From Symbiodinium natans (Eukaryota; Sar; Dinophyceae; Suessiales; Symbiodiniaceae): 64,000 nt of DNA. The stretch is taken from the NCBI GenBank assembly GCA_905221605.1, contig CAJNDS010000038.1:92526-156525 (forward strand), given 5' to 3'. Numbering within the stretch: position 1 is the first letter of the stretch; the number at the start of each line of letters is the position of its first letter. Positions 1 to 64,000 of the stretch are shown here, in pieces. The notes below the pieces were generated by a model. The model did no database searches, had not been told where the DNA came from, and saw only the letters and a program-made list of their open reading frames with translations. The position numbers and the translations under genes were made by a program.

Positions 1-3000
1 GCGATTGAGAGGTATGCCACGATTCTGGAGGATGAGGGCGTGAACTACCTCTACATGAAAACGGCCGTGGACCGAGGGAGCGGTTCTGAAGTGGTGGTTG
101 GCGGGCACCTTCTTCTGACTGAGCTGCTGGTTCCATGATATTTGAGCGTTTCTGTGCGGGTTTCATATGTGCGGGTTTCATATGGTACTACGGTTTCCTT
201 TCGTGTCGATAACCTCGTTGGAATTGTTGGAGTCGGATGAACAAAGTATTTCTCGTCCTCTGATGCGTGTCTTTCCACGCGCTCTCTCAGCGCAGCCAGC
301 GTGCAGCTTGGGTCTCGCCCAGGTGGAGAGAGCCCACTCGCCCAAGAATTTGTGGGAGAGGGTCAAGCTTTCGAGGACACCCGCGATATCCCGCGATCAT
401 TGATGTCCACGATGTTCATGTTCATGGTTCCCCTGCAGATTTCAAGCTCAGAACCCTGATGGAGGGCCCCGAACGTACTAGAACCCTCCGAAACCCTTTC
501 GGAACCCCAAGACGCGTCGAAAGCTGGAAAGACTTTGGGACAATGTTTACTTAAATGCCGAGCAGCATCCTTCAGTTGATCGTTGACATGTCACATTCTA
601 AACATCCGTGTCGACCCCCTGACCGTCGCCACGTTGCTTACAGCCAGCCCCCAGAGGGTGCCTGGCCGCCACAAGGTCCCTTCAGCCCTTTTTTGTAGGT
701 TTGCGGAGCGGTTTTGGAGTTTAGGGCGTTTAGGGTTGTAAGGTTGAGGTGAGACGGCTCCGCAAGACCTGACAGGTACGGCATGACGAGCATTGACAAG
801 GCGCCGGCACATGTGCGACGAAAGATTCACAACCTATAGCAGCCCTATCACAGCCACAAAGAAGCCAACCCCACACCCCAAGTCGAAATACCATGACTCA
901 GGGGTTAAGTTGGGGGTACAGCGGGTACGGAGGGAGTGCCCTGATCAGGACAGCTTCTCGCTGAGCGCCCTTGGCCACCAAGCGCAGAGCCAGCGCTCGT
1001 CTGCTCCACATCATTCCATCTCGTGTGTCAGCCGAGATGCGCGGCAGCTGCCCGGCAGGAACAGATTTGACATGAACAGACTCCACATGTCCAGGCGCTC
1101 CTCCTTCCCTGTTTGGGAAGGTGTCACGGGAACAAGGTTTAATGCATTAGTGTATTATGTTCTTCTTATGTGGGAGAGAGAACACTGGCCATAGCTGCGA
1201 GCCTTGGCAAGGAATGTGTTCATCACGGAGCACCACATCAAGCCCAACCGCTTGGGGCGAGAAAGTCCCAAAGTGGACACGGTGAACTTGCCGTCCACTT
1301 TAGACACAAATCTGTGGCTTGGCTCTGAGTATTTCTGGTACCGTTTGGCAGGGCAGCGCGCCTTCCTCTTCCTATTCCTTCTTACAAGCCTGGCAGGGCG
1401 ACGACCACTGGCCTGGGATATGGTGGGAGATCGGATTTTACTGCTCAGAAGGTGGATCCAGAAAGTGCCTTGAATCGAATGGTGCAGTCAGTGTGCGCGT
1501 AGTGCTATGGCATGTTAGCAGGTGCCAGCTTGGAACCCTGCGATGTATAGGCATCCCCACAAATGATGCCATGAACCTCCTTCCGGACGGTCAGCAGTTC
1601 AAGTACAAGCGGGAGCCGAAGATCGTGATCGGCACTGTGCCGCAACCGCAGATTCTACGGGCTCAATACCTACTGTGCTGCACTACCTTTGAACGCAAGC
1701 CTTAAGACAAGTGAATACTGTGGTCTCTATAGTTGCTACAACGGAACTCCCTTGATGAGAGCCACCGGCACCGAGGAACCCCGCTTCAGCTTGAAGGAGT
1801 CCACCCTGCTGAAGACGCACAAGGCGGCCTTCTTCGGTAGGTCCTCTCCGGGACCTGCCGCGGTTGGCGACCAGCGACCCGCCAGTTTAGGGGGATGCTT
1901 AGGGGGATAGGGCCTTAGGGGGATGCTTAGGGATGCTTACCAAAAGCCGCTGCGGCAACCCTGAGTTTGATAACTTGATAACCCCCTGAAAATCTCTGAG
2001 CCAAGGTTTGGTCCAAAGTTTGAGGCCACGAAAGCGCGGATGGCACCTGCGTTCCCATTTGCTGGGAGCTCAGCCAGGAGCTGCACAGCATGCTCTGCTA
2101 CGAGCCAGATGAGATCAAGCACCTTCAGTAGTTCTACTTCAGTTTGTACATATGCTGTGATCATCTACTTGCATTTGATGTCAGTCACAACTCTACTGTG
2201 CGGTGCTCGTCTAGTCTCATGCCGACCAAGTGTAGTGGTTGTGAGCATGTGATTGAACATCGTACTGCCGTCAGCTTTGTTTACCGCGGTACGGCGATGT
2301 TTTGTGGTGCTATGTTGCGAATCGTGCAGAAAGATGAGGTTCATGAAAGGAGCTCGCTGACGAAGGGTGTAAATATGTGAGTTTTCATGACGAGATACAT
2401 GAGACAGCCAATCGGCATAGTCAATCTCATAATGCCAAGCCTTGCATGAGCAGGGGTCGAGCAGAAAGGGAGCAACGGTTTAGCACCACTTACGCCAGAT
2501 GCGAGCCAACTCCCCAACTTGGGGTGTTTCTGTGCGCGCGTGTTGACTGCCACAGAGGCTCACAAGACCAAGCTGGTCTGGCCTGGAGTTTACAACAACC
2601 CGCCCGAGGCACGCCTGGCGGGAGCAGGAAGCCTTTTGAACCCTTGGAGACATCTGCCGCGCAAACGCTCTCCCTGAACCCAATCCACACACCCCGTGCA
2701 TCCCGCAGCCAGAACTTTGTGGTCCCTGGGTACCCCAAGTATGACAGGTTGGACCAGGCACCTTCGAGCGGAAGGACGGCCAAAGCATCGGGCGGAATCA
2801 GGCTAATTCGGGTAATTGTCCCGGGTCCAAGGATGAGGGAATATCAGGACTGTTTTCAGATTCTAGAGTGTATATGGTTGATTCGGGTCTTAGACGAGTC
2901 TCAAAAGTGATCTGTTGAGCTCAGCTGCCCAGGATTCATCCATAGGTCCTCAGCACCTGAGTCGGCGACGCAATCATTCCACCTACTCCTTCTCCAAGCA

Positions 3001-6000
3001 GCCGAAGTTTGGCCGAGAAGCTAAGCCTCTCAGCCCCACTTGGCCATGCATGAGTATATGCTCTCAAGGTAAAAAGCTTCAGGGCCTGCCAAAGGTTTGA
3101 TGAGGCCTTAAGGCTTGAAACTGAAGGCCGGATGATATGATCTCCAAGTACGATGCAGCGCGCAGCTGCATGGGCAAGCAAGTGCTGCACAAGAACCGGA
3201 GCGCGCCGAGCGTCGGCGCCGGCCTCGGCTCTGTGTGGAATTTGGGGGGGTCTTCTTGGGAGTGGGATCGTTGAGGGGGGGAGAGCCGCCCAGCCCTCAA
3301 CAGGAGCTTGTAGCTCAACTGAGATCATGTTGTGTTGCCTTCCGCTGACCGTGAGCCTCTAGGTTTCAACCACGACACCCGCGACATGCGATCCAAGACC
3401 AAGCTGTGCATCACGTGCCATGGCTGAGAATGTTTTGGTCTCTTGGGCCTTGTGTGTTTTGTGGGATTCCCTTGACCTGCCCCTTCAGAGGAAGCTGGAC
3501 GAGGGTCCTCGTGCAAACTTCACGAAGATGCACCTGCCGATGCCGCGGCTACCGATGGAGAAAACGACGCTTGCCTGGATTCCTGTGACAGATCCTCCCG
3601 AGCCCTCGCTGTTAGGCATTAATCAGCCTGCAAAGCTTCCATTCGGCCAACACATGAACGACCGGTGTCGGCCATGAGAGCTCAGAGGCAAGCTGTGTTG
3701 CCAGTCGTTTGGAGTCCGGAACCTTGTCGCTTCCTCGGTTAGGGCCATGTCTGAAGGTAACATGACATATGTAGGCCCTTGGAGGTTAGTCTGAACGTGC
3801 TTGCTGTGTGTTCCAGAGCAGACGGATCCTCCTGAATCAGTATGTTAGCATCGGACAAAGCAGTTCTTGCAGATCCCATCTTGTTTTGCGTCTTTGCAAG
3901 GGGGGGGGGGCCTCCAAGCATGTTGCGCAAGGTTCATAGAATCCATTCGAATGTCTCGGGCCTTCACAGGATCCTCGCCAGCGGCTTTGGATAGATCCTG
4001 GTGGTGCTCGACACGCTTGTTTCACCCTTTGCGCATGCCAGCCCATGATAGCCAATCTGATAGCCCAGTAGTCCATGTGTCCTCAAAGGGAGGCAGCGGG
4101 CTCTCGGAGAGTTTGGTGCTCGCGACTGCAGCTTTGCCAATGAAGCGCCAAAGAATCCCAAGAAGAATACGGCTGCTCAACACATCCGTCTGCAGTTGCC
4201 AGCCTTTCACAGTGAACGTGATTCCCGTTCGCCAGTGACCTCTGGGATACAGTGCCCGCTCTGGGCCGATTTCCCAGGTGTGTAGTGCCATCGCACAAGC
4301 TGGTGGTGTGTGTGCGCGCGTGTGCGCAGGATGTTTCACGGACTGTAGGAGGAAAGGCGTGCAGAGCATTGGGGGGCATCTGTGGAGGGGTTTCACGGCA
4401 AGATGGTCACTGCGAGGAATTACCTGCAGGCCTTGGAACAGATCAACAAGCACCTGGAGTGAGCGCAGGGCAGCGGTTGTTCCATGTTGATGTTTAGCCG
4501 AAGAGCTTGAAGAGCTACCCGAAGCCGAAGACTGTGCATGGTAAGTCTGTGAAGTCTGCCCCTTGATCGTTGCTTTTGCGGAGGTACTGGCCGGCGGGCA
4601 TCGTCAACCGCTGCAAGCAGCGGCTCACAAAGATGCGACAGATGCTGATCCGGTGGCGGCCTTTCGGGACATCCCAGTGACTGAGTTGCGGCTCCTCCGG
4701 ATGGCACCGAGGATGCGCAAGCTGGCCCTGAAAGGCGGCAGCAAGTGCGCCCCCTCCCGATTCTGTTGCGTTGATCTGCAATGATCATGGCCCTTTCTGG
4801 AAGCAAAACAATGTAGCAGCACCGACACGCCGGAACGACACTGGGAGCGAGTATCATCTTGATGCCGAAGTCATCACAGCGAAGGGTTGGGCAAGCATGC
4901 AAACTTCGAAAGACATGAACAGCAGCACAGGTAGCATCACTGGAATGCCCCCCCCCCCCCCCCCCCCCCCGCCCCTCCCCCTCCCCCTCCCGATGTTGTT
5001 TTCGGAATGCCCGAGGCAAATCCAAAGTGTTTCGGGTTGATCGAAGGAATCTTCCTTGCATTTTGACCACGGAACATTGGCGAGTGGCAGCTTATGGCCC
5101 TGGAGTGCAACGGCTAGCCTAGCAAGCCTGCTTCAGACTTGTGTGGTCATTGCCGCTGTTTTCAGGCTCCGTGGGTTCATGACCAAGTCGTCACGCAATC
5201 AGGCTCAAGCACTTGCGGAAGCGCAAAACAAACGTTAATCAACGTATAGACAATGTAGAACACCCTAAACCTCAGCTCTCCATTATCTCCATTAGCCAAT
5301 CTCAACTCAACAGCAGTCCCCATCTCCTCGAACAGATTTGTGGCGCAGGCTGGTACCCATCAAGAAGAAGACGGAGAGACGCGAAGCGACCCGTGAACTG
5401 AAGGCAGCTGCGCTGCTGCCATGAACACAGAGAGCCCACAGAGCCCTCACCAATTTTGAAGTTCGATCGATCTGAGAGCATTGTGTGGTTGTGCTGGTTG
5501 GACTGGGAGAAAATTGGCCAGGCCGAGGCAGCTGCTAAAGTGGACTTGGCCATAGAAAGGGAGCTCTTGGAGCGACTGAAGCAGGCGGAAGGGAAGCGAA
5601 GGGAAGCGAAGGGAAGCGAAGGGAAAGGGGTCCAGGAAAGAGTTTACGTGATCACGAGAGTGACAGGGCACCTACGGTGACGTCTACAACTTTCCCAAGA
5701 AGCAGTTGCATGCCCAGAGACGGAGCAGAAACAAGTACCTAGCTGTTCTAGATTGGGTTCGGCTGGTGTAATTTCAGGTTCGACAGCATCATGGAGAAGG
5801 ATGGAGAAGTCGAGAAGGAGCGTTTTGTCTCTTGCGCCGTGGTTTTCCGGCTCAGTAGGAGCAGTACATGTGCGCTACACCCGCGTGGCTTCTTGCTCAC
5901 CTTTCAGCATGAAGATGTTTTTGGTCTTTCGTGACTCTGGAGGAGCTGCAGGAGGGTGCTGAAAGCGACATGGAGTTTGTGGAGGAGTGTGGGCTTCCTC

Positions 6001-6540
6001 ACTTCATTCGGGAAGCTCCGTGTCGAAGCAGCCAAAGCATGCAGCCAGGATTTTGGGGAAGACGAGGAGGAGGAGTGGGAGGACCTGGATGACAAGGTGC
6101 TTAGATGGCTTCTGATGGCTTCATGTTGCTTTGGCTCATCTATCCATGGACGTCATGAGCAGATGTCAGGTAGAAGAGGTGGAGCTCGAGGATGACTTGG
6201 GCATGGCTGACATGGAGGACTCCTTTGATCAAGCGCTTCCTCTTCTTCTTCTGAAGTCTTGCAAAGATCTTTGATGCTCAGCCACAAGAAGAAACTCTTG
6301 TCGCGCCAGTCAAGATTTCAATTGCCGTGGTCAAGCATGAATCAAAAAGTTTTCAAGAGCTATGGGTGTCATATGGTGTAATCTGCAGGATGTGGCTCTG
6401 CCGGCACGAAAGAAGAGGCCTGGGTTCGGCTTGAGGTGACGGGAGAGAGAACAGAGGAGCGCAGTGCTTGCAGGAGAGCCAAAGGCCCACGAGTGGAGCT
6501 GGAGTACGAGGAGGAGATGGACGCAAGGAGCGATGTTTCT
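1..6540 (+). CDS. MAK16: MAK16, 60S ribosome biogenesis factor (5'-partial, multi-exon)
   Basis: Mak16 is a nucleolar protein needed for 27S pre-rRNA processing and 60S subunit assembly (family knowledge). The window opens inside its conserved N-terminal half. Pieces collinear with the family: ERYATILEDEGVNYLYMKT (1-63), VERAHSPKNLWERVKLSR (323-375), NYLQALEQINKHLE (4417-4458), YWPAGIVNRCKQRLTKMRQ (from 4584, exon to 4652), MRKLALKGGSK (4712-4744), LVPIKKKTERREATRELK (5349-5403), AEAAAKVDLAIERELLERLK (from 5522, exon to 5584), GTYGDVYNFPKK (5667-5704), FDSIMEKDGEVEKE (5778-~5820), TLEELQEGAESDMEFVEE (~5930-5985), DFGEDEEEEWEDLD (~6050-6092), VEEVELEDDLGMADMEDSFD (6171-6230) and RAKGPRVELEYEEEMDAR (6475-~6530). 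Joining at AG|G acceptors keeps frame. Donors are GT (4459, 4653, 4745, 5705), GC (64, 5404, 5585) and apparently GA (376). The true stop and the last junctions are not resolved. Confidence 0.9.
376..4416 (+). other. 4.0-kb intron of MAK16
   Basis: The Mak16 reading VKLSR (ends 375) continues as NYLQALEQ at 4417, so about 4 kb is removed. The sequence is CGAG|GA at both ends, so the exact cut is ambiguous within the repeat and the donor reads GA if the acceptor is AG. All other measurable introns of this gene are much shorter, for example 59 bp at 4653-4711. The interior holds several exon-like open segments on the same strand. Confidence 0.7.
1204..3677 (+). CDS. Candidate nested gene or exon-like segments inside the MAK16 intron
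   Basis: Not recognised. Several short open segments have coding-like composition: ARNVFITEHHIKPNRLGRE (1204-1320), SDFTAQKVDPESALNRMVQ (about 1431-1487, followed by an in-frame stop), MNLLPDGQQFKYKREPKIV (1570-1660), TEEPRFSLKESTLLKTHK (1766-1835), CVPICWELSQELHSMLCYEP (2040-2128, ending CAG before a stop), FNHDTRDMRSKTKLCITCHG (3364-3423) and KLDEGPRANFTKMHLPMPR (3493-3677), the last preceded by a pyrimidine tract and CAG. They could be a nested gene, a gene relic, or chance. No family or start codon could be assigned. Confidence 0.35.
5586..5629 (+). repeat. 10-bp tandem repeat in a MAK16 intron
   Basis: About four copies of GGGAAGCGAA begin directly after the inferred GC donor at 5585, inside the intron 5585-5666. 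Confidence 0.8.
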
Positions 6541-6559
6541 CTGCGCAATCTGAGCACTT

Positions 6560-7156
6560 CTGTCATCTGGGTTGCTGCGCATGGTCATTGCAGCAGCTTT
6601 GCTCCTGCTCTGAAAGAATCTTGAGCCGATTTGGAGCTCGGAGAGTTCGGGGCTGGAGCCGTCTCCAGATATTGCAGGTAGCGTGCTCTTCTCCCCAGTC
6701 CTGAGCAGACAATAAGTCCGGAGCTGAGTTTCTGGTTTTTGCTGGCCCATGTGGTGCCGCCGCATGCATGGATAGGCCTCGAGTGACTTCGGCTCAGCTC
6801 AGTCTCACCTCAAGACCTGCCAGCATCCGCCGGCAAAGTGCGAGAAAACTGCAGCCACCAACGGACTGAACTCGGCTCAGCAGCTCAGCATCTCTCGAGC
6901 TTTGCTCATCCGCCGCGCCGCTGCGACAGTTTAGGTTCTTGCTGTCATTCTCAGTTTCAGCGCCAAAGTTCTTATTCTAGTCGTTCGTCTGAAGTTGGCG
7001 AGACGGGGCGAGAGATCGGTTCCTGGTCTAGTCACTGCGAGAGGTGTCTAGTCACTGCGAGAGGTGTCCGCACATGGCTTGTTTTTCTGCTACATCAAGA
7101 TATGCCAGCTGTCCAGGGTTCCAGATTCACAGTGTGGTCACAGTGTAACCGCTGCG
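6560..7156. other. Intergenic stretch, no gene seen
   Basis: No recognisable exon between the end of the Mak16 reading and the ATG at 7157. It contains a 21-bp direct tandem duplication (TAGTCACTGCGAGAGGTGTC, 7029-7069). If genes are unidirectional here, this is the spacer between MAK16 and the next + strand gene. Confidence 0.5.
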
Positions 7157-9745
7157 ATGCTGCGGCTTCTGGCAGTTTGTGCTGCTCTTTATGCGGCGGC
7201 GGGAGCAGCGGATGGCCTGGTGAAGTATCGGCTGATTTGCGACGGCGCCAGCAATGGCATGCATACCTAGGACTACAACATAGTCAACATCGACAACGCC
7301 ACATTTCCGTTGCCACTTGGCAGCAGAGGCTTGTGGGCTTTCTCGGGCACAGGAGACTGTGCTTGACATCCACTATGTTTTCTGCTCAATGCTTCGCAAA
7401 GTTGCTCTCCATGTTGCTCGAGGTGTCTGAAACCAGACAGAGAGACAATGATCATAATGGCCTGAGCGAGCCCTCAGTGATACCAGTGCATTGACACGCC
7501 AGAGGTTGGTGGGGCGCACTCTGCCGGCGTTCGTTCGATTCGACCGGGCACGCGCCCCAGAGAGAGGCCAGCAGCCGAGGCACGGAGAGCGGGAGAACAT
7601 TTCGAATTTCGGAAGCCCTTCTCGCTTGGTGGGGTGCAGGAGTATGCCTTTGGTGAGAAAGCCGATGCCTTCAAGTCGCATCTTGGCTGCAGAACTCGGC
7701 GAGCTTTAGGCCCCTAAGCCCAAGCAGCTTGGGCTCAAAAGATGAAAAGCGCAAGGTCACAGGAGCTTGATGAATCTTGATGAGACGCCGCGCTGTGTTC
7801 GGAACCCTGTGAAGGATGGCCTCTGTGGTCGCCAGGAGCGGGAGGCAAAGGAAGAGGGAACCTTTAAAAAACAGTCAGAGCGGCTGCACAACGGGAGTTT
7901 CAAAGACTTTATTGGGGGTACCTCTCGCCTTGCTCTCCTTATCTCTCCTTGCCTTGCGCCCAGCAGCACGATGATTGCCTCGGTGGGCATCTCGACCCAC
8001 GGCGAGAAGCAGAACCAAGACATGGCACCTCGCTTCCATGAGCCTCAATCTGCTTCAATGTTTCTACATCTATATTTCATTATATTATATTGTATTATAT
8101 TATATTATATTATATTCTATTATATTATATATATGTATATATATATATATATTGTATGTATGTATGGTTCAGCGTCGAGCGTCCTGGGCCCCCCCCCCCC
8201 CCCCCAATGGTATCCCCCCCCCCCCCCCCCCAAGTCTACTCTACGGTCCCTAAACCCCTAAACCCTAAACCCTAAACCCTAAAACCTAAACCCTAACCCT
8301 AAACCCTAAACCTTAAGTCTTAAACCTTAAACCCTAAACCGTAAAACCCTGAACCCTAAACCCTAACCCTAAAACCAACCCCCAACCACACCACAGGGGG
8401 GGGGGGGTATCATCTTAGTACCTCATCCGCGGGGAAAACCCTAAACCCTAAACCCTAAACCCTAAACCCTAAACCCTAAAACCCTAAAACCCTAAAACTC
8501 TAAAACCCTAAAACCCTAAAACCCTAAACCCTAAACCCTAAACCCTAGGGGGGGGGGGGGGGCGGGCCCGCCGGGGCCGAATCATGTATACAATTTTTAT
8601 ATACATACTATGCCACGCTGACGCTAGTATTCGTGATTGTAGTTATACCAATATACATCCCGTGATGCTGTCAGGCCTGCCAGTTTCATTTAGTTGAGAG
8701 GTTGGGTCGTGACAAATGGCATTTTCACGGAACGCTCGGGATTCTCCGGCGGTAGGGGCACGTAACGACGTTTGGACATAGGAGAGGAGTTTGAAGAGTT
8801 ATTGTGGGCTGCTTGGTGCCGCAGATGTACATGTTTGCTTTGTCGGCGTGTCACTGCGCGGTGTATCGCAGCCGTTGGACGCTGGCCTTCGGTGCAATGC
8901 GTGTTTGCCGTTGCCAGGCAAGACGTTTCGGCTTCATTCCTCAAGGCGCCCCCGATGCTCACGCATTGCTTTGAAGCATGTCGTACTGTTTCATGCAGAC
9001 AAAGAAGAGCTGGAAAGCAGCGACATGGACAAGCTCTTCCCCAAATTCATGTGCTCCGTGCTGTTGGTCAGCGTGCCGGCTCCTCAGTCGCATGTGGATT
9101 TCAATGCGAGGGGCTGGGACAGGTACTTCAAGCCCGGTGATGTGGAAGGCGCAGCATGACACAGCTGGGCATCCCGGAAAGCTTTGCAACGTGCATCCGC
9201 GTGCTTCGGTGCGTAGACTCAGACCACGCCTGGTCAGGGCAACTGTACAACGGGAAGGCCACAAAGGCCGGGCGCAAAATCCCATTTGCTTCGCGCTGCT
9301 TTGCCTTGCTAAGTGTTTCTCTTTCAGGGATATGAGCATAGCCAAGTATACTCCTGCCTTGAGCAGAGGCAGCCATGCTTAAGTTTCTGGGCATCGAAGA
9401 AAGAACCTGCGACGTTCTGACCGGTGCCTTCTGCAGCGACGAGCAGTGACCCAGCATGATTTGTAGGTTTTTGAGAGAGATTTTTTTTTGGGATTTCCTC
9501 AAACCCCGAAACTCAACCCCTACCTGAACTTCCTACAGAACCCTGCAAAAGCCCAACAGTACGACACCGGAGAGAGAAAGAAAGAGAGAGAGAGAGAGAG
9601 AGGGAGAGAGAGGAAAAACAAGACCAAGAACAAAAAGAGAGAAAATGAAAAGAGAGCAAAAACCCAGAGGAAGAGGCACCTGGAGTCCCTGGCGGGAAAG
9701 AGCTCCGAGGAGCTGGGCAAGCTCCTGAAGGCGCGCAGGGGCTGA
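7157..9745 (+). CDS. Unidentified gene with a signal-peptide-like start, discontinuous exons
   Basis: ATG at 7157 opens MLRLLAVCAALYAAAGAADG, a short positive N-region, hydrophobic core and small-residue end typical of a secretory signal. The same frame continues after one TAG (7268-7270) as DYNIVNIDNATFPLPLGSRG to about 7363. Further coding-like pieces: FEFRKPFSLGGVQEYAFGEK (7596-7690), CVRNPVKDGLCGRQEREAKE (~7795-7860), DKEELESSDMDKLFPKFMCS (9001-~9156, after a CAG), MTQLGIPESFATCIRVLRC (9156-9215), LKFLGIEERTCDVLTGAFCS (9377-9449) and a basic tail HLESLAGKSSEELGKLLKAR ending in TGA at 9745. No family recognised; grouping these into one gene is inference. A telomere-repeat element lies in the 7.9-8.8 kb gap. 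Confidence 0.4.
8075..8165. repeat. TA-rich microsatellite
   Basis: Runs of TATAT and TATATT, then (TA)n and TGTA units; low complexity immediately left of the poly-C element. Confidence 0.9.
8190..8570 (-). repeat. Composite poly-C / interstitial telomere repeat element
   Basis: Order: poly-C (about 8191-8206), AATGGTAT, poly-C (to 8231), GTCTACTCTACGGTC, (CCCTAAA)n to about 8370, CCAACCCCCAACCACACCAC, poly-G with GTATC (8397-8411), a second (CCCTAAA)n block (8438-8548), then poly-G (8549-8562). The + strand carries CCCTAAA. The same modules occur reverse-complemented at 61,860-62,345. A true chromosome end is unlikely because coding-like DNA lies on both sides. Confidence 0.85.
9569..9614. 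repeat. (GA)n microsatellite
   Basis: About 40 nt of AGAGAG with AAAG interruptions, just upstream of the basic ORF tail ending at 9745. Confidence 0.9.
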
Positions 9746-9814
9746 GGGCGCATACAAACTATTTGTACATTGTATATGTAAAGATACAAGTAGATAAATA
9801 CCTATCTTTATGTG

Positions 9815-9857
9815 TATATATATATATATGTAGGTGTGTATATATATATACACATAA
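9815..9857. repeat. (TA)n microsatellite
   Basis: Two TATATATA blocks separated by GTAGGTGTG. Confidence 0.9.
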
Positions 9858-9896
9858 TGCGGATGTCCAGGGGTTTTGGTTCACTTCTGCTTCGCA

Positions 9897-12059
9897 GGGC
9901 ATGCTTTCGGCCTTCAGAGTGCAGTTGCGCGAAGCAGTCGACTTTTTTGAAGTTTTGAGATCAACAGATTTTGGACCAGCCTTCGGATGCGAGAGGAGGA
10001 TGTTGAGAAGAGTCGGCTTCCAGGAACATGTGGGTTCTTTCCCCCCCCCCCCCCCAGATAGCGAAGAGATGAGGAGAGAGAACCCTGGCCAATCAAGACG
10101 ATCAAGACGCAAATCAAGTCACAACCGAGCCACACCACAACCCATGAATCATTCCTGACCACTTGGTTCAAGGCGCTCACCAGGAGATCGGGAGAGACTC
10201 TGAAGAAGGAGGAACGCAAGGCGAGCTCACCTTAAGCCGGTTAAGCGGGAGGCTGGAATCTCGAATCTCACAGGAGGTGGATGGACAACTGGCGGTCCTC
10301 AAGAAGGTCCTGAAGGTGCCAAGTACAGGGTAAGAGTGGTGCAAGATGGCCTTTGCATGGCTTTGCAGCTGTTCGCCTTACCTTCAAGGCGCAGAAGAAG
10401 ACCAGCAAGAAGTGAGCTGTACAGCCAAAGCTCTCTTCGCTACTGCGGTGGTGGGGAGCTGCTCTTATATACCAAGAACCGTCCGACCCCGGAGACCAAA
10501 CATGACACCAGGGAATCGGGCCAGGGCTTCGGCGACACTCGGGGCTGGAGCTCTGAAGCAACCATCGTAAACAGTTACATAGGCTACTTTCACCGTTTCT
10601 CCTCCTCGACCCAAAGCTACGTAACCGGAACCCTGCAACCCCAAACGGCAAATGTCCCAGACACCCAGGACTCCGAAACATTCGAAAACCACCTCGGCTC
10701 AAACTTCGGCCATCGCCATCTCAATGTAGCTACGGGGAAAGCTGCGGATGTTTTGGTGCTTTTGCTTCTTGGCGTTTGGAGTGGAACTGCCGATTCTTGC
10801 TCTGCGGTTGTGGCAACAGGTATGAGTATGAGTTTAGGAGATGTCCTGGGAGTATCTGAGCCTGTCTGAGCCTGCGAGGTTCCCTGCAGTCGTCTGCCAG
10901 ATGCGGGCGATGCAGACTTCCATGACTTCCTTGCGAGCCCTCTGAGCAAGCCTGGAAGCCATCAAGGTTGTCATGAAGGCGCCAAGTCCGTCTCCGAGGC
11001 GGCTCGTCGAAGTGAGCGTGAGCAGGGCCCATTTTCAAGAGACCGGGAGTTCACGGGAGCTCGTGGGAGCTCATGGGCATCGAGGCAGTATGTCGCCGGA
11101 CGGCGGATGATGAAGATCAAGGCCAGCTTACCGGGTTACCGTTCTTGTGGTCATTGTGATGGTACAACACTTCTTTTAGCTCTCAGATCCCAGCTTCTGC
11201 TACGCCCAAAGCGAACAGGAAGCGATGGACAGCTACGTGGTCAAAATCGCTGAGGGGGCCGCTGAGCTCTACGTCCCCAAGGTGGGGTGCCCGATACTTT
11301 CAGGTCACCTGAGCCTCACAAAACGCGAAGACGAAGACGCAGGTCGATGATATGGAGACCTGGGCGGCAGTGGAGGAGGCTGAGGGGCCTTCTTCACCAA
11401 ATAGGGGGTTCGTGTTTTTATCTCTTCAGGGTCCCTCAAATGTCAGGAAAGAAGCCGAGGGTGCCGAGCAGACTTTGAGTACTCACCGTCTAGGTCGCGA
11501 TTGTTCGTTGTGTTTCTGTCAGCCTGCAGTTTTCAAGGCACTTGTCTTTATTGTTTTTGCTTCTCCTTGTTTTTTGGGTCTGCTTATATGCCTAACGCCA
11601 CGTGATGCCCCGCAACCTCTTCGAAACCGCCGTGAATCCACTCGGCTCCCCGAAGCACCTTCGCAGAGATCATGCCAGGCACGCAAGCTGGCAAGGCGCC
11701 TTCTGATGTGAACATCCTGTGAACGTCCTGTGAACATCAGAGCGAGCATGTGTTGTCAGCTTTTTCTGCTGTTGGGCTTCTTGAACTTGGGCTTGTCGGG
11801 AGTGTTCCTGCTTCTGTAAATTCTGAAGGCTTGGGATCTCTTCGAGGGCAGAGGGCGGATGTGCTTCAGGCCCATGGTGACAGCAGTTCCAGCGGAGAAG
11901 GATAAGCAGGTCTTCCACGAGCGGCCCAGAAGCAAAGTGAAGATCAGCACGCCACTGGACTCTGACGCGGAGGAGGCGAGGTCCGTCGAGTTTGCAAGTC
12001 TGAAACTCCGAAACAACCACGAATGGGACAAAGAAGACATCGACAGAACGAAGCTGTAA
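9897..12059 (+). CDS. Candidate exons, possibly the 5' part of the coiled-coil gene
   Basis: Exon-like segments on the + strand: GMLSAFRVQLREAVDFFEVL (from 9898, directly after TTCGCAG), SGRLESRISQEVDGQLAVLK (~10240-10318), CYAQSEQEAMDSYVVKIAEG (~11190-11281, followed by a possible GT donor), VDDMETWAAVEEAEGPSSPN (11344-11405) and FHERPRSKVKISTPLDSDAE (within 11859-12059). They are charged and helix-prone. No family is recognised, no start codon can be chosen, and linkage to the 13.3-19.9 kb exons is inferred only from shared strand and similar composition. Confidence 0.35.
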
Positions 12060-12140
12060 GAGAAGACATCACAAAAAATGCGCACTTAATTGTCAAGCAT
12101 GCGGTTCGAGAAGCCTTTAGCGGGACAAGTATATGCTCAG

Positions 12141-12162
12141 AAGAGAGAGAGAGAGAGAGAGA
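12141..12162. repeat. (GA)n microsatellite
   Basis: AGAGAG run followed by GACGGACAGACAG. Confidence 0.9.
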
Positions 12163-12780
12163 CGGACAGACAGATGGACACAGAGAAGCTACCATAAAGC
12201 GTGAATCGGCTTGGCAACGAGGCACAAGAGTCTAAGAGAGTCTAAGAGTAGGTGGATCGCAACAGGGCGAGGAGGTCACGGAGTCTCGGCAGGCTAGGGA
12301 CAGGTTGCGGGGGTTGCTCTTGATTCAAGCCTCAAAGCAGAAAGAGAGAAGCCAAAACAGTACATGCTGTGGGGGAATCAACCGAGCCCAGCCTGTTCCG
12401 GTTTCTGGCGGTCAAAGTGTGCTCTAGTTTGTTGTGCATTGCATGTTTGCCCTAGCTGCCGATGCTAGCTGCTCACAATGGTGGACCACAAGGGGCGGTG
12501 GCTCGTTGCGCAGTGAAGCTTGGGTAGGCTGGTGGGAGTAGCCAACAAACGAGCGCAAAGGGCGGTCCCCAACCACGCAGTGGGTCGCAGGGATCCCAGG
12601 CCCCAAAGTCCCCCCAAAGGGTACAGGCACTAGAGGCTTTCTTCCTTTACCCTCGGCGCAATGGCTGTAAATTCCACTGACCCGAAGCTTGACCCATCCT
12701 GAACCACTGAACCACTGAACCACTGAACCACTGAACCACTGAACCACTGAACCACTGAACCACTGAACCACTGAACCATT
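12160..12780. other. Non-coding stretch with a 9-bp tandem repeat
   Basis: No exon recognised. At about 12,699-12,777 the unit CTGAACCAC is repeated 8-9 times almost perfectly. It creates a spurious repetitive ORF on the minus strand. Confidence 0.75.
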
Positions 12781-13329
12781 CCAAGTTATTTCAACACCTA
12801 GAGCGTGACCAGCGGTGCCCCAGCAATGCCCGGCAGGAAGAGTCGCTATCGACGCCGGACAGTTCGGAGGGCTCCGACTCCAGCGAGCCCGCGGCTGCAG
12901 GGCGGGGACCTTCTTGCTTGGTTCCCACTTTTTTGACTGGTGCTTAGGAAGAGGCATAGGAGAAGACAGTGCAAACATGGAACAAGGTGGGAGAAAAAGC
13001 AGGATGAAGAGGTACGGGTGTGGCTCTTGTTCCTGGCTACTGCTTTCGACCTGTGGGTATCAAAAGCTTTGCAGGCGATGGAGCAGTGGACTCTAGAGAC
13101 CGCAGCAGAGTCCTTCCAGGAGCTTGGTTTTGAACTCAAGGGCTGCTGGTGTTGGGACCGCGATGTCCGAAGCTTGCAGAGGCTTGCTGCTCTTCGTGAT
13201 TCGTGATTCGTTTGAGGAGCTTCTGAACTCCTTCAAGTTTGACCAGCGGGTGGCTTGCCTGGCTTGCCTGGCTTGCCAAAGCTGAGCAGATGGTGATCCT
13301 GGATCCTTCGCATCCACGCTTGCGGTTTC

Positions 13330-16300
13330 CGCCGACATGTTGAGGTCGACACCCTGGAAGAGCTTCAGAAGGGCTTCTCAAGACGTGTGGAAAGTAACGA
13401 GAAGCTGAACACGGAGATGGATGCTTTGGAGGTCCTCCTGCGACAGGCCCTCCCCCCGACCGTTTTGCAACGCAACTCCGTCTGTACCTTCAAACACGGA
13501 AGCACTGCGACCAGGACTGGGTTCAGTTGGAACAGGAAGTCGCCGATTCACGTGTCTTCTTGGAGCAGCACGAGCTGCAGATGTTCCAGGTGGGTGTGCG
13601 AACCTGCCCAAGCCTGCCCTATCGCGGCTCTCACAGCGCTCTCACACGTGGTGCGACAAAAACACATTGACATGCAGGCGCTGCAGCGGTACTTCCGGTG
13701 CTTAGACAAGTACGTATCTGCCCCTGGATCCCGACAAAAGGCCCTGCAGGAGTGGGAGATTATTATGGCTCTTGCTGACTTTTCGTCGTTGTTGCCATTC
13801 GACTGGGAGCTGTGTTTGCGATATGATCGATGTTTTTCTCTGTTCTGCAAGGAGCTGCGCGAGAGCATCCGGAGCACTGGTGGTCAGTTGAGTTCCCTCG
13901 GCCAGCCGTCGGATGTCCTCGAGGTTGTCCAATCCATGTGCCTCGCCGGACAAGCTTTTCCACCTGTGTTGTGACGGTGTGGGCCCAGTGTGTTGCAGGA
14001 ACCCTGCGGGCATCTCAAATCTAACCTTGGCTCTTAAACATCTTCAGCACAGCCAACTCTCAACACCTCTTGTGGATGTCAGGGTGGACGAAATCAAGCA
14101 TCTCCGCCATGTCCTGGACTTGGAATCGAATCGCCACGACGCTTACGACCCTTGAACTGCAATGGGCCATGGCAAACATAGATCGGTTTGCGAGATGTTG
14201 AGCAGCGTCTTGGGTTGCAGCCCTCACTCGTCGCCTTTGCGCATGTTTCAAGTTTGACACGTGCTTGGTAGACATTCAACAATCAAGCATTGAAGATTCT
14301 CGCGAACTCGTGCTAGGAATCAAGCATTATAAATTAATGCAAGTACCAACTATATACATCTGATCTGATATGTATATACAGCCTCAGGATCACGCGCTGA
14401 AGAAGATGAGCCTGGCAGCCCTGGTCGGCGATGACTCCGTGCTGCAGGATCCAGCTTCCAAGCTCGAACAGTCCATACGCCGAGGTTGATTTGGAGCCGA
14501 TCCTCTAGAGACCACTAGTCTGCGATAGTCTGCACCTGGGCGAACAGGCGAGGAAAAGGATAAAGTGTTTGAGAGCGACGGATGCTGAGACACGTCCTCC
14601 CTAAACATTCCCAAGCTCAGAAAAGCTCTATAATTAAACCGACTGAACATAGCCCCAGCTCCCCACTTAGAAGGCGGCTTATTGAGAGATCATATCGCTT
14701 AAGGTCACAGCGCAGGTCGTGAAGGAAATCCGCAGGCCGGTACCTGGGACCATCCCCCGCATTGCAGGAAGTTTGAGTGCCGACTCGATGGTGTCTCTGG
14801 CATTCTTCTGCCATTCCCTTTAAGTCACTTGAGGCTTCTTTGGTAGGATGTTCTCCCCTTGCGGGCTTCAGGTGGGAGATCGATGGCGGTATCGAAGAGT
14901 GGGTCGCCCAACAAACCGCAGCACTGGGCAAGAACGAGTGGCCTGGCCTTCGTTTTTTCCTGGGGTGTAGTGCAGTGATCGAAAGTTGTAATTGTAAACG
15001 ATTGGGGGGGGGGGGGGGGGGGGGGTTTTTTGAGGCACTCCCCTGTAGAAGCCACCAACAAACAACACCCTCCACGGCATCGGTTTGCAGCTCCTCCAGG
15101 GGATTGGGGGGGGTCCCACAGGGCGGGGGGGGGGGGGGGTGGCGTCAGAAAATTTGGTGTGGGGGGAAGGGTGGGTTAGGGGGAAGGAGGCCCGATCCGG
15201 GTCTGCTTGTTCCAGACGCTTCTCGGCAGGAAGCCGAGGCGAATTAGGGTTCAACAGCTGCCTGTATAGCTATGCCTGTGCGTGCAAAATCAAAATGGTA
15301 CGCCAATGCAGTTATTGGTGTGAGACATTTGGACGCGACGCACTTTAAGCGTGGCGATGCAACAAGGGTTCTTCGCAGTTCGGCGTTTTAGCTTCGCCAT
15401 TTGCAGCGATGAGACGGGTATTTGGGTTGGTCCGAAGGCCCCGCTATGCATGCTCCCTGCGACTGTGATCACTTTCGAGATGCGCCATCCAGAGACGCCC
15501 AGTCACCAGGTACGCGGCCCGAGTCACGCGCGTGAAGGCCGAGATCGAGGAGCTCAAGCGGCGCTTGGAACGATACAACAACAGGAAGCAGCGAAAGCGG
15601 GAGACTCTCCCTGATACTCGGCATGTCCAGCTTTGTCCTTCTGTATTCAACGCTTTTGATGTGTAATCAAGGGGCTTAGGCGGCTTAAGGGTCCGTGAAA
15701 GGCGGCCGGGGGAGTCCAAGGGAGTTTAGGGCAGTGAGCGCTTGGATCTCCAAGCCCAACAATCTGAAACCCGTCGAGCCCAGGACAAAGCAGGCGAGAC
15801 AGCAGATGAGTGGCAGCCTGCCACCTTCCAGAACGTCGCACTTTTCGACGACTCCGTGGAATGTGGGGCGCATACGAGGGTGGATCTCAAGGGCATGATG
15901 TGCCATTGATGTGGGGTGCTCTGAGGGAAGTTCCAGCGCGAGCTCGAGGAGATCCGTAAAGCCCAGAAGAAGCACGAGGAGCACCTAGCCAAGTTCGAAG
16001 GCCTCACCAGCCTTATCCGCTATCAGGAACCAGCTCCTCGGTACCCACAAGAGGCCTTTCAAAAGCATGAAAAAAGGCAAACTCAGTTCGGGCGCAAGCC
16101 GAGGATCTGGACGAGAGCTTCAACAAAATCATGGAGGTGACATCGACCTTAGCTGAAGAATGTGCTAGTGCCCTCTTATAGGTTGTGTTTACAGACAGGG
16201 CTCCTTTAAACCAAAGGGGCCACAAACCCTAAGCTTCCTAAACCCAAAAGCCCGAGTTGATACCCGTTAGAAGCACCCTGCGTCGAGGAGAGCCACGATG

Positions 16301-17066
16301 TTGCGGCTCACTCGGCGTATCGGCGGCTGCCCACGCCGCACTGCCGAGGACACTCCCGCCCTCGAGGGCCCAGGAAGGAAAAAAAAAGGGATTTGTGAGC
16401 AGAGGTCTTTGTAGGTCTTCGAGGGTTTTAGGGTCTGGGGGTTTTCGCGTCAAGTTTGAGAGGGCTTCTTTCTTCTTGCTTTCCCCCGGGGGGGGGGGGG
16501 GGGGCACTTGTGCCGCCTCTTGGGCCTTCAGTGCAGGAGCAGGAGGTAGAGAACTTCATGCTGATCAGGCGGGCCTTGCCAGGTTGGATGTTGACAGAGT
16601 CAAAGGACTCTTGAGAGGTGCTCTCACTTTGAGCGCTTCTCCGCTGAGGCAAGCAGCAGGTGAGGAGGACGAGCGGGAGCACCGGGACAACCTGAAGCGA
16701 AGCTGAGTTGAATTTGCTGAAGCTGGGTTTCAGTTGACCCTGCAATGCGCTCGCGCATCACGTGGTTCTGCTGCCAAGGACTGCAGTCTGAGAAAGAGCT
16801 CATGCAGAAGCAAGCTGATGAGCAGGCCTCATATATACATATATATATATACATATGTATTTGCATATTTATTCTAAGTGCACACATATGCATATAGAGT
16901 ATATGCCTACAGGCAGGGAGGGAGGGAGAGAGAGAGAGAGAGAGACGGGACTATGACGTGTTGTTTGTCGTGGAGGCGGGTGGGGGCAGGTGGGGAAGTT
17001 TTCACTCCAACCAAACTTTGGACATCGCGCGCCCCTGGGGGCGGCCCTCGGGGGGGGGGCCATGCG

Positions 17067-17100
<34 letters not shown>

Positions 17101-19850
17101 GGGACTACGTACCTGTGTCTTGCGGTATTGTAAGGCGCATTGGGCGCGCAAAGTGTACGGCAGAGCCGGTGCAGCAGTTGGGGTCGGTGGTTTCTGCCCC
17201 GAGGAGCAGAAGCAGATGCAAGTGCAGCGAGCCATTCGCCACGAGCAGCGCCTTCAAGACAGCCTTCAAGCCGAGATCCTCGGCCTAAGACGAGGCGATA
17301 GAAACAAGAAACAAGAAATCAGTTTAGGCCGCTGACCACGGTAGCCTAGTACAGATTCTTTCGGCCTGCTGTCACTGCCGTCCACTCAAGCTCAAGGATT
17401 GACGAGGCCAAAGCCATGATCGAATCCCTGGAAGACAACGTCAACCTCGTCGTGGCCCGGGAGACGATGCGGCAAGCTGAGGACGCGAGGCAGAGACTTT
17501 TCATCCGATATTTGCCTTGGATTATACAGATTACTGAACACTGCTGCGCAGAGAAGAGTTAAATTTGTTTGCGAAAACTTCATGTCATGACATCTCAGAG
17601 AATCTCGGATTGCTTCTGCAGGTCGGCCAATGCAGTCCCTTGGCTCGGCTTCGGGTGATGGTGAACAAGATCTGCATTTTTCTTGCTGCACCTGTTTCTT
17701 GCAGAGCACAATTAAGGAGAAGGAGAATGTGCTGCTGGAGCAGTCCAAAGCTCGTGAGCAGAAGGAAGCACAGCTGGCACAGGCATCCAGTCTCCTCGAA
17801 GAAGCGAAGGCCTCCAAGAATCTTCAAGAGTTCTGCACACCCCACTTCTGGGAGCAAACCTCAATCAGTGTTGACGAGTGGCTGCGCGGGTTTTTGGCAT
17901 CATGCGACTTGAGACACAATGCTTGCATGTTTGGGGCTAGCAGCTAACAAGGCACTGACGCGGCAGCTACTGCGGCAGCGGGCCACAGATCTCGAGGCAG
18001 AAAGAGACGGACTCAGTTGACTGTAGTCTACAGAATCGCAAGTTGTGCCAGCACTCGCATGCTTGCCATAAAGATCTTAAAATATCTTAACGAACACAAG
18101 AATGAAAGAAATAAGCCCAGTATGGCCCGTGCTCAGAGCGACTCGGAGCCCTCTGCGGACGAGCTCCACGACGACCTGTCAAATGTGTCCTCCGCCACCT
18201 CGCGATCCTCGCGGGGCTCGGAAATGGGCAGGCGGAGCTTGACATTCTGACATTGCTTCAACTAGCTTCCTTTTCTGCAGAGCGTTTAACATCGTTTAAC
18301 GGAGTTTACGGGCTTCTTGTTGGCGCGTATACGAAGATGACAGGAGAAGCTCCGCGGTGACCTTGCAGGTGCTTGAGCGGCTCCAGGAGGCCTCCAACTC
18401 CAAAGAGGCACCCAGAAATTTGGGGAAATCGCCCACATCCCAGACATCCTCATCTCCAACGTCTCCAACTCCGAGATCTTTGGCCTTCGACCTGAGGACG
18501 CAGACACCGCAAAGAGGGGACAAGAACGCTCAGAGTCCGAGCGGCCCGAGCGGCCCGAGCGCGGCCCGATCGAAGCCCGACATCGATGTGGCGCGAGCCC
18601 GCAGGCAGTCAATAAGCAAAGGTGCTGCGGCCATGGCAAACATCTTAGGGCGAGCAGATGAGACGCCAAGCCACAGCAACTCCATGCGGGGAGGAGATAT
18701 GCCTGCATTCGACAATTCCCCTGTGCACTCGTCACCTTCCATTCAGACCTCGAGATCTGGGCGACGGATTAGCACGCTCAATGCATTTGGAATGGCTGCG
18801 CGAAGGGCTTCTGCGACGTCTGGAGACACGGAGCTGGGCCGTCGACTGTTTGGGCAGCGCGCATCTCTGCTGGCAGTTGGTGGCTTCATGAATCCAATGA
18901 AGGCCAGTGACACCAGTCACCCCACATTCCCCACATCCAACTCAGAGTGGGCGGAGGACTCGCCAGAATCTAGCAAGGACTCTCCCAAGCAATCAACATC
19001 CTGGCGAGGAGACTCCAGCCAACCACTCGAGACAGTTCAGCGGAAGGAACGTCGCAGGATGACCATGTTTAATTCCTTGAGTGCTGCTGCAAAGGCGCAA
19101 GCGAAAGATGCCAAAGGTCGCGCTGGAGGTGATGCGGAGTTGGAATTAGGTGTCAGCAACTCATTTCGGGCGTCGCCATCGGGTGAAGACCTTGACCCGC
19201 CCCTAGAATCCTCCCAGTCACTTCGGACTTCGAAATCTGGGCGACGGAGCAGCGCACTCAACACATTTGCAATGGCTGCACGAAGGGCTTCTGCGACGTC
19301 TGGAGACACGGAGCTGGGCCGTCGACTATCCGGGCAGCGTGCATCTCTGCTGGCAGTGAGCGGCTTCATGAAGGCCAGCGATTCCAAATCCAAGCCAGAC
19401 TGGGGGGCAGAGGATTCGCCAGAATCTAGCAAGGACTCTCCGATGCGTTCAAAGTCCTTGAAAGGAGACTCCAGCCAACTTGGCCAACCACTCGAGATAG
19501 TTCAGCGGAAGGAACGTCGAAGGATGACCATGTTTCATGCCTTGAGTGCTGCTGCAAAGGCGCAAGCGAAAGCTCGTTCTGGAGGCGATGCGGAGTTGGA
19601 TCTGGGTGTCAGCAACTCATTTCGGGCGTCACCGTCGGGTGAAGACCTTGACCCGCCCCTAGAATCCTCCCAGTCACTTCGGACTTCGAAATCTGGGCGA
19701 CGGAGCAGCGCGCTGGAAACATTTGGCAAGCGCGCCTCCCTGTTGGCAGTGGACAGTTTCATGAAGGCACGGGCCCACAGATCGCCTTCGCCTGCTGAGA
19801 TTCCGGAAGTTCCCAGGAGTTCGAGGTCTCTGCGGGAAGCCCTTGGCTAG
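13330..19850 (+). CDS. Multi-exon coiled-coil protein with a phosphosite-repeat C-terminus
   Basis: No family recognised. Ordered + strand exons rich in E, K, Q, R and L: LEELQKGFSRRVESNEKLNT (13343-~13470), LYLQTRKHCDQDWVQLEQEV (~13480-13589, then GTGGGT donor), LKKMSLAALVGDDSVLQDPA (14387-14487), VTRVKAEIEELKRRLERYNN (15511-15625), KFQRELEEIRKAQKKHEEHL (15931-~16050), AQAEDLDESFNKIMEV (~16080-16140), EEQKQMQVQRAIRHEQRLQD (17200-17290), DEAKAMIESLEDNVNLVVAR (17398-17492), STIKEKENVLLEQSKAREQK (17704-17830), TRQLLRQRATDLEAERDG (17958-18012), DSEPSADELHDDLSNVSS (18120-18249) and the last exon 18368-19850 with TAG. The middle reads as long coiled coil; the C-terminus is Ser/Arg-rich and probably disordered. 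A cytoskeletal or scaffold role is a guess from composition only. Confidence 0.55.
15001..15245 (+). repeat. Dispersed repeat, copy 1
   Basis: A poly-G run, TTTTTTGAGGCACTCCCCTG, CGGCATCGGTTTGCAGCTCC, a second poly-G, AGGCCCGATCCGGGTCTGC and an end at AGGAAGCCGAGGCGAAT. A second copy, collinear and about 90% identical by eye, lies at 39,178-39,401, both preceded at a distance by AATTGTAAACG. It lies in an intron of the coiled-coil gene, if that gene model is right. No coding potential. Confidence 0.85.
16480..16504. repeat. Poly-G tract
   Basis: CCCCCGGGG followed by a G run of about 20 nt. Confidence 0.9.
16915..17110. repeat. Duplicated (GA)n microsatellites with shared right flank
   Basis: Two (GA)n runs (16,918-16,945 and 17,070-17,100) are both followed by CGGGACTA. 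The second run follows a poly-G tract (17,050-17,059). Confidence 0.85.
18368..19850 (+). CDS. Large terminal exon of the coiled-coil gene (about 493 residues)
   Basis: Open from the acceptor TTGCAG (ending 18367) through TAG at 19848-19850, the longest non-repetitive ORF of the window. It begins VLERLQEASNSKEAPRNLG, goes through a Ser/Pro/Arg-rich part, then two and a fraction copies of a repeat starting SGRR. R-R-x-S/T motifs (ARRQS, GRRIS, ARRAS, RRMT, GRRSS, ARRAS, RRMT, GRRSS) fit basophilic kinase consensus sites such as PKA; that these are phosphorylated is inference. The repeats also contain the peptide EDSPESSKDSP twice, a likely proline-directed site. Confidence 0.7.
18756..19235 (+). 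repeat. Coding tandem repeat, unit 1 (480 bp)
   Basis: Starts TCTGGGCGACGGATTAGCAC and encodes SGRRISTLNAFGMAARRASA through ESSQSLRTSK. Unit 2 follows without spacer at 19236. Confidence 0.85.
19236..19691 (+). repeat. Coding tandem repeat, unit 2 (456 bp)
   Basis: Near-identical to unit 1 at both ends with in-frame indels in the middle, so frame is preserved. This indicates selection or recent in-frame duplication. Confidence 0.85.
19692..19770 (+). repeat. Coding tandem repeat, partial unit 3
   Basis: Starts TCTGGGCGACGGAGCAGCGC. It keeps SGRRSSALETFG, then jumps to KRASLLAVDSFMKA, deleting the ARRAS segment, before the unique tail ending REALG. Confidence 0.8.
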
Positions 19851-20384
19851 ATTCCGCTCAAGGGGGCGGCTCCTAAGAACGGCGTTTCCCTCAAGACTGA
19901 AGCGGGGGGAGCTCTTGAGCTCAGCAAAATGTCCCCTCTCACAAAAAACGGGCTCACGCGGGCATCGAGAGTTCTCGGCCTCGCCATGGCCCTCGATCTC
20001 GCTAAGACTCCCTCTCCCTCTCTCTTCGTCTCTGTCTCTCTCTCTGTCGCTCTCTAGGCGCAAATCGTCGCATCGAGGCAAATGGACTTGAAACATGGAG
20101 TCCTGGCGCAAATCGTTGCATCAAGTCAAATGGACTTTAACATGGAGTCCTGACTTGACTGGCCGCGGCCGAAGAAGCCAAAGACGCTCAAAGGGGCGCG
20201 CGCTGAATATGAGAGGTGCTAGAATAACCTGCATTGTGTGCTACATTGGCGCTGGTTTTGTTTTTGCTGGCGATGACCGGTGATTGTCGCTTTGGCGTGC
20301 GCCGGCTTTCAGTTGTACAGTACTTGTGGGGCAGATAGATTTGAGCACAGTGCAGCTTCAGCAGATGCCACCATGAACATTCCG
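19851..20384. other. Spacer after the coiled-coil gene with TC tract and tandem duplication
   Basis: No exon recognised. A (TC)n-rich tract spans 20,011-20,056, followed by two copies of a 47-48-bp unit (20,057-20,104 and 20,105-20,151) beginning GGCGCAAATCG and ending ATGGAGTCCT. Confidence 0.7.
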
Positions 20385-20512
20385 AGTTCCTCTTCAGACA
20401 ACTCGCTTCCTACGTAAACATCCCAATGCTCTCTGTGCTGAGCAGCAACGCCGTTCACCTGAGCGAGGAGCTGTGCAAGCCGGCGTGCTTATTGAAAGAT
20501 CGTGGAACCCCT

Positions 20513-20543
<31 letters not shown>

Positions 20544-22519
20544 TTGCCTCCATCTGGAGAGGCTTGAATATCTCCAAGTCTTGAGGACTGTGTTTGGGAT
20601 CGTTGCCAGGCACCGCACCCGTCAAGACCTCGTGGCGTCACGCTGTGAGGCAGCGCAGCTGGTCGGGGCTCCAGTCTTTGAGAGGCAGCGCCAACTTTAA
20701 TCTATGGAAGCACATCCTCCGCTGTACTCTCATGGAGACCGTCCCCCCCTGAACCCAAACGTAAGCGGCCCGGCCTCCTGCTCGGGGAGTGCCTGCTTTT
20801 GTGAAACCTACAAGAAACTCATCGGCAGAGCTTGAGCATGTGTCCAGGCAGCGGCATCTCCCGGATTTGAAAAAGCGTTTGGAGTGCGGAAACTGCGCGC
20901 CCGCCGTTTTGCTTCTGTGGGATTTCCCCTTCTTTGGCTTTTGTGTTGCCTTGTTCGCGACACAAGCAACCCTCTTGAATCAAGCACGACGGTTGGCTCA
21001 TAGGTTGCGCAGCACAAGCCGCTACGTTCCCCTGTGCTAAACCCTGTGGCATGGACAGCGAGGGAGTGCACCACGATGCGAATTTGAGGCTGCGGCCCTC
21101 CAGCAGAAGCGGACCTGGGTGACGCAGCATCTGGAGTCCGCATTCAAGGCCGCCCGGGGTGCCCAGAGTCAGGGTGTAGTGTCGCGGCAGATAGCATTCA
21201 ATGCTGCAGGTGCTCCAGCAGCGAAATGAGCGGCTGCAGAAAAGTCTCGCCTTCCACGGGCTCCTAACAGCTCGGAATTATAGCCAGGCCAGGCCTCATC
21301 ACAGTCCTTTCAAGTCCTTTCTTTCTGAGGCTTGCTTGTTAAATTTGAGAGGTGTGGCGGCGGCGGGCCACGCCGGTGATCGCCTTGGCAGGGGACGTTC
21401 CGCCGTCTCTGTGCAATGTGCTGACAATGTGGCGACATTGTGCCGAATTGAGGCTGAGTCCCCAAGTGGGAGCCCTTGCAGCCCAGGCCGCGCAGGCCGA
21501 TGTCCTTCCAATATCGACTGCATCTCGACTCTTTACCCTTTGACAACTACTCTAGGCAGGTCGACCGCCTGGCAGTGGCTTTGGCAGAAGAAGGCCGCTG
21601 CCTTTGCTGTCGGTTCTGCTTTGCCAAACTTGCCGAACTATGTTAAACTATATGTTGGGTTACCATGAGCCAAGCGCCCATGTTCAAGAGAATGGAGGTC
21701 CGTTGAACCATGGACAGACATGGCGCAGTATTGGGAACCATGTGTCACCATGACTGTAAAATGCTGGCACCACGAAAGGATAGAAGTGGGTGATGTCCAG
21801 TGCTGATGTGCATGGAGGTCTTCGGCCTGTGGCGCCGCGGTGCGGAGGTTTCGCGGCGTGAGCGGCACAGCGAAGAGCACCGTGCTGAGCAGGCGGCCAA
21901 GTCGGGGCAATCATCACCGCAGATGCCCTAACTTGAAGTACTTGCCGTGGTAAACCCGAATGTTGATAACTGCATTGGCTTAATTTCACTACTACGAGTG
22001 CGATATTGTACCAACGTCCTTATTTAAGGAAGCCCATGCCACCAAAGGATTACAACAATTAACCAAGAGCAATGGAGAAGTGTTGATTTTGATGCAGTTT
22101 GACACACTAGTCCGAGATGTGTAGTCAAGTGTGTTGGTGTGTAGTGTCTTCCTGTTCGCTAATCTTAGCTGATCGTAGACCTGTGAGAGCTGTGAAATAG
22201 ACAGGCGTTTCCCGGGGTAAGATAGGACTAAACAGGCTGCAGCAGTAGTGCAGTGACGCTGCCCCTGTGTCCAGATGAACTACCGATGGGAACGAGGCTC
22301 TTTTAACAGGCATGAAGCCCTTTTCAAGATCCTTTTCAAGATTCAGCCTGAAGCCGAACAGCATCCTGTTGACAAAATCTTGTTTCTGCAGGCCGCGGCC
22401 ATGTTGGTTCAGGCTCCCTTGCGTCACCCTCCCAGAATGTGAGGCTGAGACAAATCGGAGGCCTCAGGTTCCAGGAGTTCGAGGCCGGGGGGAGGCAACC
22501 GAAAAAAATCAGGCAAAAC

Positions 22520-22554
<35 letters not shown>

Positions 22555-22840
22555 TGCCCTGTATTTGACTCCTGAAAGGCCAGCGATGGCAGCGGCAATC
22601 GCGGCTGCAGCAGCTTGTCTCATCACTGCACATGCAACAGGGCAAAGTCGTGGAGTTGCGCAGGCTTTCCTCGGCCCCCTATTCCAGGTTCGCCGCCGCG
22701 ATGCGGTCGCGGCAGCGGAGAACGATTCGCCCAAGTCGTTCAAGTCGGAGATCTCCTTGCCAAGATCCCCGACCCTCAAGAAGTCGCGATCCCAGGCCTT
22801 TCCGACCATCAGTTCAATTTGCGCAGGTTTGTGCGTAAGC
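20385..22840 (+). CDS. Exons of a charged, helix-rich protein, possibly the N-terminus of the channel gene
   Basis: Exon-like segments on the + strand: FRQLASYVNIPMLSVLSSNA (20394-~20510), HLERLEYLQVLRTVFGIVAR (~20549-20697), CEFEAAALQQKRTWVTQHLE (21078-~21215), VLQQRNERLQKSLA (21210-21253), RQVDRLAVALAEEGRCL (~21557-21605), RRGAEVSRRERHSEEHRAEQ (~21830-21900) and LQQLVSSLHMQQGKVVELRR (~22603-22665), continuing into a Ser/Arg-rich stretch to about 22,838. Coiled coil is likely. No start or family can be assigned. It could be the cytoplasmic N-terminus of the ion channel that follows or a separate gene. Confidence 0.4.
20511..20542. repeat. (TC)n microsatellite
   Basis: CTCTCT run between two exon-like segments. 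Confidence 0.9.
22520..22553. repeat. (TC)n microsatellite
   Basis: CTCTCT run of about 32 nt, probably intronic. Confidence 0.9.
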
Positions 22841-23639
22841 TCAAGTCCAGCAAGGAGTTGCGTGCTCCTTCTAAATGAGAGAAGTACTTCCTGTCGGCCT
22901 AAACCTTCAAGCCCACCTCTTAAAGCTTAGAGTCCTAAAGGCCCTGAACGGCCACTGTGCGGGGAGATTTGGGAGAGGCAGCGCTGGACCTTCCACCGCC
23001 TGGCACCGGCTACTGGGCTAGTGGAGTCAAGGGCAGTGGAGGATGCTGGGCTACAGGGTTTAGGGACCACCTTCAGCAGTATCTCTCACATTGAAAACAC
23101 TTGTTCTGGACAAATTGTCAAATTCTTCATGGAACATCCGGCTTTTGCCGGTCCTGGAGGCTTCTGGAGATACCAGCGGTCATCTGCCGTGGCGTGCTCC
23201 AGGGCTCTACGACCTTACGAGTCTACGACTCTACAGCTGTGGGAAATGGTCAAAATTTTCTGAGCCCAAGCCCCGAACCTTCCTTGTGTGTACTCTACTG
23301 TAAACGGGCGACAGGTAAGCATGGAGGTTCGCGGACATATTGGCGTTTAGAGAGGGAGATGGGTTGGATCATGATTGTGACGATTGTAAGGGTATCAGCC
23401 GCTGGGCTCCAAGAGCAGGGGCAAAGCAAAGAGGCAGCAGCTGGGGATAAAGGGAGGGGGCGCCAAGCATGCCGCGCTCGGGCTTCACAAAATGTCGTGA
23501 ACACCCCAGCCCCGAGCCTGGCTCCTCCCCTTCCCGGCCTGGCTCAATGAGCAGAGCGGCAAAACTTTTCACTGTCTCACGGGGGTCGGCGGATCATCAT
23601 GTTGAATCTGTTGGCGCTCCAGGTACACTGGCATGCGAG

Positions 23640-26600
23640 TCCAGCTATCCGTAGCAGCGCTTATTGCTGGGAACTTTCTCATGAATGTCATCGAGCTTCT
23701 CGGCACAAATGCGTGAAACCTGTACAAGTGCATGCTGTCTTCTTCACTCGCTTCTCTGTCCACCCTTGGATTCAAATCCCTCGGCGTTTGCCCAAGTGTC
23801 AAGGAAATGGATAGACCCCGATGGCGACATTTATCCGGACATCTGGGCCCCTCGTCGGGGTCGGTGGGGTTCAGGGAGGTCGAGAGATCAACGTGCTAAG
23901 AACTTTCTGAGGGCCCTAGCTCAATCGCAAACGCTTATGCGATCTAAGCTTTTGCCGGAGCCAACCTCAAGCGACAAATTCTTCTTGCAGATCCCTAAAC
24001 ATCAGCCCAGGATGACCTAGAGTAATTATATGGGCTCCTCTCTGAAGGCATCCTACCCCAGACTTCATCTGCGTCCCTGAGCGATGCCAGTATCTACCAA
24101 ATAGCAGACCCGAAGCATTGAAGCGAATCACAAGGTGGGCGCCGACATCTTTTTCAACGCGCCTGAGCTGAGAAGTCTGTTTGTCGTCGATGGGTCCGCC
24201 TGCAATGGCCGAGTCAGCTTCAGAATGTGCTGAAGCATGCTGAAGCCTTTCGCGTCTGACGGCAGGTGAGCTTTGCCATCGAGCTCGTTTGGAACATGTA
24301 CTCTTTCTGGCTGTGTCGCTTCTGGAAGCTCGGCTTTACACCTGGACTCCTGTTTTCAGCAAAAGTGTCTTTCAGCTTTGGTTCTGACGCTTGTGGGGCA
24401 TTCACCAGAAAGGGCGTAGACCTCTTCTTCTTAGCTATCGCAACAGGGCAAACGTTGCTTGCAGATGCGCCCTCGCTGCTTTCGATGGTTTTGTTCCAAA
24501 TGCGCCCTTGTATGTGAACTTCCTCCTGCGAACTTGTCACCAGCAAATGCCACATCAACATTAAGCCGTACCGAGCCTCGGACCATGACTCGTGACTGAC
24601 TAATGTTACTATTGAAGTGGACATGTCGCGGATGTCCTGCATTGTTGCCCTTTTCGCATCCTTTTGCTCAGCTCTCTCGCTACAAATTTGAACTGCAGCT
24701 TTGGCTTTCTCGCCCCCCGAATTCCCTCGTCTCCTTCCTCCTCCTCGGCTACCTTTAGTGAACTAGTTTCTACCCACCCCACCGTGCACAAACCTCAAAC
24801 TATCAGTGGTGTTCCTTGCAGATCCGCACGCGCTAGCCGGTCAAGCATAGTCTTTGGGTGGTTGGAAGTTAGAAAAACGGAGAAGTGAAAGAAGTAGCAG
24901 ATGCAAGTTATTTGACCGGAATGTCATGATCGGCGTTTCGTGTTCTTCTTGTCATGCGGTACAGTGGATTCCACATCAAATACAAGAAGGTATCGTTGGT
25001 CAACCGCCTTTCATTTGGCACTTCCAAGCCTCTTAAGCTCGTATGGGGCCCTGATGCGATGACTGTCCAAGGAAGTCAGCCTGGAATGTCTTTGACGTGA
25101 TCGTTGTGACCATCGGACCGGAACGCAGAGTAGGGCTTTTGGGCGGAACCAGGGATTTTGAGAGCTTCAGCGAGGACTGATGAACTTGGCGGTCTCGGAC
25201 CTGCCTGGGCCTCTAAGCCTGCTCCGCCCGCGTCCCAGAGCAGAGAGTCGCGCGGCCCTTCCGTACAGTGGTATGATGGACATTAGTACTTTCAAAAAGC
25301 ACTATATTGCCACATGGTTGTATTTTCACATGGAAGCCATCGATTTTGTTGTTTTGGTTTCTGCACGGTGCGGCATTGCTGTGTCTCAAGGCATGATGCG
25401 GGTCCCTGGGCTGCAAGGAAGACAAGTGCTCTTCCCCTCACCTCGTTTCCTCGCGCTGTTCCTGTCTCTTCTGCCTATATAAGTGGATTCAAGCGCCGGC
25501 GCCTGTGCGGCTGAGGCCTTCAGAGTCTTCCGGCTCTTCAAGCGCGTGGAGCCGGCTCCTTGGGGACCCATACGGGGCGCTTGCTCTGCTGTGTCTCGAG
25601 GGTCCCGGCGTGTTGCGCCTCATGACTCATGAGTCTCATGAGTGATCCAGAGCTGGGCATTGCCCCTCAAGCTGCTGTTTGAGGTCGCTGCACAAGATCA
25701 TGAAGTCCCTTTCGAAGGCTGTGCCTGGAGTCTCCAATGCGTCCCATGGCCAACACTGACGAGGGGCGAGCACAGGAGAACACACGGGAGTGCTCCCTTT
25801 TTTTGTGTAGGGCAATATGTTGTGACACATTGCCGTATTCAAGTACCAGTAGCAGGTTGGAGTATTTACAGCGCATTTAGCTAGTCTATGACGCCAATTA
25901 TATATATATATATATACATATATAAACTGGCATCTTCACAGTGCAAACTAGTATAGTAACATAAAGTACGTTCTGCAGAGCAGATCATAAGTGTGAGCCC
26001 TCTGGCGGCCCTGAGGTGCTTAATCCTCCTCCTCGTGATGTCCATCTATGCGATATTAGGCAAAGGATGCAAAGAGTTGATGCCTTAGGTCTTAGGTTGC
26101 TTTTTTTGTTTGTATGTGACACTGTGTCTTTTTGTTGGTGGGGCCCTAAACCCTCAGATCGGTTTCTCGCCAATTCTGTGGTTAGACCCCTAAACCCAAC
26201 ACCCCAAAAGACCTAAGCCCTGAAACCTTCAAGCCTTACGACCCTAAATCCCTTAAACCCTCAACTCTAGAAACGTCTTGGACCCTGAACACCCCTTCGC
26301 CCTGCACCCGAAACCCTCAACCCGGAAGGCCCGCGTCCCTAAACCCTGAACCCTGGAGGCCCAGCTGAGCTCTCAAGCCCTGAACGTTTGCGCGCTCTCA
26401 CGATGCAGTCTGAAGTTTGTGTGTGTGTGTGTGTGTGTTTGCGGATTGGAGGTGTGGAGTTCTTTGGGACCTTTGCCAACGGTGGCAACTACACCAACGA
26501 GTGTCCTGAACGATGATGTCGCATGAGCATGGAAGTGCATGACGTGAAGGATGACTAGTTAACTAGTTGATTCCACGCGGAGTGGTTCAGCCTTGCTTAG

Positions 26601-27400
26601 GTTGGGGCAGGTTGTGGAAATCATCACCGCCAGGGATGCTTGTCTGGAGTTTACTTCGGCTTGGGCTCTTCCAGCACATCACTTGTCTGAGGAGTTGCCG
26701 TTTGGGGACGAGAACTTCGGTAACTTCCACCGATCCCTCTATACCATGTTCCAGGTCTTGACAGGCAGGGTCCAGGGTCTGACTCTTGAGTCTCCTGAGG
26801 CGCTGGGAGGGTGGAACAGTGTGGATCGAACCGAAGGCGAATCGTGGTCGGAGGTGGTCACGAGGCCCATGCTGCACACCACCGACTTCACGCAGGCAAG
26901 GAGACAACGCATCTCTCTGAGCCTGGGAAATGCGTTAGGGCTTCATGTGTGAGACAGGCCGCGGGCAGCTCGGCAGTTTGCAGGAAAGGCAAAATTGAGG
27001 AGGGAGAAGTGTTGTCACAGCTTGGTCCTATTTTTAGGAGGGGCGATGTGTCCCTTCTCTCGGATGGGCCGGGCGGTCCCCGAGCGTGGCTTAGCAGCTA
27101 AGGCACTTCCTTGTTCTTCGTCTCCTTCTATCTGGTGAATGGTTCCATGGCCTGTCTTGTAAGAATTCAAGAATTCAAGCTGACAGAGACTTTAAACAAA
27201 CGGACTTGGCATTCTTTCGAACAGTTTTGAAGGGCTCTTTCGCTCCGAGGTGTGGTGCTCATCAACGTTGTGATCGCAGTGTTGCTGGAGAAAATGGTGG
27301 ACGACGAGGTGTGGGGCGATGGGAGCCTGAGCGCAGCAGAGTCTGAGTCCAGAAAAGCAGCATGCTGCGTCAGAAGCACGAGCCAAGCGAAGAGCCGGAG
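23640..27400 (+). CDS. Voltage-gated cation channel, one six-transmembrane ion-transport domain
   Basis: All six segments of an Ion_trans domain can be read in order. S1: SVAALIAGNFLMNVIELLG (23,648-23,706). S1-S2 loop: KWIDPDGDIYPDIW (23,807-23,850). S2: FAIELVWNMYSFWLCRFWK (24,273-24,330). S3: AWNVFDVIVVTIG (25,081-25,121). S3-S4: LAVSDLPGPLSLLR (25,184-25,224). S4: AFRVFRLFKRV (25,520-25,552) with regularly spaced Arg/Lys. S4-S5: IMKSLSKAVPGVSNA (25,698-25,741). S5: LILLLVMSIYAILG (26,020-26,062). Outer loop: VEFFGTFANGGNYTNE (26,457-26,504). Pore: FGNFHRSLYTMFQVLTG then ESWSEVV across a 72-bp intron (26,765-26,836). S6: LFFVSFYLVNG then VVLINVVIAVLLEKMVDD across a 108-bp intron (27,142-27,249). 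Only one domain is seen, so a single-domain tetrameric channel is likely, but other domains could lie beyond the readable exons. Ion selectivity is not determinable. Confidence 0.9.
25619..25645. other. Short palindrome
   Basis: GACTCATGAGTC at about 25,624-25,635 is a perfect 12-bp palindrome, followed by CTCATGAGTG, in a channel intron. Function unknown. Confidence 0.6.
25897..25926. repeat. (TA)n microsatellite
   Basis: TATATATA run in the channel intron between the S4-S5 and S5 exons. Confidence 0.9.
26140..26370 (-). repeat. Degenerate CCCTAAA-like repeat
   Basis: Scattered CCCTAAACCC, CCCTGAAACC and CCTTAAACCC variants in the channel intron downstream of S5; a decayed telomere-like array. 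Confidence 0.7.
26418..26440. repeat. (GT)n microsatellite
   Basis: TGTGTG run of about 20 nt just upstream of the outer-loop exon. Confidence 0.9.
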
Positions 27401-27779
27401 GCAGGGAGTCCCAAGAGTCAAGACCACTTTCGTCAAAACCCCCCGTTTAGTTTCTCTCATCTGCCATGGCCGCAAGGCATCTGCAACGGTTTCTGAAGCC
27501 GAGACAGAGAACAGGTTTCACGTGAGCCTTCAAAGTCACTTTCCTGCACCCGCATGTGCCGACCATGCCTCTCTTGTTCATCAGCGGATAGAAGTTTGAG
27601 AGCTGTTACAAGTTTTAGCAGAAAATAAGAGGAGGAAATACCCACAGAAATACCTGGCACTCCTCTGAGCCTCATGAGCAAAGGTGCGCATGTGGATCCC
27701 CTCCAGGTCGCGGGCCCAAACCTGCAGGAAAGAAGCCATAAAAACGCCTCTCTCTCGATCTCTGTCCTAGCTCCCAACT

Positions 27780-28100
27780 GAGGCCAAGAAGCCGTCTCAG
27801 CTGCTGGTGCCAGCCGCGATGAAGCCGAAAGCCGTGAACGGAGCCAGCATTCAGCATGTGGTGAATGGAGGCGCGAAGCAGCCGTTTCACTGCGAAGCCT
27901 TGGTGGCTCTAGGAACCGCTACGCTACACGTGAGAGGGCATTGGCAAGCATGCTCCCTTCTACCGTACCAGCAGATTCTGGACTGGACGGTGGCTTCTGC
28001 TAGTAAAGCGACACCTAAAGAAGGTATTCCCTGCGCGTCTGACCCCCCACTCAATGTGTCAGGTGCAGAGCTGCCGAAAGTGACCGGAAAGGTCCCAACC
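27780..28100 (+). CDS. Exon-like segment downstream of the channel
   Basis: EAKKPSQLLVPAAMKPKAVN with QHVVNGGAKQPFHCEALVAL (about 27,780-27,930), open to 28,100 on the + strand. It may be a channel C-terminal exon. The first part, up to the possible donor near 27,871, looks more coding than the rest. No domain recognised. Confidence 0.35.
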
Positions 28101-28243
28101 TGAGCCAAAAAAAGGCCAATTACGTCTTGAAGTTCAAGGTATTCCAGTTCCAGTGTTTCGTGATGCAAGTACTTCGGCATACAGCTTCGCGCCTCTGGGG
28201 ATTTTGTGGATGTATATATACAGTTACATGTACACACACATAT

Positions 28244-28251
28244 ATAAATAT
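28244..28251. repeat. Left target-site duplication
   Basis: ATAAATAT immediately left of GCTACCCC; the identical 8-mer follows the right terminus. Confidence 0.8.
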
Positions 28252-28304
28252 GCTACCCCCCCCCCCCAGAAGAATCTACCTTTAAAGGTTTTATCGCGTC
28301 GTAT

Positions 28305-28380
28305 ATGGTTGAACGATCACGAGATTAATTTCCCAGAATTACATGGTTGAACGATCACGAGATTAACTTCCCAGAATTAC
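28305..28380. repeat. 38-bp direct tandem repeat inside the transposon
   Basis: Two copies (28,305-28,342 and 28,343-28,380) beginning ATGGTTGAACGATCACGAGA, differing at one position (AATTT versus AACTT). A second, looser pair follows (about 28,390-28,443 and 28,444-28,500) around ATGGCGTTG(T/C)GTGTGGT. Confidence 0.9.
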
Positions 28381-28578
28381 ATTTTCAGGTCTTATGGCGT
28401 TGTGTGTGGTTGAGCTATTGCCATGTCAGATGCCATTTTCATATCTTATATATGGCGTTGCGTGTGGTCGAATTATTGCGATGTCAGACGCATGAATTTT
28501 ACCTGCGAGCGCGGTTGGTCTGGATTGGATAGAGAATATGGACTACCGAGACGCCATATCCTGTGGGGCGAAGGAAGC

Positions 28579-29166
28579 CTACGACAAGAACTTTCTCATG
28601 ACATGGGAGCATAGCTCTCCGCATGCCAGCCACAAGTCCTTACTGCGATTCCAGTATTCATACTGGGCGCTTCGCAGCTTGGCTCTCAGCAAGGAGCTAC
28701 CGGCTTTCGTGTGCTGATTCACACGCACACGTTCCTTTAGGAATCTCCAACACCGGTCTATGACCTGCGTGCCGGACTTCACTGTGATTGTCTTGTTCTT
28801 TGTGCCGGGCAGCTTATGCTTGACGATGCGGACATAGTGGGGCTGCACCCAACGCGTCTTCCCATTGACCTTGACCTGCTTTTTGCAGTGCACCACCCGA
28901 TCATGAAGAACCCCGTCGAGCTTGAGTTTGTAGCTTTTGGCTGAGTCAGTATGCAAGATAATCTTGCGACCGGACAAAAGCTTGGCACCCATGGTCTTCC
29001 ACTCGACCTTTCGGATTGCTCCCGGGCCCGGGGCACGCTTTACCGTGATCTTGGGCGTGAGCTTGCACAAGGTCAACGTCTCAGGACAGCCTCGCTGGAC
29101 TACACCCGCCCATTGCTCCCACATCATTGTGGCCTTTGGGGACTTGATGAGGTGCTTGTACTCCAC
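28579..29166 (-). CDS. ISXO2/IS1595-like transposase, N-terminally truncated (195+ residues)
   Basis: DDE-type transposase of the ISXO2/IS1595 group (eukaryotic Merlin relatives). Visible motifs: KIILHTDSAKSYK with the second catalytic Asp in a TDS context; DRVVHCKKQVKV, matching the H..V.H region after it; HYVRIVKHKLPG; then SGTQVIDRCWRFLKERV, at the position of the family's IE.FW..LK block, where the third acidic residue reads Asp. The frame is open upstream of the first Met (TFDKRDISKDVEYK) to about 29,199, where a stop is met. The region with the first catalytic Asp is not visible, so the ORF is probably a fragment. The stop is just left of 28,582. Confidence 0.85.
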   Translation of the reverse strand: MEYKHLIKSPKATMMWEQWAGVVQRGCPETLTLCKLTPKITVKRAPGPGAIRKVEWKTMGAKLLSGRKIILHTDSAKSYKLKLDGVLHDRVVHCKKQVKVNGKTRWVQPHYVRIVKHKLPGTKNKTITVKSGTQVIDRCWRFLKERVRVNQHTKAGSSLLRAKLRSAQYEYWNRSKDLWLACGELCSHVMRKFLS

Positions 29167-29254
29167 GTCTTTAGAGATGTCCCGCTTGTCGAACGTTCAC
29201 AGGTCTTGGGCTCTACTGAGTAAGATGAGGACATCTTGGATGATCTTTCAGGGG

Positions 29255-29345
29255 GGGGGGGGGGGGGTGGTTCAGAGGTCCTGGGGCCAAACCCCCCCCA
29301 ACCCCCTCCCCCCCCCTCCCTCCCTCCATCCTGCTTATAAGCAAC
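29255..29345. repeat. Poly-G / poly-C low-complexity block
   Basis: A G run (29,251-29,267), then CCAAACCCCCCCCAACCCCC and poly-C to about 29,325. It interrupts the 5' side of the transposase. Confidence 0.9.
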
Positions 29346-29385
29346 CCCAGTGCTTACAAGCAACCCAGCTGCTTATAAACAAGAC
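29330..29385. repeat. 17-19-bp tandem repeat
   Basis: Three imperfect copies of (G)CTTATAAGCAACCC(AG). Confidence 0.8.
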
Positions 29386-29498
29386 ACACACTTAAAAAAA
29401 AACTTACACCGCACTCTCAGCATATAGGAGAATGATATAGGAAATCATATCCTACACATACATAAGGACGAAGACCATGACTTAAAAAAGAAAAAGAT

Positions 29499-29618
29499 AA
29501 CTTAAGCTAAGAAATTAAAATAGAGATATGTTAAACCCCCACCCTCTGGCTGAAAAGAAAAAACAACTCAAGCTAATAGATTAAAGTATAGATATGTTAA
29601 ACCCCCACCCTCTGGAGG
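29499..29618. repeat. About 60-bp direct tandem duplication near the right terminus
   Basis: Two imperfect copies, each ending GATATGTTAAACCCCCACCC TCTGG (ends near 29,549 and 29,614). Confidence 0.85.
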
Positions 29619-29643
29619 TAGATTCTCCAGGGGGGGGGGTACC

Positions 29644-29651
29644 ATAAATAT
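29644..29651. repeat. Right target-site duplication
   Basis: ATAAATAT immediately right of GGGGTACC. Confidence 0.8.
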
Positions 29652-29659
29652 ATATCTCT

Positions 29660-30235
29660 ATGTATACGAATATTGCGGATTGTTGTGCTTTCGGGCTGGC
29701 ATTGTTTGTGTGGCTAGCCAAGGCCATATAGTAACAATGTTTGCGGAGAGGGTGGAGCAGCAGAGCTGCATGAGTCAATGATGCAATGAATAATTCTGCG
29801 GATCTAGCGGCGCAGAGCTGATACGGAAAAGAAAGTCAACATTAGGCGCCAACCCACAAAACCTAAAGGCATCTACACTCGACACCTCAGGACATGAATC
29901 CATCGTCCCTTGTACCTTTCAAAGTTAAACTTAAGCCCAGCTGCAGGCCAGTGCGAATCTGAGCATTGCAGCCATGGAAGCAGACTTCCACAGCCTGTGC
30001 CTCAGCCACTCGAGAGAGTCATGGACACGGCGTAAACCCAGAAGCAGGAACACGTCAGGAGTGAAGAGGGGGATGCGACATGACATAATTTGACATAATG
30101 ATACAAGTTGTTTCGTCGAATTCCCCGTGTCGTGCTTGATCCGAAGCCTGCAGGCTTGAGGGCGGACATGAAGCCTGTCTGCAACGAGATATTGACAACT
30201 GCCAGTGGCCACGAAACTGACTAAACTACCCAAGC
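29660..30235. other. Stretch without a recognised gene
   Basis: Right flank of the transposon. No repeat or recognisable exon; short ORFs only. Confidence 0.4.
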
Positions 30236-30239
30236 TCCA

Positions 30240-32870
30240 CGAAGTCCTGAAAGGTCCAAGATCCAGTCGCAGATGGAGCTTCTCATGAAGGAGGTTGGAC
30301 TGTCCATGAAGCCGCTACAGGACACCATGACGCGGCATGAGCATTCCCTGGTGTTTCGGTCGACGGTGAAGCAGAAGTAAGCTGCTCGGGATGTGAGAGC
30401 GGCTACGAACGCAGAAGTGCAAGATACCTGTCTCATGTTGCATGCCTGCCGGTCCTGCCAAGCAGAGCCGGCTTCATAGGTTCAGTGGCCTTGCCAGTAT
30501 GGCAAGACAGTAAGACAACTTGTGCTGCTGCGAGCAGTACGTGCTAACCCCCCCACTGCAAGCACCGCGCATGGATCTCTGTGATATGACATTATGAGTT
30601 CATGCAACTGTTGGTGATTCCCACTCAAGTGAAGAGCCGTCCCTCGACAAGACCTCTCTCAAAGGCTTCCCATGAAAACATGAGAACTAATTCCGTCGTG
30701 ACTGTCCTGACCTTGTCCAGCGGCTGCTTTGCACGTAAATGTACCAGGCTTCGACCCTTTCATAGCTCTCCGAGAGAAAAAGCTCGTTAGAGGGGAGATG
30801 GAGAAGGCTGATGGGAGGGATATTGTTTAGCCCTGTGGCGCCGTTCGGTTCGCTGCCAGAGGCTGCCGTTTGATTCGACACATCCTAGGCTTAGATCGAC
30901 CGAAGACTCATAGAGACGAAGAGCCAAACACCGAACTACTCAGTCTTCAACTGCACACTTAAGAGAAAACATGTTGAACCCTTGAGCCGAGGCTCAACGA
31001 CCACAAAGCTTCTCTGCTGGAGCTGGAGGTGCCTTCAGAGTCATAGTAGCCTTTTGGGCCCATTCCACACTTCGTACTTGCTCTCGTTTGTCGCGGGCCT
31101 TATGACGCGCTTCAGTGGGAGTCGCTGTCCACAGGAATGCGTTGAGCGCTTGCACGGCGGGCCCCTTAGCAGCTCTCAAGAAGCAACGTTGCACGGAGCG
31201 CATCTATGAAGCGAGTAGAGGGCGTGATGGCGCGATGCATCTTTCAAGGGAACCATGGTGCCATTTGAAAGTACGGTGCCATGTTGGCTTACAATCTGTT
31301 CAGCAAGGCCGGCGCGTGGACATCGATGCACTGCTTCAGGTGGAGCGACATCGGGTACAGGCGCCGAGAATGTCTGAGACATTTCCGGGATCTGAGAATC
31401 GAGGGGAGAGTGGACTGGAGAGTGGGACATCAGGAGCTGCAAGCTGAACTCAGCTTGGGCCTCGGATGATGGGTATGGCACGGTTTGACGGTCGCGGGTT
31501 CTCTCCATCCTGTAGCCAGGCTTTTGCAAAGAGCAGGTGAAGGAACTCCAGCGGACTCTGAAGGACGAGCCCTGGCCCAGGGCTTGCCAGATGTATCAAG
31601 ATGTTTTCAAGTAGTATCGGGTAGAGCTCCGTGCAAACCCACTCTGTGCACGTCACAACGCCACAGCTGCAAAGCTGCCACATGCACATCGATCCGGCGC
31701 GCTGCAGGAGTCCTACGTTCAGCAGTTCGAGGCTTCGCAGAAGAGAGAGGAGTTCCTCCAGCTTGCTTGCGCAATGTTGCACAATAATTTAACAAGAATA
31801 CAAGTCCATCTGAGTGACAGACACCGCGAATCAAGACGAATCTCAAGCCTTCAGCACTGCGCCGGGCATGCGTGCCAGGCTCGAAAGCCACTTCAGCAAG
31901 CTCGTGGAGGCGACCTTGGGAAGATTTCGGTTTTCGATATCACAGCTGTGCTTTGCTTGAGTTTTTTGTTCCGGCATCCGGGCAGCGTCGTCGGCTGTCC
32001 TTGTGACAGGAGCTGCACCGCATGAAAGCTGACAAAGAAGGCAATCCTGCCACAAACCCTGGTCATGAAGCTTGCCAGCCCTGTGTAGCACTGTACCCTG
32101 TACCGGAAGTGCTGGACCTGAAGGTCTCGAAGGACAGATCCCTCAGCTGCGGAACGAGCTGAAGGCCGCTGTAATTTTCACCGCATTCAGATGCCGGGGG
32201 GGCCACTGGAAGCGGGGTGAGCCAAGGAGGCCCGGGCACTCAACGTGGACAGAGAGCCGCTCGGACACAAGTTTGAGGACTCCGCTGACTCTGCGTTGCC
32301 AGATCAGGCTCTCTCTCCCTCTCCCTTTCTCTCTCTCTCTCTCTCTCTCTCTTTTTAAGTTTCTGAGGTCCCGCTTGGCAGAGGCCACCGGCGAGCTGTC
32401 GCTTGCAGAGGAGGTCATCGACGTGGCCCGGCTAGCTTTAGTCACTTCAGTGTTCGAGCCCTAAGGCTAGAAGCGAATTATTTTCTTTCTTTCTTTCCTT
32501 CTTTCCTTCTTCTTTTTTCTCCTCTTTCCCCGGGGGGTCGACCTTGTTCTCGCTGCATGCCGAGAAAGGACATCACAAGCTCCAAGCTGGTGGGCCTCCG
32601 CCGCTTCTTCGAGCCCGGGACCTGTGGGCTCCTTCTCCAACAGCACAGAAACAAGATGATTCAGATGACATCACGATGCATCGCGCCAGGCATTACAACC
32701 TGCCGGCCGTCTGCTTGTGGCTCGGAGGGCCGGAGGGCTGGAGGGGCGACCAGGGCTGAGTCCTGAAGTGGGCAACAAATGCCATCTGCAGCCAAGGCCT
32801 GTCGCTTTTCCGGAAGGCTGCTCAATGGTTTGATCTGGTGGAGACGTGCAAGGAACAAGTTGCGTAAGTG
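30240..32870 (+). CDS. Coiled-coil-like exons, unidentified gene
   Basis: Exon-like pieces on the + strand: RSKIQSQMELLMKEVGLSMK (30,259-~30,379), CFRWSDIGYRRRECLRHF (31,331-~31,470), EQVKELQRTLKDEPWPRACQ (~31,530-31,605), LQESYVQQFEASQKREEFLQ (31,703-~31,790), MRARLESHFSKLVEATLGRF (~31,866-31,927), QELHRMKADKEGNP (~32,007-32,050), KEARALNVDREPLGHKFEDS (~32,226-32,300), LRSRLAEATGELSLAEEVID (~32,362-32,447), KDITSSKLVGLRRFFEPG (~32,563-32,640) and VLKWATNAICSQGLSLFRKA (32,762-32,865). No domain recognised. It may be the C-terminal region of the channel gene, interrupted by the transposon, or a separate gene. Confidence 0.4.
32322..32353. repeat. (TC)n microsatellite
   Basis: CTCTCT run between two exon-like pieces. 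Confidence 0.9.
32480..32522. repeat. (TTTC)n-rich tract
   Basis: TTTCTTTCTTTC then TTCCTTCTTTCC. Confidence 0.85.
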
Positions 32871-32879
32871 GCACGCAAA

Positions 32880-32985
32880 AAATATATGTATATATATATA
32901 TACATATATATATATATCTATCGATCGATCTATCTATCTATCTACGTGTATGTGACATATATGCACATATATATATATACACGTG
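32880..32985. repeat. TA / ATCT microsatellite
   Basis: TATATA, then ATCTATCGATCGATC and CTATCTAT, then TATATATA. Confidence 0.9.
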
Positions 32986-32999
32986 CAAACAGATATCTG

Positions 33000-34090
33000 C
33001 GTAGGGCGCACCGCGCAGTGTGCACTGGTGTCAGCCTTGTATTCAGCGGTTGATTCCACTTTGCCGAATTCTCGGTCAGACGATGCTAGAAAAGGCCCAG
33101 CGGGGGGCAAAGAGTTTTTGAAGAAACAAGAAGACGAGTAATGGGGCGACAAAGATACAGCAAATTCAAAGGGTAGACCCTAAAGTGATGGCACGTGAAG
33201 GATAGCTTGCATGTAGAGCCGAGGTTCGGGTCGCGCTTAACTCAAAGTAGGGTTGATACCCCAAGGAACGCCACCGAAATAGCAACTTGACGTTAAAGCG
33301 ATTAGCCAAGAAGACCTCGTAGAAGAGGCCCGGACCTGAACCGAGATTTAAGTTGTGTCATTCTCGTGCGAAAGACAAAAGAAATATTGAAGAGGTGACG
33401 GCTTCAGCGTGTGTGAGCCCCTGAAAGTGCCTAAAACCTCATCTCTCGACAGGTGGTGGAGCTACAGTGAGCCTGGCATGGACATTAGCAGTTGTGGTAG
33501 GTGCTTCAAGGCTTTGTGGCTTTATGGTCCTTGAAAACGCCCTGTCAGAAACCAGCTGCGGACGCGAAGCCGGCACAGCTTGCGGCTCAGTGCCTTACGA
33601 AGAAAGGGCCTTGCCCTGATTCACACTGTTGAAGCTCTGAAGACTCTGAAGTTCGCCGTCGGAGGCCAGACGAGCTTGGCGCCAATGCCCTACAAGTACC
33701 AATATGTTCCAATTGCGACCAGAATCCTTAGAAGCCAACGCTGATGTTGCGAGCTGAGGGACACTCCTCGCTCGCCCCAGTTAGATCGGCCCGGTGCCCG
33801 GCGCTTCGAAGTTGGGACGTCGGGGAAGAGGACAGCATATGGGTCTCTGTGAAAGGACTCGGGCCATCGAGAGCGAGGCCGCACGGGCACAGAGTGTTGC
33901 TAGCTGTCTGGTTACTGCTTGGTTACTGCTAGTTGCCAGAAATCTTCCACTGCAGTGGCATCCCGGGGGCATCTTTTCCTGAGGTGCGGCAGCTTGGGAC
34001 AGTAACACGATGCAGCCTCCAGGGATACGTCGAGGGACGGGGTGCCAAGTCAAGCCGCGGTCAGATGCGTGTGCGTAACATGTACTAATG
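33000..34090. other. Stretch without a recognised gene
   Basis: No homologous exon or repeat family seen. Probably intron or intergenic DNA between the 32.8-kb and 34.4-kb exon-like segments. Confidence 0.4.
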
Positions 34091-34190
34091 GTAATATATC
34101 TGTATATGCATATGTATCTATATGTATGTATATATATATGGATATATATATCTATGTATATATATATATATATCTGTATACATACATTCA
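34090..34190. repeat. TA-rich microsatellite
   Basis: TATATATG, TATATATC and TATATATATATAT units. Confidence 0.9.
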
Positions 34191-34392
34191 CAGTGCTCGG
34201 ACTTACCTCACGGAGCCCCCTTTCAACTGGCAGGCCTGAACATGGATCAGGTCACTTCCAGCATGGTCGTGCAGGCTGGGACTTGACGGATGTCAAGGAG
34301 CAAAAGCAAAACCGAGGAACCGTTAACCACTTTAACCTTGCTGCACGAAGCGACCTTTAAATTGTTTTGATTTTGGTGCTCGGCAATTCTCA

Positions 34393-34503
34393 GGTGGTGC
34401 TTGCGCTCTTGGGCTTGGACCTGGGGAAAACGTCTTGCGACGCGGCGCGCTTTGTGTGTCTGCTGGCGGCACCCCCGGCCTGGGAGCAGCTGGACCGTTG
34501 AAG
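34393..34503 (+). CDS. Exon-like segment, unidentified
   Basis: Open from a CAG: VVLALLGLDLGKTSCDAARF then VCLLAAPPAWEQLDR, closed by a stop at 34,499-34,501. Hydrophobic and Leu/Ala-rich; family unknown. Could belong to the gene with exons at 30.2-32.9 kb. Confidence 0.3.
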
Positions 34504-34999
34504 GGTTAAGGGATGTTAAGCAGATACACGCTTTGTTTTGGTGGGGGGGGGGGAGCGTGGAGACTCCGTTTTACCCTCCGCTTTGTACTTCATTGCTCAT
34601 CGGAACGAGCTCAGACCCTTGAAAAGACTGAAAATGCTAAGCGGATATGCGTTCAGGTTACTGTGTTTCAGCTCTGCCTGTGTCCATGTTCAAGCATTTT
34701 GATCGCATGAGAGAATCACAGCAATCCGAAGCGGCTCGCAGGACTTTGCCACAGCGCTGTGGGGTTCGGCGGGCGAACCGGCTGCCGCGGTCCGGTCCTC
34801 AAAAATGGCCCCTGCAGTAGGGCCTGAGGGGCAGCGGGTAGGCCTCTCAGAGTGCGGGGGAGTGCCCTCTGTAACATCACGAGTCTTCATGGGTGTCTTC
34901 CATAGGCCATAGGCCTCCCAGGGCGAGGGAACTAAAGCGTCATCAGGGCCTAAGACCAGAGTCATCGGAAACAGCGGATTTTTGTGTTCAAGGAAATCA

Positions 35000-35040
35000 T
35001 CATCATCATCATCGTCATCATCATCATCATCATCATCAGG
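35000..35040. repeat. (CAT)n trinucleotide repeat
   Basis: About 13 CAT/CGT units; it encodes poly-Asp on the minus strand or poly-Ser/His on the plus strand, none of it supported as coding. Confidence 0.9.
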
Positions 35041-35639
35041 TGGTCTTTCTAGCTCGACCACAAGCTTCAGTAGGTCGCACCAACGTGGCTCTGCATCCAG
35101 GGCCGAGCATCACGTAATCACAGTCTCCACGCATAAGCATCAGTGGGTCTCTACGCACACGGGTACCGTCAAAAGGATCGACCATCACCGTGTCCAGATT
35201 GGTGCCGTCACCGCACCGAGCATATCCGAGCAGTATGAGCATCAAGCAGGTTCCTCAAGATTTCCAGGGCCTGGCCTGGCCTTTGAAATCCAAAGCCCGC
35301 TGAGCTTGCAGCGTTGCAGCGTCACGGCGTTTCAGGGTTAGCACTCGTGTTTGTTTGTGTGTGTGTGTGTGCACCTGAACATGGTGATAGGTACCACTTG
35401 GTCATTTCCGTTCTCCGATTTTCCGCAGGGGATTGGGCCTGATGCTTCTACTCAATCCATGTGGAGTTTGGCCAGCTCCATGTACCTGCAACTTTTTCCA
35501 GGAGTCCCTTATGGGATTGCCCTGTACTGAGGTGATGCAGCCACTTCCGATTTCACTCTTCATTCTTTCTCTTTCTCTCTTCAGTCATGTCCAGCTGTGT
35601 GCATGTTTTAAGAGTTCGTGACTTGCCAAAGCGTGTGTC

Positions 35640-35792
35640 CGCGTCTCTGTGTCTCTGTGTCTCCGTGTCTCTCTGTCTCTGTGTCTCTGTGTCTCTGTGT
35701 CTCTCCGTGTGTGTCTGTCTGTCTGCGTGAGTCTGTCTGTGTGCGTCTGCGTCTGCGTCTGTGCGTCTCTGTGTGTGTGTGTGTGTGCGTGC
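35640..35792. repeat. TGTCTC-rich minisatellite
   Basis: Repeated (T/C)GTGTCTCTGTG, CTGTCTGTC and GTCTGC units over 150 bp. Confidence 0.9.
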
Positions 35793-36878
35793 ATAGGGTG
35801 GCGAGCGAAGCTCAGGCATCATTAGCCTCTCGGACGCCCCGCTCGTCCCCCCTTTGCTGCCCCTTACAATGTGCAGGTCGTGCAGCAGCACCGGTGGAGC
35901 ACTCAGTAACAGCAGAATGGCTCTGAACCGCTTCAGGGATTCATCTAAAGGGCATGCATGCCATCTGTGACGATCTGTGATCACCCCCGATGGTCCTCAG
36001 GGCTCGCCTGGCCCTTTCGAGTCCGGCCCACAAGCGCTCTGCGCACGATCTCGTGGCTTCGAAGTCGTCACGGGTCCTGTACTGCCGAGAGATACGTTCG
36101 CCACAGGTCCTGGAAGTGTCAAGCCGCACATGCCGCAGTCGCCGCGCCATCTCCCGAGCATATTATCTCGAAGTCCCAAGAACAGATAGCCACAGTCCCT
36201 GGTTTAAGGAACCGTTATGAACTATCTTTTCGCCTTAGCTGATGAGCTGCTAAGGCCGAGCATAATGCGACAGCGCTGACAGGCATGGGAGGGAGCCCGT
36301 CCACAGCTGGCCGCTGCTCCTTCCGTTTCGGTTTCACCTCTGTAGAACCTATAGGTATGCTAATGTCCTTTGAGAAAAATGCCGAACAGGTCTGATTTAG
36401 CCGGATTTCGAAGTTACTTGATATTACGTGATATATGTCTTCCGCGCTGAAGCTTCGTTAGGGATGCCTGTCCGGCGCAGCGTCGACTACGATACCCGCC
36501 ACGGCTCAAACGTGAAGTGCCTCTTCACACTCTGCCAAGTCCTGTAGGCCGAGAGGCCCATTCGCCATCCTGTTGCATTCCACCACTGCCACTGTAGATA
36601 TGTCTGCGTCTAACAGCGACAGATGGCATGACAGCACTGAACCACAGTCCACAACAGAAGCCTGCGAGCATGCGCGTCGCGCAGTACTCAGTACACCCCC
36701 CCCCGCAAGACCCTCTCCCTACTCGGACTCGCCGGACTCGAGTCGCGGCGCTGGTGGGCTCGGCTTCCTGCCAGCGCCTTGCGGGTCGCTCATGAGGCGG
36801 GGTTCTCAGAAATCAGATCTCTTTCCACGAAATTCCTAGAAATGCCTTGTAGATCCTGTAGGTCTACAGCCACTTGAG

Positions 36879-37020
36879 ATGGACATCAGCAATCTGCCTG
36901 AGAAACTGCAAGAACCAGCAGCTGTGGATGTCCCCTCGGAGGCAAAAGTTTCTGAGTACAGCAGCAGCAGCTGCCGAGCTTTGACAATGAACATTCACAG
37001 AAGGATTCGCCAGCTGGAGG
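36879..37020 (+). CDS. Candidate first exon, unidentified
   Basis: ATG at 36,879: MDISNLPEKLQEPAAVDVPS, then acidic and Ser-rich to HRRIRQLEG at about 37,022. It has coding-like composition. The frame stays open beyond but changes character there. It could be the 5' exon of the PP2C gene 3.3 kb downstream, but nothing links them. Confidence 0.3.
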
Positions 37021-37029
37021 GGAGGTGCC

Positions 37030-38030
37030 TGGCCCTCAGCGGCCCCAGCGTTTTATTAACGAAGCCGATGTCTTCGCACATGTTCGAAGTGTGTTCGAGG
37101 TGTGTTACCATGTGTTCGTGTTGTTCGGTTTGTTCTGCTTCGCCGAGGCGGCGCTCTTTTTCGGATCCTCGAAGCCAACGAAGCAGGAGCACTGCTGGCG
37201 AACCGTCGTTTTCAGTCCTACATTGTTTGTCTCTTGGACTGACACCTCTAAGAGGCTCGCAGTGGATCACAAAGTCTCAGGACACTGACCAACACTGTCT
37301 CCCCACGGCTGCCCGGGGTCCCCGTACGCCTGCTCCCAAGTCACCCGAAGTCACGCGATATCCTGCGATTTTTCCCTGATGGACTGCAATCGTCAAACTG
37401 TTTCCTATAGGCTATGGCGTCCACTCCATCCAAAACCAGCGCAGTGAGATGGAGGAGAGCTTGTGATGTGTATGTTACAGTATGTTTTTCTTAGAGTTGA
37501 CATCGTGGAAGATGCTGCGTCGCGCCTCTCCGCCTCGTAGCCCAGGACGCTCACCGGGCCGTACTGGGCGCTGCTTGCTGCAGCCCTTCCCTTCGAGCTC
37601 AGGTACTTGGTGGCTGTCCTTCCTTAGCAGAATATGGCAGATGTCTGGCGCATGTCAGGCAGAGAGGTGGCTTGGGAACCTCAGCTATTTCTCCGTCTTT
37701 GATGGGCCCGCTGATGCATGACTATTCACGATATTGGACTATCATGATGTTGCACTGTCGATTGCATCTTTGCGTGGGGGTGTTCAGGCACGGTGGCTCG
37801 CGAGCTGCCGAGTTCTCGAGTGACCGTGGTGACCCCAGCACCTGCCTGTATGTACTCATTTGGGTTTGTTCGTTTTTGGGGGCCCAGGTGTAAGAAGTGA
37901 ACACGGGTTGCACACCCGCGAAACATACCCCGAAACCTACCCCTGAAACATACCCTGATCCCAACACCTTTCGCCCGGCCCCCCTTGACCCATTTGCATC
38001 CTGAAACTTGGGATGACGGGACGTGGGCTG
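37030..38030. other. Stretch without a recognised gene
   Basis: No exon or repeat recognised; composition becomes C-rich towards the poly-C tract. Confidence 0.35.
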
Positions 38031-38037
38031 CCACCCT

Positions 38038-38038
<1 letters not shown>

Positions 38039-38130
<92 letters not shown>

Positions 38131-38270
38131 CTCCCCCCCGCTACCCCGCTCCCCCCCCCGCTCCCCCCCGCTCCCCCGCCCCCCGCCCGCTCCCCCTCGC
38201 TCCCCCCCACTCCCCCCGCTCACCGCCGCTCACCCCCGCTCCCCCCCGCTTGCCAGAAGTGCCAACGGTA
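38039..38270. repeat. 90-nt poly-C run followed by a CTCCCCCC minisatellite
   Basis: C at every position 38,039-38,128 as given, then CCCCCCGCTC / CCCCGCTCACC units to about 38,250. It creates spurious Pro- and Gly-rich ORFs. The exact homopolymer length depends on sequencing quality. Confidence 0.95.
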
Positions 38271-38423
38271 AAGAAGCGAGGGCCATGCGACCCATGGTCG
38301 GCATGTCAATCATATACCACTTTGGCTGACTTGGACAGTTTCCGCAAGTTATCGTATTGATCCCTAGGACCCTACTGAGTTGCGGGGCAGCTCGAAGTCT
38401 TAACAAGTCTAACTGTCCAACAT

Positions 38424-38620
38424 GTGAGCAGCCGAGCTGCACTGCTTCTGAATCTCGTTGCCGGCGTTGCTGGCACCCGCATCGGTTCTGCCACAAGACT
38501 CCTGGACAAAGCTTTCTTTGACACTGAGCACATGACAACTGCCCCACTCCTGAAAACGCGGAGCTCGCACCGGGACAACACACGAGTGGCTGGGTTAAGA
38601 CAAATTGTGCCCGAAGGGCA
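38424..38620 (+). CDS. Possible upstream PP2C exon (weak)
   Basis: The open frame GSATRLLDKAFFDTEHM resembles the helix of PP2C phosphatases that follows the DGHGG motif. No DGHGG is visible upstream, and the adjacent repeat element complicates the model. Low confidence. Confidence 0.2.
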
Positions 38621-38978
38621 AGGCCATAAAGTTTCCAGCCAGCAAGACCAAAGGCTGAGCTCAGAAGGCTGTTCAGAATACCTTTCTGCTTCACTTCGAA
38701 ATCGTCCTCGGTGCTGTAGGGGATTGGTCTGTCCGTCAGGCTTGTCAACACCGTTCATTGCTGCCATGCACAGCCAAGTTTATCACCTTATGGTTGGCAG
38801 AGACAGTGTCAGTGAGTCAGCGTCAGTGAGTCTACAGTTGCATTTGCTTGCTGGAGACATACACCCTTGCGCTTGACTCGTTGAACATGTCTGTGATTGC
38901 ATCATGGGTGAGCTCGCAATGTACGCAGTTTGCTGCGGCAGCGCATGACATGTTCGGGTAGCTTGCAATCTGCCACTG

Positions 38979-39401
38979 AAATTGTAAACGCTTGCGCGCG
39001 CCGCCTCGGCAGCCGGGCCGGCCCCAGGACAGGAAAGGAGGGAAGAGGGTTTCGCAAAAAAGGGAGGAAGGGGGGGGGTGGGGGGGGGGGGGGTGGGGGG
39101 TGGGGGGGTGGGGGGGGGGGGGGTGGGGGGGGGGGGGTGGGGGGGGTGGGGGGGGTGGGTGGGGGGGGGGGGGGGTTGGGGGATTTTTGAGGCACTCCCC
39201 TGTAGGAGCCACCGACAGCGGGACCCTCCACGGCATCGGTTTGCAGCTCCTCCAAGGGATTGGGGGGGGTCCCACAGGGCGGGGGGGGGGGGGGTGGCGT
39301 CAGAAAGTTTGGCATGGCAGAAAGGGTTGGGTTAGGGGGAAGGAGGCCCGATCCGAGTCTGCTTGTTCCAGACGCTTCTCGGCAGGAAGCCGAGGCGAAT
39401 G
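38979..39401 (+). repeat. Dispersed repeat, copy 2
   Basis: AATTGTAAACG at 38,979, an inserted GC-rich and poly-G/T block (39,069-39,178), then TTTTTGAGGCACTCCCCTG through AGGAAGCCGAGGCGAAT, collinear with copy 1 at 15,001-15,245. Confidence 0.85.
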
Positions 39402-39409
39402 TTCATGTT

Positions 39410-40320
39410 GGTGGAATCTCAACACTTGCCACGTCACCCCAACGGCATGTTGGTGTGTCCCAGCTGAAAGGGAGCCATGAGCTTCCATCCGTAAGGGTCG
39501 CCGCACTGGTTGCCGACAGATTGGAACTTTCGTGGAACTTTCGTAATTGAGCCAGCAAGCAAGGTCTTTTCAGTCTCCTCGTGGAAAATCGCGACGAGCT
39601 GCATGCGGAGCCTCGGAATTGTAGTAACTCTAGTCGGTTGCCGCCGCCTTAGTATTTGACATTGTTTCTACGCTGGTGACCGCTGGTGGTTGATCAGGAG
39701 CCGGAACTTGCGCTGCAGAAAGCCTTTGCACAGACGGAGGCTCGCAGCATCTGGGTTGGACGGCGTGACTAACGACATGTGAGATGAGGACATTTGCGTG
39801 TTTCAGGCATTCTGCGTCATTCTTGATACAGGCTAGCACTTACATAACTCAAATATTATTTCTCTTATATGAACATGTGTGTGTGTGTGTTGCCGAATTA
39901 CTGAGCTGACACCGAGGCCGATTGGTTGACGCTAGCCAGACAAGAGGACCTCATGGACGGTGCCCCCACCCTGCCTCTCTGCTCTGAAATCTCCTGCTCT
40001 TGAGCTCTACAACCAACGGTCGTTCATCGATGTTCATCATAAATCATTAGAAGCCCCCAAATATGTTCTAGATTCTGTAGCTTTCTTACAGCTGTTCGTC
40101 CTTCCTTTTTTGAGGTACAACGGCAGCAGTGGTGGTGGTCGACCGCATGGCCCAGCTGCCAGTTCACTTGCTAGAGTGCTCAAAAAATTAGCTCCCTTTG
40201 CGACGTGTCGTGTATGAATAGTCAGCTTCGCAAAGCCTGCAGCCCTTATAGGGATTCAACTCTCAGGGCATAGTCTCACACTGGCCAGCACTACAACAAT
40301 GGTTTACACGGTGTTGCTTG
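39410..40320. other. Stretch without a recognised gene
   Basis: Holds a (GT)n run (39,875-39,892). PP2C N-terminal exons would be expected nearby if the gene is complete, but none was recognised. Confidence 0.4.
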
Positions 40321-40324
40321 TCAG

Positions 40325-41914
40325 TTTGTGCGAGTCGCGCGAGAGGCTGGCCGCTGCATCGTTGGCAACGTGGGTGACAGCGAGGCCCTGGTTGACTTGC
40401 CATCACTTCCACGTATTTCCGTGCTCCGAGATGAGACTTGGTATGACTTGGTGAGGTGATGCTTGGAGGGCGGAGCCCCGATGGCAGCATCTACGCTCAG
40501 GCTCTCACGGAAGTTCACCATTGCAAGAGGCCGGGGTTTCTTTGCTGGGCTTTTCTGACTGCCTATTGCTTTGCTTGCCTTCTTGAATTCTTGGGCCTTT
40601 CGTGGGTTTCTTCGCTCAAAGCTCTCCTCGACACTCTCCTCTGCAAGGAGCCATGAGGAGTCGCAGCGCATCCAGGAAGGGGGTGCGCAGGGTACAAGCC
40701 GGATGGGCCTTCATTCACAGATGAAGGCATACATCAAGGTCTTGTACTATGGTTGCCGCTCTGAGGCTTAAAGAAATTAGATTCTAGATACTTGGCAGTT
40801 AGATGCCAAGTTACCTTCTGAAGGATCTTGGCGGCCGCGTTTGGCACGGTCGGCTAGGCTGGCCATTCTGATATTCCGGTCTTGAGGGCACTTCTTGCTT
40901 CGAGTTTTCATGTTGGTGTGATTCCTGTGCGCGTTGTGTCCCTCACTTCGCCCTTAAGCCTTACGCTGCAGCTTCATGCCGTATCTACTCTGGCCATTAC
41001 ACCCACCTTAGCTTTGAGCCACCTTTGAAGGCGCTCTCTCTGCACTTTAGGTTTGAAGGCTGTGCAGGAGTCAGGTTCCTCTTGCACGGCTGGGGAGGAG
41101 TTTGCAGTGTAAACCAAGTGACTGGCGCAGGGAGGCTCTTGTTCCCTTTGGCAGGCCATCCGAAGATCAGTCCCCAGGCGGGTGAGAATCCTTCCACATC
41201 TCCCGTGTGAGTCCTTCGGATACTGTGTCGGAGGTCCTCTCATTGTCAGTATCTCGCGCCATCGGAGATCTTTTCTTCAAAGATGACAAGTGCCCTGGCT
41301 ACAGCTGGGTATGCCCTGTGAAGTGCAGAGTCCTTGCAGTTTCTCACCGGGTCACCTTCGCCTTGCTCAGCTTAGAGTGCATGGGTATGGGGAGGTTCAC
41401 CGGTGGCATGGCTTCGGGCCTGACAGCGGACCCATACATCCGCTCAGCGGAGGCCCGTGCGCGGGCCGTCTCTCTCCATCACTTTCTTGTGCTCTCGCCC
41501 TCTCCTCTTTCTCTCTGCTCTCCGCTTTTGTTCTTCTTCTTATGTTGGAGCCACAGGTATGTCAGGGAAGGCTTCAGCACGAGTTCCTGCTGATCGGCTG
41601 CGATGGGCTTTGGGACACCGTCTCCTACGAGCAGGAGGGGAGGGGGGGGGGCAAGTCGGCAAGTCATGGCAAGTCATGGCAAGTCATACTCAGACTCTTA
41701 CCAAAGCTACGCGTCTCACTCCAGAGGCCGCGGCGCTGGTCCTGGAGAAGCTGGGGGAAGGAGAGGAGCCCCAGGCCATCAGCGAGGCGCATGGCTCGTT
41801 ACTGTAGGACTTTCGTTTGTGAAATTTCTTCCCTGGCCGCGGAAGGCATTGGTTCGTGTGGCGCGTGACGCGGGATCTATGGACAACATCACCGTGATGG
41901 TCGTTGCGTTCTGA
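40325..41914 (+). CDS. PP2C-type (PPM) Ser/Thr protein phosphatase, multi-exon
   Basis: Metal-dependent PP2C phosphatases remove phosphate from Ser/Thr. Ordered motifs: FVRVAREAGRCIVGNVGDSE (from 40,325, directly after TTGTCAG), GSIYAQALTEVHHCKRP (40,484-~40,533), EESQRIQEGGA (40,655-40,690), SVSRAIGDLFFK (41,249-41,284), GLTADPYIRSAEAR (41,418-~41,459), EFLLIGCDGLWDTVSYEQE (41,581-41,637), TPEAAALVLEKLGEGEEPQA (41,721-~41,790) and VRVARDAGSMDNITVMVVAF with TGA at 41,912-41,914. The metal-binding Asp residues of DGLWD and of SMDN are present. The N-terminal DGHGG motif is not seen, and the segment between QEGGA and SRAIGD is not resolved. Junctions are mostly AG-ended but several donors are ambiguous. 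Confidence 0.85.
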
Positions 41915-42311
41915 CATTTGAAATCAATTTACGCGCAGCTGTTTCACAAACACTTGAGCGCGGATGGGTCGGGAGTCAAAAGCAGCTCCAAGTAGCCAAG
42001 AAAGGGCCAGGAAAGGACACAATCGTTTTCTCTTTCTTCAGTCGTTTGCTTAACATGGTCGTTGTGTAGGACGGCTTAATTATTAAAAAAGGGGACCTTC
42101 AACTTCTCCTACGCAGAATGTCACTCTCCTCACATACATCATCCCATCCCCCGATGATTTAACCCCCCCCCCAGCAATAGAAACTCGAAATGTGTTTGTA
42201 CTTTTAGGGGGATGTTTTTGTCCAATGTCATGTTCGGGGTCCAAAGGGTTTAGGGTCTAGGCTTCAGGGTTCGGAGGGTTTAGGAAATTAATTGCTGAAA
42301 CCCTGAGAGCG

Positions 42312-42350
<39 letters not shown>

Positions 42351-43250
42351 TGCACTCATGAGCAAGGGAGCTTCAGGATGTTGGTTGGTTTGAGGCTTTT
42401 GGGAGCCTTCAACCCACCCCCCCCCAATTCGGAGTAGGGTTTAGAAGGCGGGGTCGGTTTCGGCAGGATTTTCCGGAAAGTGTTTTTGTAATTAGGGGTA
42501 CGTTTAGGAGGAAGTGATGACTTCTGTTGATTTCACCGCCCGGTTTCCAACCTGCCCCAGTCTCATTCGCCGTACTATATTTCGTGTTTTCATTCGTTCG
42601 TTTGTTGCTGTTGTCCTTTCTGCTGGTTCCCTGTTGTATTCGTTCATTCTTCTGCTACCACGTGAATCAAAGGTGAAATGGCCTTTCTGTGGCAGGCCCT
42701 GCCTCGCAAATTGCTAGACGACGCAAGAAGAACCTGCCAGGGGAATTTTTCCTGGGTGCGATGTCAGTGATGTGGGTCATTCGCAGGTGGGGCAATATAC
42801 TGCCTCCTGCAGTTTTAGTGTTGAAATCAGGGGGCTCAAGTCCACGAGCCCGACGGAGACTAATGAGGCTGGAATGTGGCCGGTGTTGTTTCGGGTCCAT
42901 TGTTCATTGTGGACGGGGTGGGCACCGCGTTTTCTGTCCTCATCTCGGTGGCGGGGGATGTCCACTAGTGTTGGGCATAGCCCAAAAAGCGAAGTAGCAA
43001 TGAACCATAGGCCGAATTCGTCGCAGCATCCGTTGATGATCCTGTTTGGGACACACAGGAGTCTAAAGGATGCAGGAGTACTGGGGGCACCGGTTGATTC
43101 TCAACTCCTCGAGTTGCGTCTGTCGGCACTGTAAAGGCTGCTGCCAGCCAGTCGCATGTCGCGCCTATTGCTTGAAGCACTCAGCCAGTGAGGCTCCACA
43201 GGGGCCTATGGCGTAGAGAAGAGTAGGATCAGAACAGTAGATGTGAAGGG
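41915..43250. other. Intergenic or intronic stretch with simple repeats
   Basis: Poly-C (42,164-42,173), a degenerate TTTAGGG patch (42,247-42,290) and (GA)n (42,313-42,346). Between 42,500 and 43,250 only unsupported short ORFs are seen. Confidence 0.45.
42313..42346. repeat. (GA)n microsatellite
   Basis: GAGAGA run of about 32 nt. Confidence 0.9.
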
Positions 43251-43494
43251 CTGACTTCAGCTGGCCCACAATAGTGATGAGAACTTCATTGCCATCCCAG
43301 GCCACAGCACTTATGTGGAGTTTCTGCCGGGTTTGTGTAGCAACTGCTGATCACACTACACACTGTGTTGCTGGCCTTCTTGCCCGGAACAGGACGCTTT
43401 GGATGATGGAGCAACTGCCATTATGTTAAGGCCAGGAGAGCCAAGTGCTCCACCTTGCTCCACATTGCACATGGCGCCACGTCGCACATTCCTT

Positions 43495-44354
43495 CGCCAG
43501 GCGGTTGCCTTCAAAGCTTGCGACTGACAAGCTGTTGGAAGTACTGGATGAGATTGCTGAAGGCGCGCGCTCATTACCCGTTTGACCTGGCCGTAGAACC
43601 CCCGATCTCAGGACGATACGACTTTGTGTATGTGCCTCACGACCGGCACAAGGATTGCAATGTGGCTCTTGCTTTCGTGAACTTTGAGGATCATCAGTCC
43701 GCGCGGATTCTTTGGCATCAACAAGCGCTGGATGTTGGGTACCCCATAGTACCCCAGAGTACCACAGAGTGAGCTGCCAGTACGAGCAGAATCTCCGAGG
43801 ATCGGCAGATGGGGTTGTGTTGGGGTGCAGTGGCTAAAACTTATAGTTCATGGCGGACCTCTGCCGTCCAAGCTGACATCTGCAAATAGTTGTGGTCAGT
43901 AGCAGCATGTAGCAGCTACACATTGAGAAACATCCGATCAACCTTCGACGACTTGTGAATGATACCATGAAGATTTTCAGGGGGCTTCTCCGAAGGCTGT
44001 AGCCTGTGGCATTCGCTTGTCATTGTGCGTTCGTCACATGGCCAAGTGCCTTCGTCCAACTCTGCTGCTTTGATCATGGCTCGTGTGCATTTTGCCGTGT
44101 CGTGTGTGCATCGTGCATGTTTCGCCAAGGAAAGCCTTCGATGCCATGCGGAACAAGCACCATCCGGTGCTTGGATCCAGCGTGAGGGTGTCCACGGTCG
44201 CTGCCCCGGAACCAGCTGCATTAGGCCGTTTTCTGACCGTTTCCGCCCTGCCTATGGCCACAATCTAACCATGAAGCCCATCTCCGCACCTCCATCCGAG
44301 AAGGAAGATGTCACGGCTGCACTGGGTAGCATGACCTTCATGAATCTACAATAG
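43495..44354 (+). CDS. Mei2-like RNA-binding protein, C-terminal RRM
   Basis: YDFVYVPHD (RNP2-like) and CNVALAFVNFED (RNP1-like), 43,616-43,690, are the hallmark of the C-terminal RRM of Mei2-like proteins, an RNA-binding family expanded in dinoflagellates. The preceding helix LPSKLATDKLLEVLDEIAEG (43,505-43,566) fits the start of that RRM but lies in a different frame, so an intron or frameshift lies near 43,570. Downstream, HNLTMKPISAPPSEKEDVTA to a TAG at 44,352 (ORF 44,025-44,354) may be the C-terminus. A short upstream piece, ENFIAIPGHSTYVEFLPGLC (43,280-43,345), is possible. Exon joins are not resolved. Confidence 0.65.
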
Positions 44355-44619
44355 ATGACAACACCATGAAGAAAAACTTCAACCCTCCACCACCCTCCTC
44401 CCTTCCTCGTACAAAAGACTATATGAACCCGCAGCTCAGAGAAAGAAGGCAAGCGAATGAAAGCACCGCGCCGTGCATGATGGTGCATGTTCGATGCACA
44501 AAGTCACTGAAAGGTCTTTCCTAGCGGAGGAAGGATGAGGCTTTGTTCTTCCTGTGGGGTGTAGGCGATTGCAGGCAAAAGCAGGCCTGTATTGTCGTAA
44601 GGGAAGAGACAGTGAAGAG

Positions 44620-45320
44620 AGATTCAGATATTCCAGGAGAATGAAGACGGGCTCAAATTCTAAACCTCTGGGCCTCCAAAGGCTGAAATCCAGGGCTTGA
44701 ATGACAACCTGGCCTTTTTTGTGGCAAGGCGCTTCTCCCTTCGTGCATCTGGGATCTGCGAGCGTTTGGCCCTTGAGTTGGCGGGATTCCCAAGACCTTC
44801 ATACGCAGGTTCGGGCTGCAAGAAGTGGAGAACCCACATGCTCCCCGGGTCTTCGAGAACGGACAGCCGCAGTCGCTGTTGGAGGTGCCAAGTCTCCCGA
44901 GTTTCGAGCGATCTTCGGGCGTTTTCAAGTCACAGCTATCTTCGGGCGTTTTCAAGTCACAGCTGACGTGCAGGCAGTGAAAAAGCATGTCGACATGGAC
45001 CTGATAGCGCAGGCCACTGTTTGAGGGTTTTGGGTGCGAGTGCTGGGTGATTGCTACCTTCTAACCGATTTTAGCCACAAACCCTTGCATGCTGTAGTGA
45101 CTGTAGTGACTCTAGTGCACGTCTCTTTTCTTCTCTTTGTAAACGCTGGCGCACGCCGCCCGCACCTCGGAGATTCCCACACGGGATGCACAGGCGGAAA
45201 GCGACCTCGGCGGGGAGCAACCTCCGTTTACCCGAAGCAAGCCAAGAAAGCCAAGCAAGCCCCAAAGAGAGCGCATTCTCTTGAGCGAACTGAAGGATGC
45301 CGTGGGAGTCCGAAACAGGT
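44620..45320 (+). CDS. Exon-like segments, unidentified gene
   Basis: EIQIFQENEDGLKF (44,620-44,661) and, better supported, EIPTRDAQAESDLGGEQPPF with RSKPRKPSKPQRERILLSEL (45,168-45,319), which ends KDAVGVRN before a possible AG|GTAGCG donor. Charged and Pro-rich; no family recognised. Confidence 0.35.
44909..44963. repeat. 26-bp tandem duplication
   Basis: Two copies of (GA/CT)ATCTTCGGGCGTTTTCAAG ending TCACAGCT. Confidence 0.9.
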
Positions 45321-46080
45321 AGCGCCACGGCGCCGGGGGGAAGGGCAGGGGGAAGGAGACCAGACTCTGGTCGGCCTGAGACGCCTGTTGGCCAAGGGCT
45401 AGGCCCGGCTAGGCGAACTTTTACAGCTCTTTAAACGTCAATCGAGCTGCAGAATGCTGCATGCACTACATACCTGAACGCATGCGTAACTTTAAGCTTT
45501 GCTATAAAAGTTGGGCTGAAGGCGAGCAGGCGAATGAAGCCGCGGCGACCAGTGCTTTGGATGCAGTGCCCACAGCAGTGTTCAACGAGAGCGCGCCAAT
45601 CCAAGACTCCCAAGGACAAGGCTGCGAAGTCGAGGCAGACTCCCTCTTTGTGCCGTTCGCGATACCGTGTACACAGATCTGCACACATCTGCACGCATCT
45701 GCGATTTGCACATATTATCGGTGCGCAATTCACAGTGCACAGAGAACGCATCGAGAGCGTCTGTGCCCTTTAGGAGGACACGTCCCGAGAGCGCCTGGGC
45801 TTGCTGTTTCGAGATGCCTCGGGATGTCTCGAGTGTAGCAGTGTAGCACAATGCGGCATTTGCATTGTGACAGCGCTTCTTGTGGATGAGGTCTCGTTCT
45901 GTATTCCGGCTAGCTGAGGTGGTGTGGGTCCATCAGCTCGTGGCTCGCCTGTACAGCATGTGTTGGTGTATGTTGGTGTGTAGTGGCGTCGTTTCACGCA
46001 CAGTAGTGGATTGGAGTCTTTGGCTTTCCTTATATAAGTCTTGCAGAGACCTGTCAACTGGCCTGCTGCTTCAGGTAGTG
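45320..46080. other. Stretch without a confidently recognised gene
   Basis: An open + strand segment (45,461-45,838; QANEAAATSALDAVPTAVFN) has some coding character but no family. The rest is unassigned. Confidence 0.3.
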
Positions 46081-46100
46081 ATGGCCGAGCTGACATGAAT

Positions 46101-46900
46101 GAAATGTGGCTGCATCAATCGTTGCTACACCATCTTGCTTTGCACATCGACAAAGACAGCAAACTCGTAAAGTCATGTGCCCTTGGCTAAGGGGATGCGC
46201 GCAGATGCTGTTGGAGTACAGCAGGGGCGAGCATACCATTCCGGCCATTCCGGCCGCGCACACCAGAAGTTTTGTTTTGCCGTCGTCGCATTGTCAAGTT
46301 GTGCAGTCGGGCCTGAAGGGTGCATCTTGAGCTGACAGCATGAGGCAATGTATATCGTCGGGCAGAAGTGAATGAGATTTGGCTGCAAGAAGCTGTTTCT
46401 CCGCGATCATTGCATGCACGTCGCCGAGTCGCCGCATGTGATTGAGTGCTCCTTGGCTCAGGGGATGCTCCCAGACCCTGTTACAGCCCAGCAGGGGCGA
46501 ACATATCATTCCGGCCGCGTGCCAGAAGTTTGTCTCGCATGCCGCCGCCGCATTGTCTAAGTCGCGAAGGTGCGCCTGAGGGCAGTGTGCCAATGAGCTT
46601 GTGTATAGCATGAGGCAATGATTATCGTCGGGCAGACATGAGCGAGATGTGGCTGCAAGAAGCTACTTCGCGACAGTTTTGCATGCTTCGGTTTAGAAAA
46701 TGTTTTGCTGATGCATGCACCTTCCCAGGGAATGCATCCCAACGCTATGGCAGTGCAGCGCGGAGACACTTTCAACCCCTGCTACCTGCCCGAAGAGTTG
46801 AGCCGTCTTGATGAGCGAGGGGTTGAACCTTTGTTTAAGGCCAAGGCTATAGCCGCATGGACGTCGGTGAGCCGTGGCTGCAAAACGCCTTCGCTGCACA
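46101..46900 (+). repeat. About 270-bp imperfect tandem repeat, roughly three units
   Basis: Unit starts share GA(A/G)AT(G/T)TGGCTGCA at 46,101, 46,375 and 46,640, with a fourth partial start near 46,868 (GTGGCTGCAAAA). Units 1 and 2 also share CAGCAGGGGCGA, CATTCCGGCC, CCAGAAGTTT and GCATGAGGCAATG. Unit 3 is more diverged. No clear coding frame is conserved. Confidence 0.75.
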
Positions 46901-47086
46901 AGATTCTGCATGCAAAGGCAAAGCATGCAAATTGCATGCTTTGCACAAAGCATCACTGGAATCACTGGAGTACCTCTGAGGGCTGGCAGCTTCCGGGTGC
47001 TCCTTCACATCAAGCTCCCATGCATCAACTTCCCATGCATCATGGACCGAATGGTCACACGCAAGGCGCCCGTATGCACCCGTTGC

Positions 47087-47100
47087 CCCCCCCCCCCCCC
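47087..47100. repeat. Poly-C tract
   Basis: C run of about 15 nt. Confidence 0.9.
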
Positions 47101-47464
47101 ACATGTTTCCACATGTTGGGTTGCGTTCCTTGCAGTTTTGGTTTCCGTCACTTACCCTGGATGTTTGTGAGGTCTACTGTTTTCATACCATCCGACTGCT
47201 ATATGATAAGCCCTCCAGGGCCTGTCACCCCTCGCCCCCGGCCCCGGAAATTGCGAGATCATTTCTCGAACGGGCACACTCATGTCTCCAAACCTGCCCT
47301 TAATTTTAACGCTACGCGACCCACCTCGGCCTGGCCCAGCGCAGCCCGAGCATGTGCATGGTGGGATTTCCTGCCTGGCCGAACTCGAATTTAGCCCAGC
47401 CTAAGTAAGTTGCGCTCGGTAGTTTGGCCAGGATGCACCTCATGCATCAACGCCAGATGCTCAC

Positions 47465-47580
47465 CCTTGACCTGAGACCCTAGACCCTAGAACCTAGACC
47501 CCTGTGACCCTAGACCCTAAACCCTACCCTAAACCCTAAACCCTTAGGGCGGGGGGTAGTGGGGGGGGGCGGGGTGGGGG
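47465..47580 (-). repeat. Short telomere-like patch and poly-G
   Basis: CCCTAGA and CCCTAAA variants (47,476-47,546) followed by G-rich GGGGGGTAGTGGGGGGGGG. Confidence 0.85.
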
Positions 47581-47599
47581 GGCTTTGGGGGGTCCGCGC

Positions 47600-48500
47600 C
47601 GCCACCCCCGTTTGGTACTCATTGCAGGAAAAAATGGCGGATTTAAGTCTCCGGAGCGCGCAGAAGATTCATGAATCCCCGAGCCTCTATTCGTCGATAG
47701 CCGTCCCCAAAACCCATCCCTGGCCATCTGCCCGCAGGCGCGGGGCCCTTGCCTCGCTACACGCACGCTTCTATCGTAGGGCAGCCTGCGACATATGGTG
47801 TGGCAGCAGCCTCAAGACCCTTCAAGGAGAAATCACAGGAGACTGGAGTAGACTCAGTAGACAGTAGACACTAGACACTCGGTTTGCCGAGGTGCCGCCC
47901 GCGCCGCCGCCCATCAACAATGTCAATGTCAGTGTCAACATTCCTCTTTTTCAGGACCGCTCAGGTTTCCCTTCGCACCGTGGCAAAATTGCCCAAAGCT
48001 CCGTAAACTTCCCTCTGAGAGGAAGGGCCGGATGGAAGCATGAAGTTTTTCTTGTGATTCGATGACATTCGGCTATCTGTTGCTTGGCATCTTGCCGGCA
48101 CTTGATGAAACCCTCTATAGACGACATAGACGACAAACTTGGACTCTCCCGAGATGTGTGTGGATCGCGTTATACCGAGTCCGACTGCCGCTTCCACCAT
48201 CTGCCACCCCAACGCTGCCACGTCTTTCCTCATATCTAAGGCCTTGGATTGTACAGGCGGCACCCATGTGTCAGACATGAGCCGTGAATGTGTGGTCTCA
48301 CCTGGTGTCTATAGGGTCAGAGATCGCACAGGCCGCAACCGGCCGTAAGCTTGCACTTGTCGATCCGAACCGACCGAGCATGGTCCACGGTATGCCTGTC
48401 CCCTGTTTGCAGGAGGCAGGCCCTTGCTGCGTAGCAGTGTGAACCAGTGTGAGCCCCTCATTTTCAAGAGACGGACTCTGTACTCCGTATGTTCCCTATG
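47600..48500. other. Stretch without a recognised gene
   Basis: Only short unsupported ORFs and a TAGACAGTAGACACTAGACA-like patch (47,850-47,877). Confidence 0.35.
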
Positions 48501-48661
48501 AAACTTATTCCATTTCCTAGTTGATGATTCTTCGCGGGGCTAATATTTTGTTCTGGCACCCTCTTTCGTGTGGGTCCCTTCTGAAAGTCGAGTTTCCGGA
48601 CCCGTGTGACGTAAAGCTTTCTGGTGGTGAATGTGTGCTCAAAGCATCTTGTTTCTTTTCA

Positions 48662-49205
48662 GAGGGGTACATCACGACGAAGGACGGTCCAACCCAGCTG
48701 TTGCTTTCCTTGCTTGGCCCATGGGCCGCTCGTGTTGGGGCAGAGCCTATTGCGGAGCATGGTTCATGGAAGCCAGCAGAGAGTACATAGTACATGTCAC
48801 ATGTGAGTACATCTTCGCGCACGACATGTGCGACAACAGCGGGGCTGTTGCTTCCCGCTCAGAACAGTTTCGGAACAACCTTGAGAACAGAGGCAGCGTG
48901 TGGCAGAGCGATTATCCTGCAACCTCAACAGTACAGCTTTGTTCTCGAGGGTGGTACATGCATGATACATGTCTCACGGAAAGGCTGTTGCCAATCTAGT
49001 TCAGTCAGAACTCAGAACTGCGCTTCATGCTGAGATGGTCAGGCAGACGACGCAGTTTCTTGGACGATCAGGGCTTGTGCAAAGCAGGCTTGGCCAGAAG
49101 ACTGCCATAGCAAGACATGTCACCCTGGATTTGTCCACAGGAAACATTTCCAACAGAATCGAACACAGACCCGAATGCGAGTTGAGAAAGAAAGGGCGAT
49201 GTTGA
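48662..49205 (+). CDS. Exon-like segments, unidentified
   Basis: GYITTKDGPTQLLLSLLGPW (48,665-~48,770) and ELRTALHAEMVRQTTQFLGR with TAIARHVTLDLSTGN (48,995-49,205). Both follow AG dinucleotides and read like coding sequence. No family assigned. Confidence 0.25.
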
Positions 49206-49621
49206 TGCAAAGTAGCATGGGCTGGCTGTGTTGAGTGGAGTGCGTGTTGGGGCGAGTGTGGGGTTGGATCAGTTGCGAACGCGGAACGTAGATTCGACGT
49301 AGATAAAGTAGCTTCGTCGTTGGATGCGCACAGAGCCCTTTGCTGCTCCTGCAGAGAGGGTGGTCCGCAGCGCAATGCCGAAATGATCATAAAGCACGAT
49401 TTGCTGTGCTAACAGGTGGCATGGTTGGTGTGCGCCGCTAGGTCCGCTAGGTCTGAAGGTCTCAAGCTCGTAGGCGGGAAATGGCGGGAAAGTCTGCCCG
49501 TGAGATTGGCATCTGACTTGAGTATGCGGGCCCCAGCGTCAGCAAGCCCCTCTAAGTGATCGCCAGGCATGTGCTCAGCTTGTGCTGATTCCTTTTAGGC
49601 ATATATGCCTTTTAGGCATAT

Positions 49622-49800
49622 ATGTTCCCCCGAGCGAAGGCCTTTTTCGGTTCCATGCGCCGGGAGCCACAGGAGGGGGTCAATCCTGCCAAGCTTGCCC
49701 GGATTTTGACCGGCGCAACTCATGTCGTGTGCTTGGAGCATATCCAGAAGTCCAAATTCGTCGGCAGCATGGATCCATGCATGGGTGGAGTACCGCTGTG
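49622..49800 (+). CDS. Exon-like segment, unidentified
   Basis: MFPRAKAFFGSMRREPQEGV with LARILTGATHVVCLEHIQKS to CMGGVP (49,622-49,798), open and with coding-like composition, ending before an in-frame TGA. A following open stretch, VQGAKMSQGFTVTVGLKCP (49,817-49,875), may be the next exon. Family unknown. Confidence 0.3.
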
Positions 49801-50579
49801 AAGGGAAAGCGCATGTCCAGGGAGCCAAAATGAGCCAGGGCTTCACCGTCACGGTGGGGCTTAAGTGTCCAGCTCATGCTGCCGGACATCGCTGTTTTTG
49901 GTTTCGAAGTGCAGTCGGAAGACCTCGAACAGGTCTGACGACACGCCTTTTCTCATGCAACTGCACAAGTCCGGGACGCCGAGTGCAACAGTGCCGGCGA
50001 CAGGTCGCCAAAATCTGCGCCCAGGGCGGGGGAGCTAGCCGGCCGGTTGCGTGGTAAACGTGCTGGCGGCGACGCCAGCACCTCGCCGGTCACGACCCCA
50101 GCAGATGCCCAGCCCGCTCCGACGTTGTGATAGAGGTCCAAGAGCGCGGCGGTACGTCAAACATTTTCGTGCGTCGGATGCCCAGACTACTGCAGGCCTT
50201 GGAGGGTGTCGCCGTCCACCTTGCCCCCCCACACAGCTCCTCCCGCCCGCAGCGACCTGCCCGGACATGTGAGCACGCGTGCGAGACGTATCTTGCTGAG
50301 TGTATCTTGCGCACGCTGCTGCTTGGGCGGGTTTCGGCCCAACACGCCCACGGCTCCCTAGTCCAGCAACGCTTGTGCGAGGGCGAGGACCGTATTCTCG
50401 ACGACAGCGACCCATGTCGCAGTCGCACCCGACAGGATGCGCCGTTTGCAGGAGCTGCGGGCCGCATCTGGAATTCCACTGGCGAGGAACCGGAACCGCC
50501 CGGCATCTCTAACTTGCAAGTAGCGGGGGGGCGAAGCTGCTGTGCTGGCGTGTGGGGTGTTTTTGACGTTACGGGGAAG

Positions 50580-51100
50580 ATGCTCCGGAAAGACCACTTT
50601 TCTCGAAGAGCCACTTTTCAAGAAGTGGCTTTTCGGGAAAAGTGGCTTTTCAGGGACGCGACGCGCGCAAACAACGCGAGAAAAGTTACTTTTCGCAAAA
50701 AGTGGCTTTTCGAGAAAAGTGGCTTTTCGCGGACGCCGCGCGCGCCAACGTCGCGAGAAAAGTGGCTTTTCGAGCAAAATGGCCTTTCGAGAAAAGTGGC
50801 TTTTCGAGAAAAGTGGCTTTTCAGGGACGCGGCGCGCGCAAACGCCGCGAGAAAAGTCACTTTTCGAGAAAAATGGCTTTTCGAGAAAAGTGGCTTTTCG
50901 CGGACACTGCGCGCGCCAACGTCGCGAGAAAAGTGGCTTTTCGAGCAAACTGGCTTTTCGAGAAAAGTGACTTTTCGAGAAAAGTGGCTTTTCAGGGACG
51001 CGGCGCGCGCAAACGCTGCGAGAAAAGTCACTTTTCGAGAAAAGTGGCTTTTCAGGGACGCGGCGCGCGCAAACGCCGCGAGAAAAGTCACTTTTCGAGA
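50580..51100 (+). repeat. Hairpin satellite array, forward arm
   Basis: More than twenty GAAAAGTGGCTTTTC-like units (GAAAAG and CTTTTC are complementary around a TGG loop), interspersed with GGGACGCGGCGCGCGCAAAC and CGGACGCCGCGCGCGCCAAC spacers followed by (A/C)CGCGAG. It yields long spurious ORFs in several frames. Local higher-order units of about 120-180 bp are visible. Confidence 0.95.
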
Positions 51101-51104
51101 AAAG

Positions 51105-51210
51105 GAAGTGAGGGTTTAGGGTTACGGGTTTAGGGTTTGGGGTTTCAGTAGGGTTTAGGGTTTAGGGTTAGTAGGGTTTAAGGTTTAGTGTTGAGGGTTA
51201 GAGCGCGCGG
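51105..51210 (+). repeat. Interstitial TTTAGGG patch between satellite arms
   Basis: Degenerate GGGTTTAGGG repeats on the + strand adjoining the forward arm; the satellite resumes at 51,223 in reverse orientation. Confidence 0.9.
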
Positions 51211-51222
51211 TGTCCGCCAAAA

Positions 51223-51285
51223 GCCACTTTTCCCGAAAAGCCACTTTTCTTGAAAAGGCAGCTTTTGCGAAAAGTGACTTTACTA
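51223..51285 (-). repeat. Short reverse-oriented satellite block
   Basis: AAAAGCCACTTTTCCCGAAAAGCCACTTTTCTTG, the reverse complement of the forward-arm unit. Confidence 0.9.
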
Positions 51286-51289
51286 TTGA

Positions 51290-51720
51290 AAGCCGGAAAA
51301 GGTAGTGTGTCCATTGCGTTGTGCACCCACTTCTCTCGCCGTCGTGGACAGCTGCGTGACTCTGTTCACAGGACTACTAAGTTAGCAATGTTAAGCTTAG
51401 AGATTCGAATTTATTGGGTTCGAGGTTTAGGGGGCTCCGAGGTTAGTGAATCCCTAATCGTCGAAGAATTTCGAGAGCCTAATGCTCTTAATCTTCGACA
51501 GCGACTCTGTCAGGCTGTGAACCCCTCTACTAGAATTCCACAATCCCCCCCAGCTACTATGATTATCAAGGCAGGTATAAATGCTGCCGTGAGTGCCTTG
51601 CCGTGCCATCTCAGAGAAGCAGAAAAGGGAGGTGTAGAGGTTCTCTTGGTTGCTTCAATGGTGGGCGCCGTGTCACTTAGTGCTGGCGCGTTGCATGTTC
51701 TCGAGAAGCTTCTACCGAAA
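51290..51720. other. Unique spacer inside the satellite palindrome
   Basis: About 430 bp without satellite units, open in one + frame (51,250-51,930) but with no recognised family. Confidence 0.5.
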
Positions 51721-52610
51721 AAAACCACCCGTTCGCGAAAAAACCACTCTTCGACAAACGGTACTTGCATCGAAAAGCTGTGTTGGTTTTTGTTTGTAAA
51801 TGTGCATTTTCTCATGGCGTTGGGGCACGCAGCATTAGTAACAACACGTCTCTGGACAAGCTACTTTCAGAAAAAGCGTTGCCTGTGGCATATTCCGGAA
51901 TGCCACTTTTCTGGAACAACACTTTTGTGAGTAAAGTGACTTTTCTCGCGGCGTGGGGGCGCACAGCGTCTTAGAAAAGCCACTTTTCTCGAAAAGCCAC
52001 TTTTCTCGAAAAGCAACTTTTTGCAAAAAGTAGTAACTTTTCTCGCGGCGTTGCGCGCGCAGCGTCCAAAGCCACTTTTCTCGAAAAGTGACTTTTCTCG
52101 CGGCGTTTGCGCTCGCCGCGTCCCTGAAAAGCCACTTTTCTCGCGACGTTGGCGCGCGCAGCGTCCGCGAAAAGCCAGTTTTATCGAAAAGCAACTTTTC
52201 TCGAAAAGCGACTTTTTGCGAAAAGTAACTTTTCTCGCGGCGTTGGAGCTCGCAGTGTCCGCGAAAAGCGACTTTTCTCGAAAAGCCACTGTTTGCGAAA
52301 AGTAACTTTTCTCGCTGCGTTGGCGCGCGCAGCGTCCGCGAAAAGCCACTTTTCTCGCAAAGCCAGTTTTCTCGAACAGCAACTTTTTGCAAAAAGTGAC
52401 TTTTGTCGCGGCGTTGGAGCGCGCGGTGTCCACGAAAAGCCACTTTTCTCGAAAAGCCGAAAAGCCCACTTTTCTCGAAAAGCCAGTTTGCTCGAAAAGC
52501 CACTTTTCTCGCGGCGTTGGAGCGCGCGGTGTCCGCGAAAAGCCACTTTTCTCGAAAAACAACTTTTTGCGAAATTTTGCGAAAAACAACTTTTCTGGTC
52601 GGTTTTCCCG
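51715..52610 (-). repeat. Hairpin satellite array, reverse arm
   Basis: GAAAAGCCACTTTTCTCG units (reverse complement of the forward arm) with GCGGCGTTGG(A/C)GC(G/T)CGC spacers. The left part (51,715-51,950) is decayed. Confidence 0.95.
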
Positions 52611-52954
52611 CTAACCTGGAAGACGCACCGTGTGACAGCTCAGCGAAGCTGCGCGGGTTGGGGATGGGTCACTTCCGCGTGGCCGTCAAGGCTTCATCGT
52701 CCTCGGCACACCCCTTGGTGCAACGTATTCATTCGCCAGCACGGTGGTACCCACGTCGGTCGCGGTCGCTGGGGCAAAATGAAAGTTCGTCAACCGGCCG
52801 GCGGGTCTGGGTGGGAGACTTTCTCTTAGGATCTCACGCCCCCTCGGCGACGACAGGATCATGTCACGAAAGCTCGCGTAGCGGAGCTGGAGTTTTATCT
52901 GCTAAAGGGGGCCGACCACGGCCAGAAAACAGCGTATTCTTGATACTATCTTAT

Positions 52955-53090
52955 TAGGGGGGGGAGGGGGGGGGGGTAAAGAATTCTTGGTGTTGGAAGG
53001 GGGGGGGGGGGTAAATTGATACATCACACGAATTCCTTGGCTTTGGAGGGGGTGGGGGTAAATTGGTATATCAATACCTGAAGGGGGGGC
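52955..53090. repeat. G-rich tandem repeat
   Basis: Poly-G blocks, each followed by TAAA; units around GAATTC(T/C)TTGG(T/C)(G/T)TTGGA and GGTAAATTG(A/G)TA. Confidence 0.85.
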
Positions 53091-53650
53091 GTTTTTACGT
53101 CAAGACCTGGCTCCCAGCACAACATGCGTCGCTGCCCACTAGTGCTGTGTTGATTGCAACGAGCTAGTTGATTGAGAAGCTAGTATCTACCCAACATGGA
53201 GACCCCTCAAGCATGCCTCCAACAGGTCCCTGCCCACACTTTCTCATGCAACTTTGCTCTTGCTTCCGGCCCCCGAGCTTTCGTCCTCCCTGCCTCCGGC
53301 CCTCAAGTACCCATACAAAGTCGGCTGCGGCAAGCGCCCGTCAGGTGCAAACGTGCGCGGCTGAAACCAGCCCCTGTTTGGACAAAGCCCAAACTAGGGA
53401 AGCGTGGTTGAAGCTGCTGGTTCAAGCATGGGACCAAGAGTGCAAAGAGCCTCACCAGTGCCTGCTTCAAAGCATTGCTGGAGCTGACATTAATGTGCAA
53501 GAAGCGTGGGATACCGGGATACCTTCATGAGAATTTGGGCTGCCACTTTTGAAGAAGCTGTTGTTTAACACGACAAAGGAGAACAGGTCAAAAAGCTGTT
53601 GAGCCAACTTTAAGGCCCATTGCGCTGGCTTGGCAAAGGTGTGGTAGACC
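53090..53650. other. Possible decayed coding region, unidentified
   Basis: ORF 53,168-53,530 (+) contains AWLKLLVQAWDQECKEPHQC. The following frame change to FGLPLLKKLLFNTTKENRSK suggests an exon or pseudogene. No family recognised. Confidence 0.3.
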
Positions 53651-53659
53651 GGGGGCTGG

Positions 53660-54270
53660 AACACAAGAGCTTGAGTTGAACCGACGACCGCGCTGCCTCT
53701 TTCCTGCCTGCCTCAGCGAGAAGGGCTACGATGCTCCCGCGTGGGATTCGCTGCTGCAGGCACAGCCTGGGCACGAAGAACGCGAGTTCGGGGACTTCCT
53801 GTGAGGCTGGCAGCATCGTGCTCTCCCCAGTGACGAGCGTGCGCTTCATTTGCATCTTCCGAGTTCTGCTGTTGCGGCGCCTCCGAGTCCCCCTGCCGCT
53901 CGCTGCTGCCCGCTGTCGTTGCAGTCGATGCCAGGACGAGCTCGGGGACCATCTCGCTGTATGCCCCCGCTCCGGCGTCAGGGGTGCCCCGCTCGAGCGT
54001 GCTGCGGCTCGCGTCTGCCGTGAGCCTGGTGCGACCAACATCTTGGTGCGCGACCTCAATGTCATTCCTTCCGGGCAAGACGACCGCGCATAATTAAAGT
54101 GGGGAGGGGTCCAAGGCACGGTTGACACAACCCTCGTCTCGCCCTTGTCTGCAGATGGTGAGGCGGACTGCCGGAGCTGCCCTGCGGCATGCGCGCCAAG
54201 TTAAGGAGCGCACTTCCCAAAACTCTGCAGCTCCGGCCGCTGCCGCCTCGTCGTCCTCGGCATAGAAACC
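53660..54270 (+). pseudogene. Non-LTR retrotransposon C-terminal fragment H
   Basis: Shows LRVPLPLAAARCRCSRCQDE, LGDHLAVCPRSG and PLERAAARVCREPGATN, a Cys/His motif region, then after indels VDTTLVSPLSADG and SGRCRLVVLGIE. These match the C-terminal module of the fuller copies at 55.6-60.4 kb. Stops and frameshifts make it non-functional. Confidence 0.8.
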
Positions 54271-54589
54271 AGCGGCAGTCTGCAGAAGTACCTTCTTCCG
54301 ACACACTTTTGTGCTCTAGGGCCCAGATCGGGCTCCTGCCGCTTCTTGGTCCCAGAACACCTACCTGGTCTGAGCGGTTGTCGTCCCCCCTCCACACCCG
54401 CCCGACGAGGAGGTTGGGCCCCAACTTGACACAACACGTGGTTGGCAGCATCCTGCTTCCCGGGCTCTTGCTGAGTTTTGCTACCGCTTCAGCCTTGGGC
54501 AGCTTGATCCCCTCCACCGCTTTGCTGGGCTCGCAAGCCGATCGACCCCTACGCTGCGCGGGTCAACCTGTCCTGAATTCTCACTGACA

Positions 54590-55015
54590 CCTTCACACTT
54601 CCGAGTCCTGCTGTTGCGCGCCTCCGACTCCCCCCGCCGCGCACTGCCGCCCACTGTCGTTGCATTTGATGCCAGGACGAGCTCGGGGACCATCTCGCTG
54701 CATGCCCCCGCTCCGGCGTCTTGCTTGCCAGGGGTGCCCCGCTCAAGCGTGCTGCAGCGCGCGTCTGCCGTGAGCCTGGTGCGATGGTTGCGACATGTTG
54801 CGACCAACGTCTTGGTGCGGGACCTCAATGTCGTTCTTTCCTGGCAAGACGGCCGCCGCATATGTCTGCAAGCGGAGAGCCCCGCCGTCAAGGAAGGCGG
54901 ACTGCGGGAACTGTCCTGAGGCATGCGCGCCGGGCTAAGGAGCGCACTTCCCAAAACTCTGCAGCTCCGGCCGCTGCCGCTTCGTCGTCTCCGGCGGCAG
55001 ATGGTTTGCATACCA
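54590..55015 (+). pseudogene. Non-LTR retrotransposon C-terminal fragment F
   Basis: Close relative of fragment H: CQDELGDHLAACPRSG-like, APLKRAAARVCREPGA and RHARRAKERTSQNSAAPA. The part containing the second endonuclease-like Asp is missing. H and F share long, near-identical DNA, for example GATGCCAGGACGAGCTCGGG, about 740 bp apart. Confidence 0.75.
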
Positions 55016-55019
55016 CTAC

Positions 55020-55056
55020 TACTGCTACTGCTACGGCTACTACTACTAATATTAGT

Positions 55057-55147
<91 letters not shown>

Positions 55148-55148
55148 G
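55020..55148 (+). repeat. (ACG)n to (ACT)n trinucleotide repeat
   Basis: ACT/GCT units, then about 17 ACG units (55,056-55,105) switching to about 14 ACT units (55,106-55,147) in the same phase. Confidence 0.95.
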
Positions 55149-55319
55149 GCGTCACGCTGTTGTCGGGGCGTGCATTTTTCTGGGAAGACAGGAGAACATC
55201 GGTATGTACATGTATTTACAGTGTTTTGTGGCTGTGTCTGTTTTTGGACGCGAAAATGCATGTGTAAAAATATGCGGAAATCATTTGTGACTACTTTACA
55301 ATACATTACACGCAGGAGG

Positions 55320-55577
55320 AAAACATGACGAGTGTCGTATCGAAGTCATCGCCAATGGCCTCCCGCTTTGGAACGGGGCGCAGGTCGCTGTCGATACCAC
55401 GCTCGTCTCCCCCCTCACATCCTCAGCCAGTCCTCAGCTGCGCCTGGCGCCTCAGGGAGCAGGCGCTGCACTCCGTGAAACAAAGAGCGGACGTACCCTG
55501 AGCTGGTCGGCTCGCGGCGTTGCCACCTTGTCGTTCTCGGCATTGAAGTCGGCGGTCGGTGGAGCGCCGAGGCAGCT
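55320..55577 (+). pseudogene. Non-LTR retrotransposon fragment G, left half of an interrupted copy
   Basis: CRIEVIANGLPLWNGAQVAV and DTTLVSPLTSSASPQL, then (frameshifted) RRCHLVVLGIEVGGRWSAEA. It stops exactly where the poly-A of the minus-strand copy B begins, and its protein is continued at 57,683 by fragment D. Confidence 0.75.
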
Positions 55578-57682
55578 ATTTTTTTCCCTCCACGCCTTCT
55601 TAGGAACGGTCGCCGCGGTCCCGGTGCAAGAAGCCTACCAACTACGGGCCGGTTCGAGGCGCCGGGAGGCGGCTTGCGAGCAGCGCGCGGCCACCGCGGA
55701 CCTCAGCGAGGACCTCGTGCAGGTTGGCGCCTCTCCGGCATCGCAGAGATCACCCCCAGGCGGCAGCTCCAGGAGGGAGGCCGCATAGGCGCGCTGTCGC
55801 TGCCGGGGCGGGGGTCGAGCCCGAGCCGGCGGTGGTCGTGTCGGGCTGCTCGGTGGGCAGGCCCGAGATCGGGACGGCGATGCGACGCCCGAAAAGGCGG
55901 ATATGCTGCTGGAGTGCGCCCCGCGGCTCGGCGGGTCCGCCGCGGTGCCACCCGAGAAGGTGCGCAACCTGGGCTTCACCTCGCAGGTGAACGTGGCGTC
56001 GGGCCGGACCAGCGCTGGACCCAGCCGGCACTGGCAGCGGCCCGGAGCGGCGGCGGGAGGCTGGCAGCGCGGTACCGTGCGAGGTGGCGCAGGAAGGAGG
56101 CGGCTTCAGCACCGAAGCGCCCGCCAACCTCGACCCCGACAACGACGAGACGCGCGGGCTCGCGAGCTCGGGGTATGTTTGGCGCCGCTTGCGACGAGCG
56201 GCGGCCTGGACTGCCGCGCCAGGGCGTGTGGCGGCGCCCGGCTGCGGCTCGCCGGCCCGCGTAACGGGACTGACAATGGTTGCATCAATCGCGAGCTGCG
56301 TGCCGTGCCAAAGAGGCAGGCCGTTCGCGACGACCTCAATGCAACGCGCGTCGCTGACAGGAACATCGATGTTCATGTCAGCGAGCCTGACGTTGCGTGC
56401 AACTCGCGCGCCGCTCTTCCGGCAAACGCGGGCGACCGCGTGCTCAAGTGGGAGGGCTCTGGACGCCAACGCACCGGACGTGGCACAGGCTGAGCGGTGG
56501 TCGCCCACCGGGTCGAGGCGGCCTCGGCAATGACAGGTGCGCGGCGCCAAGGGGAGCGGCAAACGCAGCCGTCGCAGGAGGAGCACAAGGAGGTGTTCGG
56601 GCAGGGCGACAGCGGCAGACGTAGGGAGCACTGTGAGGGCACGACCGGAGTGGAGTCCAGCTTGCGAGAGCAGCAGCGCTCGGGACGCAGGGGTGAGGTG
56701 AGGAAGGTGCGTCTCAAGCGCGCGCTCGTCACAAGCAGCGACGGCAGCTCGCTGCCAGCCGCGCAGGTGGCCGTCCCCGCGCGGAGGGTGAGGTGCGGCA
56801 GGCGCAGGCGCCAGAAAGCCAGCCTCACGCACTCGCGTTGAGGCGGCGGCAAGGGCTGGTGGCATCCCAGCATGCGGCTCACGGAGGCAAGCTTGCAGCC
56901 ACGATGCATCAGCTGGGAAGCGCTGGAGCAGCGCGGGAAAGACAACCTGCCACGAGGCCCAGTAGGCGGCCGGGGCACCGGAGGTGGCAGATCGCAGAAC
57001 CAGGCCCCCTAACCCAAGCGGTAACTACGCCGTGGCAAGGGCATCAGCCGGTAGCTCGGGCGCTTCCTCCCCGTAAAGCAAGGTGCGGAGACACGAGGCG
57101 ATGGCGCGATCATGTTCACGGGAGTAAGCGGCGGTGCAGTGCGGAGGAAGCATACGGAGGAGGTAGTTGGCGCGGGTTGATGCGCAGAAAAGCAGCAGCA
57201 ACCAGGCCGACTGCAAGTCGCCGAGTGTGGGGATTCGCTCGAGGAGGGCATCCTGGTTGCGGCGCCGGTCCCGCAAGTGCCGTTGCACAAATGCCTCAGT
57301 GCCTAGCGGCGCACCAAGCGCGACTAGCCCTTGCTGCTCGAAAGGCAAAAGTCCGAACCCCGACCCAAACGCCCGTGGCAGAGCTGGGGTCTGGTTGGAC
57401 TGCAGCGAGGTTCGGGGGTTCCTCCCCTGCTGCGTTCCAAACACGGGTCTTGCCCTGGTTGAGCTGGACCCGGGCATGATCCCAGAGGGCAGCGGCGAGG
57501 ACACCATAAAAAGTGGCGACGCGCTCTGGGGCGCAAACGATGTAGATGTCGTCTAAGAACGCAAACACCCCTTCGCCTGGCTGCAGCGCATCTGCAACGG
57601 CTTCAAGTGCGGGGTGTTGGGCCACCGCATAGCGCAGGCATGAGGGGGTCACCCTGCTCTCCGCCCTCGGCTTGCAGGACCT
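55578..57682 (-). mobile_element. Non-LTR retrotransposon copy B, 5'-truncated, inserted into G/D
   Basis: Minus strand. Starting near 57,680: EVLQAEGGEQGDPLMPAL (RT motif 4/B), GVFAFLDDIYIVCAPERV (RT catalytic DD), LVALGAPLGTEAFVQRHL, LLERIPTLGDLQSAWLLLLF, then CHCRGRLDPVGDHRSAC (Cys/His motif), LEHAVARVCRKSGARVARNV, CIEVVANGLPLWHGTQLAID and ATIVSPVT, then KRRQTYPEL and SLLELPPGG. The E...D spacing with a hydrophobic strand resembles a restriction-like endonuclease (inference). The 3' end has TGCACCGGGACCGCG and an A tail seen as TTTTTTT at 55,579-55,585. Frameshifts make it defective. Confidence 0.85.
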
Positions 57683-57872
57683 CATGCTCCTTCATCCCCT
57701 TGCTCGCCCGCTGCCGTGCCCGGGCTGCGCCCCCGCCATCCCGCGCGGCCAGTACGTTTGCCTTCGCACTCCGATCGTCCCTCCCCCACTCTCGCCTCGA
57801 TGCCACCTGCACTGGGACCGCGATGAACGTTGAGCAGGAAAAAGGCGCGCGAAAAAAAAAAAAAAAAAAAAA
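57683..57872 (+). pseudogene. Non-LTR retrotransposon fragment D, right half of the interrupted copy with poly-A
   Basis: SFIPLLARCRARAAPPPSRA continues the protein of fragment G. It is followed by the family 3' end TGCACTGGGACCGCG (57,808-57,822) and a 20-nt A tail (57,852-57,871). Confidence 0.75.
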
Positions 57873-58135
57873 GTTGAGCAAAAAAGCGTGCCCAAAAAAA
57901 AACATCAGCGCGGAAAAAAAGCAAAAAACATCAGTGTTTGCAGTGTTTCCGGACCTTGAAAGCATGCATTTTATTCTAACACCGTTCCCGGGTGGAAGCT
58001 CCGAAAACACTAAATCACCGGTATTTGCCGTGTTTCGCGCGTTTCGCGTGTGTTTTTTTTGGGCCTTGTTGAGGTCGTCGTTTCTTTTTTCTCGTAAGAC
58101 ACGTAATCCGGTTCTCCCATATACTATATAGTCGT
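57873..58135. other. A/T-rich spacer between retroelement copies
   Basis: Further A runs (57,894-57,901 and after) and a weak repeated GTGTTT(G/C)CGG pattern. No gene. Confidence 0.5.
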
Positions 58136-58500
58136 GTTTTGTTCAAGTACTTTTGGGATCAGCGGCAGACGGCTGGCTTGGGGCGGGGCGGCCTCCCAGC
58201 GCTCCTCGGCAAGGACCTCGTTGAGATCCGGCATCACCCCATAGACGTTGGTTGTGCTCGCTAAGGGGAGGGAGAGGAGGCTGCTGGCGAACGAACGCCC
58301 GGGCAGCGGCGAAAGAGAGGAGCGCGGACCAGCGAGCAGCCCAGGTGGAAGTGGCGCTGGCGCGTAAAGCATGCTACGCGGTGCCTTGTGTGCCAGCCTC
58401 CTTGCACTCCCTTTTGCCGGTTGGTGCAGAGAGGGTCGCAGAGCGGTTGGAATTTTTTCCAGCGAAGGGCGAGCTGCCTGCCCGGAGGGCTTAGTTACGT
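58136..58500 (-). pseudogene. Non-LTR retrotransposon C-terminal fragment E
   Basis: Minus strand: RSFASSLLSLPLASTTN, VMPDLNEVLAEERWEAAP and ASRLPL, the extreme C-terminus of the same family (compare ASSLLELP in copy B and DVSEVLAEARYSEGP in copy C). Truncated on the 5' side and lacking a visible poly-A. Confidence 0.7.
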
Positions 58501-58669
58501 CGGCTACGTGAACAAGCGCAACTACCCCTTGACCTACAGACCTACGGCAGCGTAGATTACACTGGGCGCCCCCAGCAGCGCGGCAGGAGGGTCTCAGGCT
58601 CCCAGCAAGAGCGTCCTCTCTGCACATCTCGGCATCAAAAGGATAAACTCAAAAAAAAGAAGCGAGATG

Positions 58670-60415
58670 AGGAAGAGGCTTGGGTCGGGGATTGGGCGCT
58701 GCCCCAGGACCAACAGGGTCTCGTCGCGCTGGGCACCCCGCTCGGAACCGATGCTTTCGTGCAGCGCCAGCTCCGCATCAGACGTGCTGCCCAAGACCGG
58801 CTGCTGGAGCGCATCCCGCGCGTTCAGGATCTCCAAGCTTCCTGGCTGCTTTTGCGCTACTGCGCTGCGCCTAGGTCAAATTATTTGCTGCGAATACTGC
58901 CCCCAGCGCTCAGCGAGGAATACGCTGGCCACGACACGGCTGTTGCTCGGTGCCTGGTGCAGCTTCTCGGCTATGCGGACGCCCTGCTGCCGGAAGACGC
59001 CGTGACTGCAGCCCAACTCGCGGCGCGGTTGGGAGGCCTTGGCCTGCGGGCCAACCATCATGCGGCACACTGGGCCTCCTGGTGCGAATGCGCTCCGTGT
59101 TGTTCGTGACCGAGCGCCTCAGGTCGCGCAACGCATCCTGCAGGCACCTGCAGGCACTCCATGCCCCTGAGGCCCAGCAAACTCCGGCATTGCGGGCCGC
59201 GCAACATGCAGCACTTTACCTACGTGCGCAGAGGTCCCGGCATGGGAAACAGCTGCTGGCCTGGCTGGGGCGCCGCCCCGAGCACAGCGCGGTGATGAGC
59301 CCGCCGATCACCTACGTGGATGGCGGCAGCATGCGGCCTCTGCCTGCGATGAACGCACGCTCGAGACGCACCTCTTTCATTTGTCACCCGCGTCCCGAGC
59401 GCTGCTGCTGTCGCAGGCTGGCCCGCACTCCTCACGTGCCTTCAACGTGCTGCCTACGCACGAGGAGGTCGTCATCCCCAGTGCACTCCTGCTGCGTAGG
59501 TTGCGACTGCCCCTCCCGTTGGCGCCCAGGCATTGCCGACCGTCGCGCAGCCTGCGCTACTGCTGGGGTGCTCCCCGCCCGGGCGATCCCGCTTGAGCGG
59601 ATCTGCTGCGAGGCGGGCACTCGTATCGCCCAGAACGTCCTGGCATGGTGCGCAGCTCGCCGTCGATGCCATCATAGTCAGCCCTGTTGGCAGGACCGGC
59701 GAGCCACAGGCTGGTGCTGATACCCGGCCGGCTCTCGCCCTCGACCAAGCCGCCCAGCGCAAGCGCCGCCAGACCTACCCTGAACTGGAAAGGGCGCGCC
59801 GATGCCGCCTTGTCGCGCAAGGCAACCCGGTTCGTCCGCGTACTCGCGCGCGCACGGGCGTCGAGGGCGCCCGCGGCCCTACGTGCTGTCCTACCGCCTG
59901 CGGCGCCTGGGGGCAGCGCCGGAGTGGCATTCTCTCTCCGCTGCGGCGCAGCGCGCCTTTGCAACGTCGTTGCTGGAGCTGCCGCTGCACGGGGAGTGCC
60001 ACGGCGGCCTTGTGAGCCTGAGCTGCATGAGGTCCTTGCGGATTCACGCTGGACGTCGTCCTCGCTATTGAGGTCGGAGGCCGCTGGAGCCCCGAAGCAG
60101 CATGCTTCGTGCGCTTGCTCGCTCGATGTCGGGCTCGGGCGGCCCGGCAGCATTCCGGGCCCAGGCCACCAGCGCCTTCGTTGCCCGCTGGTCCGCGCTG
60201 CTCGCCGTTTCCGCGCCCGGGCCTTCGCGGCCACCCTCCGCCTCCACCGACAACGTCGACGGGCCCGCGCCTGACGTCAGCGAGGTCCTCGCAGAGGCCC
60301 GCTACTCCGAGGGCCCGCCTCGCGAGCCGCATGCCAGCTTGAACCGGGGAGTAGCCCTGCACCGGGACCTGCGCGGAGCTTGTGGGAAAAAAGGTGCGCA
60401 GAAAAAAAAAAAAAA
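58670..60415 (+). mobile_element. Non-LTR retrotransposon copy C, 5'-truncated, with poly-A
   Basis: Begins just after the RT catalytic core: QQGLVALGTPLGTDAFVQRQ, RLLERIPRVQDLQASWLLLR, APRSNYLLRILPPALSEEY, LAARLGGLGLRANHHAAHW. Continues with LLLSQAGPHSSRAFNVLPTH, CVGCDCPSRW / ADRRAACATAG (Cys/His region), PLERICCEAGTRIAQNV, QLAVDAIIVSPVGRTGEPQ, RKRRQTYPEL, and DVSEVLAEARYSEGPP. The 3' end is TGCACCGGGACCTGCG (60,358-60,373), then an A tail at 60,402-60,418. Several frameshifts. Confidence 0.85.
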
Positions 60416-60419
60416 AAAC

Positions 60420-60680
60420 ACGTGGTAATTTACATTGCATGCGAAGGTGCCCATTGGCCTTCAGTCCGCACGAGTGGCATGGTACTTGGTGCAGAACCAT
60501 TGCATGGTGATCGGTGCAGACTTGTTGCCCAGACTTCAGGGCATGGGAAAGTGCATTCCATTACGTAACATTTGGATGAGTGTCCGAGAATATGATTGAC
60601 CAGGACCTGGTAGCAACAGCCGAACAGGCAGGATAGGCAGGCTACAGCAGACCCGAACGCAGTTCCCGTTTACCCCACTT
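60420..60680. other. Spacer without a recognised gene
   Basis: Between the poly-A of copy C and the next retroelement fragment. Confidence 0.5.
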
Positions 60681-60683
60681 TCA

Positions 60684-61110
60684 ACAGTGAAGGGGACCAG
60701 GAGGGTTCAGCTGCTCCGCCAACCTGGAGCCGGTGCGTGGTTGCACGCGCCACCCGCAGAGGCTTTAGTCGCCCCAGCACTCTTTAAGGTCATGCTCCGT
60801 CAGCGCCAGTCCTGGCAGATGAAGCCTGCCCCCTTGTGCGACGACCGCATGGCGGACCATGGCAGACCATGCCCGGGTCTGCCCTTACGGAGGGGATCGC
60901 CTGAAGCGCCATAATCGGCCCCGGTCTCTCTTGGCAGCCCGCGCCCAAGCAGCCGGACTCAACCCTGAGGCTGAAAAACCTGGGCTCCTCCCTCCCCGCC
61001 CTTGTGAGGCTGGCGGCCGTGGGGCGGGCGACGTTTGGGTCGGAAGCTGGGGGGCCCAGGGGCCGGCAGCCTTCGACCTCGCCGTCACATCAGGTCTCCA
61101 ACAGGGCAAC
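60684..61110 (+). pseudogene. Second retroelement lineage, C-terminal fragment I
   Basis: VQLLRQPGAGAWLHAPPAEA, LVAPALFKVMLRQRQSWQ and APLCDDRMADH (frame 1), then after a frameshift near 60,855 HARVCPYGGDRLKRHN, EAEKPGLLPPRP and GDVWVGSWGAQGPAAFDLAV TSG. The C...H...C with GGD..KRHN pattern followed by DVW...FDLAVTSG is typical of the zinc motif and restriction-like endonuclease end of another non-LTR group (family knowledge; not checked by search). It differs from the copies to its left. Confidence 0.7.
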
Positions 61111-61174
61111 CTCCGAATCGTCACCAACGACGGGAGCAAGCCGATTGAGGACTACGAGGTCCGCAAGCGCACTT

Positions 61175-61690
61175 AGCCGCGTGCCGCGCTTCGGGCTTCC
61201 AGTTCATCCCACTCGTCGTGGAGGCGTGTGGGGGAGGCTGGGCACCTGCGGCCGCCAAAGGTCGTACACCTTGGCCCCAGCGAGGCTCCCCTTTTCGAGC
61301 TTCTGTCAGGTTTGTGCTTTTGCGCCGCCCTCAGAAGTAGGCGCTGGCTTTCTTGTCCACTCGGGGGCCCGCTTCTGTGCTCCTACTGCTCCCCTTGTAT
61401 TGGTTTGTCCTTGCAACGCCCTCAGAAGTCGGGTGTGTGCTGGCAGGGGTTTGTGCTTCTTGGGGTGTGTGCCAGCTGCTAAGCAGCAGACTGCCATTGT
61501 CGTAATGAGCTATTCCCCACTCATCAAAGTAGGAGGGTTACATTGAAGAGGTTCAGGGTGTACAGGGTCGTAGGGAAGTGCACTCCAGTGCCCATGGAAC
61601 TTTCAGACTTGGAGTATGAGCCCTCGTTGCTGGCTGACACACCGGTCCTGGAATACGAACCCGAGCTCATCTTGACTCAAGGTTCTGGGT
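61175..61690. other. Stretch without a recognised gene
   Basis: A motif CGCCCTCAGAAGT recurs (61,325 and 61,420) with nearby TTTGTGCTT, suggesting a diverged direct duplication of about 95 bp. Confidence 0.4.
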
Positions 61691-62345
61691 TTACGGTTCA
61701 GGGTTGAAACGGTTTAGGTTTCGGGTTTGCCCTTCTTCCCCTTGTGGTTCATTGGCGGGTTTAGGTTTTAGGGCTTAGGTTCAGGGTTTGGGGTTTGGGT
61801 TGAGGGTTTCTCTCCACCCCCCATGTGGTCCGTAGTGTTTTAAGGGTTAACGGTCAGGGTTTGGTGGGGGGGGATACCATGGGGGGGGGGGGGGGGGGGG
61901 GGGGTCGATACGCGGAACCGGGCGATATATCCAGTGCTCCCCGGCCCCCCCCCCCCCCCCCCATGGTCTGGACCCCCCCCCCCCTGGGTGTGGTTGGGGG
62001 TTGGTTTTAGGGTTAGGGGGTTTAGGGTTTAGGGTTTAGGGTTTAGGGTTTAGGGTTTAGGGTTTAGGGTTTAGGTTTTGGGTTTAGGTTTTGGGTTTTG
62101 GGTTTGGGTTTTGGGTTTGGTTTTGGGTTTAGGGTTTAGGGTGGTTTAGGTTTAGGGTTTAGGGTTTAGGGTTTGAAAGGTTTTAGGGTTAACCCCCCCC
62201 CCCCTGTGGTGTGGTTGGGGGTTGGTAGGGTTTAGGGTTTAGGGTTTAGGGTTGGTTTAGGGTTTAGGGCTTGGGGTTTGACAGGGTTTAGGGTTTAGGG
62301 TTAGAGACCGTAGACCTGGAGGGGGAGGTGGGGGGGGGGGGTAAA
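61690..62345 (+). repeat. Telomere-repeat / poly-C composite elements
   Basis: Degenerate then regular TTTAGGG arrays (61,700-61,850; 61,995-62,190; 62,228-62,305). Within them: GGGGATACCATGGGG (61,870s), poly-G (61,881-61,903), poly-C (61,946-61,961), CCCTGGGTGTGGTTGGGGGTTGG (about 61,983-62,005), poly-C, then CTGTGGTGTGGTTGGGGGTT (62,205-62,224), and GACCGTAGACCTGG before poly-G and GTAAAC. These modules are the reverse complement of those at 8,190-8,411. Confidence 0.9.
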
Positions 62346-62429
62346 CGCCTCACACACATAGGTTTTCCCGAACGCGTGCTCCCTCAACCCAAGGCACAAC
62401 ACTCACAAAACACGGGTTTTGCCGAGGGT

Positions 62430-62495
62430 CGGCCCCCCCCCCCCCCCCCCCCAATGGTATGGTCAGGTAGGGGGGGGGGGGGGGGGGGGGGGGCC
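62430..62495. repeat. Poly-C / AATGGTATGGTCAGGTA / poly-G block
   Basis: C run (62,431-62,452), a short unique core, then a G run (62,471-62,493), i.e. an inverted poly-C/poly-G pair able to fold back. Confidence 0.9.
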
Positions 62496-62629
62496 GGACA
62501 CGCCAGACGCCGGACCATATATAGGTCACCTCCTCTTGGAGGGGCATCTTTGAGATTCACATTGTCCATATCACCAAGCAATTAATTAAGACCATTACCA
62601 TGAAATCCTCCTGTGTTCGACACACAACG

Positions 62630-63720
62630 TTGGGGGCAGCTTGTTGATGCAGCGTTGAATGCCGTACTGCTGCCGGGTTCAAGCCCCAAAACCGAACGCA
62701 GCCGATCCTGAAACTTGCCAATGCAAATTTGCAACAAACGTTGCTGCTACGCCAGTGCCCAAAATTTGTGCCCGAACCGTACAAACTTGAGCACCGCTGT
62801 CCGGTGTGGCCCCTGTGCAGTGGACACCGTTTCGCCAACACCTGTTTGCCATGACAGCTCCGATTGATATGGAAGGTGTAACTGTGTTGGCAAGTGGCAT
62901 TTTAAACATGCACACGCAAGCCATGCACATGCCTAATGGGACAATCCGAGGCAAAATTCTCCATGATCAACAGCTTGCAGCTGCCCTGGCTGTGAGCATG
63001 CGAGAGTGCGTGAGTCTCAGAAACAACCAAACATGGCTGCAAGGAGAAGTGGCAATGCGCTTTACGACACGATGCCGCTCAACTTGTCCAGCCATGCCGC
63101 GGTTATGTTGCTGTGTGTATGTGCGTGCTGTGAGCAGAAGGATCGCCATGCTGATCCCTGTGCTGTTCAAGTTGCTCCTGCCCCAGCTTGCAAAGTCTTT
63201 TCGGCACGGGTAAGGACATGCAACAACGCTTCTTCCCCGATTCAATTCTTAACGGTTGGCGCTGCTCGCTGTGCACCAAGGCTGTTCGATGGAGCGTCCA
63301 GCCTACTTCCTTTTCTGGACGGTATATTGGCCAGATTGAAGAAGTTCTTCAGGAGCCGTGTGTATGGTCTCTATCGGTCTTAATCAGGGGCCGTTTGCAC
63401 ATGCTTGCACAATCTGGCAACCCTCACGATGATGAGCAAAAGTAAAAGTGCGAAATCGTCAGGAGACCGCCGCCTGAGTATTTCCAGCGGACGATTGAGG
63501 TTGCACCTGTGGTCGGTGAAGCTTCAACTGCTGTCGTCTGCTCGCGTCGCGTCTGTGAGGTGCAGCAAATGCGGCGAAGTGATGGATACTTGTACACCCC
63601 TGGGCCTGGGTATGACAGATCCACAGTCCTCCTGCGAGCACTTTGGTCCAAACTAGTGATGCTTCGATCTCCTAGGGGACAGCAATGGCCCAGCGTCCTG
63701 TCATCTCTCTGTTGTTAGCG
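62630..63720 (+). CDS. Candidate upstream exons of the right-edge gene
   Basis: Open + strand stretches with mixed coding character: DMEGVTVLASGILNMHTQAM (62,806-63,213), DMQQRFFPDSILNGWRCSLC (63,188-63,445) and, in overlapping frames, RCSKCGEVMDTCTP (CxxC pair) or SDGYLYTPGPGYDRSTVLLR near 63,560-63,650. No family recognised and frames compete. Confidence 0.25.
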
Positions 63721-63726
63721 TGCCAG

Positions 63727-63996
63727 GCCTTGACGCAATACATCGCTGACAAAGTTTCGTCTTACAAAGAGGCCAAAGTGTCGCTGGAGGATCATTACAT
63801 GGAAGTGGAAATCGACAATGACGACGGGGACGAAGATGACCCTGAGAAAAACACGGAGATTGGGTTTCTGAAGACATACTACAAGATCACGCAGAAGGTG
63901 CCCGAAGAGAAATGGATCGAGGTTGAACCCGGGCTGGAGATATTCTTGAAAATCATCGAAGCTGATCGGCCTCCAGACAAAGAAAGCGTTACTTGA
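63727..63996 (+). CDS. Exon of an unidentified gene at the right edge
   Basis: After a pyrimidine-rich stretch and TGCCAG (63,721-63,726) the frame reads ALTQYIADKVSSYKEAKVSL, HYMEVEIDNDDGDEDDPEKN, FLKTYYKITQKVPEEKWIEV and EPGLEIFLKIIEADRPPDK to a TGA at 63,994-63,996. Acidic, well-behaved coding sequence. A splice donor could precede the stop, so the C-terminus is uncertain. Family not recognised. Confidence 0.55.
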   Translation, partial: ALTQYIADKVSSYKEAKVSLEDHYMEVEIDNDDGDEDDPEKNTEIGFLKTYYKITQKVPEEKWIEVEPGLEIFLKIIEADRPPDKESVT

Positions 63997-64000
63997 TGCA

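Follow-up and report, generated by a model that had tools for sequence, protein, structure and literature searches.

A probable DNA transposon family with palindromic repeat arrays, scattered through the genome of Symbiodinium natans and apparently without coding sequence

Inverted arms of tandem repeats around a central region are described for the Foldback, Galileo and Tetris elements. Tetris is a foldback-like DNA transposon of Drosophila virilis, described as apparently non-autonomous, with repeats of ~220 bp inside its terminal inverted repeats (TIRs) and many rearranged forms, and it is reported to have seeded longer satellite arrays (PMC4079207). Galileo, a P-superfamily element, is described as having long, internally repetitive TIRs, and some of its tandem repeats hold binding sites for the THAP domain of its transposase (PMC3688188).

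The window, a stretch of 64,000 nucleotides of contig C38 in the Symbiodinium natans genome (759 Mb in 2543 contigs), contains at positions 50,540–52,643 one copy of a DNA transposon family that is scattered through the genome and apparently lacks coding sequence. The family is new; the kind of structure, a DNA transposon with TIRs, is already known. No published description of the family was found among the best matches in the open-access literature, supplements aside. Like Tetris as described, the family is apparently non-autonomous, contains tandem repeats and occurs in many rearranged forms, but its units are palindromes of 17 bp and its arms are direct in relatives. Tandem repeats within the element are also shared with Galileo, as described; the family differs from it in having short and imperfect TIRs, direct arms in relatives and no transposase recognised in the ORFs compared. 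The initial annotation had described inverted arrays of a self-complementary satellite resembling no known gene or transposon; TIRs, 8-bp target-site duplications and dispersed copies were found, and the locus can be recognised as a mobile element whose ends, target-site duplications and subfamilies are defined. Very probably, a non-autonomous TIR DNA transposon was inserted at 50,540–52,643, and the whole left array was inverted in the window copy.

The general layout of the family between its ends is left array, tract or gap, core and right array. In the window copy, the left end, which is one of the two imperfect TIRs and begins with CTGTGCTGGCGTGTGGGG, occupies positions 50,540–50,586 (plus strand) and was defined by the homology edge in five aligned copies, by further copies, by genome search and by TIR alignment. 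It is followed by two array units in the usual orientation of the family (50,588–50,618, minus strand); the left array, inverted relative to relatives (about 50,614–51,104, plus strand) and traced by exact units, GC-rich spacers and a diagnostic reversed segment at 50,614; a segment with a degenerate TTTAGGG tract, common to other subfamily A copies (about 51,105–51,201, plus strand; repeats seen at 51,111–51,199); array units between tract and core in the usual orientation (51,202–51,284, minus strand); the central region, shown by genome search to be conserved in other copies (51,285–51,900, plus strand); and the right array of GAAAAGCCACTTTTCTC units and GC-rich spacers (51,897–52,597, minus strand). 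The right end (52,598–52,643, plus strand), also an imperfect TIR, terminates in GGAAGACGCACCGTGTGACAGCTCAG, with TTAG in most relatives, and was defined by the homology edge, genome search and TIR alignment. The 8-bp duplication CGAAGCTG lies outside the ends, at 50,532–50,539 and 52,644–52,651, so the structure extends beyond the limits of 50,580 and 52,610 given initially. The oppositely directed arrays of the initial annotation are real, with forward units at about 50,619–51,104 and reverse units at 51,202–51,284 and 51,897–52,597, and the TTTAGGG repeats do lie at the edge of the forward arm. The arms as first drawn held for their opposite directions, but not for the left array, which starts with two 'reverse' units before the flip. 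The supposedly unique spacer of 430 bp is a central region of ~610 bp, and its genome search yielded 37 matches spread over 28 contigs, among them the contig of the window.

Homology among the copies has sharp limits, CTGTGCTGG... at the left end and ...GACAGCTTAG at the right end, and the end letters of the family are CTGTGCTGGCGTG and CTAAGCTGTCACACG. The two ends form an imperfect inverted repeat with 27 of 41 bases matching; under a scoring scheme chosen by us, its score was 11.5 against a mean of 3.0 for base shuffles, none of 2000 shuffles being as good. Among the first 20 bases, 11 are alike.

About thirty copies of the family are present in the genome. The search with the right end gave 39 matches (23 exact, 6 with one mismatch and 10 with two) against 2 for the backward control; the left end gave 83 (21 exact, 7 with one mismatch, 5 with two and 50 with three), where the three-mismatch matches are mostly noise, the backward control being 35. 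With at most one mismatch, 29 right and 28 left ends were detected genome-wide. In the first six clusters, the left-edge sequence (~47 bp) was found in four and the right-edge sequence (~46 bp) in five, in one copy weakly; parts of the middle of the window copy were common to five. The set examined comprised 27 copies, namely, the window copy, the six first clusters and twenty later stretches. Copies are dispersed in unrelated flanks, with the exception of L053 and L055 (contigs C1715 and C1795), which represent a single copy, flanks included, in a duplicated or haplotypic stretch and count once. Two-ended copies range from 326 bp to 9.5 kb, and L060 is, by eye, an apparent 84-bp remnant with 11 bp of the left end. 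The two flanks of L062 resemble, by eye, a pair of inverted repeats, and this copy may have inserted into a different palindromic repeat.

Two subfamilies are distinguished by the core: one contains most or all of its ~617 bp, and the other contains about positions 194–390 only, together with longer TTTAGGG arrays. Over 197 bp of the core, 18 copies are 90–100% identical. Subfamily B copies L009, L057, L058, L062 and L063 are 99–100% identical over this segment and have different flanks, which suggests recent movement.

Exact 8-bp duplications abut the ends in 5 of 18 two-ended copies (the window copy, L013, L046, L047 and L063); the number rises to 7 with up to one mismatch (L056 and L064) and to 9 with up to two (L049 and L050), against 0 of 306 cross-pairs of 8-mers at 0–1 mismatch. 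One of the exact cases, L046, is a copy of 461 bp with a single array. L055 was dropped from this test as a duplicate of L053, and the C1391 copy, which has TCCTGGCC before its left end and GGTCCTGGCC after its right end with the 8-mer offset by two bases, was left out. The remaining 9 of the 18 copies (L009, L010, L048, L053, L054, L057, L058, L059 and L062) have no clear 8-bp duplication, with at least four mismatches; some of these look offset, as in L058, where GGTTGTAT appears after three extra bases, and others have no duplication. Exact matches between own flanks were absent from the 18 copies at lengths 3, 5–7 and 9–12. Duplications of length 4 were also in excess (3 of 18 own pairs against 1 of 306 cross-pairs), which counts against the preferred reading, as do the nine copies with no clear 8-bp duplication, the imperfect ends and the absence of a recognised transposase from the ORFs compared.

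Terminal inverted repeats, 8-bp target-site duplications and dispersed copies together assign the family to Class II TIR transposons. Duplications of 8 bp fit several superfamilies. One of these, hAT, combines them with the terminal motif YARNG, the second base of which is usually A. The family is similar to hAT in the length of its duplications and in having C as the first base and G at position 5 of both ends, but the ends begin with CTGTG and CTAAG, with T as the second base, and depart from the YARNG motif.

Judged by comparison of sequences among copies, the left arm of the window copy is an inversion of ~490 bp, from about 50,614 to 51,104. Exact units are reversed in 9 of 17 cases in the window copy and in 5 of 447 cases in the other 26 copies (three in L010, one in the C1391 copy and one in L061; the whole C1391 copy was used for this count instead of L052). 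Reversed GC-rich spacers number four in the window copy, one in L012 and none in the remaining 25 copies; in L049 and L060, which belong to these 25, no spacer matched in either direction. Allowing one mismatch raises the number of 'reversed' units in other copies, to 16 in L009 for example, since a single change separates the symmetric unit GAAAAGTGACTTTTC from its reversed form. All six relatives tested aligned better with the reverse complement of the left arm than with the arm in its present orientation. Seven of the 26 other copies carry the segment CCACTTCTTGAAAAG immediately to the left of their TTTAGGG tract (letter for letter in L047, L048, L053, L054, L055 and L056, and with one changed letter in L011), and 19 lack it; in the window copy, its exact reverse complement is located beside the left end. 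The orientation of units and spacers, the arm alignments and this reversed segment indicate that the array was turned as one block.

These orientations also bear on the reading of the locus as a transposon of the Foldback type, with the window copy as the intact form and inverted repeat arms as the functional design. The window copy does have inverted tandem-repeat arms (333 nt, 85% complementary) around a central region, as described for Foldback, Galileo and Tetris elements, but where relatives have units on both sides, these point the same way, as they do in L013, L047 and L063, which have exact target-site duplications. With arms direct in relatives and strongly reversed only in the window copy, a Foldback design is very improbable. 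The two-level inverted symmetry pointed out initially is real and, in the window copy, reflects an internal inversion, close to the break-repair or fold-back event then proposed; it is not the design of the family, because reversed GC-rich spacers occur only in the window copy and L012.

The inversion is known from one assembly, and an assembly error in a real transposon, with near-palindromic 15–17-mers traversed on the wrong strand, could account for the flipped arm. Near-palindromes occur every 17 bp of the array, both joins of the inversion lie inside units, and the arm is the only strongly reversed one among the 27 copies. Such an error is nevertheless unlikely: the reversed block is one coherent piece of ~490 bp, the far edge of which matches the tract-side segment of relatives in reverse, and the longer, purer arrays of L009, L057 and L058 were assembled without flips. 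For a genuine inversion, the simplest cause would be a short inverted match between two units, since at the left join CTTTTC overlaps the preceding unit and fits both sides. Every unit offers GAAAAG/CTTTTC arms in both directions, and recombination or template switching between such short arms may have inverted the left array and produced the mirror image.

The junctions between tract and array are identical in the window copy and in L011, L047, L048 and L053–L056, seven other copies at six distinct sites, and therefore the TTTAGGG tract travelled with the element; it is not a mark of this particular site. The family has thus carried the tract to several sites, and at least the family-borne part of the interstitial telomere-like DNA of the genome traces to transposition and not to chromosome-end events. 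Break insertion is a described route for interstitial telomeric tracts in vertebrates (PMC8537989). An alternative origin, in which break repair rearranged a local satellite and captured telomeric DNA without any transposition, would be consistent with a telomere-like tract inside a broken array and with the interstitial TTTAGGG tracts common in the window and at other loci. The conserved ends, the target-site duplications and the recurrence of one tract junction in unrelated flanks argue against this origin, which is extremely improbable, and in favour of a tract inherited within the transposon.

Among right flanks, 6 of 30 contained (TTTAGGG)2, and among left flanks 6 of 17, compared with 28 of 103 tiles located more than 1 kb outside left ends; thus, right and left flanks showed no insertion preference for TTTAGGG over the neighbourhood. 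The frequency in tiles of the window is far lower than in the neighbourhood tiles (4 of 151), and there may be a regional preference. Further interstitial TTTAGGG/CCCTAAA tracts are located in the window at 8,248–8,547, 47,463–47,544, 61,757–61,809 and 62,006–62,302, and such tracts also occur around other copies. Long C-rich and G-rich tracts, ~1 kb apart, are present at 38,039–38,250 and 39,070–39,182.

The repeat unit is palindromic and ~17 bp long, and units in the arrays are separated by GC-rich spacers; the consensus is a near-palindrome, in agreement with the self-complementary unit noticed initially. The genome-wide search for the 15-mer, suggested at the same time, gave 291 + 249 exact matches against 0 + 2 for the backward control, so that 540 occurrences against 2 are not due to chance. 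Of these, 464 lie inside the 27 copies examined, and the remaining 76 were not placed. Satellite DNA in the sense of free-standing long tandem arrays was rejected on this distribution; no free-standing array was seen, in which the family differs from Tetris with its reported longer satellite arrays.

In 326 units from seven loci, covariation between the unit arms did not exceed that of shuffles, and compensatory changes numbered 0 at five of the seven pairs, 6 at the outermost pair and 1 at the innermost. Selection on hairpin pairing was rejected, since arms lacking covariation give it no sequence support; the unit is possibly a dimeric binding site. As single-stranded DNA, 333 nt of the right array folded with modest stability (z −2.45; 3 of 100 shuffles as good), and 421 nt of the core were not stable beyond shuffles (z 0.18; 56 of 100 as good). 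Rfam at the gathering threshold and a tRNA scan detected nothing in the window.

Comparison with Pfam revealed no transposase in the ORFs of the window's arrays and core, in the C1391 copy (977 of 1744 codons) or in four ORFs located upstream of one-ended copies, and none was recognised by eye in ORFs of six loci, including L058. The 226-aa ORF of the central region matched no Pfam family. Matches of the window's array and core ORFs to PF23228 (E 0.0088), PF08708 (E 0.028) and PF04593 (E 0.099) were sub-threshold and taken as chance. Elsewhere in the window, an ORF at 28,579–29,166 (minus strand) is weakly similar (E 0.027, short of the curated cut-off) to an ISXO2-like/IS1595 transposase domain. 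In L061, an ORF upstream of the right-end array resembles by eye a C5 DNA methyltransferase, with no Pfam match at E 0.01.

The C1391 copy (9,542 bp) was rejected as an autonomous partner, since its interior, with identical direct repeats of 288 bp and a long CCCH-finger ORF of 1744 codons, reads as a nested LTR retrotransposon. The first 977 codons of this ORF encode CCCH fingers, Torus and MLLE domains according to Pfam. This apparent retrotransposon (L052, L065) occupies element positions 712–7967 within the TTTAGGG tract of the copy and, by eye, is bordered by TAGGG at either edge. The additional DNA in L058 was likewise rejected as autonomous content and looks like another minisatellite.

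Movement of the family would need a transposase in trans. An enzyme encoded elsewhere would presumably recognise the ends and perhaps the subterminal units too; a role of these units as transposase binding sites would follow the model of Galileo. In a broader and rather doubtful form of this proposal, the arrays would be multi-site platforms for the trans-acting transposase, with arms able to flip since identical short arms are available in either direction in every unit, and the family would spread telomere-type repeats through dinoflagellate-like chromosomes. The family offers a clean case in which to study how palindromic subterminal repeats are used and rearrange. Relatives may be present in other assemblies, since the protein search with the translated right array gave, besides one protein that is by eye the window's own ORF, four others on other contigs, two of which seem by eye to run into the left end of the element.
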